Counted from the first letter of the stretch, positions 1 through 64,000 are shown. The stretch is 64,000 nucleotides of DNA from Pyrobaculum oguniense TE7 (GCA_000247545.1 CP003316.1:1149233-1213232); one strand, 5' to 3'. Translations and numbers: made by a program. The notes: a model not told the origin generated them from the sequence alone.

Positions 1-230
1 GCTAGGTATATCGTATCTGAAGGCGTGCCCGACGTGGCCATTGCCCTAAAGCCGCATAGGTCTGTCTCGTACATCCTAAGCGGCTTGTGGAGGGTGATGC
101 CGAGCCCTGTGGCCGACTTGGGTGACTCCGGCGCAACGACCTCTACAGTGCCGAGGGGGGATGCGAATTCGTAGAGTAGTCTCAGCCCCGGGCTGTGCAC
201 GCCGTCGTCATTTGTAATTAAGATTCTCAC
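1..230 (-). CDS. surE: SurE 5'/3'-nucleotidase, N-terminal part (cut by window edge)
   Basis: SurE is a metal-dependent nucleoside monophosphate phosphatase. Reading leftwards from a GTG at 230, the frame gives the family's N-terminal metal site [14 protein letters not shown], then [12 protein letters not shown] and the motif SGTPSD near residue 70, all characteristic of SurE. The two Asp of NDD and the downstream Ser are the usual metal and phosphate ligands. Only about 76 residues lie inside the window; the rest is beyond position 1. GTG at 230 is chosen because the conserved family start (M-x-I-L-x-T-N-D-D) falls exactly there. The gene is divergent from rps10. The family assignment is strong. 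Confidence 0.9.
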
Positions 231-267
231 ACCGATGGGCTGGCGCGTGTTTTTTAAAGCTTTAAGG

Positions 268-276
268 TTTATAAAC
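268..276 (+). promoter_or_regulatory. TATA box for rps10
   Basis: TTTATAAAC is centred 23 nt before the ATG at 295. This spacing puts the transcription start at or next to the start codon, the leaderless arrangement typical of Pyrobaculum. It supports the start at 295 rather than the earlier ATG at 235. Confidence 0.6.
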
Positions 277-294
277 ACACCAGTACCAGCGCCT

Positions 295-615
295 ATGGCC
301 CTTGCGGCTAGGAGGAAAGTAAGGATAAGGCTATACGGCACAAACCCCGCAGATGTAGACCAAGTAGCTAGAGAGATAGTCGACTTGGCAAAGAAGATGG
401 GCGTACAGGTAAGAGGACCAATCCCGCTCCCCACCAGGAGGCTAGTGGTAACAGTGAGGAGAGCCCCGTCTGGGCAGGGATACCACACATATGACCACTG
501 GGAAATGCGCATTTCAAAACGCCTAATAGACATAGAGGCGTCTGAGAGGGTATTGAGGCGTTTGATGACGATAAGGGTGCCGGACACCGTCAAGATAGAA
601 CTCCAGCTTATTTAG
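295..615 (+). CDS. rps10: 30S ribosomal protein S10 (uS10)
   Basis: S10 is a small-subunit ribosomal protein of the 30S head. The 106-residue product has the usual archaeal length and typical motifs: [12 protein letters not shown] near the start, GPIPLPTRR near residue 60, [13 protein letters not shown] near 80, and [11 protein letters not shown] at the C-terminus. The frame opens at ATG 235, but the TATA box at 268-276 and the family N-terminus place the start at ATG 295. The gene stands alone between divergent surE and the downstream release factor, which has its own promoter. Confidence 0.95.
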
Positions 616-675
616 TCCCACGGCAGGCTTTTGCCGAGATTTTCGCCTATAAGCTGGGTGTAGCGTCTTAGTTAA

Positions 676-685
676 CTTTATAAAG
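676..685 (+). promoter_or_regulatory. TATA box for prf1
   Basis: CTTTATAAAG is centred about 27 nt before the ATG at 708, consistent with a leaderless or nearly leaderless transcript. The rest of the gap 616-707 shows nothing else recognisable. Confidence 0.55.
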
Positions 686-707
686 AGACCTCGCGGTTTT
701 TAAGCCT

Positions 708-1877
708 ATGAGCTTTAATAGGCCGCCTAATGGCGTTTACTACATAAAGACCGCCACGGAGCTGAGGGCGTTTGTGAATGTCTTGAAAAAGTTCCGGGGC
801 TACGCCACTACCCTCATCACTTTGTACATCAACTCGGAGCGTCCTATCCCCGATGTGTTGAATCTGCTAAGATCGGAGTGGTCCACCGCGGCTAACATTA
901 AAGACAAGACGACTAGGACGCACGTCCAGGACACCTTGGAGAGGATTATCAACAACCTCAAGGGCGAGGCGAAGGCTCCTGAAAACGGCATGGCCATCTT
1001 CGCGGGGTTCCACATGATAAACCAGGGCAACTACGAGTGGGTGTACTACGTCGTGGTTCCGCCCCAGCCTATCTACACGTTTAAATACATCTGCGATACT
1101 GCTTTCCACACGGAGATCCTCGAGGAGCAGCTACACGCCGGCGTCACCTACGGCATAGTGGTAGTGGAGAGGGGAGAGGCGGTGATCGCGTTGCTAAAAG
1201 GCGGGCAGTGGGAAGTTGTTAAGACTGTTGAGTTCTTCGTGCCGGGGAAGCACCACGCAGGAGGACAGTCCGCCAACCGCTTTAAGCGCCAGACAGAGCA
1301 CTTAGCCGAGACTTTTTACAAGGTACTGGCTGAGGAGGTCAACAAGATATTCTTACAGATCCCCACGCTGAAGGGGATCATCGTGGCGGGGCCTGGGCCC
1401 ACGAAGGAGGACTTCTTAGAAGAGGGGGGCTTGGACTACCGCCTTAAGGACAAGGTTCTGGCCGTTGTACCTGCGTGCTGCGCCAACGAGTACGGTGTGG
1501 TGGAGGCTATTAGAAACGCCCAGGACCAGCTCAAGGAGAGCGAATACGTCAAGGCAAAGGAGGTTATGGACAAGGTCATGTTCTACGCCGTTAAGAAAAG
1601 CGACTACATTGTATATGGGAGGGACCGAACGCTTAAGGCTCTTCAGATGGGAATGGCGGAGCTGGTGGTAATCGCCGAGGAACTCGGCGAAGACGTAGTT
1701 CTCGACGTAGTAATGAAGGCGGAGGAGAAGGGAATTAAAGTAGAAGTTATACCAAAGGGTGTGGAGGAGTCCAAGACGCTGATGCAGGCATTTGGAGGAT
1801 ACGTGGCGCTTCTTTCAACCCCCGTTTGGGTTCTTGAGCAACAAATTGCGGCAGAAGCCGCCACAACAACGTCATAA
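708..1877 (+). CDS. prf1: Peptide chain release factor aRF1
   Basis: aRF1 recognises all three stop codons in the ribosomal A site and triggers peptide release. The product has 389 residues, close to the usual 370-415. The catalytic GGQ motif is in HHAGGQSANRFKRQ near residue 185. The N-domain decoding loop, usually TASNIKS, reads AANIKDK near residue 65, so the last Ser of NIKS is Asp here. The middle and C domains follow (GPGPTKEDF, then a Pelota-like fold with YGRDRTLKAL near 305). It is monocistronic with its own TATA box. The assignment is secure; only the NIKD variant is unusual. Confidence 0.95.
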   Translation: MSFNRPPNGVYYIKTATELRAFVNVLKKFRGYATTLITLYINSERPIPDVLNLLRSEWSTAANIKDKTTRTHVQDTLERIINNLKGEAKAPENGMAIFAGFHMINQGNYEWVYYVVVPPQPIYTFKYICDTAFHTEILEEQLHAGVTYGIVVVERGEAVIALLKGGQWEVVKTVEFFVPGKHHAGGQSANRFKRQTEHLAETFYKVLAEEVNKIFLQIPTLKGIIVAGPGPTKEDFLEEGGLDYRLKDKVLAVVPACCANEYGVVEAIRNAQDQLKESEYVKAKEVMDKVMFYAVKKSDYIVYGRDRTLKALQMGMAELVVIAEELGEDVVLDVVMKAEEKGIKVEVIPKGVEESKTLMQAFGGYVALLSTPVWVLEQQIAAEAATTTS

Positions 1878-1943
1878 AGAGATAACCCAGAAACTCCTCA
1901 AATAGAGACACCTTGCCGACTTAAGTGCGTCTTTCTGTGTGGG

Positions 1944-4052
1944 TTATAGATGGATAATGTTGTCGGCGACTTCTTCGAATTCGCCTAGGTGAGAGGTGAC
2001 GACTACTGTAGGCACCACAGAGGTTAGGTCTCTTACGAGTTCTACTATCCTTTTTCTGTGTTCTTCGTCTAGGTGTTCTGTCGGCTCGTCTAGCATCATG
2101 AATGGGGCTCCTCCGAGGAGGGCTCTTGCGAGGGCGACGCGGAGGGAGAGAGCTAGGAGGTTCTGCTCGCCTAGGGAGAGCAGGCCGTGGTCAATGTAGC
2201 CGTTTGGGGTGGATATCCTGGCCACGTATCTTCCGTTGGCTTCGACTAGTTGCGCAGACTTAAAGGCGTCCTTGTGTCTTAGCTTCAGGAAGACGTGGTT
2301 GAGCTCCTCGTTTATTGCCCGTAGGAATATCTGCCGAGCCGCGGGCTTTAACTCGGCTAAGGTCCCCCGCACGTTCTTAGCGGCGGCGAGGGCCTTGTCG
2401 AGCTTAGAGAGGTCTTCCCTAGCTTTTTCCAGCTCAGCTACGGCCTCTTGTAGCTCGCGCTCGGTTGATTGAAGTTGCTCTCTAAGTTCCTTTGCCAAGG
2501 TCTGCAACGCCGTGTACTCCCTGTGCCTATCTCTAATGAGTAGGTACTCAGCCTCGGCTTCTTTAAGTAGGGCCTGGGTTTTTTCTAGCTCCTCTTCTAC
2601 TTTCTTGAGCCGCTCGCCCACCTCGCCTATGGCGGCCTCAGCCTCCGCCAGCCTCCGCTTTGCTTTTTCTAACTTGCCCAACACGTCGGCCTCTCTTTCT
2701 ACTAGGGCGGCCAGATAGGCGCGGCGCCTCTCTGTCTCCACTTTGGCCTTGTACATCTTTTCCAGCTCAGCAAGTCTCTTCTTGGCGGAGGGAAGGTCCA
2801 CGTTGAGGTATTCTCTGTAGGTCTGGTAGGCGCGGTCTAGAGATTCAAGTCTCTTAATCTCGTCTTTTAGCTCCTCGATTAATGAGGCTAGTCTTTTTTC
2901 CTCCTTTTCTAGGCCGATAATCTCTAGTTCATGTCTTCTCACCGCCTCGGGGCGGAGGGGGGAGCCGCAAACTGGACATACACCGCCTTCGGCTCTGCTG
3001 GTGAGCCTCACCACGTCCCTCAACAGCTCAAGCCGCGACTTAACCTCGGCAAGCCTCCTCGAGAAGTCTTCAAGTCTCCGCCTCGCCTCCTCGAGCCTAG
3101 AGGGATCGTAGCTCTTTACCTCCAGCGGTATCTTCTCAACTACGGACACTACTTGTCGTAGTTCAAAATACTCCTTCTCGACGTCGCCGAATGTGGGGAG
3201 AGTTTTGAGCTCTTGAGCAGCCTTGCGGATCTTCTCCAGCTCCTCTTCTAGCTGTTCCACATCTTTCTCAGCCTCTAGGGCGGCGTGGGCCAGCTCCTCG
3301 AGTCTCCTCTCCAGTTGATCTCTTTCTGCCAACAAGACGTTGTGCCTATCCCTCAGCTCCAGGTACCTTCTCTCCGCCTCGGGTAGCCGGTTTTGATAGG
3401 GCTCAAGTTCCCTTAGCTTAGCCTCCACCTCCCCCAGCCTTCGGCGGAGGTCTTCCAGCCTCGACCGGAGGGGCTGGAGGCGTTTTTCAAGCTCCTCGGC
3501 TCTCCCCCCAACCCTCTCTCTCCTGGCCCTAAGCTCGTTGTAGACGTCTCTGTACAGCTCGTCTACCTTGTCAAACTCGTCGAGCCTCAAAATCCTGTCT
3601 AGATACTCAGCCTCCTGTAGTATTCTCCTCAACTCGCCCTGGCGGATGTAAAGAAGATGTCGAAACTCCTCTACGCCTATCCCCAACTTCGTCACCACGG
3701 CGGCTGTGACGTCCGCATCGCCCCTAGCGATAATAGAGCCGTTTACGGCCATGTAGGTGCCGGAGGGGGAGGTGCCGCTTTCCCCAAAACGTCTGGCAAT
3801 CACCACCTCGCCTCCCTGGTAGCTGAGATATAGCCTAACCTCGCCCGCCGTGGATCCCCGGCGCAGGTAGTCCGACCACTTTGAGCCCACCTTCCTTACC
3901 CAAGTAGAGCCGAAGAGGGCAACTGATATGGCCTCCATCAGCGACGTCTTGCCTGAGCCGTTTGGCCCATAGATGAAGTTGACCCCCTCGCCAAATCTAA
4001 AAGCCGCCTTGGCATGCGCCTTGAAATTAATTAGCTCCACCCGCCTAATCAT
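1944..4052 (-). CDS. rad50: DNA double-strand break repair ATPase Rad50
   Basis: Rad50 is the SMC-like ATPase that works with Mre11 to tether and process DNA ends. Walker A GPNGSGKT is at residues 29-36, followed by a Q-loop region near residue 145 (YIRQGEL). Long heptad coiled coils flank a zinc hook CPVC at 359-362. The ABC signature LSLGEQ is near 625 and Walker B with D-loop (MLDEPTEHLD) near 655. At 702 residues it is short compared with the roughly 850-900 of many archaeal Rad50s, mostly through shorter coiled coils. Its start overlaps the end of mre11 by 8 nt. It is the last gene of the nurA-herA-mre11-rad50 operon. Confidence 0.95.
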   Translation of the reverse strand: MIRRVELINFKAHAKAAFRFGEGVNFIYGPNGSGKTSLMEAISVALFGSTWVRKVGSKWSDYLRRGSTAGEVRLYLSYQGGEVVIARRFGESGTSPSGTYMAVNGSIIARGDADVTAAVVTKLGIGVEEFRHLLYIRQGELRRILQEAEYLDRILRLDEFDKVDELYRDVYNELRARRERVGGRAEELEKRLQPLRSRLEDLRRRLGEVEAKLRELEPYQNRLPEAERRYLELRDRHNVLLAERDQLERRLEELAHAALEAEKDVEQLEEELEKIRKAAQELKTLPTFGDVEKEYFELRQVVSVVEKIPLEVKSYDPSRLEEARRRLEDFSRRLAEVKSRLELLRDVVRLTSRAEGGVCPVCGSPLRPEAVRRHELEIIGLEKEEKRLASLIEELKDEIKRLESLDRAYQTYREYLNVDLPSAKKRLAELEKMYKAKVETERRRAYLAALVEREADVLGKLEKAKRRLAEAEAAIGEVGERLKKVEEELEKTQALLKEAEAEYLLIRDRHREYTALQTLAKELREQLQSTERELQEAVAELEKAREDLSKLDKALAAAKNVRGTLAELKPAARQIFLRAINEELNHVFLKLRHKDAFKSAQLVEANGRYVARISTPNGYIDHGLLSLGEQNLLALSLRVALARALLGGAPFMMLDEPTEHLDEEHRKRIVELVRDLTSVVPTVVVTSHLGEFEEVADNIIHL

Positions 4053-5199
4053 ACAGCGCCTTAAGCACTAGTCTATACGCCGCTTCCCTCTCCCCCTCCC
4101 TCACCAGCTCCATCGCCTTTATCACCACCTCTGCGTGTTCCCCCAGCTTCTCCCTAAGTAACCGCCACAGCTCCTCAAAGGCAGATCCGCGCAGTGCCAC
4201 GGCCCTCTGGGGGGCTGATGTGCGGTCCACTACATCGACATAAAGCGCCTTTGTAAACGCTGCTGCCAACTGCCTTGTTTTTACCCCCTCCTCGGCGGTG
4301 CCCATGATCTCGAGCCTAACAACTGCCCCGGGCTTGTCGAAGAGCCTAGCCGCCTCTTCTACCGCGCCGGCCAGCTCCTTGCCCTCTCTGACGTAGATTC
4401 TCAGCCTATACAACGGCCTCGAATCCGGAAGAGGTATAGACTTGACCGAGACCCCCCTCCCCGCCGCGTCTATCAAGACTACGCCCTTAGTTGCCCTTTC
4501 TTGGACCTTATTAAACCTCCCCACGTATTCCCAGGTCTCGAACTCGCCTGAGTCCCACACCTCTATTGACCCGGCCCACACGGCACCAATGGGGTGCTTA
4601 GCGAAGTGGTCATGTATGTGACCAGCCGCTATATGGATGTAGGAAAGCCCCTGGAAGACTGACTGAGGCATAGTGTAGTCATCTTCCTCTGCGGGGTACC
4701 GCGCCTGCACGCCTTCAACCGCTTGGTGAATTGCCAACAAAGCGCCTGGAGGGGCCTTCTGCAGTAGCTTTCGGTACTCCGCCGCGTAGTCCCTCGGCGT
4801 GGCGCAGGCGCCGAAGAGGACCAAGCCGCCGAGATCGGCGGGGCTCCAGCAGAGGAGCTTTGCAAGTTTTACACGGTCTAGAAGTCTCAACACCGTATCG
4901 CCGGCGCAACTCCCCCCGCACTGCTCCGCCTCTGCCCTGTACCTCACGTAGCTGAAGTCGTGATTCCCTCCAATGACGTAGACGGGCAGCTCTACCCCCT
5001 CCACGGCCTCGACAAAGCGCAACATAGCCCTGGTGGAGGGCCTCCTGGAGTCGAAAACGTCGCCGGTTATTACAACGGCGTCTGCCGTTTTCCCCCTCAT
5101 AAGGCCTTCGCGGAACGCCCTGTAGTAATCCTCCTCCCTCTCGGGGAGGCCGTACTGCGCTCTGCCCAAGTGGGCATCTGACATGTGTAGAATTTTCAT
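4045..5199 (-). CDS. mre11: DNA double-strand break repair nuclease Mre11
   Basis: Mre11 is the Mn-dependent exo/endonuclease partner of Rad50. Calcineurin-like phosphoesterase motifs are complete: DxH at Asp8/His10, GD at 46-47, GNHD at 78-81, a lone His near 158, and GHIHDH with His194 and His196. A capping and Rad50-binding C-terminal region follows, for 384 residues in total. It overlaps herA by 4 nt (ATGA) and rad50 by 8 nt, which suggests translational coupling and stoichiometric synthesis. The assignment is secure from the motifs and the archaeal operon order. Confidence 0.95.
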   Translation of the reverse strand: MKILHMSDAHLGRAQYGLPEREEDYYRAFREGLMRGKTADAVVITGDVFDSRRPSTRAMLRFVEAVEGVELPVYVIGGNHDFSYVRYRAEAEQCGGSCAGDTVLRLLDRVKLAKLLCWSPADLGGLVLFGACATPRDYAAEYRKLLQKAPPGALLAIHQAVEGVQARYPAEEDDYTMPQSVFQGLSYIHIAAGHIHDHFAKHPIGAVWAGSIEVWDSGEFETWEYVGRFNKVQERATKGVVLIDAAGRGVSVKSIPLPDSRPLYRLRIYVREGKELAGAVEEAARLFDKPGAVVRLEIMGTAEEGVKTRQLAAAFTKALYVDVVDRTSAPQRAVALRGSAFEELWRLLREKLGEHAEVVIKAMELVREGEREAAYRLVLKALYD

Positions 5200-7046
5200 A
5201 CCACCTCTAGCGCCTCTTCAAGTGCCTTATACACGTGGCTACACGGCTTGCCGACGCCGCAGACACTACAGCGGGGGGAGCCGCCCTCGATTACCACGTC
5301 CACTTCCCTATCCCCGTCGAGGAGCTTAATGACGATTTTATTCCCCTCCCTCTTTTTGTGGAGTAGCCTCATTCTAGATGCCGACAGCATAACGCTTGGA
5401 GGAGGCGGGCTGTTGAATATCCTCCTCCACATCTGCGCCACGTCGGCGGTCTTATCCACCTTCCACGCCGTTGTGAGATCTATGTCAGATCCGCCGTATT
5501 CAAGCACCCTGTCCCTCACCTTTATCACTACGGGGAGTTTCACGATGGGTCCCAACACCACAGCCTCGCCCACGTCCAGCCCGGGCAGGTTTTCTAGAAA
5601 CTCCTGCGCCAACAGTTCGCTACTCTCTCTAACCGCCTCTTGGTCTTTGGGGTTGACTATACGCATTATTACTTGGCTCTGGCACTGGCTAATTATGTCA
5701 GGATCGACCTTGCTAGGTCTCTGGCTTATAATTACGAGGTAGGCGCCGAACTTACGCCCTTCTGAGGCGACTCGGGACAAGGCCTCGTAAGACCTCGTCT
5801 TTCTTAGCGCCTTCGGAGGGGCGAATCTGTGAGCCTCCTCTACGAACAAGACTATGGGCCACGGGAGTTGGTACCCCTTTAACCCCCTGACGTGGTTCAC
5901 CCTAGCTTGGAAGAGCCTATTCACCAAGTGCGACACCACGTAGTCCTGGACCTCCTCGTTTACCCCTGCCAGGTTGATAATCGTAATGTCGCCCAGAAGC
6001 TTCGAGAGAGGGGTTGACCTAGACGAGAAGACCCCCAGCCTAGACAGCTTTTTTAAATATGTCAACGCGCTGAAAATGGCGTGTCTGTCCTTGGCGGCGA
6101 GTTGCTTTAAATCGCTTAGGGGAAAATCTCCCTCGGCCTTGTGAGCGCCGTCGTTGATCCCTTTGTACTGCTGGAAGAGTTTTTGCAAGGCGTTTTCCCC
6201 CCTCATGGCTGTGTAGAGGACTCTTTTCATAAAGGCCAAGCCGACTTTTTCCCCAGTGGCTTTCCTAACCTTCTTCGCATAGGACCATGCGAGGTAGATT
6301 GCATATCTTATCTTCTTAGCGCCAGGCGGTACGCCCGCGGCGTTTGCCAACGCTTCTGGATCACTGTCAAGAACGCCTATCTTGTACATTAAGTCCCCCA
6401 CGTGGTGTTTCGACACCTTCACAACCCTCGCAGTGAAGGGACCTAGGCGGTGTATTGAGTCTTTTATTGCGACGTATTCGCCGTGTGGGTCTATGACCAC
6501 AATTTTAGCCCCTCGTCTCAGCAACTCCTCTATCAACACCACCGAAAACCAAGTCTTGCCACTGCCCGTCGCCGCAATTACCGCAAGGTGTCTCCTAATA
6601 CCGTTTATATCTAGACACACAGCCACATCGCGGCTTGCAAGCTTGCCAACACACAGCCCGTTCTCCACCTTAAACAGTTCGGCGATTTGTTCGTTCTCCG
6701 CCAAGTAGACCGGCGAACCTATCCTCGGCGGCTGCTTCGGTTGCCTCAACTCACCGTTTAGCACATAGCCAAGCACCTTGACCTTGGCAATCTGAACTTC
6801 CAAAATATTACTAGAGACCTCTTGTATGACGGTGTAGAGCGGCAGATCCCTCTTCACCGAGTAGGGGTCGCGGTAAAGCTTTACTATCTGGCCCAGTAAA
6901 CTGACGTTTACAAGCTCGCCGGAGGCGTTGTCGAGCTCCACGTGGTCAACCACCACGTAGTCGTATAGACTAACAGGCCTCTCGGGGTCCAGCGTCGCCA
7001 CGAACTCAAATGGCGTCGCTGTGGCTACGACGTAGCCGATTCTCAT
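5196..7046 (-). CDS. herA: DNA translocase/helicase HerA with C-terminal SWIM-like zinc finger
   Basis: HerA is a hexameric FtsK-like ATPase that works with NurA to resect DNA ends. An N-terminal HAS-barrel (about 1-130) is followed by Walker A ATGSGKT near 159-165, Walker B IVLFVEEAHRF near 405, and the arginine-finger region SQRPSKVDPDIISQC near 450. At 616 residues it is longer than the usual ~500. The extra C-terminal end has Cys593, Cys596, Cys602 and His604 (CSVC-x5-CSH followed by VYKALEEAL) behind a short beta-rich stretch, which resembles a SWIM zinc finger. It overlaps nurA and mre11 by 4 nt each. Confidence 0.93.
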   Translation of the reverse strand: MRIGYVVATATPFEFVATLDPERPVSLYDYVVVDHVELDNASGELVNVSLLGQIVKLYRDPYSVKRDLPLYTVIQEVSSNILEVQIAKVKVLGYVLNGELRQPKQPPRIGSPVYLAENEQIAELFKVENGLCVGKLASRDVAVCLDINGIRRHLAVIAATGSGKTWFSVVLIEELLRRGAKIVVIDPHGEYVAIKDSIHRLGPFTARVVKVSKHHVGDLMYKIGVLDSDPEALANAAGVPPGAKKIRYAIYLAWSYAKKVRKATGEKVGLAFMKRVLYTAMRGENALQKLFQQYKGINDGAHKAEGDFPLSDLKQLAAKDRHAIFSALTYLKKLSRLGVFSSRSTPLSKLLGDITIINLAGVNEEVQDYVVSHLVNRLFQARVNHVRGLKGYQLPWPIVLFVEEAHRFAPPKALRKTRSYEALSRVASEGRKFGAYLVIISQRPSKVDPDIISQCQSQVIMRIVNPKDQEAVRESSELLAQEFLENLPGLDVGEAVVLGPIVKLPVVIKVRDRVLEYGGSDIDLTTAWKVDKTADVAQMWRRIFNSPPPPSVMLSASRMRLLHKKREGNKIVIKLLDGDREVDVVIEGGSPRCSVCGVGKPCSHVYKALEEALEVV

Positions 7047-8332
7047 ACCCCCCAGGCCAGCTTCAGCCTCCTCCCCATCTCCACCCCGCCCGCCATGTTT
7101 TTGAGATAGACGGCGTACTCAGATAGGTGGCTCGCTCTAAAAGAAGCAACGGCGTGGGCGTACCACAGCCACGCGTTGTAGTGGATGGGGTCGCGGTACT
7201 GGGTTGCGAGTAGCCCAACAATATCGCCGACGCGGGCCGGGGGGTAGAAGGCCTTCACAGCCGCGCCGTCGAACATCTTAGTCCCCTCTGCGGGAATTTC
7301 CACCAGCAAAGGAGTGTCGTCGCCCCCAAATTTGACGTAGAGGAAGTATATCTTGGGTATTACCTCCAGCGCCTCCCTTATCATCCCCACCACGTCTTGG
7401 CTGTACTGCTCTTTCAGCCTGAATATCAGCGAGTCCTCCAGCCTATCCTCAGCCGCCTTCACAAGCTTGTCCACTGTTGTAAGGCCCTTGTAATTCATGT
7501 ATGCGTCGCACCCACCCACTAACATAGGCACAGTGTAGCTTCCCGGCGGCAACAACTGCCCCAAGAGCTCGGAGTCTGTGATAGAGGGGGTAATAAGCAT
7601 GGCAAGCAACCTAGAGCTCTCGTAGTCGTGTCCCCTTAACTGCTTGTATAGTTCAAGCAACTCCTTCCTAAACCTCCTAATCCACAAGACTGAGTACCAC
7701 TGAAGCCCCCTCTGATAGATCGGGTCCCTCTGCCTTGCGCTCAGCTTCTCAAATATGACATGTTCTTTCAAAAGCTTGAAGCTGTGATCCTTCGAAACGA
7801 AGATGAGCTTAGTCCCACGCCTCTGGGCCGTGCCTATAAGCCTCGCCAAAAGGTACAGAGCAGCGGCGAGCTCTGGGATGTAGTACAAATTTTGAAACTC
7901 CCTGGCGAGTATTAGGTTGTGGACAAGTCTGACTGTCTTGGCGTAGAGAGAGCCGTCCATCAACAATACGTCTACGCTGTGCCTCTCTATAGCCTTTATC
8001 CCTACAAGAGACTCCACAATCACGAGATACGCCCACGGCATAGACGCCGATTCCACCTTCGCGATGTCAGCCTCGAACTCCCTCTCCACAAACCCGGGGC
8101 CAACCGCCGCGGCTCTCGCTAACACTACCTGGTGCCCGTTAGCCAACTTCAACATACCGATCCCGCCGTCTACGCCGGCTACCAGCAAGCTGCCGCCGGT
8201 GTATGGCTCAACCTTTTTGTACTGCACACTGTCTTCCAAACTCGTGATAGGGTAGTCATGCTGTGAACGGCTAAGATAGGCTTTTAACTTCCTCTCGGCG
8301 TGCGTTATAAACATGTCAAAAAAGTGGTCCAC
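7043..8332 (-). CDS. nurA: 5'-3' end-resection nuclease NurA
   Basis: NurA is the RNase H-like dimeric nuclease that docks on HerA. The frame shows the NurA-domain metal site in VAGVDGGIG, then DVLLMDGSLY and the downstream VSKDHSFKLL, in the family order, with a C-terminal Asp/His region before the stop. The frame is open to 8479, but a TATA box (CTATATAAGG at about 8351-8360 on this strand) puts the transcription start near 8333, exactly at an in-frame GTG at 8332. This gives 429 residues. An ATG at 8314 is the alternative. It is the first gene of the resection operon and overlaps herA by 4 nt. Confidence 0.9.
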   Translation of the reverse strand: MDHFFDMFITHAERKLKAYLSRSQHDYPITSLEDSVQYKKVEPYTGGSLLVAGVDGGIGMLKLANGHQVVLARAAAVGPGFVEREFEADIAKVESASMPWAYLVIVESLVGIKAIERHSVDVLLMDGSLYAKTVRLVHNLILAREFQNLYYIPELAAALYLLARLIGTAQRRGTKLIFVSKDHSFKLLKEHVIFEKLSARQRDPIYQRGLQWYSVLWIRRFRKELLELYKQLRGHDYESSRLLAMLITPSITDSELLGQLLPPGSYTVPMLVGGCDAYMNYKGLTTVDKLVKAAEDRLEDSLIFRLKEQYSQDVVGMIREALEVIPKIYFLYVKFGGDDTPLLVEIPAEGTKMFDGAAVKAFYPPARVGDIVGLLATQYRDPIHYNAWLWYAHAVASFRASHLSEYAVYLKNMAGGVEMGRRLKLAWGV

Positions 8333-8465
8333 AGCTATTTTATCCACAGTCCTTATATAGCTGGGGAATAAGCATACCTCAGGAGAGGGGGCTGAAACTT
8401 TCAAATAACTGGGAGGGGAACAAGGCCGCCATAAAAACATTTTTAGAATACACGCAAAACAACAA
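8333..8465. promoter_or_regulatory. Divergent promoter region, nurA operon / moxR operon
   Basis: This 133-bp gap separates two divergent operons. The nurA TATA box is at about 8351-8360, read leftwards. A weaker A/T-rich box (ATAAAAACATTTTTAG, about 8431-8446) serves the gene beginning at GTG 8466. No further element was recognised. Confidence 0.5.
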
Positions 8466-9571
8466 GTGCAAGATCTCACTCAGAAGGTGCCGGAAGTGAG
8501 GAAAACGCTAGAGTCGATGTTCTTCAAGTTCTCCGATGAAATTACGGCAAGCCTCACCTCCATACTCACAAGGGAGAACTTCATCCTGATAGGACCTCCA
8601 GGCACTGCCAAGACTATGCTCGTGGCCTCCATCTCCAAGCTACTAAAGGCCAAGTGGTTTTACAGACTCCTCACCAAGTTCACCGAGATAGAAGAGATCA
8701 TCGGCCCAATCGACGTGGTGGAGCTGTTGAAGGGCAACGTCAAGAGGATCTACACAAATTCCATCGTAGAGGCCGACTTCGCCCTGCTGGACGAGGTCTT
8801 CAACGCCTCCAGCGCGATTTTGAACACCATGCTCACAATCCTCAACGAGAGGGTCATCTACGACGGGGGCAACATCATACCCGTAAAGACCTGGACCGTC
8901 TTCGGCGCAACCAACAGAATCCCCGACGAGGAGGAGCTACAAGCCCTCTACGACCGCTTCCCCCTCAGGGTGTTTACCAAGTACGCCAACCCAGAGGAGA
9001 CTGCCGACTTGATTAAGGCGGGGCTGAGGCTGAGGAGGGAGTTCGACACGTTGAAGCCTATCATGACCATGGACGAGGTGAAGAAGCTGAACGAGCTCAT
9101 ACAGAACTACATATACGAAAACATGGACACCTTGGTTAAGCACATCTCGCCCATAGTGGCTTCTTATCTAGACCACGTAGTGATATCTAACCGGACGAGG
9201 GTCAAGGTGCCGCTGTATGTCGTGTCTTACCTCACAGTGGTCGGGATAAAGCCCTCTGAGATAGACACGGCCACTATCAGGGCGGGCACCTTAAAGGTGT
9301 TGAAGTACCTGGTTAAGGACAGGGAGGACCTCTCGGAGTACGAGTCTTTCCTAGCCACCCACATGCCGGGTAACCTCTCCGTGCTATACGACTTGCTGAG
9401 CGAGATAAAGGCGCTTATTGCCAACAACGCCTTGTCTATAGCCAAGGAGAAGCTAAAAGAGGCCTACGAGCTATTCGAAAAGGCTGTGTCAGACCCCGTC
9501 ATGTACCGCTTCTTCCAAGTGGAAATCGAGGAGGTGAGGTCAACCCTAGATATGTTGAAGAGCCAGGTATA
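8466..9571 (+). CDS. MoxR-family AAA+ ATPase
   Basis: This is a MoxR-type AAA+ ATPase, a chaperone-like family that acts with VWA-domain partners on protein or cofactor maturation. Walker A GPPGTAKT is at 43-50, Walker B FALLDEVFNAS near 105, sensor 1 FGATNRIPDEEEL near 145, and the arginine-finger region ALYDRFPLRVF near 165. At 368 residues the length is typical. The GTG start at 8466 is the first codon after the divergent promoter. It lies directly against the VWA gene (start 9572), the usual MoxR-VWA pairing. The substrate is unknown; no metalloenzyme that obviously needs it is adjacent. Confidence 0.88.
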
Positions 9572-10867
9572 ATGGGCTCCCTCCTAAACGTAGACTACAA
9601 CGACGAGCTCACAAGGCTGAGGGTACACGAGATTGTGAAGTACTTCCAGAGACTTGGAGTACCCCTAAAACTTTCGAAAATATCCAACGACATAATTGCA
9701 GACTCGTTCTACGTCCACTACAGGACTCCAATTCTTAAAGACGGCCCAGACAAACAAGAAGAGTCTCTGTGGCACGTATTTATCAAGACCTACACATCGT
9801 CTGACGTATATTACGAAATTTCTAAGATCAGCCGGTACAACTACCAAGTATCCAAATCCGCATCTGTTAAGCTGTTGAGGGCATACAACAGCTTACTGTC
9901 TAGGATTGAAAGAGGCGCCGTAGAGGGCTTCGAGGACCAGAAACAAGATTTTAGAGACCTCAGCGAGAACCAGCAACTGCGCAACGAGATAAGTAACCTC
10001 CTCCGCTTCTACATGGGCAACGTGAGAAACATAGAAAAGCTGAGGAAATCCATGACAAAAGCTCTTGGAAACGAGGTGGGCAAAGAAACTGCAGAGCTTC
10101 TGTTCGACATAGACATAGACCCCTACAGGGCGAGACTGGCGAAAATTTTAGAATCCTTAGTAGAGATGCTCTCCGCAGTCAAAGAAGAGGTCGACCAGGG
10201 GGATGTACAGGAACGGCGCGGGGTCGTCTCAGGCGTGACGCGGATAAGGACATACAGCGATTTACAAAAAGCCACAAACCTAAGCAAGGCAATATACCTC
10301 CAGTCCAGGGAGCTCTTCGGCTACAAGCTCGCCACAAAGTCGCTTTCTATTTACGACTTGGCACTCGACACGAGGGACCGGGTGTACTTACTAGTGGACA
10401 AATCCGGGTCCATGTTCTACAGCCTATACGACGGCGTGGCGATGGACATGACGCAGAAAATAACTTGGGCAACCGCCTTGGCCATCGCCATAATGAAGAA
10501 GAGCAAAAGGACTGTATTGAGGTTTTTCGACCAGATGGTCTACCCCCCCATAACCACCGTGAAGGACATCATCCGGTCGCTACTCCGCGTCCTCCCCCTA
10601 GGCGGCACCGACATCACAGCCGCCGTCCACACCGCCGTCAGAGATGCAAAGCAACAAAGCCTACACAACTACAAGCTGGTAATAATTACCGACGGCGAAG
10701 ACGACATGGTACACCCAGAGGTGTTAAAAATGGCGAAGACAGCCTTCAGAGAGGTAAAGGCTGTGCTAATCGGCGGTACCAACTCAATAATTGAGTCGTA
10801 TCTTCCAACAATAAAAGTAAATACAGCTAGTCCAGAATCACTGAAAACAGTCCTAAAGAACATTTAA
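9572..10867 (+). CDS. VWA-domain protein, partner of MoxR ATPase
   Basis: This 431-residue protein has a C-terminal von Willebrand factor A domain. The metal-ion-dependent adhesion site is complete: DKSGSM near 275, a conserved Thr in GGTDI near 340, and Asp in ITDGEDD near 370. The N-terminal 250 residues are helical and not recognised. It follows moxR without a gap, so the two are very probably co-expressed, like bacterial RavA-ViaA or MoxR-CoxE pairs. No signal peptide or membrane segment is seen, so it should be cytoplasmic. The function is inferred only from the pairing. Confidence 0.85.
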   Translation: MGSLLNVDYNDELTRLRVHEIVKYFQRLGVPLKLSKISNDIIADSFYVHYRTPILKDGPDKQEESLWHVFIKTYTSSDVYYEISKISRYNYQVSKSASVKLLRAYNSLLSRIERGAVEGFEDQKQDFRDLSENQQLRNEISNLLRFYMGNVRNIEKLRKSMTKALGNEVGKETAELLFDIDIDPYRARLAKILESLVEMLSAVKEEVDQGDVQERRGVVSGVTRIRTYSDLQKATNLSKAIYLQSRELFGYKLATKSLSIYDLALDTRDRVYLLVDKSGSMFYSLYDGVAMDMTQKITWATALAIAIMKKSKRTVLRFFDQMVYPPITTVKDIIRSLLRVLPLGGTDITAAVHTAVRDAKQQSLHNYKLVIITDGEDDMVHPEVLKMAKTAFREVKAVLIGGTNSIIESYLPTIKVNTASPESLKTVLKNI

Positions 10868-10890
10868 AAAACATCCAATATACTTGAAAT

Positions 10891-11310
10891 ATGAACTGTG
10901 GAGAAATTGCGAAAAAACCAGCCGTAGCTATAACTCCCGATAAAACTATTGAAGAGGCGGCCGCCCTTATGGCACAGCACCGCGTCGGTCTCCTGGTAAT
11001 TGTAGATAGGGAAAACCCCAAAAAGCCGATAGGCGTTGTCTCTGAAAGAGATATAATAAGAAGCATAGCGCAGAAAATCCCCCCCACGGCGACGGTGGAC
11101 AAAGTAGGGACAATGCACAACTTTGTATATGTCTACGACCACGACCCCATAACGGCAGCTGCTAAAAAAATGAGACAACACAACGTGAGACACGTAGTAG
11201 TGGTGGATAAAGAAGGCAACCTCTACGGGGTTATCTCCATCCGCGATCTAATAGGCGAGAAGCAGGTATTGGAAATCTTGGCCAGAGACTGGGTCCCCAC
11301 ACAAGAATAG
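10891..11310 (+). CDS. Two-CBS-domain regulatory protein
   Basis: A 139-residue protein made of a tandem CBS pair (Bateman module), which senses adenine nucleotides or similar ligands. CBS1 spans about 5-65 (VAITPDKTIEEAAALM, then GVVSERDIIRSI) and CBS2 about 75-130 (DPITAAAKKM, then GVISIRDLIGEK). No effector domain is attached, so it probably regulates a partner. The TATA-like ATTTAAAAAAC at about 10862-10872 overlaps the end of the VWA gene and is centred about 24 nt before the ATG, so it likely has its own leaderless transcript. Confidence 0.88.
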   Translation: MNCGEIAKKPAVAITPDKTIEEAAALMAQHRVGLLVIVDRENPKKPIGVVSERDIIRSIAQKIPPTATVDKVGTMHNFVYVYDHDPITAAAKKMRQHNVRHVVVVDKEGNLYGVISIRDLIGEKQVLEILARDWVPTQE

Positions 11311-11338
11311 CTTTTTATACACTAACACCCTCGCACCT

Positions 11339-12589
11339 ATGAACCCAAAAATAGCAGCAGGCATAGTCCTGGCTATAATCGCGGCAGTCGTAGTAGCCGT
11401 GTACCTCCTATACTCTCAACCTACTGCAAATAAGACCTCCACACCGCCTGTTCAAACGACATCCGGCAAGCTTTACGTATACACGGCACGAATCGAAGGG
11501 GGACAGGCCTTGGAGCTACTGGTTTACTACATACCTTTGAGTAGCGGAACCGTCTACGCCCAGATCTACAACAACACGGCCTCCTACTTCATGGTGAAAA
11601 ACACGGGTGTAATCAACGTCATGTCACAGACGCCAAACGGCTACCAGAAAGCCACCTACTACAGCAAATTGCTACAAATATGCGTGAACTCAACCACAAC
11701 CACAACAGTTGCAGGCGAGCGCATAACCTTAACCAACAGCCATTGCCAACAGTCCACGACTCCTCTCCCCACGGCCAAGACATTCGACGAGCTGGTCCTA
11801 CTTATCCAAGGACTTCCAGGGCCCACGTCCCCGAGCCAATGGAAGCAGTCAGGCACAGCCCAAACCCCCTACGGCCAAGCCACAGTATACACGAACACCA
11901 CCGAGGTGCCGATAATACAAGGCCTATCGGCCATCCTAGATTATGAGAAACAACAACTCTTAGACGGCACAATCTACCAGTTTAAGATCAAGCTATCCTA
12001 CGGCGGGCAGGTAGCCGCCATTTTGACGTACACCCTTCGGAACATCACGACAATACCGGCAGACGTCGCTAATGTATTGAATGAGCTTTCTAGAGACGTC
12101 GTGGGGGCAAACAACGGCGGGCTAGACATACTCAGAGTAGCGGAGAAAATAGGCATGAAATACGACGGCAATTGGCCAGCCGCTATCGTCTTCTTCGACT
12201 TACAGTGCCCCTACTGTGCTCAGTTATTTAAATACAACTACACCCTATTCGAGGGACACAGACTCGTCTTGGTAGATCTAATAGTCCACCCAGACGTATT
12301 GCCCGCCCATGAGAGGTTGAGATGCCTCTACAACAACACGCCGCAAGAGGTAATCCCAACGCTGAGGGTAGTATACGACCTCTTCCTAGCCGGGGACCTA
12401 AACTACACTAGTATACTCCCGCAAAATAGGTGTCCAATAGACGCAAATGCTGGGATGCAACTAGCCTCTCTCATTGCTGGGCAGAATGTGGGGACGCCAA
12501 TGGTAGTTGTGGTCTACCCCAACGGGACCTACACCTACGTCGTGGGATACGACCCAGCTAGTATTGCGAAGGCGTTGGGAGGATCGTAG
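11339..12589 (+). CDS. Membrane-anchored thioredoxin-fold (DsbA/DsbG-like) protein
   Basis: A 416-residue exported protein. Residues 5-27 form one hydrophobic anchor, followed by a Thr/Pro-rich linker (TSTPPVQTTSG) and a beta-rich middle domain with many Asn-x-Thr/Ser sites. A C-terminal thioredoxin-fold domain (about 275-415) has the active-site pair CPYC in FFDLQCPYCAQLF and the cis-Pro loop GTPMVVVVYP near 390. It probably handles disulfides outside the membrane. TATA-like CTTTTTATAC at about 11311-11320 fits a leaderless start. Further Cys residues at the end (near 335 and 360) suggest an extra disulfide. The exact role is unknown. Confidence 0.78.
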   Translation: MNPKIAAGIVLAIIAAVVVAVYLLYSQPTANKTSTPPVQTTSGKLYVYTARIEGGQALELLVYYIPLSSGTVYAQIYNNTASYFMVKNTGVINVMSQTPNGYQKATYYSKLLQICVNSTTTTTVAGERITLTNSHCQQSTTPLPTAKTFDELVLLIQGLPGPTSPSQWKQSGTAQTPYGQATVYTNTTEVPIIQGLSAILDYEKQQLLDGTIYQFKIKLSYGGQVAAILTYTLRNITTIPADVANVLNELSRDVVGANNGGLDILRVAEKIGMKYDGNWPAAIVFFDLQCPYCAQLFKYNYTLFEGHRLVLVDLIVHPDVLPAHERLRCLYNNTPQEVIPTLRVVYDLFLAGDLNYTSILPQNRCPIDANAGMQLASLIAGQNVGTPMVVVVYPNGTYTYVVGYDPASIAKALGGS

Positions 12590-12590
12590 G

Positions 12591-12983
12591 TTAATTACAC
12601 GGAGCACCCGGCTCTTTATCAAGAAGATATACTGTCGCGGACACATAGGCAATCAACTCGCCCTCAGAGCAGACCTCTATTGTGTATAAAGCAGTCCTAC
12701 CCGATCTCTGAACCTCCCTAGCCACAGCCTCTACTAATTTTCCGGGTTTTAGCGCTTTCCTGTATGATATATACATATCAAGCGCGAGCGCCATCCTCCC
12801 TCCGGCATTGCTGGCATATGCAAACGCGATATCGGCAAGGGAGAATATATACCCGCCATGGACGACTCCGTTGAAGTTGCATGCACTATCCGGCGCCCTC
12901 GCCTTAACAACGGCGTAGCCGGGCTTAACTTCATGAACCTCTGCCCCTAATAGCTTTGTATACTCATCAAGCGGGAGATTCAT
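12591..12983 (-). CDS. paaI: PaaI-like hotdog thioesterase
   Basis: A 130-residue hotdog-fold acyl-CoA thioesterase of the PaaI group. The active-site segment NFNGVVHGGYIFSLAD is near 36-51: Asn37, HGG and the downstream Asp are the family signature. PaaI-type enzymes hydrolyse aryl- or ring-hydroxylated acyl-CoAs and rescue stalled CoA. It is the last gene of a leftward operon with the PaaK-like ligase and a 43-residue gene, whose end it overlaps by 17 nt. That context suits aromatic-acid metabolism. The exact substrate is not shown. Confidence 0.85.
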   Translation of the reverse strand: MNLPLDEYTKLLGAEVHEVKPGYAVVKARAPDSACNFNGVVHGGYIFSLADIAFAYASNAGGRMALALDMYISYRKALKPGKLVEAVAREVQRSGRTALYTIEVCSEGELIAYVSATVYLLDKEPGAPCN

Positions 12984-13098
12984 AATACCACCGCAAGTAC
13001 TTCGCCAACGCCATAATTTTCAACCCTGCCTCTCTCACCACCGGATCCTCAGAATCAATCAACTCTTTGGCTAGTTTCTCCAGCTGTTCAAGTATCAT
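12967..13098 (-). CDS. Small conserved-looking protein between paaK and paaI, 43 aa
   Basis: An ATG at 13098 overlaps the ligase stop by ATGA, and the frame runs 43 codons to a TGA at 12967-12969, inside the start of paaI. The peptide begins MILEQLEKLAKELI and contains DSEDPVVREAGLKIMALAKYL, an amphipathic helical pattern without membrane segment or motif. Tight overlaps on both sides suggest a translationally coupled real gene. It may bind the ligase or thioesterase, but that is only inference from position. No family was recognised. Confidence 0.55.
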   Translation of the reverse strand: MILEQLEKLAKELIDSEDPVVREAGLKIMALAKYLRWYYESPA

Positions 13099-14399
13099 TC
13101 GTACACCACAACTCTTTTGCTCTTACCCTCCCATCTGGGTAAGGTATTTGGAGGAACCAGCTCAACTTGAGGTCTTGCAAACACAGCGCCTTCTACTAAG
13201 TTTGCAATAGCCTCAGCTAATTCTTGACTTTGGTTTAAAACCTCCGCTCTAATAATAAATTTATGTTCAACACTTCTTTTATCAATAATAACTTGATATT
13301 CTAAAATCTCAGGTATCTTCATGAGCACCGACTGGATGGCGCTGGGGTATATCTTCGTCCCCTTATAGAAAATGAGGTCGTCAACTCTTCCGACGACATC
13401 GACTACGGGGAAGGCGTCGCGGCCGCAGTCTGTTGACACATACTGCACCTTAACTATATCCCTTTGCCTGTAACGTATCAGCGGCATACCCTCCCGAGTT
13501 AGATGTGTAATTACTAATTCCCCTTCGCCCTCCTCCCCAACTGGCTCCCCCGACTTTGGATCTATTATTTCTATATACACGTGATCGGTCCACATGTGGA
13601 AGCCTAGATACTCAGTGCAAGGAGTGGCTTGGCCAGCGCCTGGTCCAATTATCTCAGTGCTTCCGTATATCTGTCTAGGACCACCGCCCTTCTCCTTCAG
13701 CCCATACCCCTCGTCAATCCGCTTTAACATCTCAAAGCTCATGGCCTCAGCTCCAGGTATAGTTATCCTTATTGACGATTTTTTGGGATCTAGGCCTCTT
13801 TTCCTAATCGTTTCAAGTATGTAAAGCTGATAGGAGGGGGTCCCCGTCATTACAGTCGGCTTCCACTCATATATCAGGTCGACCAGCGCTTCAGTCCGCC
13901 CAACGCCCCAAGGGATGACCTTAGCCCCTACAGCCATCGCGCCGTAATGCAGACCCAGCCCACCGGTGAACAAGCCGTAGCCGTATATGTTCAGCAATAC
14001 GTCCTTTTTTGAAACGCCGGCGGCCACGAGACACCTTGCCACTAAGTTTGTCCACAGTTCTATGTCATTTTTAGTATAGGGACCTACCGTGGGCTTGCCC
14101 GTGGTGCCGCTCGTCATGTGCCATCCCACCAGCTCATCAAACGGTACGGCGAGGAACTCGCCGCCATATGGATAGCCGTAATTCCTTAAGTCGTCTTTAG
14201 TGGTGAACGGGAACTTTCTCAGATCATCTAGAGTTTTTAGATCGTCTGGAGTTACGCCTGCTTCTTTAAATCTTCTCCTATAAAAGGGGGAGTTCTCGTA
14301 AACACGACGTAGCTGTGCCCTTAATCTTTTCAACTGTAACTTTTTAAGATCTGTTAGCTTTATCTTTTCTATATGGGGCTCCCAATATTCGACTTTCAT
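13095..14399 (-). CDS. paaK: Phenylacetate-CoA ligase-like (PaaK family) aryl-CoA ligase
   Basis: An AMP-forming acyl-CoA synthetase that activates an aryl or related acid to its CoA thioester. The P-loop MTSGTTGKPTVG is near residue 95, YGSTEIIGPG near 250, and the C-terminal hinge VVDVVGRVDDLIFYKGTKIYP near 345 is typical of PaaK. The frame extends to 14474, but that stretch is A/T-rich and contains TATA-like sequence; ATG 14399 (MKVEYWEPHIEK) matches the family start and gives 434 residues. It heads a leftward operon with the 43-residue gene and paaI and is divergent from the thiolase. The ring substrate is unknown; phenylacetate or hydroxyphenylacetate fits the neighbours. Confidence 0.85.
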   Translation of the reverse strand: MKVEYWEPHIEKIKLTDLKKLQLKRLRAQLRRVYENSPFYRRRFKEAGVTPDDLKTLDDLRKFPFTTKDDLRNYGYPYGGEFLAVPFDELVGWHMTSGTTGKPTVGPYTKNDIELWTNLVARCLVAAGVSKKDVLLNIYGYGLFTGGLGLHYGAMAVGAKVIPWGVGRTEALVDLIYEWKPTVMTGTPSYQLYILETIRKRGLDPKKSSIRITIPGAEAMSFEMLKRIDEGYGLKEKGGGPRQIYGSTEIIGPGAGQATPCTEYLGFHMWTDHVYIEIIDPKSGEPVGEEGEGELVITHLTREGMPLIRYRQRDIVKVQYVSTDCGRDAFPVVDVVGRVDDLIFYKGTKIYPSAIQSVLMKIPEILEYQVIIDKRSVEHKFIIRAEVLNQSQELAEAIANLVEGAVFARPQVELVPPNTLPRWEGKSKRVVVYE

Positions 14400-14542
14400 T
14401 AGGAAAGAGTTATATAAAAGGTTATTTATTATATTGTTTTCTTCTAATTTTAATTCATTATACAAATTTTTCAATCGATTTTAAATATATCTAATTAATT
14501 ACTATCTCTCCTTTTTTATGCTATATTTTGGGAGATACCTAT
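14400..14542. promoter_or_regulatory. Divergent A/T-rich promoter region, paaK operon / thiolase operon
   Basis: This 143-bp very A/T-rich gap has leftward TATA-like TTATATAA and TAATAAATAA at about 14411-14430 for paaK, and rightward GCTATATTTT at about 14519-14528 for the thiolase. TAATTAATTA at 14491-14500 lies between them. Similar TAATTA-type sequences precede the diiron gene and the binding-protein gene, so it could be a shared operator, though such words are common in A/T-rich DNA. Confidence 0.4.
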
Positions 14543-15703
14543 ATGCGTAAAGTAGCGGTAGTTGGCGTTGGGCAATCTGTATTCGGCGTAAGAAACGACG
14601 TAACACTCCAAGAGCTTGCTTGGGAGGCGGTAAAGGAGGCGTTAGAAGATGCCGGGATTTCGCAAAAAGATGTCGAGTTATCAGTGGTGGGCACTGTGGG
14701 GACGAGAGGATATGAGCTAATGCCCTCAGTTGTGGTGAACGAGTACTGCGGTCTCGTGGGGAAAGGCCCTGTGAGAGTGGAGGCCGCGTGTGCCACGGGC
14801 TCGGCTGCCTTATGGACTGCCTACACCGCCGTGGCGTCAGGCCAGGTAGATGTGGCCTTAGCCATTGGTGTTGAGAAAATGAACGAAGTGGACACAGCCA
14901 CGTCGTTAGCGGTGGGGGGCAGAGCCGGTAATTATCTCTGGGAATTCCACTTTTACGGAACTACGTTCCCCGCATACTACGCCTTTTACGCCACAGCGCA
15001 TATGGCTAAATTCGGCACCACGGAGGAGCACATGGCGATGGTGGCTGTTAAGAACCACAAATACGCGGCGAGAAATCCAAAGGCCCACTTCCAGTACGAA
15101 GTAACAATAGAAGAGGTGCTGACCTCAAGACCAATCGCCTGGCCGATAAAACTGCTTGACTCGTCGCCAATAAGCGACGGCGCGGCCGCCGTGGTGTTGG
15201 CCTCTGATGAGGTTGCGCGACGTCTCACAGATACGCCGGTGTGGATCAAGGCAATTGGCTACTCCTCGGATACCTCCAATTTTACAAGAAGGCTCGACTA
15301 TTTAGGTCTAAGGGCAACGCGCCAAGCGGCAGAGATGGCGTATAAAATCGCCAAAATAAGCCCCGGCGACGTGGAGGTAGCGGAGGTTCACGACTGTTTC
15401 ACCATAGCGGAAATAATGGCTTACGAAGATTTGGGCTTTGTCGAAAAGGGAAAAGGGGGGTTATTCATAGCTGAGGGTCAAAGCGAATTGGGGGGTAAAG
15501 TGTCTGTAAACCTAAGCGGCGGTTTAAAGGCCAAGGGGCATCCTCTAGGGGCCACGGGCCTTGCTATGATCTACGAACTGACTAAGCAACTAAGAGAGGA
15601 GCGGGAGAGAGGGAGACAGGCGCCGTTGAGGAAATACATAGGGCTAGCGCATAACGTAGGCGGAACTGGCCACTATGCGTACGTTACCGTGTTGACGAGA
15701 TGA
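14543..15703 (+). CDS. Thiolase (SCP-x/acetyl-CoA C-acyltransferase type)
   Basis: A 386-residue archaeal-type thiolase. The nucleophilic Cys83 is in EAACATGSAAL, the motif AEVHDCFT is near 290, and GGLKAKGHPLGATG near 325 supplies the base His. The frame opens from TTG 14528, but ATG 14543 starts the canonical MRKVAVVGVGQS. It overlaps the downstream DUF35 gene by 4 nt. Archaeal thiolases often form a complex with a DUF35 subunit, sometimes together with HMG-CoA synthase, which is absent here. With the neighbouring beta-oxidation enzymes, it probably performs the final thiolytic cleavage of a degraded acyl-CoA. Confidence 0.88.
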   Translation: MRKVAVVGVGQSVFGVRNDVTLQELAWEAVKEALEDAGISQKDVELSVVGTVGTRGYELMPSVVVNEYCGLVGKGPVRVEAACATGSAALWTAYTAVASGQVDVALAIGVEKMNEVDTATSLAVGGRAGNYLWEFHFYGTTFPAYYAFYATAHMAKFGTTEEHMAMVAVKNHKYAARNPKAHFQYEVTIEEVLTSRPIAWPIKLLDSSPISDGAAAVVLASDEVARRLTDTPVWIKAIGYSSDTSNFTRRLDYLGLRATRQAAEMAYKIAKISPGDVEVAEVHDCFTIAEIMAYEDLGFVEKGKGGLFIAEGQSELGGKVSVNLSGGLKAKGHPLGATGLAMIYELTKQLREERERGRQAPLRKYIGLAHNVGGTGHYAYVTVLTR

Positions 15704-16161
15704 TGTCGCGCAAGTATGTCAAAAGGGAGGGGCCTTGGATCCCATCTGTACCCCTCGTCTACAACCATAAGTTGCCGATAGCCAATATTGAGAAATATTG
15801 GAAAGGGCTTGACGAGGGGAGAGTATTTGCCACAAAATGCACCGCGTGCGGAACTGTGTACTACCCACCGCAGATAGACTGTCCGTCGTGCCGTAGCCAA
15901 CAGATGGAGTGGGTCGAATTGCCAAAGGAAGGGGTTATTGATACCTTCACTAAGATTTACGCGAGACCACAAGGCTACGAGGACTTTGAGCCATATATTG
16001 TGGCCATAGTGCATACAGGCGGTTTAAGGATAATGGGGTGGCTTAAGGCAAAAGACGAGAGATGCGTAAAGGTAGGCGATCGCGTAGTGATAAGGACGGA
16101 GAAGGTGGAAAAACATAATAAACATATTATAGTTTTTGAACTGACGGATAAGATATGCTAA
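15700..16161 (+). CDS. DUF35 zinc-ribbon/OB-fold acyl-CoA-associated protein
   Basis: A 153-residue (or 152 from the second ATG) DUF35-type protein. The rubredoxin-like zinc ribbon is CTACG and CPSC near residues 47-69, followed by an OB-fold domain with PEG-like beta strands and GWLKAKDERCVKVGDRV near 115. In archaeal thiolase complexes this subunit holds the CoA arm and couples active sites. It overlaps both the upstream thiolase (4 nt) and the downstream dehydrogenase (7 nt), which supports a physical partnership with the thiolase. Confidence 0.85.
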   Translation: MMSRKYVKREGPWIPSVPLVYNHKLPIANIEKYWKGLDEGRVFATKCTACGTVYYPPQIDCPSCRSQQMEWVELPKEGVIDTFTKIYARPQGYEDFEPYIVAIVHTGGLRIMGWLKAKDERCVKVGDRVVIRTEKVEKHNKHIIVFELTDKIC

Positions 16162-17336
16162 AAGTTTTAGTAGTCGGCGCAGGCACCATGGGCCATGGAA
16201 TAGCTCAAGTAGCCGCAATGGCAGGACATCACGTATATCTTCACGATATCAGCCCCGAGGCTTTGGAAAAAGCCTTGGCGAAGATCAGGTGGAGTTTGGA
16301 AAAACTAAAGGAGAGGGGGGCCGTTAGCTCCATAGAGTCGGTTCTGTCGCGTATAGAGCCGGCAAAGAGCCTAGAGGGCGTCGCAAGGGATGCCGACATA
16401 GCCATAGAAGCGGTGCCAGAGGACATCTCTATTAAAAAAGAAGTTTTTAAGATTCTGGATAAGGCCATGAGACCAGATGTCGTATTAGCCACTAACACCT
16501 CATCCCTGCCCATATCAGAAATAGCCTCAGCGACAGCGAGACCACAGCGTGTATTGGGCCTACACTTTTTCAACCCGCCCGTTTTAATGAAGCTGGTCGA
16601 GGTGGTAAGGGGAGACGCCACAGATGCGCTGATGTTAGAAAAAGCCCTAGACTTCGTCAAATCACTGAGAAAAACGCCGATTTTAGTTAAAAAAGACGTA
16701 CCAGGCTTCGTTGTAAACAGGATCCTACACGCCATTTTCAATATAGCTTGTCATCTAGTAAACAGGGGAGCTTACAGCGTAGTAGAGGTAGACTCAGCTT
16801 TAAAGCACCGAGCCGGCCTCCCCATGGGGATATTTGAGCTTAGAGATTTTTCGGGGATAGACGTGGGCTACATGGTGGCCAAATCCCTTGCAGAGCGTGA
16901 TATATTGTTCTCACAACTATGCCCATTGCTGGAGAGGCTGTACAAGCAGGGTCTCTTGGGCGTGAAAAGCGGTGAGGGGTTTTACAAATATACAGCACAG
17001 GGCCAAAGGCCGTATATACCTAAAGAGCCAGGGGAAAAAGTAGACGTGGTGATGCTACTAGCCCCCGGCGTTAACATGGCGGCTTGGTTATTGAGGAACG
17101 AGGTGGCGTCCCGGGAGGACATCGACGCGGGAGTTAAATTAGGACTCGGCTACCCCAAGGGGATACTAGAAATGGCGGACGAGTGGGGAGTAGATCTGGT
17201 GGTGGATAAACTTCAGCAATTATATCTCAGAGAGGGGCTCATACTAGCAAGGCCTGATCCCGTCTTGCTAGAAATGGTTAAGAGCGGAGCCCTGGGGAAG
17301 AAAAGCGGAAGGGGCTTCTACAGTTATGAAAGTTAA
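16155..17336 (+). CDS. 3-hydroxyacyl-CoA dehydrogenase
   Basis: An NAD-dependent 3-hydroxyacyl-CoA dehydrogenase of 393 residues. The Rossmann motif VGAGTMGHGIAQVAAMAG is at 7-24 and the catalytic region LGLHFFNPPVLMKLVEVV near 133-150 has the conserved His and Asn-Pro-Pro. Two 3HCDH C-terminal domains follow (VNRILHAIFNIACHL near 190; a second after residue 300 ending GKKSGRGFYSYE). No hydratase domain is fused to it, unlike many archaeal HADs. It sits with thiolase, DUF35 and two separate enoyl-CoA hydratases in one beta-oxidation-like operon and resembles PaaH. Confidence 0.9.
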   Translation: MLKVLVVGAGTMGHGIAQVAAMAGHHVYLHDISPEALEKALAKIRWSLEKLKERGAVSSIESVLSRIEPAKSLEGVARDADIAIEAVPEDISIKKEVFKILDKAMRPDVVLATNTSSLPISEIASATARPQRVLGLHFFNPPVLMKLVEVVRGDATDALMLEKALDFVKSLRKTPILVKKDVPGFVVNRILHAIFNIACHLVNRGAYSVVEVDSALKHRAGLPMGIFELRDFSGIDVGYMVAKSLAERDILFSQLCPLLERLYKQGLLGVKSGEGFYKYTAQGQRPYIPKEPGEKVDVVMLLAPGVNMAAWLLRNEVASREDIDAGVKLGLGYPKGILEMADEWGVDLVVDKLQQLYLREGLILARPDPVLLEMVKSGALGKKSGRGFYSYES

Positions 17337-17736
17337 GGAGAGGTATTTAGTGGCGCTCGGAGACACAGACGCCACAGGCGCGATATATTACGCCACCTAT
17401 CTCTATGTTTTCGACAGAGCCCGAATAGCGCTATATAGGGAGACGGGGCTCGACCTCAGTATTTTTAACAAGATGAGGGCCGTGGCGGCCTATACCGAGT
17501 TTAAAAAAGTGGTCACATTCGGCGATGTGCTGGATGTGTACATCTGGTTTTGTAAACTAGGCAATACCAGCGTGAAGATGTGTCACGAGGTGTACCTCGG
17601 CGAGCAACTGGCGGCGAGAGGCTATGTGGTTGATGTATATACAGAAAATGGCCGGCCAACGCCGATACCGGCCGATATTAGGGAGAAGATAGAAAAAGTG
17701 CTGGAGCCGGAGAATTTAATTACATATAGTTGTTGA
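17326..17736 (+). CDS. 4-hydroxybenzoyl-CoA thioesterase-family protein
   Basis: A 136-residue 4HBT/YbgC-type hotdog protein. The signature GDTDATGAIYYATYLYVFDRAR is near residues 12-33, with the catalytic Asp in D(T/x)DATG-x-x-YY. These enzymes hydrolyse aryl- or acyl-CoA thioesters. It overlaps the end of the dehydrogenase gene by 11 nt. It is the second thioesterase of the cluster and of a different subfamily from the PaaI-like one, so the two may act on different intermediates. Confidence 0.82.
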   Translation: MKVKERYLVALGDTDATGAIYYATYLYVFDRARIALYRETGLDLSIFNKMRAVAAYTEFKKVVTFGDVLDVYIWFCKLGNTSVKMCHEVYLGEQLAARGYVVDVYTENGRPTPIPADIREKIEKVLEPENLITYSC

Positions 17737-17769
17737 AATATCTCAAAAACCACCCAGTGATCACTTGTT

Positions 17770-18534
17770 ATGTCCGTCTACGTAGAGAAAGAGCCGCCAA
17801 TTGCGGTCATAACAATAAACAGGCCCGAGGCGCTCAACGCATTAAATCTCGAAATGGTGGACCGCCTTATCAAGGCCCTGGACGAGCTTGAGGCCGATGA
17901 AAACATAAGAGCTGTTGTCATCACGGGCACAGATAGGGCGTTTAGCGTCGGCGCCGATGTGAAGGAAATGTACAAGCTTGATCTTGCCGAGGTTTACTTA
18001 AGGGGGCATAGAAGACTGTGGGACAGAATCAGGAGGTTTAAAAAGCCGATAATAGCAGCTGTGAAAGGTTACTGTTTGGGGGGAGGTTTTGAGCTGGCCA
18101 TGGCTTGTGACATGATTATAGCGGCTGATGATGCTGTCTTCGGCCAGCCAGAAATAAACGTCGGCATAATCCCAGGCGAGGGGGGCACACAAAGGATACC
18201 TAGAACTGCCGGCAGGCTTGTCGCAATGGAGTATGTGCTGACGGGGCGTTTTATACCGGCATGGGAGGCCCATAGAAGAGGGCTGGTGAATAAGCTCGTG
18301 CCAAGGGAGCTTGTGGTGGAGTACGCCAAAAGGTTGGCGAGGGAGATAGCTGAGAAATCCCCACTAGCCGTCGCCTTAGCCAAAGACGCTGTAAATGCCG
18401 CGTGGGAGACAACGCTCTCAAGCGGTTTGGATTACGAGAGGCGCAATTTCATCGTAGCCTTATTCTCCGAAGATGGCAGAGAGGGCATTGCCGCATTTAT
18501 CGAGAAGAGAAAGCCGCAGTTTAAGGGAAGATGA
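17770..18534 (+). CDS. Enoyl-CoA hydratase/isomerase
   Basis: A 254-residue crotonase-fold hydratase. The oxyanion-hole segments are AFSVGADVKEM near 58 and GGGFELAMACD near 102. The catalytic Glu region is GQPEINVGIIPGEGGTQRIPR near 124-144, with two acidic residues as in true hydratases. It adds water to an enoyl-CoA ahead of the dehydrogenase. Its stop overlaps the next hydratase gene by 4 nt. Confidence 0.88.
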   Translation: MSVYVEKEPPIAVITINRPEALNALNLEMVDRLIKALDELEADENIRAVVITGTDRAFSVGADVKEMYKLDLAEVYLRGHRRLWDRIRRFKKPIIAAVKGYCLGGGFELAMACDMIIAADDAVFGQPEINVGIIPGEGGTQRIPRTAGRLVAMEYVLTGRFIPAWEAHRRGLVNKLVPRELVVEYAKRLAREIAEKSPLAVALAKDAVNAAWETTLSSGLDYERRNFIVALFSEDGREGIAAFIEKRKPQFKGR

Positions 18535-19313
18535 TTATCTACGAAGTAAAAGACAACGTGGCATATATAAGGTTAAACAGGCCAGAGGTACTGAACGCGC
18601 TTAATAAGCAGATGTTCGACGAGCTGTTTAAAGCGTTGGATAACGCCTCAAAGAATCAGACTGCTAAGGTAATCGTGATTACGGGAAGTGGGAGGGCGTT
18701 CACCGTGGGCGCCGATTTAGGAGAGCTGAGGGACTTCTACGAAAAGGGCGAAAAGATAAACCACGGCGACATTTTACGCCAGAGGTATAACCCGCTTGTG
18801 ATAAGACTGCGGAGCATAGAAAAGCCGGTCATAGCCGCCATAAACGGCGTCACGGCGGGGGCGGGTATAGGGATAGCCTTGGCCGCGGATATCAGACTGG
18901 CATCATCAGCAGCTAGATTCATCTTGGCCTTCGGAAGGGTCGCCCTTGTGCCCGACTCAGGATTAACCTACTATCTAACTCGCCTCTTGGGACACGGACG
19001 GCTTTTCGAGTGGTACGTATCTAACAGAGAAGTAGGGGCGGAGGAGGCGCTGAGACTCGGCCTCGTTGACCAAGTATACCAACAAGAAGTATTCGAGCCA
19101 AAAGTTCACGAGTTCGCAACGGCTATGGCCTCAGGTCCGTTGAAGAGCTATGCCCTTCTGAAACGAGCTATCAATAGGCAACTGCTACCCGAGCTGTCGG
19201 AAGCGCTTGAATATGAGGCGTTTCTACAGGAGGTTGCAGGCTATACAGAAGATCACATTGAGGGCGTCATGGCTTTTATCCAGAAAAGGGCTCCTAAATT
19301 TAAGGGCAATTAA
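18531..19313 (+). CDS. Enoyl-CoA hydratase/isomerase (PaaG-like)
   Basis: A second crotonase-fold protein of 260 residues. AFTVGADLGEL near 60 and GAGIGIALAADIRLAS near 108 form the oxyanion hole. The active-site loop FGRVALVPDSGLTYYLTRLLG near 130-150 has PDSG in place of the PGEGG seen in the preceding paralogue. An Asp at this place is typical of PaaG-type isomerases, which act in ring-opening of aryl-CoA epoxides/oxepins. A hydratase role is equally possible. Its start overlaps the upstream hydratase by 4 nt. Confidence 0.83.
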   Translation: MIIYEVKDNVAYIRLNRPEVLNALNKQMFDELFKALDNASKNQTAKVIVITGSGRAFTVGADLGELRDFYEKGEKINHGDILRQRYNPLVIRLRSIEKPVIAAINGVTAGAGIGIALAADIRLASSAARFILAFGRVALVPDSGLTYYLTRLLGHGRLFEWYVSNREVGAEEALRLGLVDQVYQQEVFEPKVHEFATAMASGPLKSYALLKRAINRQLLPELSEALEYEAFLQEVAGYTEDHIEGVMAFIQKRAPKFKGN

Positions 19314-19327
19314 TTATACGTAATTAA
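19310..19327. repeat. Inverted repeat TTAATTA-TACG-TAATTAA after the hydratase operon
   Basis: Perfect 7-bp arms surround a 4-bp spacer immediately after the stop of the second hydratase and about 40 bp before the diiron-gene start, just upstream of its TATA box. It could be an operator. An RNA hairpin would be weak because the arms are all A/T. Confidence 0.4.
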
Positions 19328-19345
19328 AACTTCTTTTTTACTTGG

Positions 19346-19357
19346 CTTAAATATAAA
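19346..19357 (+). promoter_or_regulatory. TATA box for the diiron-protein operon
   Basis: CTTAAATATAAA is centred about 23 nt before the ATG at 19375, the standard leaderless spacing. It starts a transcript likely to include the downstream Cox-type subunits, FAH, dioxygenase, HpaB-like and decarboxylase-family genes. Confidence 0.55.
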
Positions 19358-19374
19358 TTCGAATTGGATTAACA

Positions 19375-20481
19375 ATGGAAACCCAGAAGAAGCTCAGAAT
19401 AATTATCAGAGAACCCAGATCTAGACATGGAGGAGCGCCAATTGTGGCAAATCCTAAAGAGATGGAGGATATACCCCCCGACACATATCCGCCTGAGTGG
19501 GATGTGCCGAACGCATATCCGCCATATTGGGACTTCTCCAACGAGCGTATGTACAACCTCTACATGAAGGCTAAAAAGGAGCAGTGGGACGAGGACTCGC
19601 TGGATTGGAAATCTTTCGGGGAGTATCTAGCTAACAAAACCGAGAGGGAGCGCGCGGCTGTGGCCTTCTGGTTCTCCATGCTAGCCAACTTCGACAACGC
19701 CACGGGCGCCTTCGCCCGCGCCGTTATAGCCGCCCACGAGTGGCACTTCGACGCGGGAACTGTAGGCGTCTTCACCACAATAGTAATGGACGAAAATAGG
19801 CACTGCATCATGTGCGGAAAAGCCGCATTTTGCGCCTTGAAGAACTTCCCATTTAGAAAGCCGCAGAGCCCATACGAGGAAAAGGCGAGGAAATACGCGT
19901 GGTGGGTCTGGTGGAACGGCCACAGGTACTGGAACGCCATAAAAGAAGCCTTTGAGAAATACCCGCTACCGGCTGTATTCACCTCGTTTATGATGGGAGA
20001 GGCAGCCGCCACTACTGTATTCTCAGGTGCATCCCGTGGAGCCAAGCACGAGACAATGAGATCACTTTTCAAATTCACCGCTATGGATGAGGCAAGGCAT
20101 TTTGCATTTACCCAATTCCTATTTGAAGATAATCAACATGCATTTAATGAGGATATCAAAAAGCTTGTCACTAAGCAGATAAGAGCCGGTTTTGAGTTCC
20201 TATCGCTGATTACATACAAGCCTCTGCGGACCACCAAGTTCTGGAAATTGCCAAGGGATTTTGAGAAGTACTACGAGGAGGTTGACGCAATTATGCAAGA
20301 CGTAATTGGCATCCCGCCGTTGGAATTTAGAGAGGAGGCCTGGCGCAAGGCCGTGATGCGCGTCGGGAACATTCTATCGAGATTCGGCATTGAGATGCCG
20401 GCAATACCAGAGCTGGGGATTGAGGGAGGCAAGATAGAGCTTGCGGAAGAGGACATAGAGCTGGCTCCCCCCGTTTTTTAA
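19375..20481 (+). CDS. Ferritin-like carboxylate-bridged diiron protein, probable oxygenase
   Basis: A 368-residue helical protein with the ligand pattern of ferritin-like diiron oxygenases: ExxH at Glu140/His143 (MDENRHC), a lone Glu209 (MMGEAAA) and ExxH at Glu239/His242 (MDEARHF). The first-helix carboxylate is not certain; Asp108 sits about 32 residues before the first ExxH. BoxB, PaaA and AurF use this scaffold for ring epoxidation or N-oxidation, but no clear match to one of them was recognised. A Trp-rich stretch (WWVWWNGHRYW, near 176-186) is notable. Its position beside aryl-CoA genes and Mo-enzyme subunits suggests oxygen-dependent attack on a ring. No dedicated reductase is visible nearby. 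Confidence 0.72.
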   Translation: METQKKLRIIIREPRSRHGGAPIVANPKEMEDIPPDTYPPEWDVPNAYPPYWDFSNERMYNLYMKAKKEQWDEDSLDWKSFGEYLANKTERERAAVAFWFSMLANFDNATGAFARAVIAAHEWHFDAGTVGVFTTIVMDENRHCIMCGKAAFCALKNFPFRKPQSPYEEKARKYAWWVWWNGHRYWNAIKEAFEKYPLPAVFTSFMMGEAAATTVFSGASRGAKHETMRSLFKFTAMDEARHFAFTQFLFEDNQHAFNEDIKKLVTKQIRAGFEFLSLITYKPLRTTKFWKLPRDFEKYYEEVDAIMQDVIGIPPLEFREEAWRKAVMRVGNILSRFGIEMPAIPELGIEGGKIELAEEDIELAPPVF

Positions 20482-20494
20482 AACAGTAGTATCC

Positions 20495-20956
20495 ATGAGA
20501 ATTCAGGTCGTGGTAAACGGTGTGCGTCATGACATTGAAGTAAAGCCTAATTTGCTACTGGTGCATCTTCTTAGAGACTACCTAGGCCTACGGAGCGTGA
20601 GAATAGGTTGCGACACTTCTAACTGCGGCGCCTGCACAGTGTTGCTCGACGGGAGGCCCGTTAAGAGCTGTACTCTCTTCGCGTTCATGGCTCACGGGAG
20701 GAGCGTGACCACTCTGGAGGGGCTAAACGACGATGCGGCTGAGGCCATTCGACGCTCGTTCGTGGAGGAGACCGCGGCTCAATGCGGCTACTGCACAAGC
20801 GGCATGATCATAAGCATCTACCACCTTTTGAAATCGAAACGTAAGCCTACGGAAGAGGACGTGAGACATACTTTAGTAGGAAATTTGTGCAGGTGCACGG
20901 GATACGTGAGCATTATAAGGGCTGCCTTAAAGGCAGCGCGTTATGTATCCGCGTAA
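20495..20956 (+). CDS. Molybdenum hydroxylase small subunit, [2Fe-2S] (CoxS type)
   Basis: A 153-residue subunit of a xanthine dehydrogenase/CO dehydrogenase-family enzyme. Cluster motif 1 is CDTSNCGACTVLLDG (near 38-52) plus a Cys near 60. Motif 2 is CGYCTSGM near 97 and CRCTGY near 132. It passes electrons from the Mo centre to FAD. It overlaps the FAD-subunit gene by 14 nt. The Mo-binding large subunit is not next to it but 5.6 kb downstream (26538), which is unusual for this family. Confidence 0.92.
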   Translation: MRIQVVVNGVRHDIEVKPNLLLVHLLRDYLGLRSVRIGCDTSNCGACTVLLDGRPVKSCTLFAFMAHGRSVTTLEGLNDDAAEAIRRSFVEETAAQCGYCTSGMIISIYHLLKSKRKPTEEDVRHTLVGNLCRCTGYVSIIRAALKAARYVSA

Positions 20957-21785
20957 CTTTAAGTTAATCTGGCCGAGCTCCTTGGAGGAGGCTTTAGAGG
21001 CCGTGGAGGCTGGGGCGGTTCCATTGGCGGGCGGACAGAGCCTAATACCTATGATGAAGCTGAGACTCATAGCGCCTGAAAGCGTGGTTTATCTAGGCGC
21101 AATACGCGACTTAGACTACATTAAGGAGCTAAACGACAAATTTGCCATAGGCGCCTTAACTACCCATTCGCGGATTGCAAGCGAGCTAAGAGAAGGCTCG
21201 CCGCTTATATCAAAGGCAGCTTCGGAAATAGGCGATGTCCAAGTTAGGAACATGGGTACTATTGGAGGCTCGGTGGCACACGCGGACCCCGCAGCCGATT
21301 ACCCCGCCGCCCTTATAGCACTCGGGGCTGTCATAAGGGCTGTGAGCAAAAATGGGATTAGGGAAATACCTGCCGAGCGGTTCTTCACAGGTCCTTACCA
21401 AACTGCGCTGGATCACGGAGAGCTCGTAATGGAGGTAGTTGTTCCGAAAACTGCGTGTTCTGTGGGGTATGCCAAATTCACCCGTATTGCCACCGACTTC
21501 GCCATTGCCGCCGTGGCTGTCCGCTTGTCGGCGCATGACGGGGTGGTTGAAGACATATCTATCGGCATATCTGGCGTGTTTGCCCATCCGATAAGAGCTC
21601 GTTGGATAGAAGATGCCCTAATTGGGAAGAAGCTCGCCGACGAGGTTTTATCTAGGGCAATCAACGCAGAGGTTGTGCACGAGGTGATTTCAGATCCAAG
21701 GGCCAGCAAGGAGTTTAGGCTAAAGGCCTTTAGAGCTATGGCCAGGAGAGCCATTCTAGAGGCGTATGAAAATAGTAAGGTTTGA
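20943..21785 (+). CDS. Molybdenum hydroxylase FAD subunit (CoxM type)
   Basis: A 280-residue FAD-binding subunit. The two FAD motifs are PLAGGQSLIPMMKLR near 28-42 and TIGGSVAHADPAADYP near 101-116, as in CoxM and 4-hydroxybenzoyl-CoA reductase beta subunits. No 4Fe-4S insert typical of HbaD/HcrB is seen. It overlaps the small subunit before it and the FAH-family gene after it, so all three are probably translated together. Confidence 0.9.
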   Translation: MYPRNFKLIWPSSLEEALEAVEAGAVPLAGGQSLIPMMKLRLIAPESVVYLGAIRDLDYIKELNDKFAIGALTTHSRIASELREGSPLISKAASEIGDVQVRNMGTIGGSVAHADPAADYPAALIALGAVIRAVSKNGIREIPAERFFTGPYQTALDHGELVMEVVVPKTACSVGYAKFTRIATDFAIAAVAVRLSAHDGVVEDISIGISGVFAHPIRARWIEDALIGKKLADEVLSRAINAEVVHEVISDPRASKEFRLKAFRAMARRAILEAYENSKV

Positions 21786-22629
21786 GAGAGGTGGGGTGGT
21801 TAAATACGGCGTTGTGAGAAGAGATTACGTAGAGGTGGTGGACGATTTGTTAAAATTAACCGAAGTTGGGGAGTCATATAGGCTGACAGAAGTTAGGCTT
21901 CTGGCTCCCTTACAACCTCAAGCTATTTTCTGCGCATTGGTAAACAGTCCGCTGATGCTGGGGACCAGTAGCGTCGAGGAAGCGAGGGAGATGTTAGGGC
22001 CTCCTAAGTTTTTCTTAAAGTTGACTCATGTTGTGGTCGGCCCCAACGAGGTGGTTCACGCGCCGAGAAGCGGTATAAGGCCCGAGGCTGAACTAGGCGT
22101 AGTGGTATATAAGAAATTGAAACATGCCACGAAGAGAGAGGTTGAGGAGGCAATATTCGGGTACACGCTGTTCAACGACGTGACGGCGCCGGGGGAGTTT
22201 AAACACGACTTCTATTATGCGTATAGGAGGGATCCCTCCGATGGTGTTGTTAAGAAACAGCTCATAAGAGGCCCCCACTTTAGGAACAAGAACAGAGATG
22301 GTTTCGCGCCGATGGGGCCTTGGATAGTTACGCCGGATGAATTGGGGGACGTAAGCGGCGTCACGTTGCGAAGTTATTACGGCGGGAGATTACTACAAGA
22401 GGGGAGGATCTCCGAGCTGATATATAGCCCAGTAGAGCTCATAGTGGAACTCTCTAAAGTCCTCACAATACCGCCGCTAAGCGTTGTCACCACAGGCACC
22501 CCAGGGTATTTAGGGGTGGAGGATCCATCGGAATTTAAGCTCCCTGCCATGCGCACAGTAATGGCGGTTGAGGCTGATAAGATCGGCTTATTGGAAAACC
22601 CCGTAGAGGTTGAGGATTTCTCGAACTAG
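21766..22629 (+). CDS. Fumarylacetoacetate hydrolase-family protein (HpaG-like)
   Basis: A 287-residue FAH-fold enzyme. The metal site shows RPEAELGVVV (near 105-114) with the two acidic ligands and a third acid in YTLFNDVTA near 138. GDVSGVTLRSYYGGRLLQEG near 198 and the catalytic VTTGTPGYLGVED near 244 are typical. The family hydrolyses or decarboxylates ring-cleavage products such as 5-oxopent-3-ene-1,2,5-tricarboxylate (HpaG) or isomerises and hydrates dienoates. Lying just before an extradiol dioxygenase, it is the natural candidate for processing its product. Confidence 0.82.
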   Translation: MKIVRFERGGVVKYGVVRRDYVEVVDDLLKLTEVGESYRLTEVRLLAPLQPQAIFCALVNSPLMLGTSSVEEAREMLGPPKFFLKLTHVVVGPNEVVHAPRSGIRPEAELGVVVYKKLKHATKREVEEAIFGYTLFNDVTAPGEFKHDFYYAYRRDPSDGVVKKQLIRGPHFRNKNRDGFAPMGPWIVTPDELGDVSGVTLRSYYGGRLLQEGRISELIYSPVELIVELSKVLTIPPLSVVTTGTPGYLGVEDPSEFKLPAMRTVMAVEADKIGLLENPVEVEDFSN

Positions 22630-22677
22630 TTCGAGATAAGGTATTTTAGAAAACGGCAGAAGGTTACATACGTGGGT

Positions 22678-23592
22678 ATGATACTTAGGTTATCCCACGT
22701 GTGTATAAAAGCCACAGACTTAGAGAAGGCAGAGAGGTTTTACGCCGATCTCATTGGGCTTGTGGTAACGGAAAGAGAGCCCGACGCCATTTATTTGAGA
22801 GGGGTAGAGGAGGGGCAACACCACAGTCTAGTTATCAAAAAGGGCGGAGACCCGCGCGCATGTTACATAGGATATAGGGTAAGAGAGCCCAAGTATCTTG
22901 ACAAAATGGAGGAGCTTCTCAATAAACTCGGCTTGAGGTATAGCAAGTTTAAGGAAAAGGGCGTGAATGACGCCTTGATCTTACTAGACCCCGGGGGCGT
23001 GCCTGTAGTCGTCTATTACGATATGGAGTACGTTGGCGATCTGAGGTTAAAGTATCACCTATACAAAGGGGTTGCGCCAGCCAGGCTGGCGCACGTCAAC
23101 GTGACCGTGAAGGACTTGGAACCTGTCCACAGGTTCTACGTGGACTACCTAGGTTTTAAAGAGACAGAGTACTTCTTAAACGAGAGAGGTCAAAAGTTCG
23201 TAACGTGGCTAACCATAAAGGGGGATTCCCACGAGTTGGCCATTACCATGGCGCCTTCGGGACCCGCTTTGCATCACTTTACCTACTACGTACACGACGT
23301 GAGAGATGTGATTAGAGCCGCTGATATCATGGCCTCGGCTGGGCTTTGGGATTCCATTGAGAGAGGGCCCGGAAGACACGGGGCGACCCAAGGCTTTTAC
23401 CTGTACCTCAGGGATTTTGATGGCATTAGGATGGAGCTTTTCACGGGGGATTACCTCGTATTAGACCCAGACAAGTGGCAACCCATAGGATGGACCCACG
23501 AACAGGCAAGGTATAGAGCCGACTTCTGGGGAAGGCCCACTCCTGAGTCGTGGCGCCAGTCAACGCCCTTTGAGCCGCCGGTAGGGCTATGA
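22678..23592 (+). CDS. Extradiol ring-cleavage dioxygenase (vicinal oxygen chelate family)
   Basis: A two-module glyoxalase-fold dioxygenase of about 304 residues. In the catalytic C-terminal module the metal triad is visible: His139 (LAHVNV), His199/200 ([10 protein letters not shown]) and Glu253 (RMELFTGDY). The N-terminal module keeps the fold but only one His. The C-terminal tail after the last ligand resembles homoprotocatechuate 2,3-dioxygenase. Together with the HpaB-type monooxygenase that overlaps its end by 4 nt, cleavage of 3,4-dihydroxyphenylacetate or a similar catechol is likely. GTG at 22672 is an alternative start. Confidence 0.85.
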
Positions 23593-25064
23593 TCAGGAGG
23601 GGCTCGGACTACATACAGTCCATTAGACAGAGGCAACCCGTCACATATTACAATGGGAAAATAGTAGAGGACATAACCGAACATCCCGCGTTTAAAATAC
23701 CTGTGATGACTGTAGCGCGCTATTACGACTTGCACTGGAGGGAGGGCTATGAGGATCTGCGCGCCTACAACCCCGACGTGGGGGAGGAGTCCAGCATAAC
23801 CCTCGTGAGGCCAAGAACAAAGGAGGAGCTACAGAGGTTAAGAAATGCGTTGGGGAAGATCTACGATAGCTACTACGGCTATTTCGGCCGTAGCCCGGAT
23901 TACCTAAATGTATGGAGCGCCGTCTTCTACGCCCACGCAGATGATTACTTCGCGCAGATCTTTGGTTCGAGATACGCGGAGAACGTAGCCGAGATATACA
24001 AGGAGCACGTAAAGGGCGACTGGTTCTACACACACGCAATCGTGGCCCCTATGTACGACCGATCTAGACCCCCCTCTAAGTGGGAGAACCCATACATCAT
24101 GGTGAGAGTCGTGAGGGAGACGCCTGAGGGGGTTATCGTAAGGGGGGCGGCCATGATCTCAACAGCAGGTCCTTATTCAGAATATATATACTACCTGCCT
24201 AATTTAGCAAGGGATCAAGACCCGGCATATGCCATCTTCTTCTCAATCCCGTCTAATACAAAAGGCGTAGTCTTCTTGGCGAGGAGGGGGTTCCAGCCGC
24301 GGGATGGGACGGGCGAGTTTGAATACCCGATATCCTCCCGCTTCGAGGAGTCAGATGCGTTGTTAATACTCAACGACGTGTTGATCCCATGGGATAGGGT
24401 TATGTTCTACGGGAAGCCAAGCGAGATAGATCAGTTCATGTGGCACCGCGTCCAACTAAGAACGTGGCTTAACTGGCACTTCGTGATCCAGCACTACTCC
24501 CGCCTCAAATTCCTGGCTGGATTGGCCATCGCCGTAGCGGAAAGCGTCGGCATAGACGGATTTGTAAACGTTCAAGAGAAGATCGGGGAGATCCTCATCT
24601 ACCTATACCTAACCGAGGCGGCTATGATAGCCGCTGAGGAGACCGGCGTCCAGCTTGATAGGATCTACAGACCCAATACGTTTATCTCCATGGCCGCCAG
24701 CTTCATGAACATGAAGGCGCTTCCGAGGGTGCACGAAATCCTACGGCTGATCTCAGCCGGCGCCTCCATTCCAATACCAGCCTCATTGAAAGACCTAGAG
24801 AACCCGGAGGAGCGGAGGCTCATCGAAACATATCTAGCGGTGAAAGGGCTCAACGCTGTGGAGAGAATAAAGCTGTTCAACATACTGTGGGACGTGATAG
24901 GCAGCGAGGCTGGGCTGAGATATGAGCAGTATGACCGCTTCAGTAGGGGGGATCCCACGTTGTGGTGGGCTAAGTTCTTCAGCGAAGTCCACAAGGAGAA
25001 GAAGAGTGAGTTTGTGAAAATAGTTAGAGATCTAATTGGACAAATGCCCAACCCCCGCGTATGA
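23589..25064 (+). CDS. hpaB: HpaB-type flavin monooxygenase (4-hydroxyphenylacetate 3-monooxygenase family)
   Basis: A 491-residue member of the HpaB/HpaH family, which hydroxylates phenols ortho to the OH using FADH2 and O2. An acyl-CoA-dehydrogenase-like fold is seen: N-terminal helices with [18 protein letters not shown], a beta domain around 150-290 ([35 protein letters not shown] near 260-278), and a helical C-terminal part. The length fits. No HpaC flavin reductase gene is adjacent, so reduced flavin must come from elsewhere. It overlaps the dioxygenase and the next gene by 4 nt each. The exact phenol is inferred, and some family members are dehydratases that do not use O2. Confidence 0.82.
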
Positions 25065-25846
25065 TATACGCCTTACCTGTAACAAGGTCGGGCAGATCCG
25101 CCATAGTTCAACCGCCGCCTTATTTATACGCCGTTGACTACATCGCCGTGTATGTTAGCATAGATCCAGAGCCGGCTCGGGAGCTCCTACCGCCTGGCCT
25201 AGAGCTGGCTTCGAACAAGGCTTGGCTCTACGTCTCCGAGTTCCTTTCATACCCAGAGAATAATGACGAAATGGCGTACCTAGATCCCGAGCTGACGATA
25301 TATAGGGAAGGCGCCGTGGCTCTAAACGTTGCGTTAGATGGGCAGAGCTACCTCTACTTCCCATTTATGTGGGTGGACAAGGACTGGGCCTTGATAAGAG
25401 GATACATCAACGGCTATCCCAAAAAACTAGCCCATATTTCACTGTCGAAATTGCACCCGCTGATGCCTGGCAGAGGCCAGCTCGCCCCCGGGTTGAAGCT
25501 GGGGGGCTACGTCGCAAGAAACGGCTACGCCCTCTTTAGGTTGCAAGTAGAGTTAATGGAAAAGGCCGACGGCGTCCCCATCTCAGCCTTCGGCCCTACC
25601 CTAACCTTTAGGCGCTATCCCGCCACTGGCGCGGGAGAAGCGGATGTGTGGGAATATGTCACTGTGGTGAAGGGCGAGTCTAAAATAACTGACGTGTGGA
25701 AAGGCCGGGGGTCAGTAGAGATCGGATGGGGTCCAAACGATGAGGTAAATCTAATTCAAATTAAAGAAGTAATAGGAGGTTATTACTACAGGTCATTTTT
25801 TAAAATATTAAGTACAAAATTAATCAAAAAAATTCAAAGTAAGTAA
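25061..25846 (+). CDS. Acetoacetate decarboxylase-family protein
   Basis: A 261-residue ADC-fold protein. The Schiff-base lysine region is visible as [15 protein letters not shown] near 118-132, and a conserved Glu-rich beta segment precedes it. ADC-superfamily members decarboxylate beta-keto acids or act as enol-keto aldolases/dehydratases. Within a meta-cleavage cluster it could process a keto-acid ring-fission product. Its last 23 nt overlap the convergent regulator gene at 25824. The family is clear; the reaction is not. Confidence 0.75.
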
Positions 25847-26414
25847 TAGAAATTTTCTTCAGAGCATTTCTTAAGTGGTAGACCACAGTAGATTTGCTCA
25901 TGCCGAGATGTCTACCCACCGACTCAAGAGTTACCCGTCTGGGATGGTCAAAGTAGCCTAATTGAACTAATGCTCTTAGAACAGCGCTCTCGGCTTGTGT
26001 AAGAGGGGGAGGGGGCTTAAAATTATCAACTGATATCTTCTTTATCTTAGCAATTGAGGAAATACTGCTTTTAACCTCGCGGATAGCCCATTTATACGTT
26101 AATATCTCCCACTCTTCTAGACCTCCATACAACTTATTTTTTATAATCAAAACGCCCAAGTCGTTTAGAGCTCCCGCCATGGAGTCATCGTATTTATTTA
26201 AAAAATCCACGACATGTGTTGTACCTATCCGCCTTGATGATAGTATCCTTACAATTCCCTTTACCTGCTGTAGGTTCGGCCCTTCGTTAAAGGCCACAAT
26301 AGATCTAAAATAGTTTTTTTTAGGGAAAAACGACATAGCCAACGTCGTTCCCTGCGTGTCTAAGTCAGAGGTCCAGCATCCCTCATGCAACGCTACTATT
26401 TTTACCTTCAGCAT
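25824..26414 (-). CDS. Bat-type (HTH_10) transcriptional regulator
   Basis: A 196-residue regulator with a C-terminal bacterio-opsin-activator-type helix-turn-helix: LTQAESAVLRALVQLGYFDHPRR near 140-162, then the recognition region GRHLGMSKSTVVYHLRNALKK. The N-terminal 130 residues form an unassigned ligand-sensing domain. It is the only gene of the block on the opposite strand, lying between the decarboxylase and the Mo large subunit. It is the best candidate for controlling the catabolic cluster. The start at 26414 lies in A/T-rich DNA; an ATG at 26337 (MSFFPKKN) is a weaker alternative. Confidence 0.8.
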   Translation of the reverse strand: MLKVKIVALHEGCWTSDLDTQGTTLAMSFFPKKNYFRSIVAFNEGPNLQQVKGIVRILSSRRIGTTHVVDFLNKYDDSMAGALNDLGVLIIKNKLYGGLEEWEILTYKWAIREVKSSISSIAKIKKISVDNFKPPPPLTQAESAVLRALVQLGYFDHPRRVTLESVGRHLGMSKSTVVYHLRNALKKISITYFEFF

Positions 26415-26537
26415 GCTAAACTTTTATTTTTTGAATATTTCTCTTCTTTTCAATGCAATTTAAATATTTATTTAGTTATAGTAATTAATTTAAATTCATT
26501 AGGACAAAATGTTAATGTGATATAACTGAAGGCGAGC

Positions 26538-28610
26538 GTGTTGGCAGAGTTACGGGAAATTGTCGAAGGCCGTGTGGAGTATATAGACGACATCAAGCTT
26601 AAGGGAGAGGTTTACCTTTTCGTGTTGAGATCCCCATACGCCCGTGCCTTTGTCAAATCGATATCGCCTCCTAAAAACTACCTAGCCTTTTACACATCTA
26701 GAGAGCTCAAGGCCTTTCTGCCCCCACGCGACGTTGATAAGGCCAAGTATGTGGCGAAACACCCAGTCCTGGCCATTGGTTCCGTTAATTACGTAGGCCA
26801 GCCGGTGGCAGCGGTCGTTGTTGAGGACAAATACGATGGCGAAGATGCCCTAGAAGAGATACAGGTAGAATACGAGCCTTTAAAAGCGGTGGCCACTATA
26901 GAGGACGCATTGAGGGGGGATGTGGTTATCCATCAAGGAGCCGCTGATAATATCTCTCTAGATGTTGATATAAGGGGCGGGGATCTTGATGCATTTAAAC
27001 ACGCAGAACTCGTGGTACGCAGGAGGCTGTACCAATCCAGGCTTGTGAGCAATCCGCTAGAGCCTAAGGGTTGCATCGCATACTACGACGGTGCATACCT
27101 GCACATGTACGTATCAACGCAAGCGCCCTTCCGTATAAGAGCGGACATCAGCGAGGCATTGGGCATACCCCCGGAGATGATTAAGGTATATTCGCCTAAA
27201 AACGTGGGAGGCGGGTTTGGGAATAAGGTCCCCGCATATCCAGAATATGCCATAGCGGCCTACGCGTCGATGAAATTAAAGAGGCCTGTGAAATGGATAG
27301 AGACCAGGAGGGAGCATCTGAACAACCCCACTCAAGGGAGGGGTGTGTTGAGCGAGGTCGAGATATACGCCAAGCGGGACGGAACGATAATTGGGTTGAG
27401 AGGGCGAGTCATTGTCGATATAGGGGCCTACAATTTCACTATTAACACAAGAGCCGCTACGTTTATTGCAAGCCTATTAACAGGCCCGTATAGGATGAAG
27501 GCCGTTGACGTAAAGGCCATGGCCGTCTACACGAATTTGCCCCCCACAGGCCCCTATAGAGGCGGAGGGAGGCCCGAAGCAGCCCTTATTCACGAGACGG
27601 CCGTTGACGCCTTAGCAGAGGAGCTGGGCGTAGATCCTCTGGAAATTAGGCTCAAAAATGTGGCCGAGAACGGCTATAAGACCCCCACTGGGTGGGATTT
27701 GGGAAATTACGGGGGGCGTGAGGTGTTAGAAAAAGCAGGCGCCGTATACAAGAAGCTAAAAGAGCAGTACCCCGGCGCAGGAGTCGCTATATCGTTTTTT
27801 GCCGAACATATAAGAGTTGTTCCAGGAGAAAGTTGTAGGATCTCTATCAAGAACTGCAGAGTTGTTGTCGGGCTAGGCGGCATCGGGCCTCATGGCCAGG
27901 CGCATAGATCCGCCCTGAGGATAGTAGCCGCGAGGGCGCTGGGCCTATCGCCTGAAGATGTGGATATCGTACTCGCCACCACTGAGGCGTCAAGATGGGG
28001 CGCTGGGAGTTTTGGGAGTAGATCGCTCACGGTCGGGGCTGCGGCGATAATAAAGACGGCGGAGCTCCTAATGGAGGTGGTGCGGCGCAAGGGACTTTCG
28101 TGGCCAAAGGACATGTGCGCCTTAGAGGGGCTAGTCGTTGAGGGCGAGTTTAAGGGCAACGACGTATTCGGCGCAGGAGCCCACGTGGCGGTTGTCGACA
28201 TAGTACAAGGCAAGCCCCGAATCTTATATTACTATGCAGTTGACAATGTGGGAAATGTCATACTAAAGGACCAGGTTGAGGCACAGATAATAGGCGGCGT
28301 GGCGCAAGGCGCGACCCAAGTGTTCTTTGAAGAGGCCAAATACGACGAGGAGGGAAACCCCCTCTTCTTCTCAATAATTGGCTCGGGCTTTCCCACATCG
28401 CTTGACTTGTATCTGCCCATAGAGACCGACATCCTCACAATACCGTCGTCATTGCCGGGCGGATTTCTCGGCGTCGGGGAGGCGGGCACCACCGGCGGCC
28501 TCTCCGCCGTGTTTCTGGCCTTAGAAAAAGCCCTAAGAAAGAAGGGCATAGCTGAGAGGTTGGAGAGAACACCTCTACCAGATGCACTGTACTCAAAACT
28601 AATAGATTAG
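26538..28610 (+). CDS. Molybdenum hydroxylase large, Mo-cofactor-binding subunit (CoxL/XdhA type)
   Basis: A 690-residue Mo-cytosine/pterin-dinucleotide subunit. Typical segments are VNYVGQPVAAVVV near 77, the cofactor motif KNVGGGFGNK near 222, GPYRGGGRPEAALIHE near 337, and at the end GVGEAGTTGG with the catalytic Glu base near 643. It is shorter than the usual 750-800. The active-site loop of true CO dehydrogenases (VAYRCSFR with Cys) is absent: the corresponding place reads PYRGGGR. The substrate is therefore probably an aromatic, heteroaromatic or aldehyde compound. The GTG start at 26538 follows a long A/T-rich region. It is separated from the other two subunits by six genes. Confidence 0.88.
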   Translation: MLAELREIVEGRVEYIDDIKLKGEVYLFVLRSPYARAFVKSISPPKNYLAFYTSRELKAFLPPRDVDKAKYVAKHPVLAIGSVNYVGQPVAAVVVEDKYDGEDALEEIQVEYEPLKAVATIEDALRGDVVIHQGAADNISLDVDIRGGDLDAFKHAELVVRRRLYQSRLVSNPLEPKGCIAYYDGAYLHMYVSTQAPFRIRADISEALGIPPEMIKVYSPKNVGGGFGNKVPAYPEYAIAAYASMKLKRPVKWIETRREHLNNPTQGRGVLSEVEIYAKRDGTIIGLRGRVIVDIGAYNFTINTRAATFIASLLTGPYRMKAVDVKAMAVYTNLPPTGPYRGGGRPEAALIHETAVDALAEELGVDPLEIRLKNVAENGYKTPTGWDLGNYGGREVLEKAGAVYKKLKEQYPGAGVAISFFAEHIRVVPGESCRISIKNCRVVVGLGGIGPHGQAHRSALRIVAARALGLSPEDVDIVLATTEASRWGAGSFGSRSLTVGAAAIIKTAELLMEVVRRKGLSWPKDMCALEGLVVEGEFKGNDVFGAGAHVAVVDIVQGKPRILYYYAVDNVGNVILKDQVEAQIIGGVAQGATQVFFEEAKYDEEGNPLFFSIIGSGFPTSLDLYLPIETDILTIPSSLPGGFLGVGEAGTTGGLSAVFLALEKALRKKGIAERLERTPLPDALYSKLID

Positions 28611-28665
28611 AACTAATTACGTATATGTTCTGAAAATCTTTTTTTAAACAACGACAAAGGCAGAC

Positions 28666-29952
28666 ATGTCGAGGGTTGTATACATAGGAATCATCATAAT
28701 CTTAATACTCGCAGTGGTGGCAAGCTTTTTAGCCTTCCAAAGTCCTCCCCCCGTCGCTACGCCTACAGGTACGCAGACACCGCCGGCAACCACGCCTACA
28801 ATTAGCCCGACACCTGCAGCCACGCCTCAGGTGGTAAAGGTTGGATTCTTAGGGCCTGTTACTACCACATACGGCACTATAGCGCTCAACTCTATAAGGC
28901 TCGCTGTCGAAGAGATAAACAACGCAGGCGGCGTCCTCGGAAGGAGGATAGAGATCGTGGTCTTCGATGATCAGAACAGGCCCGATCTGGCTGTAACTGG
29001 GTTCAGGAAACTAGTCGAGGAGGATAAAGTCGTAGCTGTATTTGGCGTACACAGCTCTGCCGTTGGCCTAGCCCTACTGCCGCTTATAAAAGAGGCGAAA
29101 GTGCCCGTCTTCGCCATGGGCGCCGTGGCCGATGCCATTGATGTCCAGGTCGCGATGAACGAGTCGTTGAAGTACTGGTTCAGGTTTAACGTAAATGCAT
29201 CTATGCACGCTTTAATGGTAACAGAGCCGGCTAAGTATATTGCCCAAAAATCCGGCTTCACTAAGGTGGGCCTACTTTACGACCAACACGCGTGGACAGA
29301 GGCGGTTGTCAAGAGGGCGAAGGAGGAGCTTGCCAAAGCTGGCCTGCAGATAGTATACGAGGGGACGATAGATCCCGGCAAGACCACGTCGTTTGTGCCC
29401 ATGTTATCAAAGGCTAGAGATGCAGGCGTTCAGATATTATTAGTATGGACTGCTTACGGTGACGGTAAGGTGCTACAACGCGATTACTACTCCATGAAGC
29501 CTCCATTTGTCCTAATACAATTCGACGTCGTAGGCATGGGCACATTGCAGTGGGATGTCACAGGAGGCTCGTTGCCGTATCAGATATTTGCTTGGTACTT
29601 CTTCGCAAAGACGCCGGAAGCTCAGAAATTCAGCAAAGCGTATGAGGAGAGGTACGAGCCGCTCCGGTACTTCTACCCTCCGTATTTCATGTACGATGCC
29701 GTATATGCGTGGAAATCCGCGGTGGAGAAAGCAGGAACATTTAGTGGAGACGCCGTGGCCGACGCGTTGTACAAATACGGCTACAGTGGAGTGTCGGGTT
29801 ACTGGAAGTTCACAGCAGGTCACTCCCCGTTGTTTGGGCCTGGCTATATCACCACGGTAGCGGTGCAGTGGACTGAGAAGGGAGATGTTAAAATAGTGTG
29901 GCCCCCTAATCTAGCAGAGGGCGATGTGAGTCTACCGCCCTGGATGAAATGA
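28666..29952 (+). CDS. Branched-chain-amino-acid-type ABC transporter, substrate-binding protein
   Basis: A 428-residue LivJ/LivK-type periplasmic-binding protein anchored at the cell surface. The N-terminal hydrophobic segment (about 5-25) is followed by a Thr/Pro-rich linker of about 30 residues. The binding domain then starts with VKVGFLGPVTTTYGTIALN and contains RRIEIVVFDDQNRPDLA. Such proteins in catabolic clusters commonly bind aromatic acids rather than Leu/Val. It overlaps the permease gene by 4 nt. TTTTTTTAAAC at about 28639-28649 is a likely promoter, centred 22 nt before ATG. Confidence 0.88.
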   Translation: MSRVVYIGIIIILILAVVASFLAFQSPPPVATPTGTQTPPATTPTISPTPAATPQVVKVGFLGPVTTTYGTIALNSIRLAVEEINNAGGVLGRRIEIVVFDDQNRPDLAVTGFRKLVEEDKVVAVFGVHSSAVGLALLPLIKEAKVPVFAMGAVADAIDVQVAMNESLKYWFRFNVNASMHALMVTEPAKYIAQKSGFTKVGLLYDQHAWTEAVVKRAKEELAKAGLQIVYEGTIDPGKTTSFVPMLSKARDAGVQILLVWTAYGDGKVLQRDYYSMKPPFVLIQFDVVGMGTLQWDVTGGSLPYQIFAWYFFAKTPEAQKFSKAYEERYEPLRYFYPPYFMYDAVYAWKSAVEKAGTFSGDAVADALYKYGYSGVSGYWKFTAGHSPLFGPGYITTVAVQWTEKGDVKIVWPPNLAEGDVSLPPWMK

Positions 29953-30788
29953 TAGACATTATTTTTTACTCAATTGCAATAGGCACAGCATATGCCTTAA
30001 TGTCCTCTGGCTTTAACCTCCTTTTGGGAGTTGGCAGAGTTGTCAACTTGGCATATGGGGCTTTTATGGCGCTTACGGCGTATGTGTATAGTAGTTTGTC
30101 AGCATACGCCCCACCGGCCCTCGCGGCCATCGGGGCAATCGCGCTGATGTGTGCAATAGGCACATTCGGCTGGAGTCTTTTGCGCGTCTTAAGAAAAGAC
30201 GAGATGCTGATGATCGTGGTAACGCTTGCAGTAGCCCTCTTCATCGAGGGCGGGTTGCTATACGCCTATGGCCCCTATCAAAGGGTGGTGCCGCCGCTAG
30301 TAAGCGGAGCAGTATGGATTATACCCCTACAGTGGATAGCCGCCGTAGCAACCGGCGTAGCTGTCATTACATTGTATCACATTATTGTGAGCCACACAAG
30401 GATCGGCAAGGCAATGATAGCCACTGCCGAAAACCCAGAACTAGCATTAATGCTAGGCATACAAGTTGACAGAATTCTCTATTTCACCTCGTTTTTATCC
30501 TCTCTATTTGCAACAACCGCCGCCATAATGATCTCGCCAATGCTCACCGTTACTCCTCACATAGCCTGGCTTTTTCTCACAGCAGTCCTTGCCGTGTCTA
30601 TACTAGGCGGTATAGGAAACGTCATTGGCTCAATTGCCGCAGGTTATATCCTCTCGTTCGCAGAGACATTTTCAGCGTATTACGTCGATCCACACGTGAA
30701 AGCCTTTATCCCCGTCATGTTGGTCATACTTATACTGGTCTTCAGACCTAGGGGACTTTTTGGAAAGCAGGAGGAAAGATGGGCATAA
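29949..30788 (+). CDS. ABC transporter permease, LivH type
   Basis: A 279-residue inner-membrane permease with about eight hydrophobic segments. It starts IGTAYALMSSGFNLLLGVGRVVNLAYGAFMAL, typical of LivH, and has the ATPase-contact loop AEDPELALMLGIQ-like sequence (AENPELALMLGIQVDRI) near 160, ending FRPRGLFGKQ. It lies between the binding protein and LivM with overlaps of 4 and 10 nt. Confidence 0.9.
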   Translation: MIDIIFYSIAIGTAYALMSSGFNLLLGVGRVVNLAYGAFMALTAYVYSSLSAYAPPALAAIGAIALMCAIGTFGWSLLRVLRKDEMLMIVVTLAVALFIEGGLLYAYGPYQRVVPPLVSGAVWIIPLQWIAAVATGVAVITLYHIIVSHTRIGKAMIATAENPELALMLGIQVDRILYFTSFLSSLFATTAAIMISPMLTVTPHIAWLFLTAVLAVSILGGIGNVIGSIAAGYILSFAETFSAYYVDPHVKAFIPVMLVILILVFRPRGLFGKQEERWA

Positions 30789-31651
30789 GGGCGCAGGTAT
30801 TAACATTATTAGCATCTATCGTCTTGATAGTGATAGCCTATTCCTTAGCTAGCCCCCATTTCAAATACGTGTTTATACTTGCCGTTCTCTTCGGGGTGTT
30901 GGCCGCTACTTATGACTTCTCCTCAGCCAAGACGGGCTACATAAACCTCGGATACACTTTTGTTATAGGAGTTGCCGGCTATATAGGGGCGCTTCTTGCC
31001 AGCAACATATGGATAGCCTTGTTTTTATCAGCTGTTGGCGGATTCATAGCGGGGGTTATAATGTGGGCTCTAACTTTGAAATTAAGAGGGCCGTACTTCG
31101 CCGTCGCCACGATGGTTTTACCACTTTTATTGATATACCTAGCACGTTCTGCATATCCGATATTCAAAGGCGACGACGGAATTAGCTTGTGGAACCACAG
31201 CCAACAGCTCCCAGATGCACTGGTTCTAGCTCTAGCTATAGCTACTATGGCAATATTGGCATTGCTTAACATGTCTAGAATTGGGCGACTAGCCGATGCC
31301 ATTGCAATGGACGAAATGCTTGTGCCTTTTTATGGGATCGATATTAGATGGGTTAAGTTCATAATCAGCGCAATCGGATGCACCTTAGCTGGTCTCGCCT
31401 CGTTTATGCTAGTAGCAAAACAAGGTCTGATGTCAACTGCTGTGATAGAGCCAATTCCTTATATTGTATACCTGATTCTAGCTTCTGGGATAAGACCTGG
31501 TTCCTTCGCTATGGCTTTTTTAGCGGGCTTCTTTATATACATACTTGATGTATACTTAGCAACTACGCTATTCCAAGCCAAGATGCTGATAACGGGCGGA
31601 TTACTAGTCATTGTATATTACATAATTTGGCGTAGGTATGCTAGAAGTTAA
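30779..31651 (+). CDS. ABC transporter permease, LivM type
   Basis: A 290-residue permease with about nine membrane segments. The LivM-type features are AATYDFSSAKTGYINLGYT near 41-59, LKLRGPYFAVATMVL near 101, and the coupling-helix-like DAIAMDEMLVPFYGID near 172. The second half of the heterodimeric channel with LivH. It overlaps both neighbours and belongs to the five-gene importer. Confidence 0.9.
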   Translation: MGIRAQVLTLLASIVLIVIAYSLASPHFKYVFILAVLFGVLAATYDFSSAKTGYINLGYTFVIGVAGYIGALLASNIWIALFLSAVGGFIAGVIMWALTLKLRGPYFAVATMVLPLLLIYLARSAYPIFKGDDGISLWNHSQQLPDALVLALAIATMAILALLNMSRIGRLADAIAMDEMLVPFYGIDIRWVKFIISAIGCTLAGLASFMLVAKQGLMSTAVIEPIPYIVYLILASGIRPGSFAMAFLAGFFIYILDVYLATTLFQAKMLITGGLLVIVYYIIWRRYARS

Positions 31652-32312
31652 AGAGGTGACCAAGAAATACGGAGGTCTTATAGCGCTGGATTCTGTCAGT
31701 GTTGATTTTAAGAAAGAGGGAGTTACAGGCATCATAGGGCCCAATGGGTCTGGAAAGACCACTCTGTTAAATGTTATAAGCGGCCTAGTTAAACCAGATA
31801 AAGGACGGCTGTATCTAAATGGGGCGGATATCACGGATAAACCCGTACATCTCAGAGTGCGGCTGGGCATTGCAAGAACATTTCAATTCCCTAAGTATTT
31901 CTCTAAGTTTACAGTCTTGGAAAATCTCACCATAAACGCCGACGAGGATAAAGCCATGGAGGCCTTAAAGCTAGTAGATTTGGCACATAAGGCCAATACG
32001 CCGGCGAGGAACCTCACAATGTACGAAATACGGAAACTTGAAATTGCAAGAGCGCTAGCGCTAAGTCCCAGATATATATTACTAGATGAGCCACTCTCAG
32101 GCTTATCTTACGAAGAGTCGATATCCCTAAGCAATCTCTTAAAGGAGCTATCGGCAATGGGCTTTTCATTAATAGTCGTTGAACACAAGCTAAGCATATT
32201 GTTCAAATATGCTGAAAAAATCATAGTTATGGCCTCTGGTCGAGTAGTAGCAAATGGAACTCCGGAAGAGATAGCCAGTAATAGGGATTTGGTAAAGCAA
32301 CTAGGCCTATGA
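31638..32312 (+). CDS. ABC transporter ATP-binding protein, LivG type
   Basis: A 224-residue ATPase. Walker A GPNGSGKT is at 34-41, the signature region reads LTMYEIRKLEIARAL (a divergent ABC signature that lacks the usual LSGGQ) near 130, Walker B YILLDEPLSGLS near 151-162, and the switch His is in VVEHKLS near 182. LivG proteins commonly carry LSYGQQR here, so MYEIRK is a clear departure. It overlaps livF by 4 nt. Confidence 0.88.
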   Translation: MLEVKEVTKKYGGLIALDSVSVDFKKEGVTGIIGPNGSGKTTLLNVISGLVKPDKGRLYLNGADITDKPVHLRVRLGIARTFQFPKYFSKFTVLENLTINADEDKAMEALKLVDLAHKANTPARNLTMYEIRKLEIARALALSPRYILLDEPLSGLSYEESISLSNLLKELSAMGFSLIVVEHKLSILFKYAEKIIVMASGRVVANGTPEEIASNRDLVKQLGL

Positions 32313-32941
32313 TTTTGAGCACCTCAAATCTTAATTGTGGATATGGAAAAATGCTAGTCGCTGAAAACATTAACATTCATGTAAAGCAAGGGGAAATAGT
32401 AGGGATCTATGGACCCAACGGAGCTGGTAAGACCACCCTGCTAAGGACAATAGCCGGCTTGCTTAGGCCGTTGGGAGGAAAAATCTACTTCACAGGCATA
32501 GACATAACAGATATGTCGGCCAGGAAGCGGGTGAGATTAGGGATAAGGTACATACCCGACAGAGGCCATGTGTTTAGATCCCTGTCTGTTGAGGATAATA
32601 TCCGTTTAGTGCATACAGGCGAGATTGACTGGGATAAGTTTTTACTTAAGATAAATCGTAGAATGCCCGCCGCTAATTTAAGCGGGGGACAAATGAGATT
32701 ATTAAGCCTCGCAATGGCCTACTATACAAGGCCCCGCCTACTTCTTCTAGATGAGCCATCCCAGGGTTTATTCCAGCGGGCAAAATACGACGTAATACTT
32801 ATTTTAAAGACGTTGAAAGAAGAAGGTGTTACAATGCTAATCGCAGAGCAAGACGCCGAGTTCATATCATCACTAGCTGATAGAATTTATATAATTGAAT
32901 CTGGAATAATTAAAAAGGAAGTTTTACCTAATAATTTATAA
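32309..32941 (+). CDS. ABC transporter ATP-binding protein, LivF type
   Basis: A 210-residue ATPase. Walker A GPNGAGKT is near 34-41, the intact signature LSGGQMRLLSLAMAYY near 125, and Walker B LLLLDEPSQGL near 149. It is the last gene of the importer. A T-rich stretch (CTTTACTTTTTT) downstream at about 32971-32982 could end transcription, as archaeal termination is often at T-runs. Confidence 0.9.
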   Translation: MILSTSNLNCGYGKMLVAENINIHVKQGEIVGIYGPNGAGKTTLLRTIAGLLRPLGGKIYFTGIDITDMSARKRVRLGIRYIPDRGHVFRSLSVEDNIRLVHTGEIDWDKFLLKINRRMPAANLSGGQMRLLSLAMAYYTRPRLLLLDEPSQGLFQRAKYDVILILKTLKEEGVTMLIAEQDAEFISSLADRIYIIESGIIKKEVLPNNL

Positions 32942-33061
32942 AATATTTTAAAAGTAGTTCATTAATTCTCTTTACTTTTTTAAAAATATCTAATAACGAA
33001 GACTAATTTGATAATAACTATAATTACAGAAAAAAATTAATTTCTATTTCTTTTATCATAC
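32942..33061. promoter_or_regulatory. A/T-rich region before the AbrB/PhoU-like gene
   Basis: This 120-bp stretch is strongly A/T-rich, contains the T-run above and several TAATTA-like words, and precedes the GTG start at 33062. It probably holds a terminator for the importer and a promoter for the regulator, but no single box stands out. Confidence 0.35.
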
Positions 33062-34021
33062 GTGCGTGTGAATTGGTATGTTAGGAAGCTTCAGAAGATT
33101 AGGCACGGATCATATGTGATCAGCCTCCCACCAGAATGGGTGTCAAAGGAGGGTCTCAGGCCTCATAATGAATTATATTTAATTACAAACGATGGTTGTT
33201 TATTCATCTATTTGCCATATGAATTTGATTCAGTTTCAGTTGATGTTACGAATATTGATAATACTGTAATTAAATACTTAATTTTAACATATTATATGCA
33301 AGGAGCTAGTGAAATATATATATATTCCCAAGGACCGCTACCGGCAGAAACCAAGCGATTTGTCAAGGAGGTTGTAAGAAAATTACGGAATAGTGACATA
33401 ACTGACATGGGACTCACCTACATGTTTGTGAAATTTAAGGATGAAACGCCTTTTATATCGCTTAACGACTTTCTGGAAGAAGTTGATAATATGTTTAAAT
33501 TTGTAGTTAATGCTGTAAATGATCTTATAGATGGTTTGATAAATGATAATAGTATTATTATTAAAGAAGTTATTGAGAGAACTGAAGATTTTGATAGAAA
33601 TTATAGATATATGATTAGGATAATTTCTAAAATGGCTCAGTTTCCTCAGTACAACGTCTTTTCCTCTCCCAGAGAGCTCATCGCCTACGCTGCCCTATCA
33701 AAGGATCTATCTCGTGCTGTTTATCATCTCTCCAAAGTAGCTGAACACGCCATGGACTCCGATATAATCAATAATGAAGCATTAATTTTAACGAGAGAAT
33801 CATATAATGATTTATATAAGTTTTATAAAACACAAAATCTTGAATTAGTTGCTCACTTGAGACATAATTACGCAGAAATAAAGAGGAGGCTTGCTAAGTC
33901 AGCTAATTTCGCGGAGTACGAGCTACGTAGGCTAGCCGCATATTCAATAGCCTTGATGGATGATATTCTAAATATATATCTAGTACCTCCCAAAAAGAAA
34001 AAACTTATAGGAAACAATTAA
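33062..34021 (+). CDS. AbrB-type DNA-binding / PhoU-like regulator
   Basis: A 319-residue protein. Residues 5-50 form a SpoVT/AbrB-like swapped-hairpin (RKLQKIRHGSYVISLPPEWV, then GLRPHNELYLI), and the rest is helical with a PhoU-like pattern (EEVDNMFKFVVNAVNDLID near 140; later ERTEDFDRNYRYMIRIISKM). Archaeal AbrB-PhoU proteins are thought to be transcriptional or phosphate-type regulators. The gene is much more A/T-rich than its neighbours and is the last rightward gene of the block. Its start is a GTG at 33062. It may regulate the importer or the catabolic genes. Confidence 0.75.
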   Translation: MRVNWYVRKLQKIRHGSYVISLPPEWVSKEGLRPHNELYLITNDGCLFIYLPYEFDSVSVDVTNIDNTVIKYLILTYYMQGASEIYIYSQGPLPAETKRFVKEVVRKLRNSDITDMGLTYMFVKFKDETPFISLNDFLEEVDNMFKFVVNAVNDLIDGLINDNSIIIKEVIERTEDFDRNYRYMIRIISKMAQFPQYNVFSSPRELIAYAALSKDLSRAVYHLSKVAEHAMDSDIINNEALILTRESYNDLYKFYKTQNLELVAHLRHNYAEIKRRLAKSANFAEYELRRLAAYSIALMDDILNIYLVPPKKKKLIGNN

Positions 34022-34042
34022 TGTCTTCCTATAATCAATTTC

Positions 34043-34804
34043 TTAGCTGTACCGCTTTACGGCTCTAAAGTAGATCACCGCAGCGGCGATAGAGGGGATG
34101 AGCATAAGACTAGCCAGGGCGTAGATGGTAGGATCTCCCCTCCCCCTGGCGGCGTAGTTCCAAAGTAGGATCGGCGCGGTGATAAAGTCTGGGCTTGTGG
34201 TGAAGGCGGTTTTTATATAAGTGTCAAAGGAGTTGGCAAACACTATTAAAAACGTCGCGATGAATGCCGGAAAAAGAATCGGCGCTATTACGGAAAGCAC
34301 TGTCCTAAGTTCCGATGCTCCCAGTATTCTCGCCGCCTCTACTACGTTTCTGCCAACGTAGGAGACGTAGGGCGCCATTAAGACGTGGGCCATGGGAAGA
34401 GTGTAGGCTAGGTGTGCTAGGAAGACTCCCACGGGGCCGAAGAGATTTACATTAGCATAGTCCTTGAGGAGCGACAACGCCGCGGCAAACGCCAGCGCCT
34501 CCGATACCTCGGGCATCACCACGGCGCCTTGGGAGAATGCAATATACCTATCGCCGCGTAGCGTATATGCCATAAACAAGCCGAGCAACGTGGAGAGAAG
34601 AGCCACGCCCAGCGCAATTACCGTGCTGTTAAGCACAGCCTGCCACGCCAAGTCCCACCCAAACAGGGCTTGGTACCAGCGCAGAGTAAACCCACCCCAC
34701 ACGTATGGGAGCTTGCTATTGTTAAAGGAGAGGACAACCACGACGCCTATGGGCACGTACATCGCCGCGATCAAGGCCCAAGTGTAAATCCTCAAAACCC
34801 TCAT
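34043..34804 (-). CDS. ABC transporter permease, PotC/FbpB-like
   Basis: A 253-residue binding-protein-dependent permease with about six membrane segments. The EAA coupling loop is NVVEAARILGASELRTVLSVIAPIL near 147-171. It resembles PotC-type permeases for spermidine/putrescine, Fe3+ or thiamine. It follows the PotB-like gene with 4-nt overlap. Substrate cannot be assigned because no binding protein gene is adjacent. Confidence 0.87.
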   Translation of the reverse strand: MRVLRIYTWALIAAMYVPIGVVVVLSFNNSKLPYVWGGFTLRWYQALFGWDLAWQAVLNSTVIALGVALLSTLLGLFMAYTLRGDRYIAFSQGAVVMPEVSEALAFAAALSLLKDYANVNLFGPVGVFLAHLAYTLPMAHVLMAPYVSYVGRNVVEAARILGASELRTVLSVIAPILFPAFIATFLIVFANSFDTYIKTAFTTSPDFITAPILLWNYAARGRGDPTIYALASLMLIPSIAAAVIYFRAVKRYS

Positions 34805-35532
34805 ATCGAGAACGAGCGTATAGTCTTAACCACTACGTAGGTGGCCAACAAAGACAGCGCTGCCAGTAGCATTGACAGCACGGATCCGCTTAAAAAATCC
34901 CTGGCCTTGAAGTATAAGTCCCAGATATAACTGCCCACTGTATACACCTTCCAGGCCCCCAACACAGCCGGCATAATCACCTCGCCCACAGCGAAGAGGA
35001 AGATCAGTATAAAGGCGGCGACTACGCCCGGCATCGTAAGCGGGAGCTCCACTCTTAGAAACGCCTGCGCTCTCGACGCGCCGAGGACTCTTGCGGCTTG
35101 GGTTGGGGTCTCGCTCAACTTCTCTATCGCAGCATACAACGTGAGAACCGCGTAGGGGAAGTACTCATATACCATGCCCACAACCACCCCCAAGGCGGTG
35201 CCCCAGAGGACTATGCCAGTAATCCTCTCCACCACAGAAAAAACCACGAGGAGGGAATAGGCCTTGAGTAGGGTCCCCACCCAAAGCGGAGCTATAAGCA
35301 GGGCGAACTCCAGCTCGTTGCCCCTCTTGGCTAGGTAATACGCAGCCGGATACGCAAGCGCTATTGCAATGGCCGCGGTCACCAGCGCCAGCATGAAGGT
35401 GGTAGCCAACATGCTCATTGAGGGGAGCTTCAACACTCCGCCCCCCGACATGTAATAGCCCAGGGCTAAAAAGGGCACGTAAAACAACAAAACGACGGCG
35501 GCAAACGCGACCAGCGCCACCTTCTTTATCAT
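34801..35532 (-). CDS. ABC transporter permease, PotB-like
   Basis: A 243-residue permease with about six membrane segments and the EAA loop PTQAARVLGASRAQAFLRVELPL near 148. It forms a heterodimeric channel with the downstream PotC-like protein. It overlaps the ATPase gene and the second permease by 4 nt each. Confidence 0.87.
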   Translation of the reverse strand: MIKKVALVAFAAVVLLFYVPFLALGYYMSGGGVLKLPSMSMLATTFMLALVTAAIAIALAYPAAYYLAKRGNELEFALLIAPLWVGTLLKAYSLLVVFSVVERITGIVLWGTALGVVVGMVYEYFPYAVLTLYAAIEKLSETPTQAARVLGASRAQAFLRVELPLTMPGVVAAFILIFLFAVGEVIMPAVLGAWKVYTVGSYIWDLYFKARDFLSGSVLSMLLAALSLLATYVVVKTIRSFSI

Positions 35533-36515
35533 TCCTCCACTACGTAGACGTCTCTGACATCCCAGCCAAACTCAACAACGTCGCCAACAGACACCGGGGT
35601 CTCCAGATCTACATAAGCCTTGTAAATGTGCCCATTGCTCTGTATCTCGACTTTGAGGTAGTGCCACAGAAACGTCACGTCGACTACTTGGCCCTTTAGT
35701 TTATAAGTGGCATTACCCCCAATGACGACGTCCTCCGGCCTAATCACGGCGTATCCCTTCTCGCCTAGGCCCAGCGCCGAGGTAGGCACTATATTGGCCT
35801 CACCGAAAAACTCGGCAACAAAACGGTTCTTAGGCTTCTTATAAAGTTCGATAGGCTTTCCCACCTGGACCATCTCGCCTTCTTTCATTAAGGCAATGCG
35901 GTCGCCGATTTCCACAGCCTCGAAACGGTCGTGCGTAACGTAGATCAGAGTAAATCCAAGTTTGCTGTGCAATATCTTCAACTCTTCGAGTAGGCGATTT
36001 TTGATATCGAGATCCACGTGGCTAAACGGCTCGTCAAGTAGGAGAACCTCCGGCTCCACCACAAGAGCCCTTGCCAGGGCCACCCTCTGCTGTTGCCCAC
36101 CAGACAACTCGTGAACCCTCCTCTTCAGGAAAAGGTCGGGATCTAGCCTGACTAGCTCCAGAGCCCAACGTACTTTCCTCCTAACTTCGTCGTCGGGCAC
36201 CTTTCTTATTCTTAGCCCAAACGCCACATTCTCAAACACGTCAAGGTGAGGGAACAAGGCCAGGTCTTGAAACACCATTGAGACGCCTCTCCTGTCGGGA
36301 GGCAATTCTGTGACGTCGCGACCGCCGATGTAGACCCTCCCCCTGGTAGGCGTGATAAGACCCGCAATAGTCCTGAGCAGGGTGGACTTTCCGGAGCCAG
36401 AAGGACCTAGAAGAACAAGGCCCTCACCTCCTTCCACAAAGAGGCTCACCCCCTTTAGGGCTTGGAATGAGCCGTATTGCACCGACACGTCCTTAAGCTC
36501 AACGGAAAGCCCCAC
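35529..36515 (-). CDS. ABC transporter ATP-binding protein, PotA/FbpC-like
   Basis: A 328-residue ATPase with Walker A GPSGSGKST near 35, the signature LSGGQQQRVALARAL near 132, Walker B VLLLDEPFSHVD near 155 and the switch His in YVTHDRFEA. A C-terminal TOBE-type beta domain (FFGEANIVPTSALG and onwards) is present, as in PotA and FbpC. The frame opens at TTG 36527, but a TATA box (GTTTAAAAAC on the opposite reading, 36534-36543) is centred about 23 nt before an in-frame GTG at 36515, so that start is preferred. It heads the three-gene operon. Confidence 0.87.
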   Translation of the reverse strand: MGLSVELKDVSVQYGSFQALKGVSLFVEGGEGLVLLGPSGSGKSTLLRTIAGLITPTRGRVYIGGRDVTELPPDRRGVSMVFQDLALFPHLDVFENVAFGLRIRKVPDDEVRRKVRWALELVRLDPDLFLKRRVHELSGGQQQRVALARALVVEPEVLLLDEPFSHVDLDIKNRLLEELKILHSKLGFTLIYVTHDRFEAVEIGDRIALMKEGEMVQVGKPIELYKKPKNRFVAEFFGEANIVPTSALGLGEKGYAVIRPEDVVIGGNATYKLKGQVVDVTFLWHYLKVEIQSNGHIYKAYVDLETPVSVGDVVEFGWDVRDVYVVEE

Positions 36516-36570
36516 GCCAACCCTCAAAAAACTGTTTAAAAACTAAAACCCCATAATACCGTATCAGATC

Positions 36571-36590
36571 TAATTTTTCTAGAAAAATTA
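36571..36590. promoter_or_regulatory. 20-bp perfect palindrome in the divergent promoter
   Basis: TAATTTTTCTAGAAAAATTA is self-complementary over all 20 bases. It lies between the leftward ABC operon (promoter near 36538) and the rightward gene at 36618. A second, imperfect copy of its core (TTCTACCAGAA, about 36603-36613) is next to the rightward start. It probably binds a dimeric regulator. Confidence 0.5.
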
Positions 36591-36617
36591 ATAAACAGAT
36601 TTATTCTACCAGAAAAT

Positions 36618-37163
36618 ATGAGTTGGGGCAGAATTATGTTAGCAATAGGGTCTCTACAATTTATCATTGCAATGTTAGTTGCAGAACAGCTGTACCCAGG
36701 CTACAACCCACTAGTAAACTACATCAGCGACTTAGGCGCCCTCAAAGCGCCCACAGCCACGCTTTTCAACACAAGCGTCGCGCTTCTTGGAATCTTCGGA
36801 ATAATAGCCGCCATACTTCTTAGAAAAGAGATTGGGATCGTGGGCACTGCACTCTTAGCGCTGGCATCGGCGGGGGCTATCGGCGTTGGGGCCTTTCCCG
36901 AGGACTACGGCACTCCACACACCATCTCCGCACTAATAACCTTCCTATTCGGAGCATTGGCAGTTATGGTAATTGGACTAAGGAGAGGCGGCGCTTTTAA
37001 GCCATTTGGACTCGCCATGGGCGCCATAGCCCTAGTAGCACTGGCCCTCTTCATCCCACGCGTGCAGACACCGCTGGGGATAGGCGGAATAGAGAGACTA
37101 ATCGCCTACCTAATACTTATATTCCTATTAGTCTACGGACTCAGTGGGCAAAAAATTGGTTAA
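36618..37163 (+). CDS. DUF998-like integral membrane protein
   Basis: A 181-residue protein with about six hydrophobic segments covering nearly its whole length. YPGYNPLVNYISDLGAL near 26-42 and a PEDYGTPHTISAL segment near 94-106 between helices match the DUF998 family pattern (NxxSDLG with a downstream conserved Pro/Glu/His loop). The function is unknown. It is divergent from the ABC operon and overlaps the next gene by 20 nt. Confidence 0.7.
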   Translation: MSWGRIMLAIGSLQFIIAMLVAEQLYPGYNPLVNYISDLGALKAPTATLFNTSVALLGIFGIIAAILLRKEIGIVGTALLALASAGAIGVGAFPEDYGTPHTISALITFLFGALAVMVIGLRRGGAFKPFGLAMGAIALVALALFIPRVQTPLGIGGIERLIAYLILIFLLVYGLSGQKIG

Positions 37164-37455
37164 AGTCGTAGCCGCAATACCCTCCAGCCATAGGCATTTG
37201 AGAATGCTCCTCTTTTTCGACGACGGAGAAGTGGTCTTGCTTACCGAGGCGTTGGTGGCCGGCATAGCTAGAGCCTACATCGACGTGGTGGCGCACCCCA
37301 CGCGGCGGGGGGTGGTGCTATGTGCAGACGAGGTAGATGGCAAGCCAGGCTACGCAAAGACGCAGTTGGTGGAGTGCGGGGGCGAGGAGGAGGCTGTTGC
37401 AGAGGTAGACGCCTTTCTAGAAAGACTTAGGCTTGCACAGGGCAAGCCTTCTTGA
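37144..37455 (+). CDS. Small unknown protein, 103 aa
   Basis: A 103-residue cytoplasmic protein with a beta-rich N-terminal half (VKVVAAIPSSHRHLRMLLFF, DDGEVVLLTEALVAGIARAYIDV) and a helical acidic end. No family was recognised. The GTG start at 37144 lies inside the end of the DUF998 gene; TTG at 37156 is an alternative. Its last 39 nt overlap the convergent argH end. Codon pattern and beta/alpha alternation make it look like a true gene. Confidence 0.5.
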   Translation: MGKKLVKVVAAIPSSHRHLRMLLFFDDGEVVLLTEALVAGIARAYIDVVAHPTRRGVVLCADEVDGKPGYAKTQLVECGGEEEAVAEVDAFLERLRLAQGKPS

Positions 37456-38706
37456 CGCCGATTTTCTCACCTCTTCGGGATTTGCAGAGCCGAGTACAGG
37501 TCTCTTCAGCGCCTCGTCCACTGTCAACAACCGCGCCTTGCCTTCCCTAATCTCCAATGCTAGTTCAAAATAGGCCTTTCTAAAAGGCACCCCCCGCAAG
37601 GCCCTTTCCTCCGCCGTGTCTGAAGAGGTGGCGTAATAGAGCTCGGCGTCTCTCCGCCCCTTTTCACAATTGAACTTCATCTTCTCGACGAAATCCGCCA
37701 ACACTTCAACCCCCTCGATTGCTATGTTTAAGATGTCCCAGAGGTGGCGGGTGGCCTCTTGTAGATCTAGGCTGTAGCCTAGGCCTACCTTCGCCACGAC
37801 GCCGCTCAGCGCCGCGTAGTGGCCCACCGCCTCCTCTGACCTTGCGCGGAGAACCTCCAGCGTGACCAGGTTCCGTTTGTGGGGCATTATGCTACTCGTA
37901 GATACGTGCTCCGGAGGGGCCTCCACGTATCCTAGCGAGGGGTTATTCCAGCGGATAAAGTCGTCCACCGCTCTCGAAAGCTCCACGAGGAACGAGGCGA
38001 CGGCGGAGGCCAGCGCCAAGGCGAAGAACCTGCCGCCGGACGCGTACAGCGTGTTCTCCACCACGTCCTTAAAACCGGCCAATACACCCAACCTGCGCCT
38101 ATCTATCGGCGTCCTCACGCCACCCGCGGGGCCGGCGCCGAGCGGCGACCTCTTGGCCAAGTCCTCCGTTGCCGTGAGCATGTGGAGAAACTCCGCCACG
38201 AGCTCGTCTATAGCAAGAAGGTAGTGCCCAAAGGTGATGACTTGGGCGTGTTGGAAGTGGGTAAAGCTAGGCATTGGGCAGTCGGCGTATTTCAAAGCCT
38301 TCGCGGCGAGGATGCACCTCAGTCTAGCCGCCGCGTCGCGCAACGCGCCGATCTTCCTAAGAGCTGCCAGGCGGATCGCCGCGGCGACGTGGTCATTGCG
38401 CGAACGGGCTAGCCCCACCCAGCCTCCCACCTCCTCGCCAAGCTTGTCTATAAGCCACTTCTCCAAGGCCTCGTGGACATCTTCAAACTCCCCCCTGAGA
38501 AGCTCTGTGGGATCGACCTCCACTAGGGCCGCCACTATTTTCTCTGCAGTCTCTTTCCCCAACACGCCGATTTCTGCCAAGTGCGTCACATGGGCTTTCA
38601 TAACCTTTACCACCTCCTCCGCTATCTCAGCGTCGTCCCTAATACTCGAGGTATAGCGCTGTACCAAGTCGCCCCGCCCCCCGATCCAAGACCTGTAAAA
38701 GCTCAT
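37417..38706 (-). CDS. argH: Argininosuccinate lyase
   Basis: Splits argininosuccinate into arginine and fumarate. The 429 residues show the fumarase/aspartase superfamily signature SSIMPHKRN near 265-273, HFQHAQVITFGHYLL near 148, and the N-terminal YTSSIRDDAEIAEEV. Its ATG overlaps the stop of a 51-residue zinc-ribbon gene, and argG follows upstream, so argG - zinc ribbon - argH are probably read together leftwards. The length is slightly shorter than the usual 450-460. Confidence 0.93.
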   Translation of the reverse strand: MSFYRSWIGGRGDLVQRYTSSIRDDAEIAEEVVKVMKAHVTHLAEIGVLGKETAEKIVAALVEVDPTELLRGEFEDVHEALEKWLIDKLGEEVGGWVGLARSRNDHVAAAIRLAALRKIGALRDAAARLRCILAAKALKYADCPMPSFTHFQHAQVITFGHYLLAIDELVAEFLHMLTATEDLAKRSPLGAGPAGGVRTPIDRRRLGVLAGFKDVVENTLYASGGRFFALALASAVASFLVELSRAVDDFIRWNNPSLGYVEAPPEHVSTSSIMPHKRNLVTLEVLRARSEEAVGHYAALSGVVAKVGLGYSLDLQEATRHLWDILNIAIEGVEVLADFVEKMKFNCEKGRRDAELYYATSSDTAEERALRGVPFRKAYFELALEIREGKARLLTVDEALKRPVLGSANPEEVRKSASRRLALCKPKSF

Positions 38707-38858
38707 GCAACTTCTACCCTCTCGGTGAGGAGCTCAGTCCCGCACCGGGGACAGCAGTATGTAATGACGACGTAGCGCCTAGTTTGGTTCTTCCTGCTAC
38801 ACTCCACCGGACGGACCGGCTTCTTGCAGTTTGGACACACCACAGTCCGTTGCCCCAT
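38703..38858 (-). CDS. 51-residue zinc-ribbon protein between argG and argH
   Basis: A short frame from ATG 38858 to TGA 38703-38705, overlapping argH by ATGA. It encodes two zinc knuckles, CPNC near residue 8 and CPRC near 37, separated by a basic stretch (CSRKNQTRRYVVITY). It may be a zinc-ribbon adaptor or a small nucleic-acid-binding protein. An A/T-rich box (TATTTATATTTTAA on this strand, about 38875-38888) lies upstream. Its place between two arginine genes is suggestive, but nothing shows a role in arginine synthesis. Confidence 0.7.
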   Translation of the reverse strand: MGQRTVVCPNCKKPVRPVECSRKNQTRRYVVITYCCPRCGTELLTERVEVA

Positions 38859-38906
38859 CGCCGCTTGAAAAAGTTAAAATATAAATACTTATTCGAGGTA
38901 TATAGA

Positions 38907-40112
38907 CTATTTTCTCCTACGCAAGGCGGTGAGGGAGTGAAGGCTCCAAATCTCGATAAAGCCCCTCGCCTCCTCGTCTGTGGGGTACCACCCCCTGGAG
39001 TAGTCGGCAAGCTCGTGGCTATAGCCGCCGTACGGCGACTCCCTCCCCACCACCCAGAGGGCGCCCTTGTACAGCTTCACCTTGACCTCCCCAGTGACCC
39101 ACTTCTCCATCTCCTCAGCCGCTTTTTCCAGCGCTGTGCGTAGCGGCTCCACCCACAGCCCCTGGTACACCAAATCCGCCCACTGCGGGTCCAAGACGTA
39201 GTGCTTAAACCTCAGCTCCCTCGGCGTGAGGACGAGCTTCTCCAAATCCCTGTGGGCGTGGTAGAGGATGACCGCCGCCGGCGCCTCGTAGACCTCCCTG
39301 CTCTTAAAGCCCACAAGCCTATTCTCAATGTGGTCTATGCGGCCCACGGCGTTGGCGCCCCCCACGTGGTTTAGGAAGGAGATGAGTGAGACCAGCTCCA
39401 TCTTCTCGCCGTTAACCGCAACGGGGAGCCCCCTCTCGAACTCAATCGTCAAATATGCAGGCTCCGCGGGGGCCTTGTCCGGCGGCACTGTCCACTTAAA
39501 GGCGTCCTCCGGCGGCTCCGCGGCCGGGTCGTCCAGAGGGCCTCCCTCGATTGACCTAGACCAGAGGTTGTCGTCTATGCTGTACTTCTTGTGCTCCTCC
39601 CCCACTGGGAGGCCGTGCCTCTTGGCGTACTCCACCTCCTCCGCCCTAGTCATGCCCCAGATCCTGGCCGGCGCGATTATCTTGAGATCTGGCGCCAGCG
39701 CCTTCGCCGTGATGTCAAACCTCACCTGGTCGTTCCCCTTACTCGTCGATCCGTGCGCCACGGCGTCTGCCCCGACGCGGCGCGCCACCTCCACCACCTT
39801 CTCCACTATCAACGGCCGCGCAAGCGCCGTCCCCAAGGGATAGAGGCCCTCGTACATACCATTCATAACAATCGCCTTTGCTATATACCTCTCGGCGAAT
39901 TCCCGCCTAGCATCTATATAGAAGTGTTGCCTAGCGCCAGCCTTGTAGGCCCTCTCCTCGATTCTGGAGAAGTCGTCCTCCTGACCTACATCCACGGTCA
40001 CTGTGTATACCTCCGCGCCGAATTTTTCAGAAAGCCACTTAATAGCTACGGTAGTGTCTAGACCCCCGGAGTAGGCCAAAACGATTTTGCTCGCCCCGAT
40101 TTCATGACCCAT
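38907..40112 (-). CDS. argG: Argininosuccinate synthase
   Basis: Joins citrulline and aspartate with ATP. The P-loop [12 protein letters not shown] is at 14-25, [14 protein letters not shown] near 118, and [19 protein letters not shown] near 170 is characteristic. At 401 residues the length is normal. A TATA-like GTATTTATAC (about 40123-40132, opposite reading) precedes the ATG at 40112. The stop codon of a small upstream gene abuts the ATG directly. Confidence 0.95.
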
Positions 40113-40282
40113 CTAAGATGGGGGTATAAATACATAATATTTTTCCTTAACAACAATTTTGTAATCTCTCCTCCTCGCCTCTTCTACTTTGGCGGCTTCA
40201 TAGTATGTGTATATCACCCCCGTACTCTCTCCACATCCACCTCTACCCACTCGCCGCACGCCGCCACAAAGGCCCTAGTCAT
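40113..40282 (-). pseudogene. Small gene interrupted at a G5 tract (about 56 codons if joined)
   Basis: An ATG at 40282 overlaps the preceding stop by ATGA and reads MTRAFVAACGEWVEVDVERVRG to a TGA at 40214-40216. A second frame begins at GTG 40217 across the same spot and reads VIYTYYEAAKVEEARRRDYK and on to PPS with TAG at 40113. The join is a run of five G (40217-40221). One extra G would fuse them into a single 56-residue protein. Alternatively they are two tiny coupled genes (GTGA). No family is recognised. The TAG abuts the argG start. Confidence 0.4.
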
Positions 40283-40575
40283 GGACTCCCGCTCTGAAGC
40301 ACGTGCTCGGCCTCCTCCATGGCCTTGGCTGGGTCTCCCTTTGTGAAAGTTAGGCGTGGTCCAAGAGCGGCGAATTTCGTCTTTGCCTCGTACTCCAGCA
40401 CTACCCACTCCTTCGCCATCACCGTCCGCACAAGCTCCACCTCAACCGCCTCTGCGTCTAGGCACTCCCTAACTGCGTTTTTCACCGCTCCGGTTATCAG
40501 CCCCCGGCGCGTTAAGTCCTCAAAAGTCAGCTTAGTTTCCACAAATTCGTCACAGGCGTAGATGTAGCCCTTCAT
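40279..40575 (-). CDS. Unknown protein, 98 aa, in tiny-gene cluster beside PaREP2
   Basis: A 98-residue soluble protein beginning MKGYIYACDEFVETKLTFED, rich in Val/Glu/Ala, without a recognised motif. ATG 40575 overlaps the stop of the preceding small frame (ATGA), and its own stop overlaps the next ATG (ATGA). This overlap chain on both sides supports a real gene. It is divergent from the PaREP2 gene at 40.9 kb. GTG at 40584 is an alternative start. Confidence 0.5.
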   Translation of the reverse strand: MKGYIYACDEFVETKLTFEDLTRRGLITGAVKNAVRECLDAEAVEVELVRTVMAKEWVVLEYEAKTKFAALGPRLTFTKGDPAKAMEEAEHVLQSGSP

Positions 40576-40745
40576 ACCCACCACACCGTGTACTCAACCT
40601 CCCCCACAGCCCTTATCACCACCGCGGAGACCTTGTAGCGCACATGGCCGGTGGCCTCCGCCTTCACTGGCTCTCCGCCCAGCTTTATCTCCACTCTGCC
40701 CACCAGCGGCGCGTCCCTCACCGCCCTGAAGATTTCGGTGTCCAC
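40572..40745 (-). CDS. Unknown small protein, about 57 aa
   Basis: A frame from GTG 40745 to TGA 40572-40574, overlapping the next ATG by ATGA. It reads DTEIFRAVRDAPLVGRVEIKL, then GGEPVKAEATGHVRYKVSAV and ends EVEYTVWWV, a beta-strand-like alternation. The frame stays open upstream to 40795 without a normal start, so it could be the 3' remnant of a longer gene broken where the PaREP2 gene begins on the other strand. Function unknown. Confidence 0.4.
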   Translation of the reverse strand: MDTEIFRAVRDAPLVGRVEIKLGGEPVKAEATGHVRYKVSAVVIRAVGEVEYTVWWV

Positions 40746-40863
40746 ATATAACGGCTCCAGCGGCCGTAATAGCCGTCTCGGCGTGTCTAGACTCCCTCAG
40801 CACGACTCCCGGCGGACGCCTCTACGCGGCTTGCTGCCGGTTTCCCCACGCCGTGGGATCGGC

Positions 40864-43800
40864 GTGTTGCCCGCTAAGCTGGTTTTAAGCTCTGCGAGGG
40901 GCGTGGAGGAGGCCGACACGCCGCCGATAAGCCGCGTGGAGGCGGAGCACGAGGCCCTCAAGGCTGTCGCTACAATCGAAGAGGCGCTTATCCCGGCCGC
41001 AGTATCCGCAATGGGCGTTGTGGGGGCAATAGCGACACACGACGTTGTCCTCGGCGCCGCGACCCCAATCGCCGCCGCCATTGCGTTGGCCAAGGCAGAC
41101 CAGCTTAAAGAGGCCGTCAAGAAGGCCAAGGAGGCGGCGGAGAGGATATACGAGGCGGCGAGGGAGCTGTGGGAGGCGGCCAAGGTAACGCTGGAGAGAA
41201 TCATCGAGATTGTGGTAGAGGCAATCGCAAGGGCTCTTGACTACGTAAAGGCGCATTGGTTTGTACTGGCCGCCGCGGAGGCCTGGCTGATTGCGTATTC
41301 GCTGGCGCAACAGCTGGACTACCAGCTGTGGCAAGAGCACGTCGCCAAGTTAGCGCCTATCATTGTCGGGGCGCCGAAGTTCGAGAAGTTTAAGCCGGCG
41401 CTGGATGAGGAGGGGCCGGGGCTCTTCAAGGTTGCTGACTACGTCCGCCGCGTCAAGACCGTTGAGGCCGTAAAGAAGCTCTTCGAGGCGGCCAGGGAGG
41501 CTGTGCGCGAAGGCGGAGAAGGGGGCGAGGAGGGGAAGGCCCGAGACCCGGAGATGCGCCTGGCGTGGCATAAGCTACGGGAGACAGTAATAAACGTCAA
41601 CCAGCATCGAGAGCCAGAGGAGAGGCTTAGGGCTGAGGACGTGGCCGCGCTTTGGGCCATGTTCGAGACTTATCTAAAGGAGGTGGAAGGGAGAGTCGAG
41701 GAGGTACGGCGGGAGGTCGAAAAGGCGGTGGACGAGCTGTTGAGGACAGAAAAGGCCGAAATCTCGGCGGGGAAGATAGGGGAGTTTGAGGAGTTCGTTA
41801 GGCATATCGCTTACGACTTCAAGACCTTCTGCGACGTGGTGGTGAGAAATGCAGAGGAGATAGCCGGCAGAGAAAACGCACAGCTACTTAGAAACACATT
41901 TACGATTACCGACCTCGCCGACGGGCTTGCCATGGCCACTACAAAGGAGTTCAGCATACTGGGAAGGGCTACTCCTGCCGATAAGGCTATGGCGTTTTTC
42001 AAGGGGCTTGCGGAGGGCGCGGCTTGGAGCCGCGTGGTGCTAAAGGCCGTTGAGAGGGGAGAGGCGTATAGGGCGCTGGCCCTGGCGTCGACGACTGCGC
42101 ACGACAATTACGGCGCTAGTGTTGAAACCGACGACAAGAAGGCGTGGCGCGAAATGGTCGTCCGTACCGCTGACTGGCTACGGGAAATGGGCATCGAGAA
42201 GTTCGCGCTCCGCCGCAACGGAGACGTGGTGGAGATCATCGTCGGCGACAAGGTTGTGGCCGTTGTGGAGACGAAAACTATAGGTGAGAGGATTGTCTCC
42301 TTTATCGCAACAGGCGACCTCGCAAGGGCGTATACAGAAGAGGCCGTGAAGAGGCTTGAAAACGTGGACAGGGGCGAAGCGGAGCCGTACCAACTACGTG
42401 CGCTTCTCGTAACCGACGGGAGCTACAATGCAAGAAACAAGCATGTCGAAGCCGACACTACCTCTTTACTCCAAGCAGCCAGGCTTAAGCGTCTCGGCTT
42501 TAATGTATATCCTACTAATAATGTCAGCATGACCAAAGAAGGTCCCAAGCCGGAGCTCCACGTAGTGCTAAGCTGCGAGGAGGGAAAGAAAGTTATTGAG
42601 TTGGTTAAGAGCGACTTGAAAGACGGGGTAAAGAGATTGAGGAGCGATCCACGGCTGAGGAGACGGCTCTTGGCCAAGGCGCTGGAGTACCTCGACCAAG
42701 TGGAGATCTCAGTGCAAGGCGCCGACAAGGAGATGGAAGAGGGCCGGCGGATTATCGAAGAGGTAAGGCAGAAAATTAGGGAGAGGGTGAAGAGGTTTTT
42801 AGACGAGCTTAGGCTTGGAGAGGGCGGGAAGGTGTGCCTTGCCGGTTGCCAATTCAGCGAGTATACACTGAGCTATAAGCACGAGCCCTACGCCCGTGTG
42901 GTGGCACCTCTTATCCACTATATAGCTGAAGACGCGCCGAGGGAAGAGGTAATGAAGTTCTTAGCGGAGCTGATACTATATGACGGAAACGTGTCGCCTG
43001 AAAGGGTGCTTCTCACCATGGGTAATTTCCACTTTGAAGAGCAGTCGAATGCACTTCCGCTGGACGTGTACGACAAGCTGGCCTTATTTATAACCTTTGC
43101 CGCAAAGTACAACGTAGGGATGAAGAACATATATATTAAACTGTCCGCTGAGAAGGCAAACGCGGTGAAGAAGTTTATTGAGGTGATGATATACTTTGAC
43201 AAGTGGTACGCCGCGGAGATGTTTGCACAAGCATGGGCCAGCCTTGACGCCGACTGGAAGTTCGGTAGAGAACAGGAGCTGTACGCCGATCATCTATTTA
43301 ACAAGTCGCAAAAGGCAAGAGGGTACATAGAGGACTATGCAAATAACGTGAAGATTGAGCACGTAGTGAGGAGGGACAAAGCCACCGTCTACTTCAAAAA
43401 CGAAAACGGAAGTGAAATCGCTCATATAAACATTGGGTGGGACGGCCATAGCCTACTTGCAAAGTTCAAGGGCGCTAGGGAGAGGGCAGAGCGGTTGGCC
43501 GCAATCTTGAACGCCTTGGGGGCTGATGTGGAAGTTAGGGAGGACGTTAGCATGTGGTCCGTTCGGCTGTACACCGACGCCATCACAGCCATCCGCCGAC
43601 CCGAGTGGCTGGAGGCGGTTAGGGCGCTGGTGAAGGAGTTGTACAAGAACAGAAAGATCACCAAGGAGCAGAGAGACCGGCTTCTTGGGAAAATAGCCGC
43701 AGGACCAAACGTCGTGGAGATCGCAAGTGTCGGGATGAGCATAACCCTAGATGAGAAGGAGGTGAAGACAAGTAAATACAGGTCTCTGAAGATCATTTAC

Positions 43801-44433
43801 CAGCCAAGCTCTCCCGAGGCCTTCGATGCCGCAGTCAAGGCGCTGAAGGAGGCAGGCTTTGAGGATGGAATCCACTTCACAGCCAAAAGACCGGAGGGCG
43901 AGGAGCGTGGCTACATCCACCTCAGAACACAAGCCGGCCTCTGGAAGCTTGTGGAGCTGAGCAGAAAGGACGTCATGTGGGCGAAGAGGGCGCTTGACAA
44001 GCTGGAGGAGATCGCCAGGGCGAGGGGTTTCTACGACTTGCTGGAGGAGTACCTAAAGCCGGCCAAGATGGCTGGGATGGTGGATCCGCAGGGCATGATC
44101 GCCGTAGACGATGAGAGAGGCATCAAAGCAGTTATCAAGGATGTAAAGCTACAGTGGGAAGAAGAGAGGCCGAGAGTTATAGCAGAGTACGACTCCAACA
44201 CATCCAACAAGTCCTTTCACTTCATATGGGACGTGAGAGAAGGCGTGACGGCCGCCATCTGGTTGGACTACGAGAAAGCCGCCGTGCTAGCAACCCTCAC
44301 GGGAGATGGGTCGCTAAAGGGGAAAAAAGGCGTAGTGACGCTTTCTGCTAAGCACCTCTTCGCCCTAGCCCAGTACCGGGGCACCGGCTGGGACTTGCTG
44401 TGGTGGTACGTCAAAGTGACAAGCAAAAAATAA
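40864..44433 (+). CDS. PaREP2-type repeat-family protein
   Basis: A very large protein (about 1190 residues from GTG 40864; later GTG 40903 and ATG 41011 are possible starts). It resembles the PaREP2/PaREP2b families that recur many times in Pyrobaculum genomes and have no known function. An Ala-rich, partly hydrophobic N-terminus (AAVSAMGVVGAIATHDVVLG; WFVLAAAEAWLIAYSLAQQ) is followed by coiled coil and then mixed domains. The frame is open back to 40651, but there the opposite strand carries small coding frames, so that part is probably not translated. Three LAGLIDADG-like segments can be seen: LRALLVTDGSYN (42394 on), LAELILYDGNV (42961 on) and LATLTGDGSL (44287 on). The family call rests on recognition of style and motifs, not on a search. 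Confidence 0.75.
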   Translation: MLPAKLVLSSARGVEEADTPPISRVEAEHEALKAVATIEEALIPAAVSAMGVVGAIATHDVVLGAATPIAAAIALAKADQLKEAVKKAKEAAERIYEAARELWEAAKVTLERIIEIVVEAIARALDYVKAHWFVLAAAEAWLIAYSLAQQLDYQLWQEHVAKLAPIIVGAPKFEKFKPALDEEGPGLFKVADYVRRVKTVEAVKKLFEAAREAVREGGEGGEEGKARDPEMRLAWHKLRETVINVNQHREPEERLRAEDVAALWAMFETYLKEVEGRVEEVRREVEKAVDELLRTEKAEISAGKIGEFEEFVRHIAYDFKTFCDVVVRNAEEIAGRENAQLLRNTFTITDLADGLAMATTKEFSILGRATPADKAMAFFKGLAEGAAWSRVVLKAVERGEAYRALALASTTAHDNYGASVETDDKKAWREMVVRTADWLREMGIEKFALRRNGDVVEIIVGDKVVAVVETKTIGERIVSFIATGDLARAYTEEAVKRLENVDRGEAEPYQLRALLVTDGSYNARNKHVEADTTSLLQAARLKRLGFNVYPTNNVSMTKEGPKPELHVVLSCEEGKKVIELVKSDLKDGVKRLRSDPRLRRRLLAKALEYLDQVEISVQGADKEMEEGRRIIEEVRQKIRERVKRFLDELRLGEGGKVCLAGCQFSEYTLSYKHEPYARVVAPLIHYIAEDAPREEVMKFLAELILYDGNVSPERVLLTMGNFHFEEQSNALPLDVYDKLALFITFAAKYNVGMKNIYIKLSAEKANAVKKFIEVMIYFDKWYAAEMFAQAWASLDADWKFGREQELYADHLFNKSQKARGYIEDYANNVKIEHVVRRDKATVYFKNENGSEIAHINIGWDGHSLLAKFKGARERAERLAAILNALGADVEVREDVSMWSVRLYTDAITAIRRPEWLEAVRALVKELYKNRKITKEQRDRLLGKIAAGPNVVEIASVGMSITLDEKEVKTSKYRSLKIIYQPSSPEAFDAAVKALKEAGFEDGIHFTAKRPEGEERGYIHLRTQAGLWKLVELSRKDVMWAKRALDKLEEIARARGFYDLLEEYLKPAKMAGMVDPQGMIAVDDERGIKAVIKDVKLQWEEERPRVIAEYDSNTSNKSFHFIWDVREGVTAAIWLDYEKAAVLATLTGDGSLKGKKGVVTLSAKHLFALAQYRGTGWDLLWWYVKVTSKK

Positions 44434-44447
44434 ACCCTTACCAAACC

Positions 44448-44633
44448 CTATTCGCCGAAGTCCTCGACGTCGCCCTTAAACTCTTCTAGCGATACTGAAC
44501 CTCCCTTTATCCGGACTATGTACCTGGCGCCGCAGGTGGGGCAACTTGTAATTTCGCCATCCATAACGTCTTCGGGGAGCTCGAACTCGGTCCCGCAGAC
44601 CTTGCACGTCACTACTAGTTTCTGCGTTGCCAT
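44448..44633 (-). CDS. lysW: LysW-type amino-group carrier protein
   Basis: A 61-residue acidic carrier protein that attaches to the amino group of aminoadipate or glutamate through its C-terminal Glu during lysine/arginine synthesis. The zinc ribbon is CKVCG and CPTCG (near 10 and 31), and the C-terminus is VEDFGE. The usual tail is EDWGE, so Trp is replaced by Phe. ATG 44633 is preferred over the earlier ATG 44648 because the TATA box at 44653-44662 is centred 24 nt away. It lies behind lysZ and lysY on the same strand. Confidence 0.88.
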   Translation of the reverse strand: MATQKLVVTCKVCGTEFELPEDVMDGEITSCPTCGARYIVRIKGGSVSLEEFKGDVEDFGE

Positions 44634-44652
44634 AAATAGCGAGTTCAACCTA

Positions 44653-44662
44653 GTTTATAAAC
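44653..44662 (-). promoter_or_regulatory. TATA box for lysW
   Basis: GTTTATAAAC, itself a perfect 10-bp palindrome, lies 24 nt before the lysW ATG and indicates a separate leaderless transcript in addition to any read-through from lysZ. Confidence 0.6.
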
Positions 44663-44702
44663 TTTATTCTCCTTAATATCTTTTAAAAAACTTAACAACT
44701 CT

Positions 44703-45488
44703 CTATAAGTTTTTAGTAATATGAGTTCCACCTCCGTTAAGAGCGGAATCAATCGGCGAGTCCGCCAAGCCGTTGGAGATGATGACCTCTATCCCCAGCT
44801 TTGCCGCCTCGGCTGCCATCAGCAACTTCCTCTTCATCCCGCCCCTCACCTCCTCGCTCTTGACCAGGGCCTCTGCCTCCTCCGCGGTTAGGCGGGGGAC
44901 TACCTTGCCCCCTAGGTATAGCCCATCTACGTCGCTGAGGAGTACTAACTTATCGGCCTTCACGCCTTTTGCCACATCAAAGGCGAGTTGGTCGCCGTCT
45001 ACGTTAAGTAGCTCGCCCCTCTCAGACACGGCAAGGGGGGCTAGGACTTTAAGAGGCGGAGGCGCCAGCTTGGCTGCGTCGACCTCTGTTATTCTCCCCA
45101 CGTAGCCCCCGTCGACAACCCTCTGCCTCCCCCTCTCGTCTACCACGAGTACCCTCTCCTTCCTCTTGGCCTTCACCACGCCGAGGTCGGCGCCGGTTAG
45201 GCCAAGGGCCTCTACCCCGAGGGCGTGGAGCGAGGCCACTATGTACTTGTTTATCCACCCCATAGCCATGACGAAGGCCTTTAAGGTCTCCAAGTCGGTG
45301 TAGCGGCTCACTAGGCCGCCGGGGTGGGTGAGGTACTTGGGCTCTATGCCCATCTTCTTCATGACCTCGTTGACGAGGCACCCGCCGCCGTGCACCACCA
45401 CGGCCTTGTCCGCGTATTTGGGGAGGTTCTGTATGACCCTCGACGCGTCTTTGCAAATGACAGATCCCCCAATCTTGACTACGATCAT
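44703..45488 (-). CDS. lysZ: LysW-aminoadipate/glutamate kinase (LysZ/ArgB)
   Basis: A 261-residue amino-acid kinase that phosphorylates LysW-bound aminoadipate or glutamate. VVKIGGSVI at 3-11, [13 protein letters not shown] near 31-43, [12 protein letters not shown] near 165 and [14 protein letters not shown] near 212 match the acetylglutamate-kinase fold. The frame is open upstream to 45764, inside lysY, but ATG 45488 overlaps the lysY stop by ATGA and begins the canonical N-terminus. With lysW next to it and argG/argH 5 kb away, dual use in lysine and arginine synthesis is likely, as described for Sulfolobus-type LysW systems. Confidence 0.9.
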
Positions 45489-46546
45489 ACCGGAGCCAGC
45501 GGGATGTATCTCAGGCCCTCGTCTTCGGGGAAGCCGAAGGCCACGTTGAAGGCTTGCACCGCTTGTCCCGCGGCGCCCCTTACGAGGTTGTCTATTGCGG
45601 CGAAGGTGACTACCCTGTTGAGCCTCGGGTCTAGCTCGAAGCCGAGGTCTACGAAATTTGAGCCTATTACGTACTTGGTGTTGGGGTACCGGGCGATCCC
45701 AAGCCTGTCCTTCACAATCCTTATGAACTTCGAGTCGCCGAAGAGGGCGCGGTACATCTTCCACATGTCCGCCTCGGTGGGTAGCCTCTCCACGTATGTG
45801 TGGCCGGTGGCGAAGATGCCCCTCACCAGATCAACGGCGTGGGGGGTGAAGGCCACCCTGATCTTCTTCCCAGCCAGTAGGCTAAGCTCCTGCTCGATCT
45901 CCGCGATGTGGCGGTGGTGGACGGGCTCGTAAGGCCTAACCACGTAGGTGCGGTAGCTGTGGAGGTCGACGATGGACCCCTCGGCACCGGCGCCGCTTGA
46001 CCCTATCTTGGCGTCTACCACGGGAGGCGCCCCGCCCAAGAGGCCGTGCTTGGCCAGCGGGGCCAGCATGAGGATTGAGGCTGTGGCCATGCAACCGGGG
46101 ACCGCCACCAGCTTGGCGCCGACCAGCTCATTTCTGTGGAGCTCAGGCTGACCGTACACCGCCTTCTGCAACAAGTCGGGGTAGGGATGGGGCTGCGGCC
46201 ACTTGTACCACTCCACGTAGGCGTTGGGGTCCTTTAGCCTAAAATCGGCGCTTAAGTCAAACACAGCGACTCCGGACTCGTAGAGCTTGGGCACCCACTT
46301 CACCGACTCCCCGTGGGGCAGGGCGAGGAACACCACATCTGCCTTAAGCGCCGCGTCGATAGTGGGCTCCACGAACTTCAGCTGAGTAAACCCCCTCAAG
46401 TGGGGGTGCACCCTGTAGACGTACTCCCCCTTAAACTTCCTAGACGTGGCGCACACCACCTCCACGCCGCTGTGCTGGAGAAGAATGCGCAATAGCTCAC
46501 CGCCAACAAAGCCCGACGCCCCGACTACACATGTCCTCAAAGTCAT
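45485..46546 (-). CDS. lysY: LysW-linked semialdehyde-forming reductase (LysY/ArgC)
   Basis: A 353-residue NADPH-dependent reductase that converts the LysW-bound acyl phosphate to the semialdehyde. The Rossmann motif [14 protein letters not shown] is at 9-22, catalytic Cys in [16 protein letters not shown] near 148, and [12 protein letters not shown] near 214 supplies the conserved His residues. It is first of lysY-lysZ-lysW. A TATA-like TTAAATAA (about 46571-46578) is centred about 28 nt before the ATG. A possible leader frame from 46682 ends in an ATGA overlap with this start. Confidence 0.92.
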
Positions 46547-46682
46547 GGCTTCCCACCTGCCACCATCGCCTTATTTAACAATACGGGGGGATTTAGAGAA
46601 GTCTTAACGCTGTTCGCCTCAACGTGCGTTATTAATGGGTAGAGGCTGTTCGCCCCACTTTCCCCTCTGGCCCCAGGCTCAT
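46543..46682 (-). other. Possible leader frame overlapping lysY; third copy of the ATG-G4 start element
   Basis: A TATA-like GTATAAAAAC (46701-46710; opposite reading GTTTTTATAC) is centred about 24 nt before an ATG at 46682. The sequence from this ATG (MSLGPEGK, then V and on to a stop) is nearly identical over 24 nt to the start of the unknown gene at 47844. In the shifted frame used by that family (one extra G at 46671-46674) it would read MSLGARGESGANSLYPLITH and continue open to a TGA overlapping the lysY ATG. It may be a truncated family relic, a leader peptide, or only a shared transcription-start element. Confidence 0.35.
46659..46682 (-). repeat. 24-bp start-region repeat, copy 1
   Basis: On this strand it reads ATGAGCCTGGGGCCAGAGGG followed by GAAA. 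It matches 47821-47844 with one mismatch in 24, and a degenerate copy is at 56132-56155. All three copies sit about 23 nt downstream of a TATA-like sequence. Confidence 0.75.
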
Positions 46683-46722
46683 AGAAGCCACAAAAGACCA
46701 GTATAAAAACCTTATATAACAT

Positions 46723-47039
46723 ATGGCGCCGAGTGGTTTAGAGAACAACTTTGCTGTAAGGCTTAAAAGCAACGACGTCTACGCTTACGATTTCCACGTC
46801 AAGTCAATTCAGATGATCAAAATCCTTCCCGCCAAGCGGCAGTTTGTGCCTAGCTTCTCCCTAGAACCTAGACCAATAATGTGAAGTTTCCACGATGGAT
46901 ATCCCAGGCACGGGGATTAAAGAAGGCTTAAATTCTACGTAGAAATATACCAGCCTTCGCCTAGATTCTACCATCCTCAAGCCGCTATGAGGTTCTACCC
47001 GAAGGATAGACTTATTTGAAGATCCGTTGCTTCAGACCG
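46723..47039 (+). pseudogene. Degenerate coding frame of unknown family
   Basis: From ATG 46723 the frame reads MAPSGLENNFAVRLKSNDVY and on for 53 codons to TGA at 46882-46884. The same frame then continues through a TAA into a coding-like stretch (LKFYVEIYQPSPRFYHPQAA, about 46927-46986, then MRFYPKDRLI) before a TGA and, finally, a TAA at about 47039. Several stops in one phase-consistent, coding-like frame suggest a decayed gene. It lies between lysY and the unknown gene at 47.2 kb, and no family is recognised. The stretch 47040-47168 shows nothing further. Confidence 0.4.
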
Positions 47040-47168
47040 CTTAAGTGACCGCCACGCGGAGCCGCCTGTATGTTAATACCAACGTGAGGCCAATTGATGG
47101 AGACGAGCCCCTCTGAGGACGACACCTTCCAAGTGGTAGCAGTTGTACGCAAACCGCTGCTTGCCTTA

Positions 47169-47844
47169 TTATATTACCTCGGCGAGTTCTTTAGCCTCTT
47201 CTCTGCTCTCTAGCTGGGGGACTGGGTCAACGTCTATTACGTAGAATTTTCCTCCGTAGTCGCCTATGGTCAACTTGCCGTAGAGCAGACCTAGATATCT
47301 CAAGACGTCTGCTACAATCCCCGTGGCGTTTTTCGCCGTGGCGAAGACGGTGACCGTCCTCTCCGGTTTAGGTATTACTATAGATACTTTTGAGAGAGGT
47401 GTACGCATAAAGGTCCTGTGTTCTAACACGCTTTTGGCTCCCTCAACGCTGGTCACAGGGCCGTCTAGGCCAAGTCTCCACGCTGTTAGCAACATCCAAG
47501 GCCTTTCTAGTTCTACCTTTTCCACCGAGGTGTCTGACGACAAGACGGCGTAAGGCGGGCCGAATTTAGGGAGCCACATTAGGCGGTTCACCGCCGCGTA
47601 TATGGCCCCGGGGGGATTTATGCTCCTCTCCGCAATTTGGCCATACGCAATCGCGGCGTATGGGTTGCTAATTCTGAGCACCGCGGTGCCTTTTATGCTG
47701 AACAAGACTGTCTCTGTGACGTTTACAAGTTGGGGTTTATAACCTCTCGATGCTACTGCCTCTACAAGCGCCTTGTCGAAGACTGTGGGGCTGTCTGTGA
47801 GGATGTAGATCGCCCCGGTTTCCCCTCTGGCCCCAGACTCATAG
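47169..47844 (-). CDS. Unknown paired-family protein, intact copy, with out-of-frame start
   Basis: The open frame from TTG 47705 gives 178 residues, but the same frame is coding-like further upstream: GARGETGAIYILTDSP and VFDKALVEAVASRGYKPQLV. The decayed copy at 55.5-56.2 kb keeps similar residues there (GARGGNDEIFILTSIP; FNKLLLDAIAAGG), which argues that this part is translated. The upstream part has no in-frame start. ATG 47844 lies where the TATA-like sequence predicts transcription to begin but is in another phase; one extra G in the G4 tract at 47833-47836 would join it. The joined product would have about 225 residues. It contains IYAAVNRLMWLPKFGPPYAV and ends in KFYVIDVDPV. No family is recognised. 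Confidence 0.55.
47404..47671. repeat. 268-bp identical direct repeat, left copy
   Basis: Every base matches 55719-55986, while the sequences on both sides of the tract are clearly diverged. It lies inside the unknown paired-family gene. This pattern is typical of recent gene conversion. Confidence 0.95.
47821..47844 (-). repeat. 24-bp start-region repeat, copy 2
   Basis: ATGAGTCTGGGGCCAGAGGG followed by GAAA, one mismatch from copy 1. A TATA-like TTAAATAA (47863-47870) is centred 22-23 nt upstream, with a second box GTTTATATAAAAG at 47873-47885. The G4 tract at 47833-47836 separates the ATG phase from the conserved family phase. Confidence 0.75.
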
Positions 47845-47885
47845 TGCTGAGATTGGACTATTATTTAAGTCTTTTATATAAACGG

Positions 47886-48038
47886 CGAGCTACAAGACAA
47901 GCCAGAGCCAATCCGGGCATAGTCCCCAAATCGGCAAACGCTCATCATGGTTCCCCCTTTTTCATTAAGGGGTAAGTGCGACATGGAGGAACCCTTATTA
48001 AAGACGAAAAGAGGTCACCACGTCGTCCGGCAACTGCA
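47886..48038. other. Intergenic, with a CCCCTT/AAGGGG hairpin
   Basis: Only a 6-bp inverted repeat with a 7-nt loop (CCCCTTTTTCATTAAGGGG, 47954-47972) was noted. It may form a terminator-like hairpin between the convergent 3' side of the propeller operon and the divergent unknown gene. A 19-codon ATG frame at 47984 has no support. Confidence 0.3.
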
Positions 48039-49214
48039 CTAAGGCGGCAGGTCGCCGCAAGCCACCACCGGAGGCGGCAAATCGCCTGTAATAGGGATGG
48101 TGTCAAGCGGTTGCACTATCTGCTTAAATATCGTAGCGGCGTCGCCGTTGACGAAGATCACCGTGTGAGGCCACCTCATCGGCGTCTTAAACACCTTTAC
48201 GGTCTCTAAGCTCCCCACATCTATGACGTAGACTCTGCCGCCTAATATGTCGGTGACGTAGACCCGAGAACAGTCTGGGTTTGCGAAGACCCCCCAGGGC
48301 GTCTCTCCCACTTTAAGAATAGCCAAGGGCTTTAGATCGGGCGTACTTAATACGTATACCAGCCCCTCCAGCGGCGAGGTGGCGAATAGCCTCCCCCTAC
48401 ACACGGCCAGTCCGGGGAGGCCCGGCGGTAGAGCCGATGTGGGGTAGAACGCCACCACTCTCCCCCCACCGTCTAGCGAGACGATGTAGGAATGGGCGTG
48501 TACCTCCACTGCCAACATGTAGCCAGGATCTATGGCGTGGCCCTCGCCGTATATGTATTTGCCGTCTGTGGTAATCATGTGGAAGGAGAGCCAAGTATAG
48601 CGCAGTGGGTCGTGGGGATTCACATAGGGCCTCCAAGGCATCTCCACGCGGACCCGAACCGTCACGCCTCCGCCGTCAAGCTTCACTAGGTAGGGCTCCC
48701 GGATGAGGGGAGTCACGATGTAGCCCCCGTACTTCACGGGGGCGTGTGGATATACCCCTACGTCAATGCAATCGGACAAAACTTCTTGTTCAAGGTCAAG
48801 CCGGCATATGTACCCCCTCTTGGCGCTTTGGTTAAACACTGCAATGTACAAGACGTTGCCAGAAAGAGGGGCGACCTCCGGCGTGTAGTAGAGGAAGTGG
48901 CTCACGTTTCCAGGAGCCTTAATCGCAGTTGCCGGCTTACTTAAATCTGGGAGGTGATATATCAAAATCCAGCGCCCTACCTCAGCCGTGGTGACAACCA
49001 GCTTGTCCCCCCACAAAAAGGCGTCATACATAGTATAGCCGGGCCAGGCATCGCCCAGTGGGGTAGCCCCTACATACTGTCCGTTTTCATACAAGGCTAG
49101 GCCCGGAGGCCCTCCTCCGACGACTATAAAAGTGTCTTCCGGAGGCTGGCTCTGCGCAACGAATAACAGAATTAGGGGGAGGAAAAGGAGAGGGAAAAAA
49201 TATTTTTTAGACAC
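48039..49214 (-). CDS. Exported beta-propeller (YVTN-type) protein
   Basis: A 391-residue secreted protein. The signal peptide is KKYFFPLLFLPLILLFVAQS (residues 3-22). The rest is made of repeated four-strand blades, with YVTN-like motifs (ATSPLEGLVYVLSTPDLKPL near 278, then SRVYVTDILGGRVYVIDVGS near 325, and WPHTVIFVNGD). Such propellers commonly bind partners, redox proteins or ligands outside the membrane. It overlaps the YeeE-type transporter by 8 nt and is last in that operon. It is one of three propeller proteins in the sulfur module. Confidence 0.75.
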   Translation of the reverse strand: MSKKYFFPLLFLPLILLFVAQSQPPEDTFIVVGGGPPGLALYENGQYVGATPLGDAWPGYTMYDAFLWGDKLVVTTAEVGRWILIYHLPDLSKPATAIKAPGNVSHFLYYTPEVAPLSGNVLYIAVFNQSAKRGYICRLDLEQEVLSDCIDVGVYPHAPVKYGGYIVTPLIREPYLVKLDGGGVTVRVRVEMPWRPYVNPHDPLRYTWLSFHMITTDGKYIYGEGHAIDPGYMLAVEVHAHSYIVSLDGGGRVVAFYPTSALPPGLPGLAVCRGRLFATSPLEGLVYVLSTPDLKPLAILKVGETPWGVFANPDCSRVYVTDILGGRVYVIDVGSLETVKVFKTPMRWPHTVIFVNGDAATIFKQIVQPLDTIPITGDLPPPVVACGDLPP

Positions 49215-50463
49215 GGCGAAGGAACGGCGGCTTTATGCTGATTTGTATTGGCATATGCGTGGCGAATCTTCTCAAGGAACCGTCGCGCCAGCTCCCCACC
49301 AACGCTATGAAGGCGCAGAGGCCGTAGGCGAAGGCGGCCCCGGCGGCTACGTTTCCGCCGAAGAGGTCGTAAATTCTCAATACTGGGGTTAGGTATATCG
49401 ATGTGGTGAAGAAGAAAGGCCAGAGATAGGATAAAAGAGCCATGCCGAAGACCATGCCGAACCACGCAATGAGGTGAGGGATGCTACCCTCCCCGCTTCT
49501 ATACGCGCTACTGAAACTACACCCAGCTACCAGCGTCATGCCAACGCCGAATAACACCCCTCCCAGGAAGGTGTGTATGCCCACTGGGAAGAGGAATTCC
49601 CTATACTGCCATCCAATCACGTATTTGGCAACGAGGTTAGCAGTGATCATAATACTGAGCGCAATGGCTATGGCCCTGGCGTTCCCCCCGTAGGGCGCCA
49701 GCCGAGACCAAAAGCCATCTCTCAGCATAGAGGTGAAGCAGATGTTGCCCTTAGATCCCGCAAAGCCGTAGCCCAGGCCGAGGAGGAGGAAGAATATGGC
49801 AGTTATCAAGCCGAGAGCCCACCAGTAGAGGGAGACAACTGCTGTAGCGGCCAGGGCAAGAGCCAGCACCTTGCGGTTGTCCACCCTAGAACCTAGCTCA
49901 ATCCTAAAGGGCTTTGACCTATGCATATAGTGCAGGAGGTAGTCCTCAATTAGGCGTGTAGCTATGAAGGTCCCTACGGCCATCCCCGTGAAGAACACCA
50001 CGCCTGAGAGAATTAGGCTCTGCACCGTGGAGACGAAGTTCCCCACGTTGCAACCCAAGGCCAGCCTCGCCCCGAAGCCCAACATAAGACCGCCCACAAC
50101 CGAGGTTACTAAAACAGCGCGATTAGCCGGCCAGCGGAGCCTCCAGTTGCCCTCAAGCGCCTTGGCTATCATTGCCCCTAGCATAAACCCCAGCACAATC
50201 ATAAACTCCTTATTAGCCGGGTCAAAGGGATGCGCCGCAGGCGCCACGAACATGGGCGACGAGGGGTTGAAATAATCCCACTTATGGACGTCCACGAGGC
50301 CCAAGGTGAGGACGTAGAGGAGCCACCCCCCGAACTGATTCTCCGGGCCGGTGATGTACCAGGGGGATCTCACAAGGAATATCTGTATAGAGGCTATTAT
50401 CCCAATTATAGCCCCCGCCAGCTCTGGGCGCCAGGGTTTTTTCAGGAAATCCAGCGCGGTCAT
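49207..50463 (-). CDS. YeeE/YedE-family sulfur-compound transporter
   Basis: A membrane protein of 418 residues with about ten hydrophobic segments. The two hallmark Cys motifs are LALGCNVGNFVSTV near 137 and VAGCSFSSAYRSGEGS near 318, and a third is GNICFTSMLRDGFW near 240. YeeE proteins carry thiosulfate across the membrane through these cysteines, and YedE relatives are linked to selenium or sulfur handling. ATG 50463 lies one base after the stop of the preceding gene and is preferred over the earlier frame opening at 50514. The TusA gene is in the divergent operon, and YeeE-TusA pairing is common in bacteria. Confidence 0.85.
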   Translation of the reverse strand: MTALDFLKKPWRPELAGAIIGIIASIQIFLVRSPWYITGPENQFGGWLLYVLTLGLVDVHKWDYFNPSSPMFVAPAAHPFDPANKEFMIVLGFMLGAMIAKALEGNWRLRWPANRAVLVTSVVGGLMLGFGARLALGCNVGNFVSTVQSLILSGVVFFTGMAVGTFIATRLIEDYLLHYMHRSKPFRIELGSRVDNRKVLALALAATAVVSLYWWALGLITAIFFLLLGLGYGFAGSKGNICFTSMLRDGFWSRLAPYGGNARAIAIALSIMITANLVAKYVIGWQYREFLFPVGIHTFLGGVLFGVGMTLVAGCSFSSAYRSGEGSIPHLIAWFGMVFGMALLSYLWPFFFTTSIYLTPVLRIYDLFGGNVAAGAAFAYGLCAFIALVGSWRDGSLRRFATHMPIQISIKPPFLRRV

Positions 50464-50464
50464 A

Positions 50465-51493
50465 TCAACCCCCGCATGCGAGGGCAATTTGTCTACCTCC
50501 CGCCGCCACGGCAACGCCCGAGGCCCCTGACCTCACCACTACATCGTCAAGAGACAGCTCTACGACGTGGTGGGATAGGGAAGGCACCATCACCACATGC
50601 GTTTCATCATTTCCCAAGACATATACAATGCTACAAGAGGGGTCATGTCTCATTCTAATACCGCTTACCTCTACCGTTTTTATGAACTGCAGATCAGGCA
50701 CCTTATACGCCTTGATTCCACCATCAGTGAGCACTAGGAAGATTCCCCTACACGCGAACATCTCCTTTACTCCGCCACCGATAGTGACAGAGGCAATTGT
50801 CCTGCCGGTATTTCTATAATAAGACGTCAACCGCTCCCCGTCCCATACAAAGAAGTAATAGGCGCCGACAAATAGCTTCATACCGCTAACGCTGAATTTT
50901 TCCACCTCAGCAAGCTGGGCGTTAAGCACGAGTAGCCCATTAGGCGTCAGTACGTACAACAAAGGCGCCTCTTCCTTGAGCATATATGCGTCGTGTATAT
51001 TTACATTAACCTCCTTTTCTAATACAAAATCCGGCAATTGATACACGGCGACCCCCTTCTGGCTTATTACATAAGCCTTGCCGCCGTGGAGATACCCCTT
51101 TAACAATCCCTCCACGTAGATCCTACTAACCCGCTCTCCCGTTGTCTTATAAAGATATAGATATTCACCACTTTTAACAAGATAGTATTCAGTATTGTAG
51201 TCCAACACCTCCAGTGGCTCTTTTAAGTCGAAGGCCGCGACAGATATAGGGGAGCCCATCGGCGTGGCCAACAACATCTGCCCCGGCTTGAAACCCACGA
51301 TATAGGCGTCCGGCGGCGGAGGTTGCGCTGAGCTCAACAAGTTGTAGGCGTATTGCAGAGTTGCGGTATTTACGTAGTACCCCACTGCAATGCCTATCAC
51401 AAGGCCGATGGCAATTCCTAGCAACAAGCCACCAATCCCCTTCTTCCCTCCCTTGATTGACACAGGTTCTTCTAGTTGGATTTCTTCGCCCAT
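50465..51493 (-). CDS. Membrane-anchored beta-propeller protein
   Basis: A 342-residue protein. After a short cytoplasmic head (GEEIQLEEPVSIKGGKKG) comes one Gly-rich membrane helix (IGGLLLGIAIGLVIGIAVGY), a Pro-rich linker (SSAQPPPPDAYIVG) and an extracellular propeller of repeating beta blades. The frame is open to 51604, but ATG 51493 starts the sensible N-terminus and faces the divergent promoter. First gene of the three-gene leftward operon with YeeE. Three Cys near the end (FACRGIF, DPSCSIVY, ALACGG) may form disulfides. No enzymatic motif is seen. Confidence 0.72.
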   Translation of the reverse strand: MGEEIQLEEPVSIKGGKKGIGGLLLGIAIGLVIGIAVGYYVNTATLQYAYNLLSSAQPPPPDAYIVGFKPGQMLLATPMGSPISVAAFDLKEPLEVLDYNTEYYLVKSGEYLYLYKTTGERVSRIYVEGLLKGYLHGGKAYVISQKGVAVYQLPDFVLEKEVNVNIHDAYMLKEEAPLLYVLTPNGLLVLNAQLAEVEKFSVSGMKLFVGAYYFFVWDGERLTSYYRNTGRTIASVTIGGGVKEMFACRGIFLVLTDGGIKAYKVPDLQFIKTVEVSGIRMRHDPSCSIVYVLGNDETHVVMVPSLSHHVVELSLDDVVVRSGASGVAVAAGGRQIALACGG

Positions 51494-51602
51494 GTATCTA
51501 TTCTTTTCTAAATTAATGTTTTTTATTACCGATATGCCCAAGAATATTCTTCTCAATTTCACTGATAATAACTTTTTAAAATATTTGTGTGTGCAAAAAC
51601 AC
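51494..51602. promoter_or_regulatory. Divergent promoter of the sulfur module
   Basis: A 109-bp A/T-rich gap feeds two divergent operons. The rightward TATA box TTTTAAAATAT (51574-51584) is centred about 24 nt before the tusA ATG, and a leftward TTCTAAATTAAT-like region lies near 51506-51517. Sharing of one control region supports coordinated expression of all eight genes. Confidence 0.5.
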
Positions 51603-51848
51603 ATGCCAAGTATTAAAAAGGTAGGTGATGGAATTTATGAGCTGGATTTGAAGGGCTATGTCTGCCCCTACCCCCAGATGTATACTGCCCAAGCTCTTAA
51701 AAAGCTCTCTAAGGGCGTGAAGTTGAAAGTTGTTATAGACAACCCGCCTTCTATAGAAAATATCAAAAACCTTGCCCAGAAAGAGGGTGTTAAGATAGCC
51801 TCAATTGAGGCAAAGGGAGGCACATGGGAGATACTCCTTGAACTATGA
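51603..51848 (+). CDS. tusA: TusA-family sulfur carrier protein
   Basis: An 81-residue TusA/SirA-fold protein. The persulfide-carrying motif is CPYP in LKGYVCPYPQMYTAQAL near residues 18-34. TusA passes sulfane sulfur between enzymes. The ATG at 51603 is fixed by the TATA box at 51574-51584. It overlaps the DsrE-family gene by 4 nt, and TusA-DsrE pairs are typical of archaeal and bacterial sulfur-trafficking operons. Confidence 0.88.
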   Translation: MPSIKKVGDGIYELDLKGYVCPYPQMYTAQALKKLSKGVKLKVVIDNPPSIENIKNLAQKEGVKIASIEAKGGTWEILLEL

Positions 51849-52216
51849 AAATTGGAGTGATCCTAACAACAGACGACCCCGAGCGGCTTTACGTGGCGGG
51901 CACTTACATCGCCACCGAGCTGGCTAGGGGAAACGAAGTGGTGGTATTCATAACCGGAAGGGCAACCCTGGCCTTCTCCAAGCGCGGTAAGTCTGAGGAG
52001 TCCGAACCTATTAAAAAAATGAGGGAGTTGAAGGTGTATTGGGACGAGCTGTTCAAGGCGGCTAAGCCTATGGGCGTTAAGTGCATAGCCTGTGAAACAG
52101 CGACAAAGATATTCGGCGTATCTGAGGAGGAGTACGACAAAGAGCTTGTAGACGAGGTGTCATCTATGTACACCTTCCTCGAGGAGGTAGGCGACGGCAG
52201 AGTGGTGGTGATATGA
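51845..52216 (+). CDS. DsrE-family sulfur-relay protein
   Basis: A 123-residue DsrE/DsrF-like protein: GVILTTDDPERLYVAGTYIA at the start, VVVFITGRATLAFS near 35, and two Cys in GVKCIACETATKIFG near 76-90. The second Cys of that motif matches the usual active Cys of DsrE-type proteins. It probably receives or donates persulfide sulfur with the TusA encoded next to it. It overlaps both neighbours by 4 nt. Confidence 0.82.
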   Translation: MKIGVILTTDDPERLYVAGTYIATELARGNEVVVFITGRATLAFSKRGKSEESEPIKKMRELKVYWDELFKAAKPMGVKCIACETATKIFGVSEEEYDKELVDEVSSMYTFLEEVGDGRVVVI

Positions 52217-53532
52217 AGGCGTCAATGATCTTGGCGGTGATCCTGGTGGTAGCCTTGGCGGCGGTGGCCGCGCTTTATTCGCAAGAGGTGCAGAAAGCCA
52301 GCTCTCTTGAACAACAAATTAAGGAATTAGAACAGAAGGTAAAAAGTTACGAAAGTAGATTTTCGGAGCTCTCCAATACTATATCAACATTACAAAATGA
52401 GATAAAAGCAAGAGATCAGCAAATTCAACAACTGCAGGATCAGTTGGCCAAGGCTGCGCAACGGATCCCGGGGCTCATCTACGCGCTGATAAGAGAGGGG
52501 AGGGAGCCCTATGTCCTTGTGATAGACCCCAACACTAACAACATAGTTGCCAAGATTGCGCTGAGGTTCACTTTTTCCCCCGAACTGTTTAAGGTAGTAA
52601 ATGCAACTTTATTCAGAGCACCTTCCCCAAGCAGATTTGAGGTGTGGACGCCTAGGTATTGGGTGCCAGATATTCCCTATCTTATATTCCTCTTTGAGCA
52701 TCCTAACGGCTCATTTGTCGCATTTATAGACAGGGCAACGTTTAGAGATGTAGCCGTGATAAAGACATATGAAAAATACACAAGGCAATACGGGGGAATC
52801 ACACCAGACGGCAGATATTTGATAATCTCCCAAAGGCAAGCGCAAAGAGTTGTTTTTATAGACTTAGAAAAAAGGGAGATAATTAAGGTGGTTAATGTTG
52901 ACGCTAATCCATGCGATGCAGCGCCGTCACCAGATGGCAAGTATGTGTTTATACCAGTTAGATCTGACCAAGATCCTAAGAAGCCTGAATATGGATTAGT
53001 ACTCGAGGTGCCTACAGGTAGGGAGGTGGCGAGGTATTACTTCAAAAAGCCCGGCGAGGAGACCTATACAGAGCCATCAATGACGTATTGGAGCTATTAC
53101 AAGCCTGAATATGGCATACTCCAAGGCGAGGCCCGGCCTTATGAGGCTGTGTTTAAGTTTGACTTAGCGGGTGGAAAGATAGATCTAATCAAAGAGGTGA
53201 GCTACCCCTCTACTCCGTACATGGCTATTGAGAATCCGGCGAGGGAGGAAGTGGCCGTTGTGGTATATGAATTCGGCATATATGTGAGATCCTTACCACC
53301 CGAGTATCGAGTATTAAAAGAAGTAAAGCTCGTACCTGATTATGTAAAGGCTACAGAACAAGGCACATATTCGCAAGATGGGCGCTACTTTTATTTAGCG
53401 GGTACAGGAGGCGGAGGCTTAGTCATATTAGATACCTCTACATGGACTGTGGTTAAGCATATAAAAGCCGACGCGGCTGTGTGGGTAATAGCGGTGCCCA
53501 GCGGCGAGTGGCTTAAGCACTGGAAAAAGTGA
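52213..53532 (+). CDS. Exported coiled-coil / beta-propeller protein
   Basis: A 439-residue extracellular protein. The N-terminal membrane anchor (MILAVILVVALAAVAALYS) is followed by about 60 residues of heptad coiled coil rich in Gln (SLEQQIKELEQKVKSYESRF and on to IQQLQDQL). A propeller with blades such as ITPDGRYLIISQRQAQRVVF near 195 and PSPDGKYVFIPVRSDQD near 235 follows. The pattern resembles cytochrome cd1/SoxEF-type or YVTN propellers but lacks a haem motif (no CxxCH). It could form a surface scaffold for sulfur-oxidising partners. Overlaps of 4 nt on both sides. Confidence 0.72.
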   Translation: MKASMILAVILVVALAAVAALYSQEVQKASSLEQQIKELEQKVKSYESRFSELSNTISTLQNEIKARDQQIQQLQDQLAKAAQRIPGLIYALIREGREPYVLVIDPNTNNIVAKIALRFTFSPELFKVVNATLFRAPSPSRFEVWTPRYWVPDIPYLIFLFEHPNGSFVAFIDRATFRDVAVIKTYEKYTRQYGGITPDGRYLIISQRQAQRVVFIDLEKREIIKVVNVDANPCDAAPSPDGKYVFIPVRSDQDPKKPEYGLVLEVPTGREVARYYFKKPGEETYTEPSMTYWSYYKPEYGILQGEARPYEAVFKFDLAGGKIDLIKEVSYPSTPYMAIENPAREEVAVVVYEFGIYVRSLPPEYRVLKEVKLVPDYVKATEQGTYSQDGRYFYLAGTGGGGLVILDTSTWTVVKHIKADAAVWVIAVPSGEWLKHWKK

Positions 53533-54305
53533 GTCCTCTTTTTTCAACCCTGTCTTGTATCTACCTATTTCTCCTCGTTTTTTACATATCTTATAGACTT
53601 TTTAACTTTAGGACAAATCCAATAATATTTGCGGTAGGAGGAGGTGCGCTGGCCCACATGTCCATGATGGCAGGTTCCAACGCCGCCGGCGTCCCCAAGG
53701 AGCTCGCGGTGTTGTGGCCGGTCAACCTCATGCAGTTTTTCCTAGTGGCCGTGGTGATAACTTCCTTTTTCTTCCTTACAATGGCCTACATAGTCACTGG
53801 CCCCCAGCTAAGGGCCAAAACCGCAGACGTCTTGGCGGTGGGTCTTGCCCTCTATGATATCCCCTACGGCTTTTCAGTTGCGTCCGCCCTCTTTGGCGCC
53901 CCGGTGTACTCAAGCACCGCGCCGTGGCTTTTAGCCGCAGGGGTGGCCGTGCTGGCCCTCTCCCAGGCCTATTCACTGGCCGTGGCTAGGGCAATCACGC
54001 CGGGGGGGCTTAGGGCGTGGCTCGTAGTTCCGCTCGCCTTCGCCGTGGGGTTTCTCCTATATTTCATACTGCCGCCTATGCAGACCTCGCTATATCCGAG
54101 GCTTGTGATGTCGTATTTATACGCAGGAGCAGCTCCCTGTATTGTATACAGCATGTTGAAGATCAACCTACACGCCGCCGGGCGGCTGGGGGGTTTCACC
54201 TTTAAGTTCTGGGCTGGGCTCTTTGCGGGAGTTATGCTATACGCAGCCGCAGAGGTGTTCATTCACCTCTACAGCCCAGCGGCCCACGGTTTTATACATT
54301 TATGA
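53529..54305 (+). CDS. Polytopic membrane protein of the sulfur module
   Basis: A 258-residue protein with seven or so hydrophobic helices, beginning with GTG 53529 inside an overlap with the propeller gene. His and Met residues near membrane borders (ALAHMSMMAGSN near 41-52; a C-terminal HLYSPAAHGFIHL) could bind haem or metal, as in quinone-linked membrane subunits, but no family is recognised. Its genomic coupling to the FAD oxidoreductase that follows (4-nt overlap) suggests it anchors that enzyme or passes electrons to the quinone pool. Confidence 0.6.
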   Translation: MSPLFSTLSCIYLFLLVFYISYRLFNFRTNPIIFAVGGGALAHMSMMAGSNAAGVPKELAVLWPVNLMQFFLVAVVITSFFFLTMAYIVTGPQLRAKTADVLAVGLALYDIPYGFSVASALFGAPVYSSTAPWLLAAGVAVLALSQAYSLAVARAITPGGLRAWLVVPLAFAVGFLLYFILPPMQTSLYPRLVMSYLYAGAAPCIVYSMLKINLHAAGRLGGFTFKFWAGLFAGVMLYAAAEVFIHLYSPAAHGFIHL

Positions 54306-55498
54306 AAAGGCGGGAGTTCCTCGCGACAGTCCTCGCCGGCGGGGCGGCGGGGTTTTTGATATACAGTCTGGCCCATGGGCAGAGGGCTGTTAGCCGAAAA
54401 ACTGTCTTAAAGGCAGACGTGGTCGTAGTCGGCGGGGGCGTTGCCGGGTCGACAGTGGCTAGGCTAGTCTCGCCCCACTTGCGGACAGTGGTGGTTGAGC
54501 CCAGGGGGCTATATCTGGTAGGCCCCGCCAAGGAAGACATCACGCTGGGCTTAGCTGGGGTGGAGGACTACGCCGCGGTTAGGAGAGGCGTTTTCAGGGC
54601 GGCAGCCGTGGGCCTCGACCCGGGAAATAGGCTTTTATACACTACCGCAGGGCTAGTGGAGTACAGGTACTTGGTCTTGGCGGTGGGGGTGAGGCTGGCC
54701 TATGAGGAGGCGGAAGTGACGGGGCGGCCCGACTTTGTAAACATATACGACGACGACTCGGTGCTGGGACACGCGGGGTTTTTAAAAAGGGCAAGGGGGA
54801 GGATAGTCATCGCGCACCCCGGACTCCCCTACAGGTGCACCTCGGCTCCCTACGAGTTGGCCTTCTTGGCTGACTACATCGCGCCGCGCCCCCATGACAT
54901 AGTGGTGATCTCCGGCGTAAAGGGCATCCCAGCCGAGTTTCAGGAGCAGATCTCCCAGCTGGGAGGCTTGGTGAATAGGCTCATGGAGGAGAGGGGGATA
55001 GGCCTTGTGGCCGGGGCCGAGGTGGTGGAGGTGGGCGAGGGCCGCGTGTTGCTGGACAACGGGGAGGCGGTGAAATACGACGTTTTGATCTGGACCCCGC
55101 CCCACAGGGGCTGGCCCTGGCTGGTGGAGGCGGGGGTGGCAAGGGAGTCGGAGTACGGATATGTGAGGGTTGATGACCGGTTTAGAACCCGCTGGGATGA
55201 CGTATACGCAGTGGGGGATGTGGTGTGGCATGTGGTGAAGACTGGATGGGCGGCGTATTACGAGGCTTTGGCTACCGCGGCTTATATACTGGAGGACGCG
55301 GGCTTCCCATCCACAGGCCCCGAATACTTGTACAGCGAGGATTCAATTAGGTTAGAGCCCCGGCTGGCGATAAGAGGCGCGAAGAGATGGTGGCCCATAT
55401 ACGGCAAGGTGGCGTGGCGCCAAATAGACGGGCCCAGCGAGGAGGCCGCTGAGGGGAAATACGCGTGGATGCGGGCTATGAGGGATTTAATCTATTAG
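54302..55498 (+). CDS. Tat-exported FAD oxidoreductase (sulfide dehydrogenase FccB / SQR-like)
   Basis: A 398-residue flavoprotein. The twin-arginine signal KRREFLATVLAGGAAGF is at 2-18, the first dinucleotide fold ADVVVVGGGVAGSTVARLV near 38-56, and the second FAD contact VYAVGDVVWHV near 308. PYRCTSAPYELAFLADYI near 178 is similar to the FccB/SQR region that holds a redox Cys. The second Cys expected for SQR chemistry is not evident: Cys181 appears to be the only one in the domain. It probably oxidises a sulfur compound on the outer face of the membrane. Last gene of the tusA operon; its end overlaps a pseudogene on the other strand. Confidence 0.78.
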   Translation: MKRREFLATVLAGGAAGFLIYSLAHGQRAVSRKTVLKADVVVVGGGVAGSTVARLVSPHLRTVVVEPRGLYLVGPAKEDITLGLAGVEDYAAVRRGVFRAAAVGLDPGNRLLYTTAGLVEYRYLVLAVGVRLAYEEAEVTGRPDFVNIYDDDSVLGHAGFLKRARGRIVIAHPGLPYRCTSAPYELAFLADYIAPRPHDIVVISGVKGIPAEFQEQISQLGGLVNRLMEERGIGLVAGAEVVEVGEGRVLLDNGEAVKYDVLIWTPPHRGWPWLVEAGVARESEYGYVRVDDRFRTRWDDVYAVGDVVWHVVKTGWAAYYEALATAAYILEDAGFPSTGPEYLYSEDSIRLEPRLAIRGAKRWWPIYGKVAWRQIDGPSEEAAEGKYAWMRAMRDLIY

Positions 55499-55718
55499 CT
55501 CCGCCAAGGTGCTTACCTCCTCCTTCCCCTGGTGGACGGGGTCAACGTCTATTACGTACGTCCTGCCCCCATACTAGCCGGGGGGAACCCCGGCGTAGAG
55601 CATGCCTAAGCGCCTCAATACCTCCGCGGCGATGTCCAACGCTGTCTTCACGGTAGCAAACACGGCGGTGGTCAGCTCAGGCCTCGGCATCGCCACAGAC
55701 ACCTTCGTCAAGGGATTG

Positions 55719-55986
55719 CGCATAAAGGTCCTGTGTTCTAACACGCTTTTGGCTCCCTCAACGCTGGTCACAGGGCCGTCTAGGCCAAGTCTCCACGCTG
55801 TTAGCAACATCCAAGGCCTTTCTAGTTCTACCTTTTCCACCGAGGTGTCTGACGACAAGACGGCGTAAGGCGGGCCGAATTTAGGGAGCCACATTAGGCG
55901 GTTCACCGCCGCGTATATGGCCCCGGGGGGATTTATGCTCCTCTCCGCAATTTGGCCATACGCAATCGCGGCGTATGGGTTGCTAA
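55719..55986. repeat. 268-bp identical direct repeat, right copy
   Basis: Identical in every base to 47404-47671 and in the same orientation, 8.3 kb away. The two copies flank the complete sulfur module. Confidence 0.95.
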
Positions 55987-56131
55987 GCCTAAGGACGGTG
56001 GATCCGGGGATGTTTATCAAGGTGGCGCCGGAGATGTTTAGAAGAATTGTCTTATACCACCAGCGGCAATGGCGTCCAGGAGGAGTTTATTAAATAAAAC
56101 GGAATACTTGTGAGGATGAAAATTTCATCAT

Positions 56132-56155
56132 TTCCACCTCTGGCCCCTCGTTCAT
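56132..56155 (-). repeat. Start-region repeat, degenerate copy 3
   Basis: ATGAACGAGGGGCCAGAGGT followed by GGAA keeps the ATGA and GGGGCCAGAGG parts of the other copies. A TATA-like CTTATATAGAGG (about 56171-56182 on this strand) is centred 22-23 nt upstream. Confidence 0.6.
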
Positions 56156-56199
56156 GAGGGGCGACATCGTCCTCTATATAAGTTTTTCTTTTTCGAAAA

Positions 56200-56211
56200 G
56201 GTTATATATAC
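56200..56211 (+). promoter_or_regulatory. TATA box for thrC
   Basis: GGTTATATATAC, centred about 23 nt before the ATG at 56229, indicates a leaderless transcript starting at that ATG. It is divergent from the promoter of the pseudogene. This makes ATG 56229 the expected start of thrC although it is out of phase with the main frame. Confidence 0.6.
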
Positions 56212-56228
56212 ACCCATTACTCCAGGCC

Positions 56229-57376
56229 ATGGAGGGGATTTCGGGGACGGTGTATATCTTAGATGCATAAACTGCGGCCAGGTATACAGTCCCAGTTACA
56301 AGCTCTTCAAATGCCCGAAGTGTGGGGGGCTTCTCGATGTGGAGATACCCTCTAAATATTGGGCGCCGAAAGGGACAGGGGTGTGGCGGTATGCCACTAT
56401 GCTCCCGCTTAAAAAAGGTGTTTCTCTTGGCGAAGGCGCTACCCCACTTGTTAAGTCCAACTTAGCAGAAGGTCTATACGTCAAGTTCGAGGGGGCTAAC
56501 CCCACCGGCAGTTTTAAGGATCGGGGCATGGCGCTGGGGGTCACAGTGGCGAGGGAAAGCGGTGCGAACAAGGTAGTCGTCGCCTCCACAGGCAACACAG
56601 CGGCCTCCGCCGCCGCCTACGCCGCTAGGGCGGGGATGAAGTGCTACGTGGTGCTGCCCAGGGGCAATGTGGCAAGGGGGAAGCTGATGCAGGCCGCCCT
56701 CCATGGGGCGGAGATCGTGATGGTCAACGGCCTCTTCGACAAGGCCCTCGAGTACGTGGTGAACTACGGCACTAAGTACGCCTATCCCCTAAACAGCTTC
56801 AACCCCTGGCGCCTCGAGGGGCAGAAGACTGTGGCTTTTGAGATATTTGAGGAGCTCGGTTGCCCCGACTACGTGGTTGTGCCGGTAGGCAACGCCGGCA
56901 ATATCTCTGCCATCTGGAAGGGGTTTAAAGAGCTGGCGGAGCTGGGCCTGTGTAACAAGCTTCCGCGGATGGTGGGCGTGCAGGCAGAGGGCGCCGCCCC
57001 GCTGGCCGAGGCGTGGGAGAGGGGGCTGGAGGAGCCCCTATTCGTCGACGAGCCGAGGACAGTGGCAACTGCTATAAAGATCGGGAGGCCTATAAACTGG
57101 CCCAAGGCGGTTAGGGCCGTGAAGGAGTCAGGCGGCTTCTTTATCAAGGTCCAAGACGGCGAAATCTTAAAGGCGCAACGGGAGCTGGCGCAGAGAGACG
57201 GCATAGGCGCCGAGCCCGCCGGGGCGGCCTCGGTTGCAGGTTATTTAAAGGCCAAGTTAAGGGGGGTCGTGGTCGCCGTGGTGACGGGCCACGCCCTAAA
57301 GGACCCAGACGCGGTGGAGATATCGGCAAAGGAAGTTAGGAACGCCGACGAGCTGATGGAGCTGTTGGAGAAATGA
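56229..57376 (+). CDS. thrC: Threonine synthase, start separated by a one-base phase shift
   Basis: Converts O-phosphohomoserine to threonine with PLP. The PLP lysine is in TGSFKDRGMALG, the phosphate loop ASTGNTAASAAAYAAR, and NSFNPWRLEGQKTVAFEI follows. The uninterrupted frame with a legal start begins only at GTG 56339, but the same frame encodes the family's zinc ribbon upstream (CINCG at 56264 on and CPKCGG at 56311 on), with no in-frame ATG, GTG or TTG. ATG 56229, fixed by the TATA box, reads MEGISGTVYILDA and stops. One extra G in either G4 tract (56234-56237 or 56243-56246) would give ME-G-D-F-G-D-G-V-Y-L-R-C. Identity certain; mode of start unresolved. Confidence 0.88.
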
Positions 57377-58362
57377 AGCAGGTGGTCAAGATTGGGGGCT
57401 CACTCCTCCGGAGCTCTTCAGATTTCGCAACGGCGGCTCGGTTTGTTGCGTCTTTCCGAGAGCCCCCCGTTGTGGTAGTGTCGGCGGTGAAGGGGGTGAC
57501 AGACATGTTGCTCCAGCTTGACAAGACGAGGAGCTACCTCCTCTACGAGGAGGTGGCCCACAGGCATATATCCATCGCCAGATCTTTAGGAGTTGAAGAA
57601 GCCATCACGCCGCTGTTGAAGGATCTGGAAAAAGCCCTCAAACTCCCGCGGGCAGAGTGGACGTCTGACTACTTCGCCTCTTTCGGGGAGAGGCTATCCG
57701 CCACCCTATTACACGCCGTCTTGAAAAAGATGGGGGTTGGAGCTAGGCTATTCATCGCCCCGCTTCTTACAGACAGTAATTACGGCAACGCGGAGCCCTA
57801 CGCCCTAGACAGAAGGGATGAAATCGCCCAGCCTGGCGTGGTTGCTGTTGTGACGGGGTACATAGGGAGGGATAGGTGGGGCAGGTACACCACTGTGGGG
57901 AGGGGCGGAAGCGACTACACGGCGACTTATATTGGGAAAGAGATAGGGGCCGGCAAGGTGTCTCTCATTACAGACTCCCCCGGCGTCATGAGCGCCGACC
58001 CGCGGGAGGTGGGCGAGGCTTTTGTCCTGCCCTTCCTCTCGATACACGAGGCCATAGAGGCGGCGAAGGTCGGCGCCAAGAATTTCCACCCACGCACCTT
58101 CATACCGGTGGTGGAGGCACAGATGGCGGTGGAGGTCAGAAACTACCACAGCAGAGGAACCTTGATATCATCGGTCTTCTCACCACCTCCGTACAAAATA
58201 GTGACCCGTTGCGGCCAGGGTAGCTGCGTAGTGGGACTAGCCGCAAGGGAGCTGACAAAGCTAGGCGCCGTCCAGCTCGGCCAGTACTCAGTGAAGCTGG
58301 ACATCCCGCCAAGGCAGGCCCATGAACACCTAGTGCTCCCCTTTCAAAAATTTATAGCATAA
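57373..58362 (+). CDS. lysC: Aspartate kinase without ACT domains
   Basis: An amino-acid kinase of 329 residues that phosphorylates aspartate. VVKIGGSLL at 4-12, VVVSAVKGVTDML near 34-46, SFGERLSATLLHAVL near 103, and VGRGGSDYTATYIGKEIGAGKVSL near 179 are diagnostic of aspartokinase. The ACT regulatory domains found in most aspartokinases (~450 residues) are missing: the last 60 residues do not form two ACT repeats. It may be unregulated by end products or use another regulator. Overlaps thrC by 4 nt and precedes asd, forming a threonine/homoserine-branch operon. Confidence 0.88.
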   Translation: MKQVVKIGGSLLRSSSDFATAARFVASFREPPVVVVSAVKGVTDMLLQLDKTRSYLLYEEVAHRHISIARSLGVEEAITPLLKDLEKALKLPRAEWTSDYFASFGERLSATLLHAVLKKMGVGARLFIAPLLTDSNYGNAEPYALDRRDEIAQPGVVAVVTGYIGRDRWGRYTTVGRGGSDYTATYIGKEIGAGKVSLITDSPGVMSADPREVGEAFVLPFLSIHEAIEAAKVGAKNFHPRTFIPVVEAQMAVEVRNYHSRGTLISSVFSPPPYKIVTRCGQGSCVVGLAARELTKLGAVQLGQYSVKLDIPPRQAHEHLVLPFQKFIA

Positions 58363-58377
58363 CGGGGGCTGAGGGGT

Positions 58378-59397
58378 ATGGATAGGTACAAGGTCTACGT
58401 GCTGGGCGCCACGGGTCTGGTGGGGCAACGGTACGTCCAGCTACTCGCCTCGCATCCATGGTTTGAAATTGTAGGGCTGGCCGCCTCTGAGAAGAGCGCC
58501 GGGAAGAAGCTGTCAGAAACTGGGTGGGTTCTCGAGGAGCCGCCTCTGCCCAGCGTGGCGGAGATGAGAATAGAGAAAATTGACGTGGAGAAGGTGCCGA
58601 GGGTGGACTTCGTCTTCTCCGCCCTGCCCAGCGAGGTGGCGGCCAAGGTGGAGCCGGAGCTAGCGGCGAGGGGCTTCACGGTGTTGTCCAACTCCAGCAA
58701 TATGAGGATGGATCCAGATGTCCCCCTGGTAATACCTGAGGTAAACCCTGAAGACTTATCTCTGGTGGAGAAGCAGAGGGCGACGAGGGGCTGGCGCGGC
58801 GCCGTGGTGAAGAAGCCTAACTGCACCACGACTATCCTCAATCTGCCCCTGAAGCCCATACTAGACGAGTGGGGCATCGAGAGGATCCACGTGGTCACCA
58901 TGCAGGCTCTTTCCGGCGCCGGCTACTCGGGCGTGCCCTCGGTCGCGATCATGGACAACCTAATCCCCTTCATAAAGGGCGAGGAGGAGAAGGTGGTGGC
59001 AGAGACCAGGAAGATACTTAAACAAGACTTCGAGATCTACGCGACGACAACAAGAGTGCCCGTGTTAGACGGCCACACAGAGGTTGTGTACGTCGATACC
59101 AAAAAAGACTTCGACACGGCAACTGTTACAGAGGTATTAGGAAAATTTAAAGGACTGCCACAAGAGTTGAAGCTACCAACAGCGCCGCCGCGGCCTATAG
59201 AGATAAGAGCACAGATAGACAGGCCCCAGCCGAGACTCGACAGGTGGGCCGGGAGAGGAATGGCCGTCGTGGTGGGAAGGGTGAGAAAACTTGCCCCGCG
59301 GAAGCTCGCCTTCGTGGTCCTCGGCCACAACACAGTCAGAGGCGCCGCCGGCAACTCGATTTTAACTGCTGAGTTAATTGTCGCGACTAGGCGTTAG
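58378..59397 (+). CDS. asd: Aspartate-semialdehyde dehydrogenase
   Basis: Reduces aspartyl phosphate to the semialdehyde. 339 residues with LGATGLVGQRYVQLL at 9-23, LSNSSNMRMDPDVPLVIPEV near 102-121, the catalytic Cys in KKPNCTTTILNLPLKPI near 146, and GHTEVVYVDT near 237 containing the conserved His. This is the archaeal/fungal type. It lies 15 nt after the aspartate kinase gene and shares the operon. Confidence 0.93.
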   Translation: MDRYKVYVLGATGLVGQRYVQLLASHPWFEIVGLAASEKSAGKKLSETGWVLEEPPLPSVAEMRIEKIDVEKVPRVDFVFSALPSEVAAKVEPELAARGFTVLSNSSNMRMDPDVPLVIPEVNPEDLSLVEKQRATRGWRGAVVKKPNCTTTILNLPLKPILDEWGIERIHVVTMQALSGAGYSGVPSVAIMDNLIPFIKGEEEKVVAETRKILKQDFEIYATTTRVPVLDGHTEVVYVDTKKDFDTATVTEVLGKFKGLPQELKLPTAPPRPIEIRAQIDRPQPRLDRWAGRGMAVVVGRVRKLAPRKLAFVVLGHNTVRGAAGNSILTAELIVATRR

Positions 59398-59431
59398 CGG
59401 AATATCTAAAAAGCAAAAACAACAAATCTCT

Positions 59432-59977
59432 GTGCTTGGCACATCTTCAAGACTGTATGTGATAGAGAGACTTTTAGTCCAAGGAGAAGCTAAGGCCTAC
59501 GACTTGGCTAAAACATCCCCATTTGCCATATCGACCATCTATTACACTTTGAGAAAACTAGAGGATGAGGGGTGTGTAATTGTTTCTAGAGATGTATATA
59601 TGCCCACTTTTAAATGCATTTTAGAATACTACCGAGAAGCCGGATGCGGAGATGCCGTAAAGTCATACTTTAGGCGATCTCTCGGCGAGTACGCCGACTT
59701 AGTGAAGGAGAACGATATATGTCAACTACTTGACTTTTTAGTAAAGATCGGCGCATGCGGAAAAAGTGTGGTATCAGCCGTTTTAGACGCTGTCGGCGGA
59801 CGGTTGGCAGATGTAAAAAAATTGCCGGAGGGAGTAACTAGGGCATTTACTGCGGCGCTCGCAGCCGGCAGTGAGTATATTGATGCTGTACACAAGGGCG
59901 CCGTTGTCGGCGGCGTGTTTGTTGGCTATTGTAAAAGATGTGGTCTTGTGGTAGCCCCGTGCCCTCTTATAAAATAG
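59432..59977 (+). CDS. Winged-helix regulator next to the formate dehydrogenase genes
   Basis: A 181-residue protein. The N-terminal winged helix is RLYVIERLLVQGEAKAYDLA followed by ISTIYYTLRKLEDEGCVIV, similar to PadR or TrmB-type domains. The remaining ~100 residues are a helical sensor with several Cys (GCGDAV, NDICQL, GACGKS) and a C-terminal CKRCG-x6-C knuckle that could bind metal or a cluster. The frame is open from TTG 59378, within asd, but TATCTAAAAAGC (about 59404-59415) suggests GTG 59432 as the start. It overlaps fdhD by 40 nt and may control it. Confidence 0.65.
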   Translation: MLGTSSRLYVIERLLVQGEAKAYDLAKTSPFAISTIYYTLRKLEDEGCVIVSRDVYMPTFKCILEYYREAGCGDAVKSYFRRSLGEYADLVKENDICQLLDFLVKIGACGKSVVSAVLDAVGGRLADVKKLPEGVTRAFTAALAAGSEYIDAVHKGAVVGGVFVGYCKRCGLVVAPCPLIK

Positions 59978-60636
59978 TAAAGGGAGTCAAGATCGCCGAG
60001 GATGCCTTGGTTAGGATTTGGATTAATAACAAAATAGTTGCCGAGCTGGTCTCCAACCCAGAGCTACTTGAAGAGCTTGGAATCGGCTACGCATACAGCG
60101 AGGGCTATATCAACACATTAGGGGAAATAAGAGAAGTTGCTACAGCGGGCCACGATGTTAAGATTAAGCTAGTAGGTGACGTGGCTACTAGAGCTAAAAA
60201 AGTAGAGGAGTGCGGCATCGGAGAATTTGTCAAAATTAAATCACCTAGAAGAATCCACGACTACAGGCAACTAACCACCCTGGCAACAGAGTTCGCTAAA
60301 TTGACCATATGGAATGTGGATCCTCACTTGGCCATGCACACCAGCGCTCTATATCTAGACGAGGAGTGGGCGGTGATACATGACACGAGTAGGCACAGCT
60401 CTGTAATAAAACTAATCGGTATGTACCTAAAACGCGGCAAGGAGGCCGAGTCTAAAATAGCTTTCACCACTGGCAGGGTCTCGTCTGACATGGTCTACAG
60501 ACTTGCCACAATAGGTGTGGGGGCCGTTGTTTCTCTTAGAGGACCTCTATACAGCGGCGTAGAGGCAGCATGCAAGCTCGGAATACAGCTCGTGACGAAC
60601 ATCAGAAACAAGGGATTTACTGAGCTCTGTCCTTAA
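59938..60636 (+). CDS. fdhD: FdhD-family formate dehydrogenase maturation protein
   Basis: FdhD moves sulfur from a desulfurase to the Mo/W-bis-MGD cofactor of formate dehydrogenase. 232 residues with HTSALYLDEEWAVIHDTSRHSSVIKLIG (near 137-164) and TGRVSSDMVYRLATIGVGAVVSL near 180-202. The usual CxxC pair of FdhD is reduced: the loop reads EECGIGEF near residue 93, so only the first Cys is present. It lies upstream of fdhA as expected. The start at ATG 59938 lies in the overlap with the regulator. Confidence 0.88.
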   Translation: MWSCGSPVPSYKIVKGVKIAEDALVRIWINNKIVAELVSNPELLEELGIGYAYSEGYINTLGEIREVATAGHDVKIKLVGDVATRAKKVEECGIGEFVKIKSPRRIHDYRQLTTLATEFAKLTIWNVDPHLAMHTSALYLDEEWAVIHDTSRHSSVIKLIGMYLKRGKEAESKIAFTTGRVSSDMVYRLATIGVGAVVSLRGPLYSGVEAACKLGIQLVTNIRNKGFTELCP

Positions 60637-60717
60637 ACTCCAAAACTTTATAAAGGTCTAGGGTAGTTCGAGTTTTTACCGAATAATCTTTAAAAGACTA
60701 TAATTTGGTATACCTCT

Positions 60718-60909
60718 ATGTCCTTTGAGGCCCTTGCTAGGCAACACGCTTCTATTAAGAACGATATTGAAAGGCTTTACACTGAGATACCTGAAGGCAT
60801 AGATGGCCTTCTGAGTCTTTACCACGGCGAGGAAGACTATACATGCTTCACAGCTAAGAAATTGATGGGCAAAAGAGACAAAGGAACTGTGAAGAACGTG
60901 TTCCTATGA
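60718..60909 (+). CDS. Small unknown protein, 63 aa, upstream of fdhA
   Basis: A 63-residue soluble protein (MSFEALARQHASIKNDIERL at the start, then PEGIDGLLSLYHGEEDYTCF). It contains a single Cys and no membrane segment. CTTTAAAAGAC (60688-60698) is centred about 25 nt before the ATG, so it heads a new transcript. Its stop overlaps the fdhA ATG by ATGA. It may be a dedicated chaperone or regulator of the enzyme. No family recognised. Confidence 0.65.
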   Translation: MSFEALARQHASIKNDIERLYTEIPEGIDGLLSLYHGEEDYTCFTAKKLMGKRDKGTVKNVFL

Positions 60910-63900
60910 CAGTCTCAGTAGGAAGAAGAGGATTTCTAAAAATCGCCGGCCTAGCCAGTCTCGCTCTTGGGATAGGCACAGAGGCCCAGGTTCCCTTTAA
61001 GTCCGGAAAAGCCGTATGGGAACTGGGAGAAATTGGGGGGAAGGTGGACCTGCCAAAGGCCTCGATAATGCCGGTTATATGCCCCTACTGCTCAGTAGGA
61101 TGCTCCATAGACATGTATACTTCTGGCGGCAAGATTATATGGAGCCACGGCTCCGTTGACTCACCGCTTAACTTCGGCGCCTTGTGTCCAAAGGGCAAGG
61201 CGGCTTTTCAGCTTGTGGAAAACGAACTCCGCCTCACCAAGCCGCTGATCAGAACAGGGCCTAAGCCCCCGCCTGAGGAGATCCTATCGGCTAAAAGCTG
61301 GGACGAGCTCGTCTCAATCATCAAGAAGTACCCCCCCAAGTGGCGCGAAGCCACATGGGACGAGGCTTTTCAATACATCGCGTCAAAGCTCGCCACTATA
61401 CTTTCTGAGTGGAGAAAAGCTACGGGGGCTCCCAAACAGAAGGATGGGTACTACTACGTGGGAAAAGACGTACCAGTTCAGATTATTGGGTCATCTATTC
61501 TTGTCAACGAAGAGGCCTATCTGTCAAAGAAATTGGCAACTTTCTTGGGGACTTCGAACATGGATTCACAGTTCAGGAAGTGCCACTCATCGACTGTCAG
61601 CTCTCTCGCCGTAACGTACGGGTGGGGCGCAGAGACTGCGTCGAACGAGGACCTAGCCCTCGCCGATGTGGTGCTCTTCTGGTCTAGTCCTGCTGAGGCG
61701 CATCCGCTCTCATTTACATATTTCCTAAAGGGCAAGAAGGAGAGGGGTACAATCTTCATTACCTTTGACCCCCGCTACTCAAGAACCGCGGCGGCGTCTG
61801 ACATATGGGTTCCTTTCAGGCCCGGGACTGACGCCGCTATTTTGCTTTACTTTCTGCACTACGCATTCTACGAGAGGGAACCGCCCATCGACCAACTGGA
61901 TGAATTCAAGAGACTGAGAACAAGGTGGAACATCACCGACGACGACCTCGCCGACTTGAAAGAGCTACTCAAGGAGTACGACGCCCAAACCGTCTCCTCT
62001 ATCAGCGGCGTACCCGTAGATTTGCTCAAGACAGTGGCGCGGATCTATGTAGAGAACAGCGGCGTTGTGACCAACCATAAGAAGCACGGCATAATTCAGT
62101 GGGCAATGGGACTCACCCAACACACAAACGCGACCATCAACATAATCAGAGCAGCGGCATTAGTACAACTCTTATTGGGCAATGTGGGGTATCCCGGTGG
62201 GGGCACGCACCCATTCAGAGGCCATAGCAACGTCCAGGGCGCCACCGATATGCAGGGCTCAGGCGTAGAAGGGCTACCTGGCTACCACGGATTCCCAGCC
62301 TCCACGTTTGAAATTAGGCTATACCAAGACTGGAAGCTCCAGGGAATGCCCGACGCTTGGAGCTGGTCAGTCCCACAGTGGGCGCGTGATAGGTTCTCAA
62401 CCACAGCGCCCGATCTGGGGAAAGCAGACCTCTCCAAGGTGCTTCAAGTGTTTAAATTCTACGGCTGGCGCAGGTTCGAGCTCGCATGGGGGATGTTCTG
62501 CGGCACTGTGCCCGAGGACGACCCAGTAAATGGAACAGTGGTATGCGACTTCCCAATGGGTACAGGAACCACAGAGGTGATGTTCCCAAGGAGAGCTCTT
62601 GCGAAGGAAATAAGAGCCGCGATCATATTTGGAGAGAACCCTGCTGTGACGAATCCAAACGCTAAAATTATTATGGCAGGCCTAGCTTCGCTTGACTTAT
62701 TAGTTGTGTCGGATATATTCGAAACCGAGACCGCGTGGTTTGCTGATGTGGTTTTACCAGCAGCCTCCTTCGCAGAGAAGGAGGGTACGAGGACAAATGG
62801 TAATAGGACGATACAGTGGACTTATAGAGCTGTGCCGCCAAAGGGCGACGCTCGGCCTGACTACTGGATTGTGACAAAGCTGTATCAGTATCTAAGAAGG
62901 GCCGGGGCCGTTCTCTTGCCCAGCGAGGCGGCGGGTGTCAAGAAAGAGGACGTGAAGTTTAGGAAGAGCGGAAAATTAGTCTTCGTGTACGAGAGGCCGT
63001 TAAAGCCGGATTCCAGCTGGGACTACTCCGGAGGACTTGGTAAGAGCACCCCGATTTCGCCTATCGAGGCTGAGGTTAATCCACGTATTATAAATAAAGA
63101 GATAAACTTCACCACCCTGATATACCAGGGCATATACGATCCCATAAGAGATGAGTTCACCACAATGAGGAGAATTGCGCAATTCAGAAAGCCAGGACAG
63201 ATCGACGGCACTTTCAGCCAAGAATTCCGCGTCTACAAGGACTGGGGCTGGTCATGGCCAATGAACGTCAGGTTCCTATATAACTACGACTCCCTTAAGG
63301 CAGTCCTCGGCGTAGTCGACAAGGTGAGCGCTGCCGGGAAAGAGTGGGTTGTCACAGGCGAAACCGGAGAGTGGATAGACGAAGTCACCGGCGAGTACAA
63401 ACCCGCATTTGTGCCAGGCCACAACTACTGGGTTCCCCGCTCGTTTAAGCGGAGGCTTTCCGGAATGGCTGACGTTTTTGGCGGGCTGGACATCATGCAC
63501 TTCGTTAAGACGGGTGAGGTGAGAATAATGGGTAAATTCGTCGTGGAGGAGGGCGGAGAGGTCAAGGTCCTCACATACGACGAGTTTGTTGGGAAAACAG
63601 GAATGCGCTACCTCTGGGTCAACGATACTCTGTACTGGGATGAGGAAACCACGTCGTTGAAAGCCGCGGCAAAGAGGCCGTTCTTTTCCGGTGGGGACTG
63701 GAGATCTTTCAAGCAGAACTACCAAAAGATGAGAGATCTCCTGGGACAGTACTACCAGCAGAGCGGCAGTTTGAAAGACGCCACTCTCAAGGTGATTCAG
63801 GAAATGGGCGGCTGGTACAAGGGCTATAACTTCCAGTGGCCTATACACACAGAGCCCGTTGAGGCACCTATTCCGGAACTCGCTGTGAAGTATCCAACTC

Positions 63901-64000
63901 TTGCGTGGCTGAACCCCTACAACCTCCAAGTCTTACAAGACCAGCCAAGTGTTGTACAAGGCAAGAACGTAGGCGTGGCGCTAACTCCCGACGACTTGAA
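60906..64000 (+). CDS. fdhA: Molybdopterin formate dehydrogenase, catalytic subunit (partial)
   Basis: A DMSO-reductase-family catalytic subunit; about 1031 codons lie inside the window and the frame is still open at its edge. The Tat signal GRRGFLKIAGLASLALG is at 6-22. The 4Fe-4S site is C59, C62, C66 and C94 (CPYCSVGC and ALCPKG). The active-site region SNMDSQFRKCHSSTVSSLA has Cys226 where formate dehydrogenases have Sec/Cys, followed by His. FdhD upstream supports formate dehydrogenase. It should act on the outer face of the membrane with partner subunits beyond the window. Mo and W use cannot be told apart. Confidence 0.9.
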   Translation, partial: MTVSVGRRGFLKIAGLASLALGIGTEAQVPFKSGKAVWELGEIGGKVDLPKASIMPVICPYCSVGCSIDMYTSGGKIIWSHGSVDSPLNFGALCPKGKAAFQLVENELRLTKPLIRTGPKPPPEEILSAKSWDELVSIIKKYPPKWREATWDEAFQYIASKLATILSEWRKATGAPKQKDGYYYVGKDVPVQIIGSSILVNEEAYLSKKLATFLGTSNMDSQFRKCHSSTVSSLAVTYGWGAETASNEDLALADVVLFWSSPAEAHPLSFTYFLKGKKERGTIFITFDPRYSRTAAASDIWVPFRPGTDAAILLYFLHYAFYEREPPIDQLDEFKRLRTRWNITDDDLADLKELLKEYDAQTVSSISGVPVDLLKTVARIYVENSGVVTNHKKHGIIQWAMGLTQHTNATINIIRAAALVQLLLGNVGYPGGGTHPFRGHSNVQGATDMQGSGVEGLPGYHGFPASTFEIRLYQDWKLQGMPDAWSWSVPQWARDRFSTTAPDLGKADLSKVLQVFKFYGWRRFELAWGMFCGTVPEDDPVNGTVVCDFPMGTGTTEVMFPRRALAKEIRAAIIFGENPAVTNPNAKIIMAGLASLDLLVVSDIFETETAWFADVVLPAASFAEKEGTRTNGNRTIQWTYRAVPPKGDARPDYWIVTKLYQYLRRAGAVLLPSEAAGVKKEDVKFRKSGKLVFVYERPLKPDSSWDYSGGLGKSTPISPIEAEVNPRIINKEINFTTLIYQGIYDPIRDEFTTMRRIAQFRKPGQIDGTFSQEFRVYKDWGWSWPMNVRFLYNYDSLKAVLGVVDKVSAAGKEWVVTGETGEWIDEVTGEYKPAFVPGHNYWVPRSFKRRLSGMADVFGGLDIMHFVKTGEVRIMGKFVVEEGGEVKVLTYDEFVGKTGMRYLWVNDTLYWDEETTSLKAAAKRPFFSGGDWRSFKQNYQKMRDLLGQYYQQSGSLKDATLKVIQEMGGWYKGYNFQWPIHTEPVEAPIPELAVKYPTLAWLNPYNLQVLQDQPSVVQGKNVGVALTPDDL

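Follow-up and report, generated by a model that had tools for sequence, protein, structure and literature searches.

Within a 64,000-nucleotide stretch of the Pyrobaculum oguniense TE7 genome (hereafter the window, to which positions refer; genome 2,452,920 bases, main contig 2,436,033), positions 48039-55498 hold genes for a YeeE-type transporter, TusA, DsrE and a flavoprotein together with propeller proteins and a polytopic membrane protein, which raises the question of whether these genes form one unit and how such a unit might handle sulfur. P. oguniense uses oxygen, or sulfur, thiosulfate, cystine and oxidised glutathione, as electron acceptors (PMC3558965), and its genome also has a separate sulfite-reductase-like (Dsr-type) cluster with TusA, DsrE, a SelD-related sulfur protein and SQR-like genes. 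The module could serve oxidation, reduction or assimilation.

Eight ORFs (P1-P8; Table 1), none with internal stops, are arranged as a leftward operon encoding the secreted propeller P1, YeeE (P2) and the anchored propeller P3, and a rightward operon encoding TusA (P4), DsrE (P5), the coiled-coil propeller P6, the polytopic protein P7 and the FAD protein P8; the junctions in the two operons are -8, +1, -4, -4, -4 and -4 nt. Coordinates, intact ORFs and junctions all agree with the preliminary description of the locus as two divergent operons around a 109-bp promoter. Its family calls are likewise borne out by Pfam matches for YeeE (PF04143), TusA (PF01206), DsrE (PF02635) and the flavoprotein (PF07992); for the three propellers the profile matches are only weak, yet the structure models of P1 and P3 are propellers.

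Table 1. Features of the eight-gene module (positions counted from the first nucleotide of the window).
Feature	Position	Strand	Match or remark
P1, secreted 7-bladed propeller, 391 aa; five invariant Cys, C-terminal ...CGD(x)xP	48039..49214	-	
P1 Cys386 codon, candidate C-terminal carrier cysteine in low-confidence tail 384-391	48057..48059	-	
P2, YeeE/TsuA-type transporter, 418 aa; relay cysteines C138, C242, C315	49207..50463	-	PF04143 2.6e-40
P3, membrane-anchored 7-bladed propeller, 342 aa; TM 19-37; disordered tail 324-342 ending ALACGG	50465..51493	-	
P3 C-terminal Cys340-Gly-Gly codons, proposed swinging-arm carrier	50468..50476	-	invariant 5/5
Divergent intergenic region, shared promoter region	51494..51602	.	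109 bp
P4, TusA-family sulfur carrier, 81 aa; CPYP motif, Cys21	51603..51848	+	PF01206 1.3e-19
P5, DsrE-family sulfurtransferase, 123 aa; one invariant Cys (Cys83)	51845..52216	+	PF02635 2.4e-9
P6, signal-anchor + coiled coil + propeller, 439 aa; single invariant Cys234	52213..53532	+	
P7, polytopic membrane protein, 258 aa; ZIP/ZupT-like, HNxGEG and HNATEG metal motifs lost	53529..54305	+	
P8, Tat-signal FAD protein, 398 aa; flavocytochrome-c sulfide dehydrogenase (FCSD) family	54302..55498	+	PF07992 4.6e-16
P8 Cys179 codon (equivalent of FCSD Cys161)	54836..54838	+	

The eight-gene set is a real conserved module and no chance neighbourhood. Specifically, five genomes of the order, P. oguniense TE7 among them, have all eight homologues in a cluster, in three gene orders, and in each of the four further genomes, G027 (L029), G029 (L030), G042 (L031; a different genus) and G028 (L032), the set lies within about 7.5 kb. 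In L029, L030 and L031 an operon TusA-DsrE-YeeE-P1 is divergent from P3-P6-P7-P8; inversion of the block that separates YeeE from P6 turns this arrangement into the P. oguniense order, P3 and TusA-DsrE thereby exchanging operons, and L032 has P1-P7-P8 / DsrE-TusA / P3-P6-YeeE. Because the composition is constant while the order varies, the eight genes are likely to function jointly. A co-occurrence search for the eight families had been proposed as a check, with dispersal of the genes in all relatives as the finding that would speak against the module; no such dispersal was seen, the whole set being clustered in five genomes. Among 398 Thermoproteota genomes searched, full-length P1 and P3 are restricted to the five module genomes and absent from the other 393, and close versions of YeeE (P2) and P7 are restricted in the same way; among 45 genomes of the order this also holds for full-length P6, absent from the 40 others, and for the close version of P8. 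Statements about invariance below refer to the five module sequences, and are shallow evidence to that extent.

The G042 copies are nearer to those of G027 than the G028 copies are, which prompted us to consider horizontal transfer between genera; this was rejected, as a ZIP-like paralogue outside the module has the same pattern (72.5 vs 61.5%). A mobile element was also rejected, the flanking 458-bp direct repeats being two copies only, 84% alike. L029 and L031 have SQR-like genes in the vicinity of the module.

The inner half of the module, i.e. the YeeE/TsuA-type channel with TusA and DsrE, is known biology. P2 matches PF04143 (Sulf_transp) with 139.3 bits and so passes the curated cut-off of 27. 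Its halves are in circularly permuted order relative to Spirochaeta thermophila TsuA (P2 226-336 aligns with TsuA 6-109, and P2 82-165 with TsuA 237-320), and C138, C242 and C315, invariant in 5/5, correspond to TsuA C293, C22 and C91. The relay cysteines of TsuA are placed along the route to YeeD, a TusA-type protein and essential partner of YeeE (PMC11073785); C91 and C293 are indispensable, and SoxT requires all three cysteines (PMC11582611). In the alignments of the module copies the CPYP (CPxP) motif of P4 is invariant and P5 has one invariant cysteine. The YeeE relay cysteines and the retained TusA CPxP support the earlier proposal of a single sulfur-related functional module with an extracytoplasmic part.

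These three proteins bring up the alternative of plain thiosulfate uptake, for assimilation or respiration, with the propellers as surface binding or scaffold proteins whose tail cysteines only anchor or cross-link. In bacteria YeeE and a TusA-type partner suffice for thiosulfate uptake (PMC11073785), and the yeeE gene of Thermotoga maritima, in one unit with dsrE/tusA homologues, responds strongly, being 42.6-fold up on thiosulfate (PMC9431562). We nevertheless regard this alternative as rather unlikely, since it leaves the FCSD-type flavoprotein unaccounted for, as well as the invariant CGG terminus of P3, a protein otherwise invariant in only 70 of 329 ungapped columns and thus poorly conserved overall. 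Selenium handling, as with YedE/YedF, is suggested by the top NCBIfam matches, YedE/FdhT (156.3 bits) and YedF (57 bits); both are under their curated cut-offs (350 and 79 bits), DsrE and the flavoproteins of FCSD type act on sulfur, and two relatives have SQR-like genes close to the module, so that this option appears very improbable.

What then might the outer half do? P3 ends in ALACGG in all five module genomes. Its AlphaFold2 model (mean pLDDT 79.8, from an alignment of five sequences only) has an N-terminal helix, four-stranded propeller blades in series and a disordered tail at residues 324-342, and Foldseek confirmed the propeller fold class with no specific relative. Since the TM helix follows Lys-/Arg-rich residues, the P3 propeller should be extracytoplasmic. 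Five cysteines of P1 are invariant, and the last of them is part of the ...CGD(x)xP sequence that ends the low-confidence tail of its model. As profiles P1 and P3 align over 66 columns only, and inside this homologous stretch they have a conserved Cys pair in common (272/315 in P1, 248/287 in P3), which could be a disulfide, as plain uptake would have it. A Cys-Gly or Cys-Gly-Gly terminus is rare: the fetched loci contain 556 ORFs of 100 aa or more, and it occurs in seven of them, namely the five P3 proteins, a pyridine-nucleotide-disulfide oxidoreductase and a protein of 273 aa ending ...KVGTCG.

In P1, moreover, residues D64, H106, H157, H212, G268, W307 and H350, all invariant, align at the starts of the inner strands when the seven blades are brought into register by eye, with the sequence and the predicted strands as guide; six of the nine P1 histidines are invariant. 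Such a His-rich ring, with four His and an Asp at the propeller mouth, would suit a metal site, and P1 may be catalytic rather than a scaffold, which we offer as a lead only. Together with the conserved C-terminal cysteine tails of P3 and P1, the invariant ring argues against the propellers as mere scaffold, as they had been seen in the preliminary description.

If the ring is taken as the centre of the system, P1 would be a copper-propeller enzyme acting on thiols or sulfane sulfur, like methanethiol oxidase (MTO), and P8 and P3 would be its partners for electrons or sulfur. Besides the seven invariant blade-equivalent positions and the invariant histidines, this is favoured by a gene for a SCO1/SenC copper chaperone that overlaps the P1 3' end in G027, given that mtoX operons hold SCO1/senC and that four conserved histidines of MTO are likely copper ligands (PMC5739008). 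We consider it improbable: there is no SBP56 match, P1 has no Pfam family up to E = 1 and no convincing match to NosZ families, the SCO gene adjoins P1 in one of the five genomes only, and the ring geometry is a reading of the sequence register. Matches of P1 and P6 to nitrous-oxide reductase (NF052460) were rejected as weak, covering blade repeats only and far under the 700-bit cut-off.

A glycine-flanked C-terminal cysteine as in P3 (5/5) is also found in SoxY, where the cysteine of the terminal GGCGG binds sulfur (PMC6067878) and represents the established precedent for a swinging arm (PMC6067878, PMC5336275). The comparison is of the works-like kind only, and the SoxY domain PF13501 had no match in P. 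oguniense or the other four module genomes. The protein ending KVGTCG (P0001), at L037:8750-9571 of the same P. oguniense genome and found only there among 181 genomes searched, is flanked by a second YeeE and by an FCSD-type flavoprotein that has a Tat signal and both redox cysteines. Both YeeE operons of this genome thus combine an FCSD-type flavoprotein with an extracytoplasmic protein whose terminal cysteine is glycine-flanked; the scaffolds are unrelated, the logic is the same.

The nearest PDB relatives of P8 are 5n1t (9.1e-23) and 1fcd (1e-21), i.e. flavocytochrome-c sulfide dehydrogenase. The first redox cysteine, Cys179 (FCSD Cys161), is retained in LPYRCTSAPYE, the second position (FCSD Cys337) is Glu346 inside an invariant S-E-D, and the FAD-linking cysteine is lacking. 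Without the second redox cysteine the usual FCSD disulfide cycle is therefore impossible, and P8 may use a single-cysteine persulfide or mixed-disulfide mechanism. The earlier assignment as an FccB/SQR-like flavoprotein thus holds for the family relation (PF07992 and the FCSD PDB matches) and fails for the standard sulfide-oxidising type, given the change of the second redox Cys to Glu. None of the eight module proteins contains the cytochrome c motif CxxCH, and no SoxAX, SoxB or cytochrome c lookalikes were found among them.

Distant P7 paralogues in Thermoproteota give weak ZIP/ZupT matches (PF02535 1.7e-6 at best; NF003243 2.5e-8) and carry HNxGEG and HNATEG, both of which are gone in the P7 of all five module genomes; P7 is a ZIP-derived protein that probably no longer moves metal. 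The idea that electrons reach quinone through P7 is not supported, in view of its ZIP-like relatives, the loss of all metal ligands and the lack of a recognisable quinone motif, and a heme role was rejected in the same way, no motif having been found. That the module handles metal, with the ZIP-like P7 and a His-rich extracytoplasmic propeller resembling the zinc chaperone AztD while the sulfur genes supply thiols, we judge highly unlikely: AztD turns up among weak matches of P1 and P3, by sequence and by fold, but P7 lacks every ZIP metal ligand that its paralogues retain, and TusA, DsrE, YeeE and the protein of FCSD type have to do with sulfur or redox chemistry.

The gene set, its conservation, the cysteines, the homologies and the predicted disordered tail, which are direct results of the analysis, are best accommodated by cysteine tails acting as carrier arms, the best-supported reading, for which sequence and a shallow structure model are the basis. 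Thiosulfate, or else sulfane sulfur/polysulfide, would be captured outside the membrane by the C-terminal cysteine arms of the anchored P3 (...ALACGG) and the secreted P1 (...CGD). The single-cysteine FAD protein P8, perhaps with the P1 metal ring, would load or unload the arms redoxwise, and P3 would deliver the sulfur to P2, the YeeE channel. By way of the channel's three cysteines it would reach TusA (P4) and DsrE (P5) on the cytoplasmic side, from which downstream enzymes would receive it. P6 and the ZIP-derived P7 would be assembly, docking or permeation parts; these roles we infer, together with covalent carriage and the contacts between partners.

This reading as a whole, extracytoplasmic sulfur handling and import by way of cysteine arms, with substrate and direction of flow inferred, has in our judgement an even chance of being correct. 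In keeping with it are the use of sulfur and thiosulfate by P. oguniense and the thiosulfate response of T. maritima yeeE; against it stand the limited profile alignment between P1 and P3, the missing second redox cysteine of P8 and the lack of SoxAX, SoxB and cytochrome c lookalikes in the module. Somewhat more tentatively, the Cys-Gly-Gly-armed propellers feeding YeeE, one of them also with a metal ring, might constitute an archaeal class of sulfur carriers independent of SoxYZ, with the KVGTCG protein as a further convergent carrier. How external sulfur is handed over to YeeE/SoxT-type channels is poorly understood even in bacteria (PMC11582611), and the module supplies candidate presenters with a cysteine arm in hyperthermophiles without detected SoxY. 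If this holds, swinging arms would have evolved more than once, and a function could be given to several propellers so far uncharacterised and to a ZIP protein without ligands.

In the open-access literature searched, the outer, propeller part appears undescribed, and we found no counterpart to the composition as a whole, as had been claimed for it; the parts can be compared with known systems. With TsuA/TsuB (YeeE/YeeD) thiosulfate uptake the module shares a channel with three relay cysteines and a cytosolic TusA-family partner with CPxP, whereas its channel halves are permuted relative to S. thermophila TsuA and six more proteins, mostly outside or in the membrane, are present. The import trio is shared with the T. 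maritima yeeE/dsrE/tusA unit, with which propellers, a flavoprotein and a ZIP-like protein have not been reported. Methanethiol oxidase/SBP56 is likewise a propeller with conserved His and a SCO1/SenC neighbour (here in one genome), but it has no detectable sequence relation to P1, which differs also by its C-terminal cysteine tail. The FCSD flavoprotein (FccB, SoxF) and SQR have the fold family, the first redox cysteine and export in common with P8, and differ in that P8 has Glu for the second redox cysteine, no FAD-linking cysteine and no cytochrome c partner. P7 is related to the ZupT-like proteins among the ZIP transporters, but is without any metal-binding motif. Finally, in contrast to the SoxT module with SoxYZ, the carrier is a propeller and not SoxY, in a genome without detected SoxY, and the module is without SoxAX, SoxB and SoxCD; common to both are an externally fed YeeE-type channel, an extracytoplasmic carrier with a Gly-flanked C-terminal cysteine, and TusA as the likely acceptor.

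The module is bordered by two direct repeats with a mutual identity of 84%, which are the only copies genome-wide, each lying inside an ORF that has no assignment. The same genome has a second YeeE operon encoding an FCSD-type flavoprotein that bears a Tat signal and keeps both redox cysteines, a 273-aa orphan protein with the C-terminal end KVGTCG, and YeeE; among the 181 genomes searched, the orphan turned up only in this one. A further cluster, likewise sulfur-related, comprises one SQR-like gene, several TusA genes, DsrE, a sulfite reductase-like pair and a gene in which a SelD-related sulfur protein is joined to an acylphosphatase domain.

Features in and outside the window
Feature	Position	Remark
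Direct repeat, 458 bp	window 47214-47671	one side of module
Direct repeat, 458 bp	window 55529-55986	other side of module
Second YeeE operon	L037:7677-10863 (G000:C1 about 1506.7-1509.9 kb)	module's genome
Sulfur cluster	L033:3243-14517	module's genome, apart from module
Cluster with SQR-like gene	L036:2510-15081	G029
SCO1/SenC copper-chaperone-like gene	L029:13881-14507	overlaps P1 3' end
SoxY profile match, above cut-off	L168 (G010:C12:3264-3554)	different genus, same order

The overlap with P1, the secreted propeller gene, was seen in one relative. In G029, another module carrier, the SQR-like gene is accompanied by propeller and ZIP-like genes and by two genes that group in one cluster with the SCO1/SenC-like gene. 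A Thermoproteota ZIP-like membrane family with intact HN..E motifs (L108, L102, L098, L101 and others) scores below the Pfam cut-off and apparently has no name. The G029 propeller matches the clade III NosZ type over part of its length (4.5e-20), with a score that falls far short of the cut-off.
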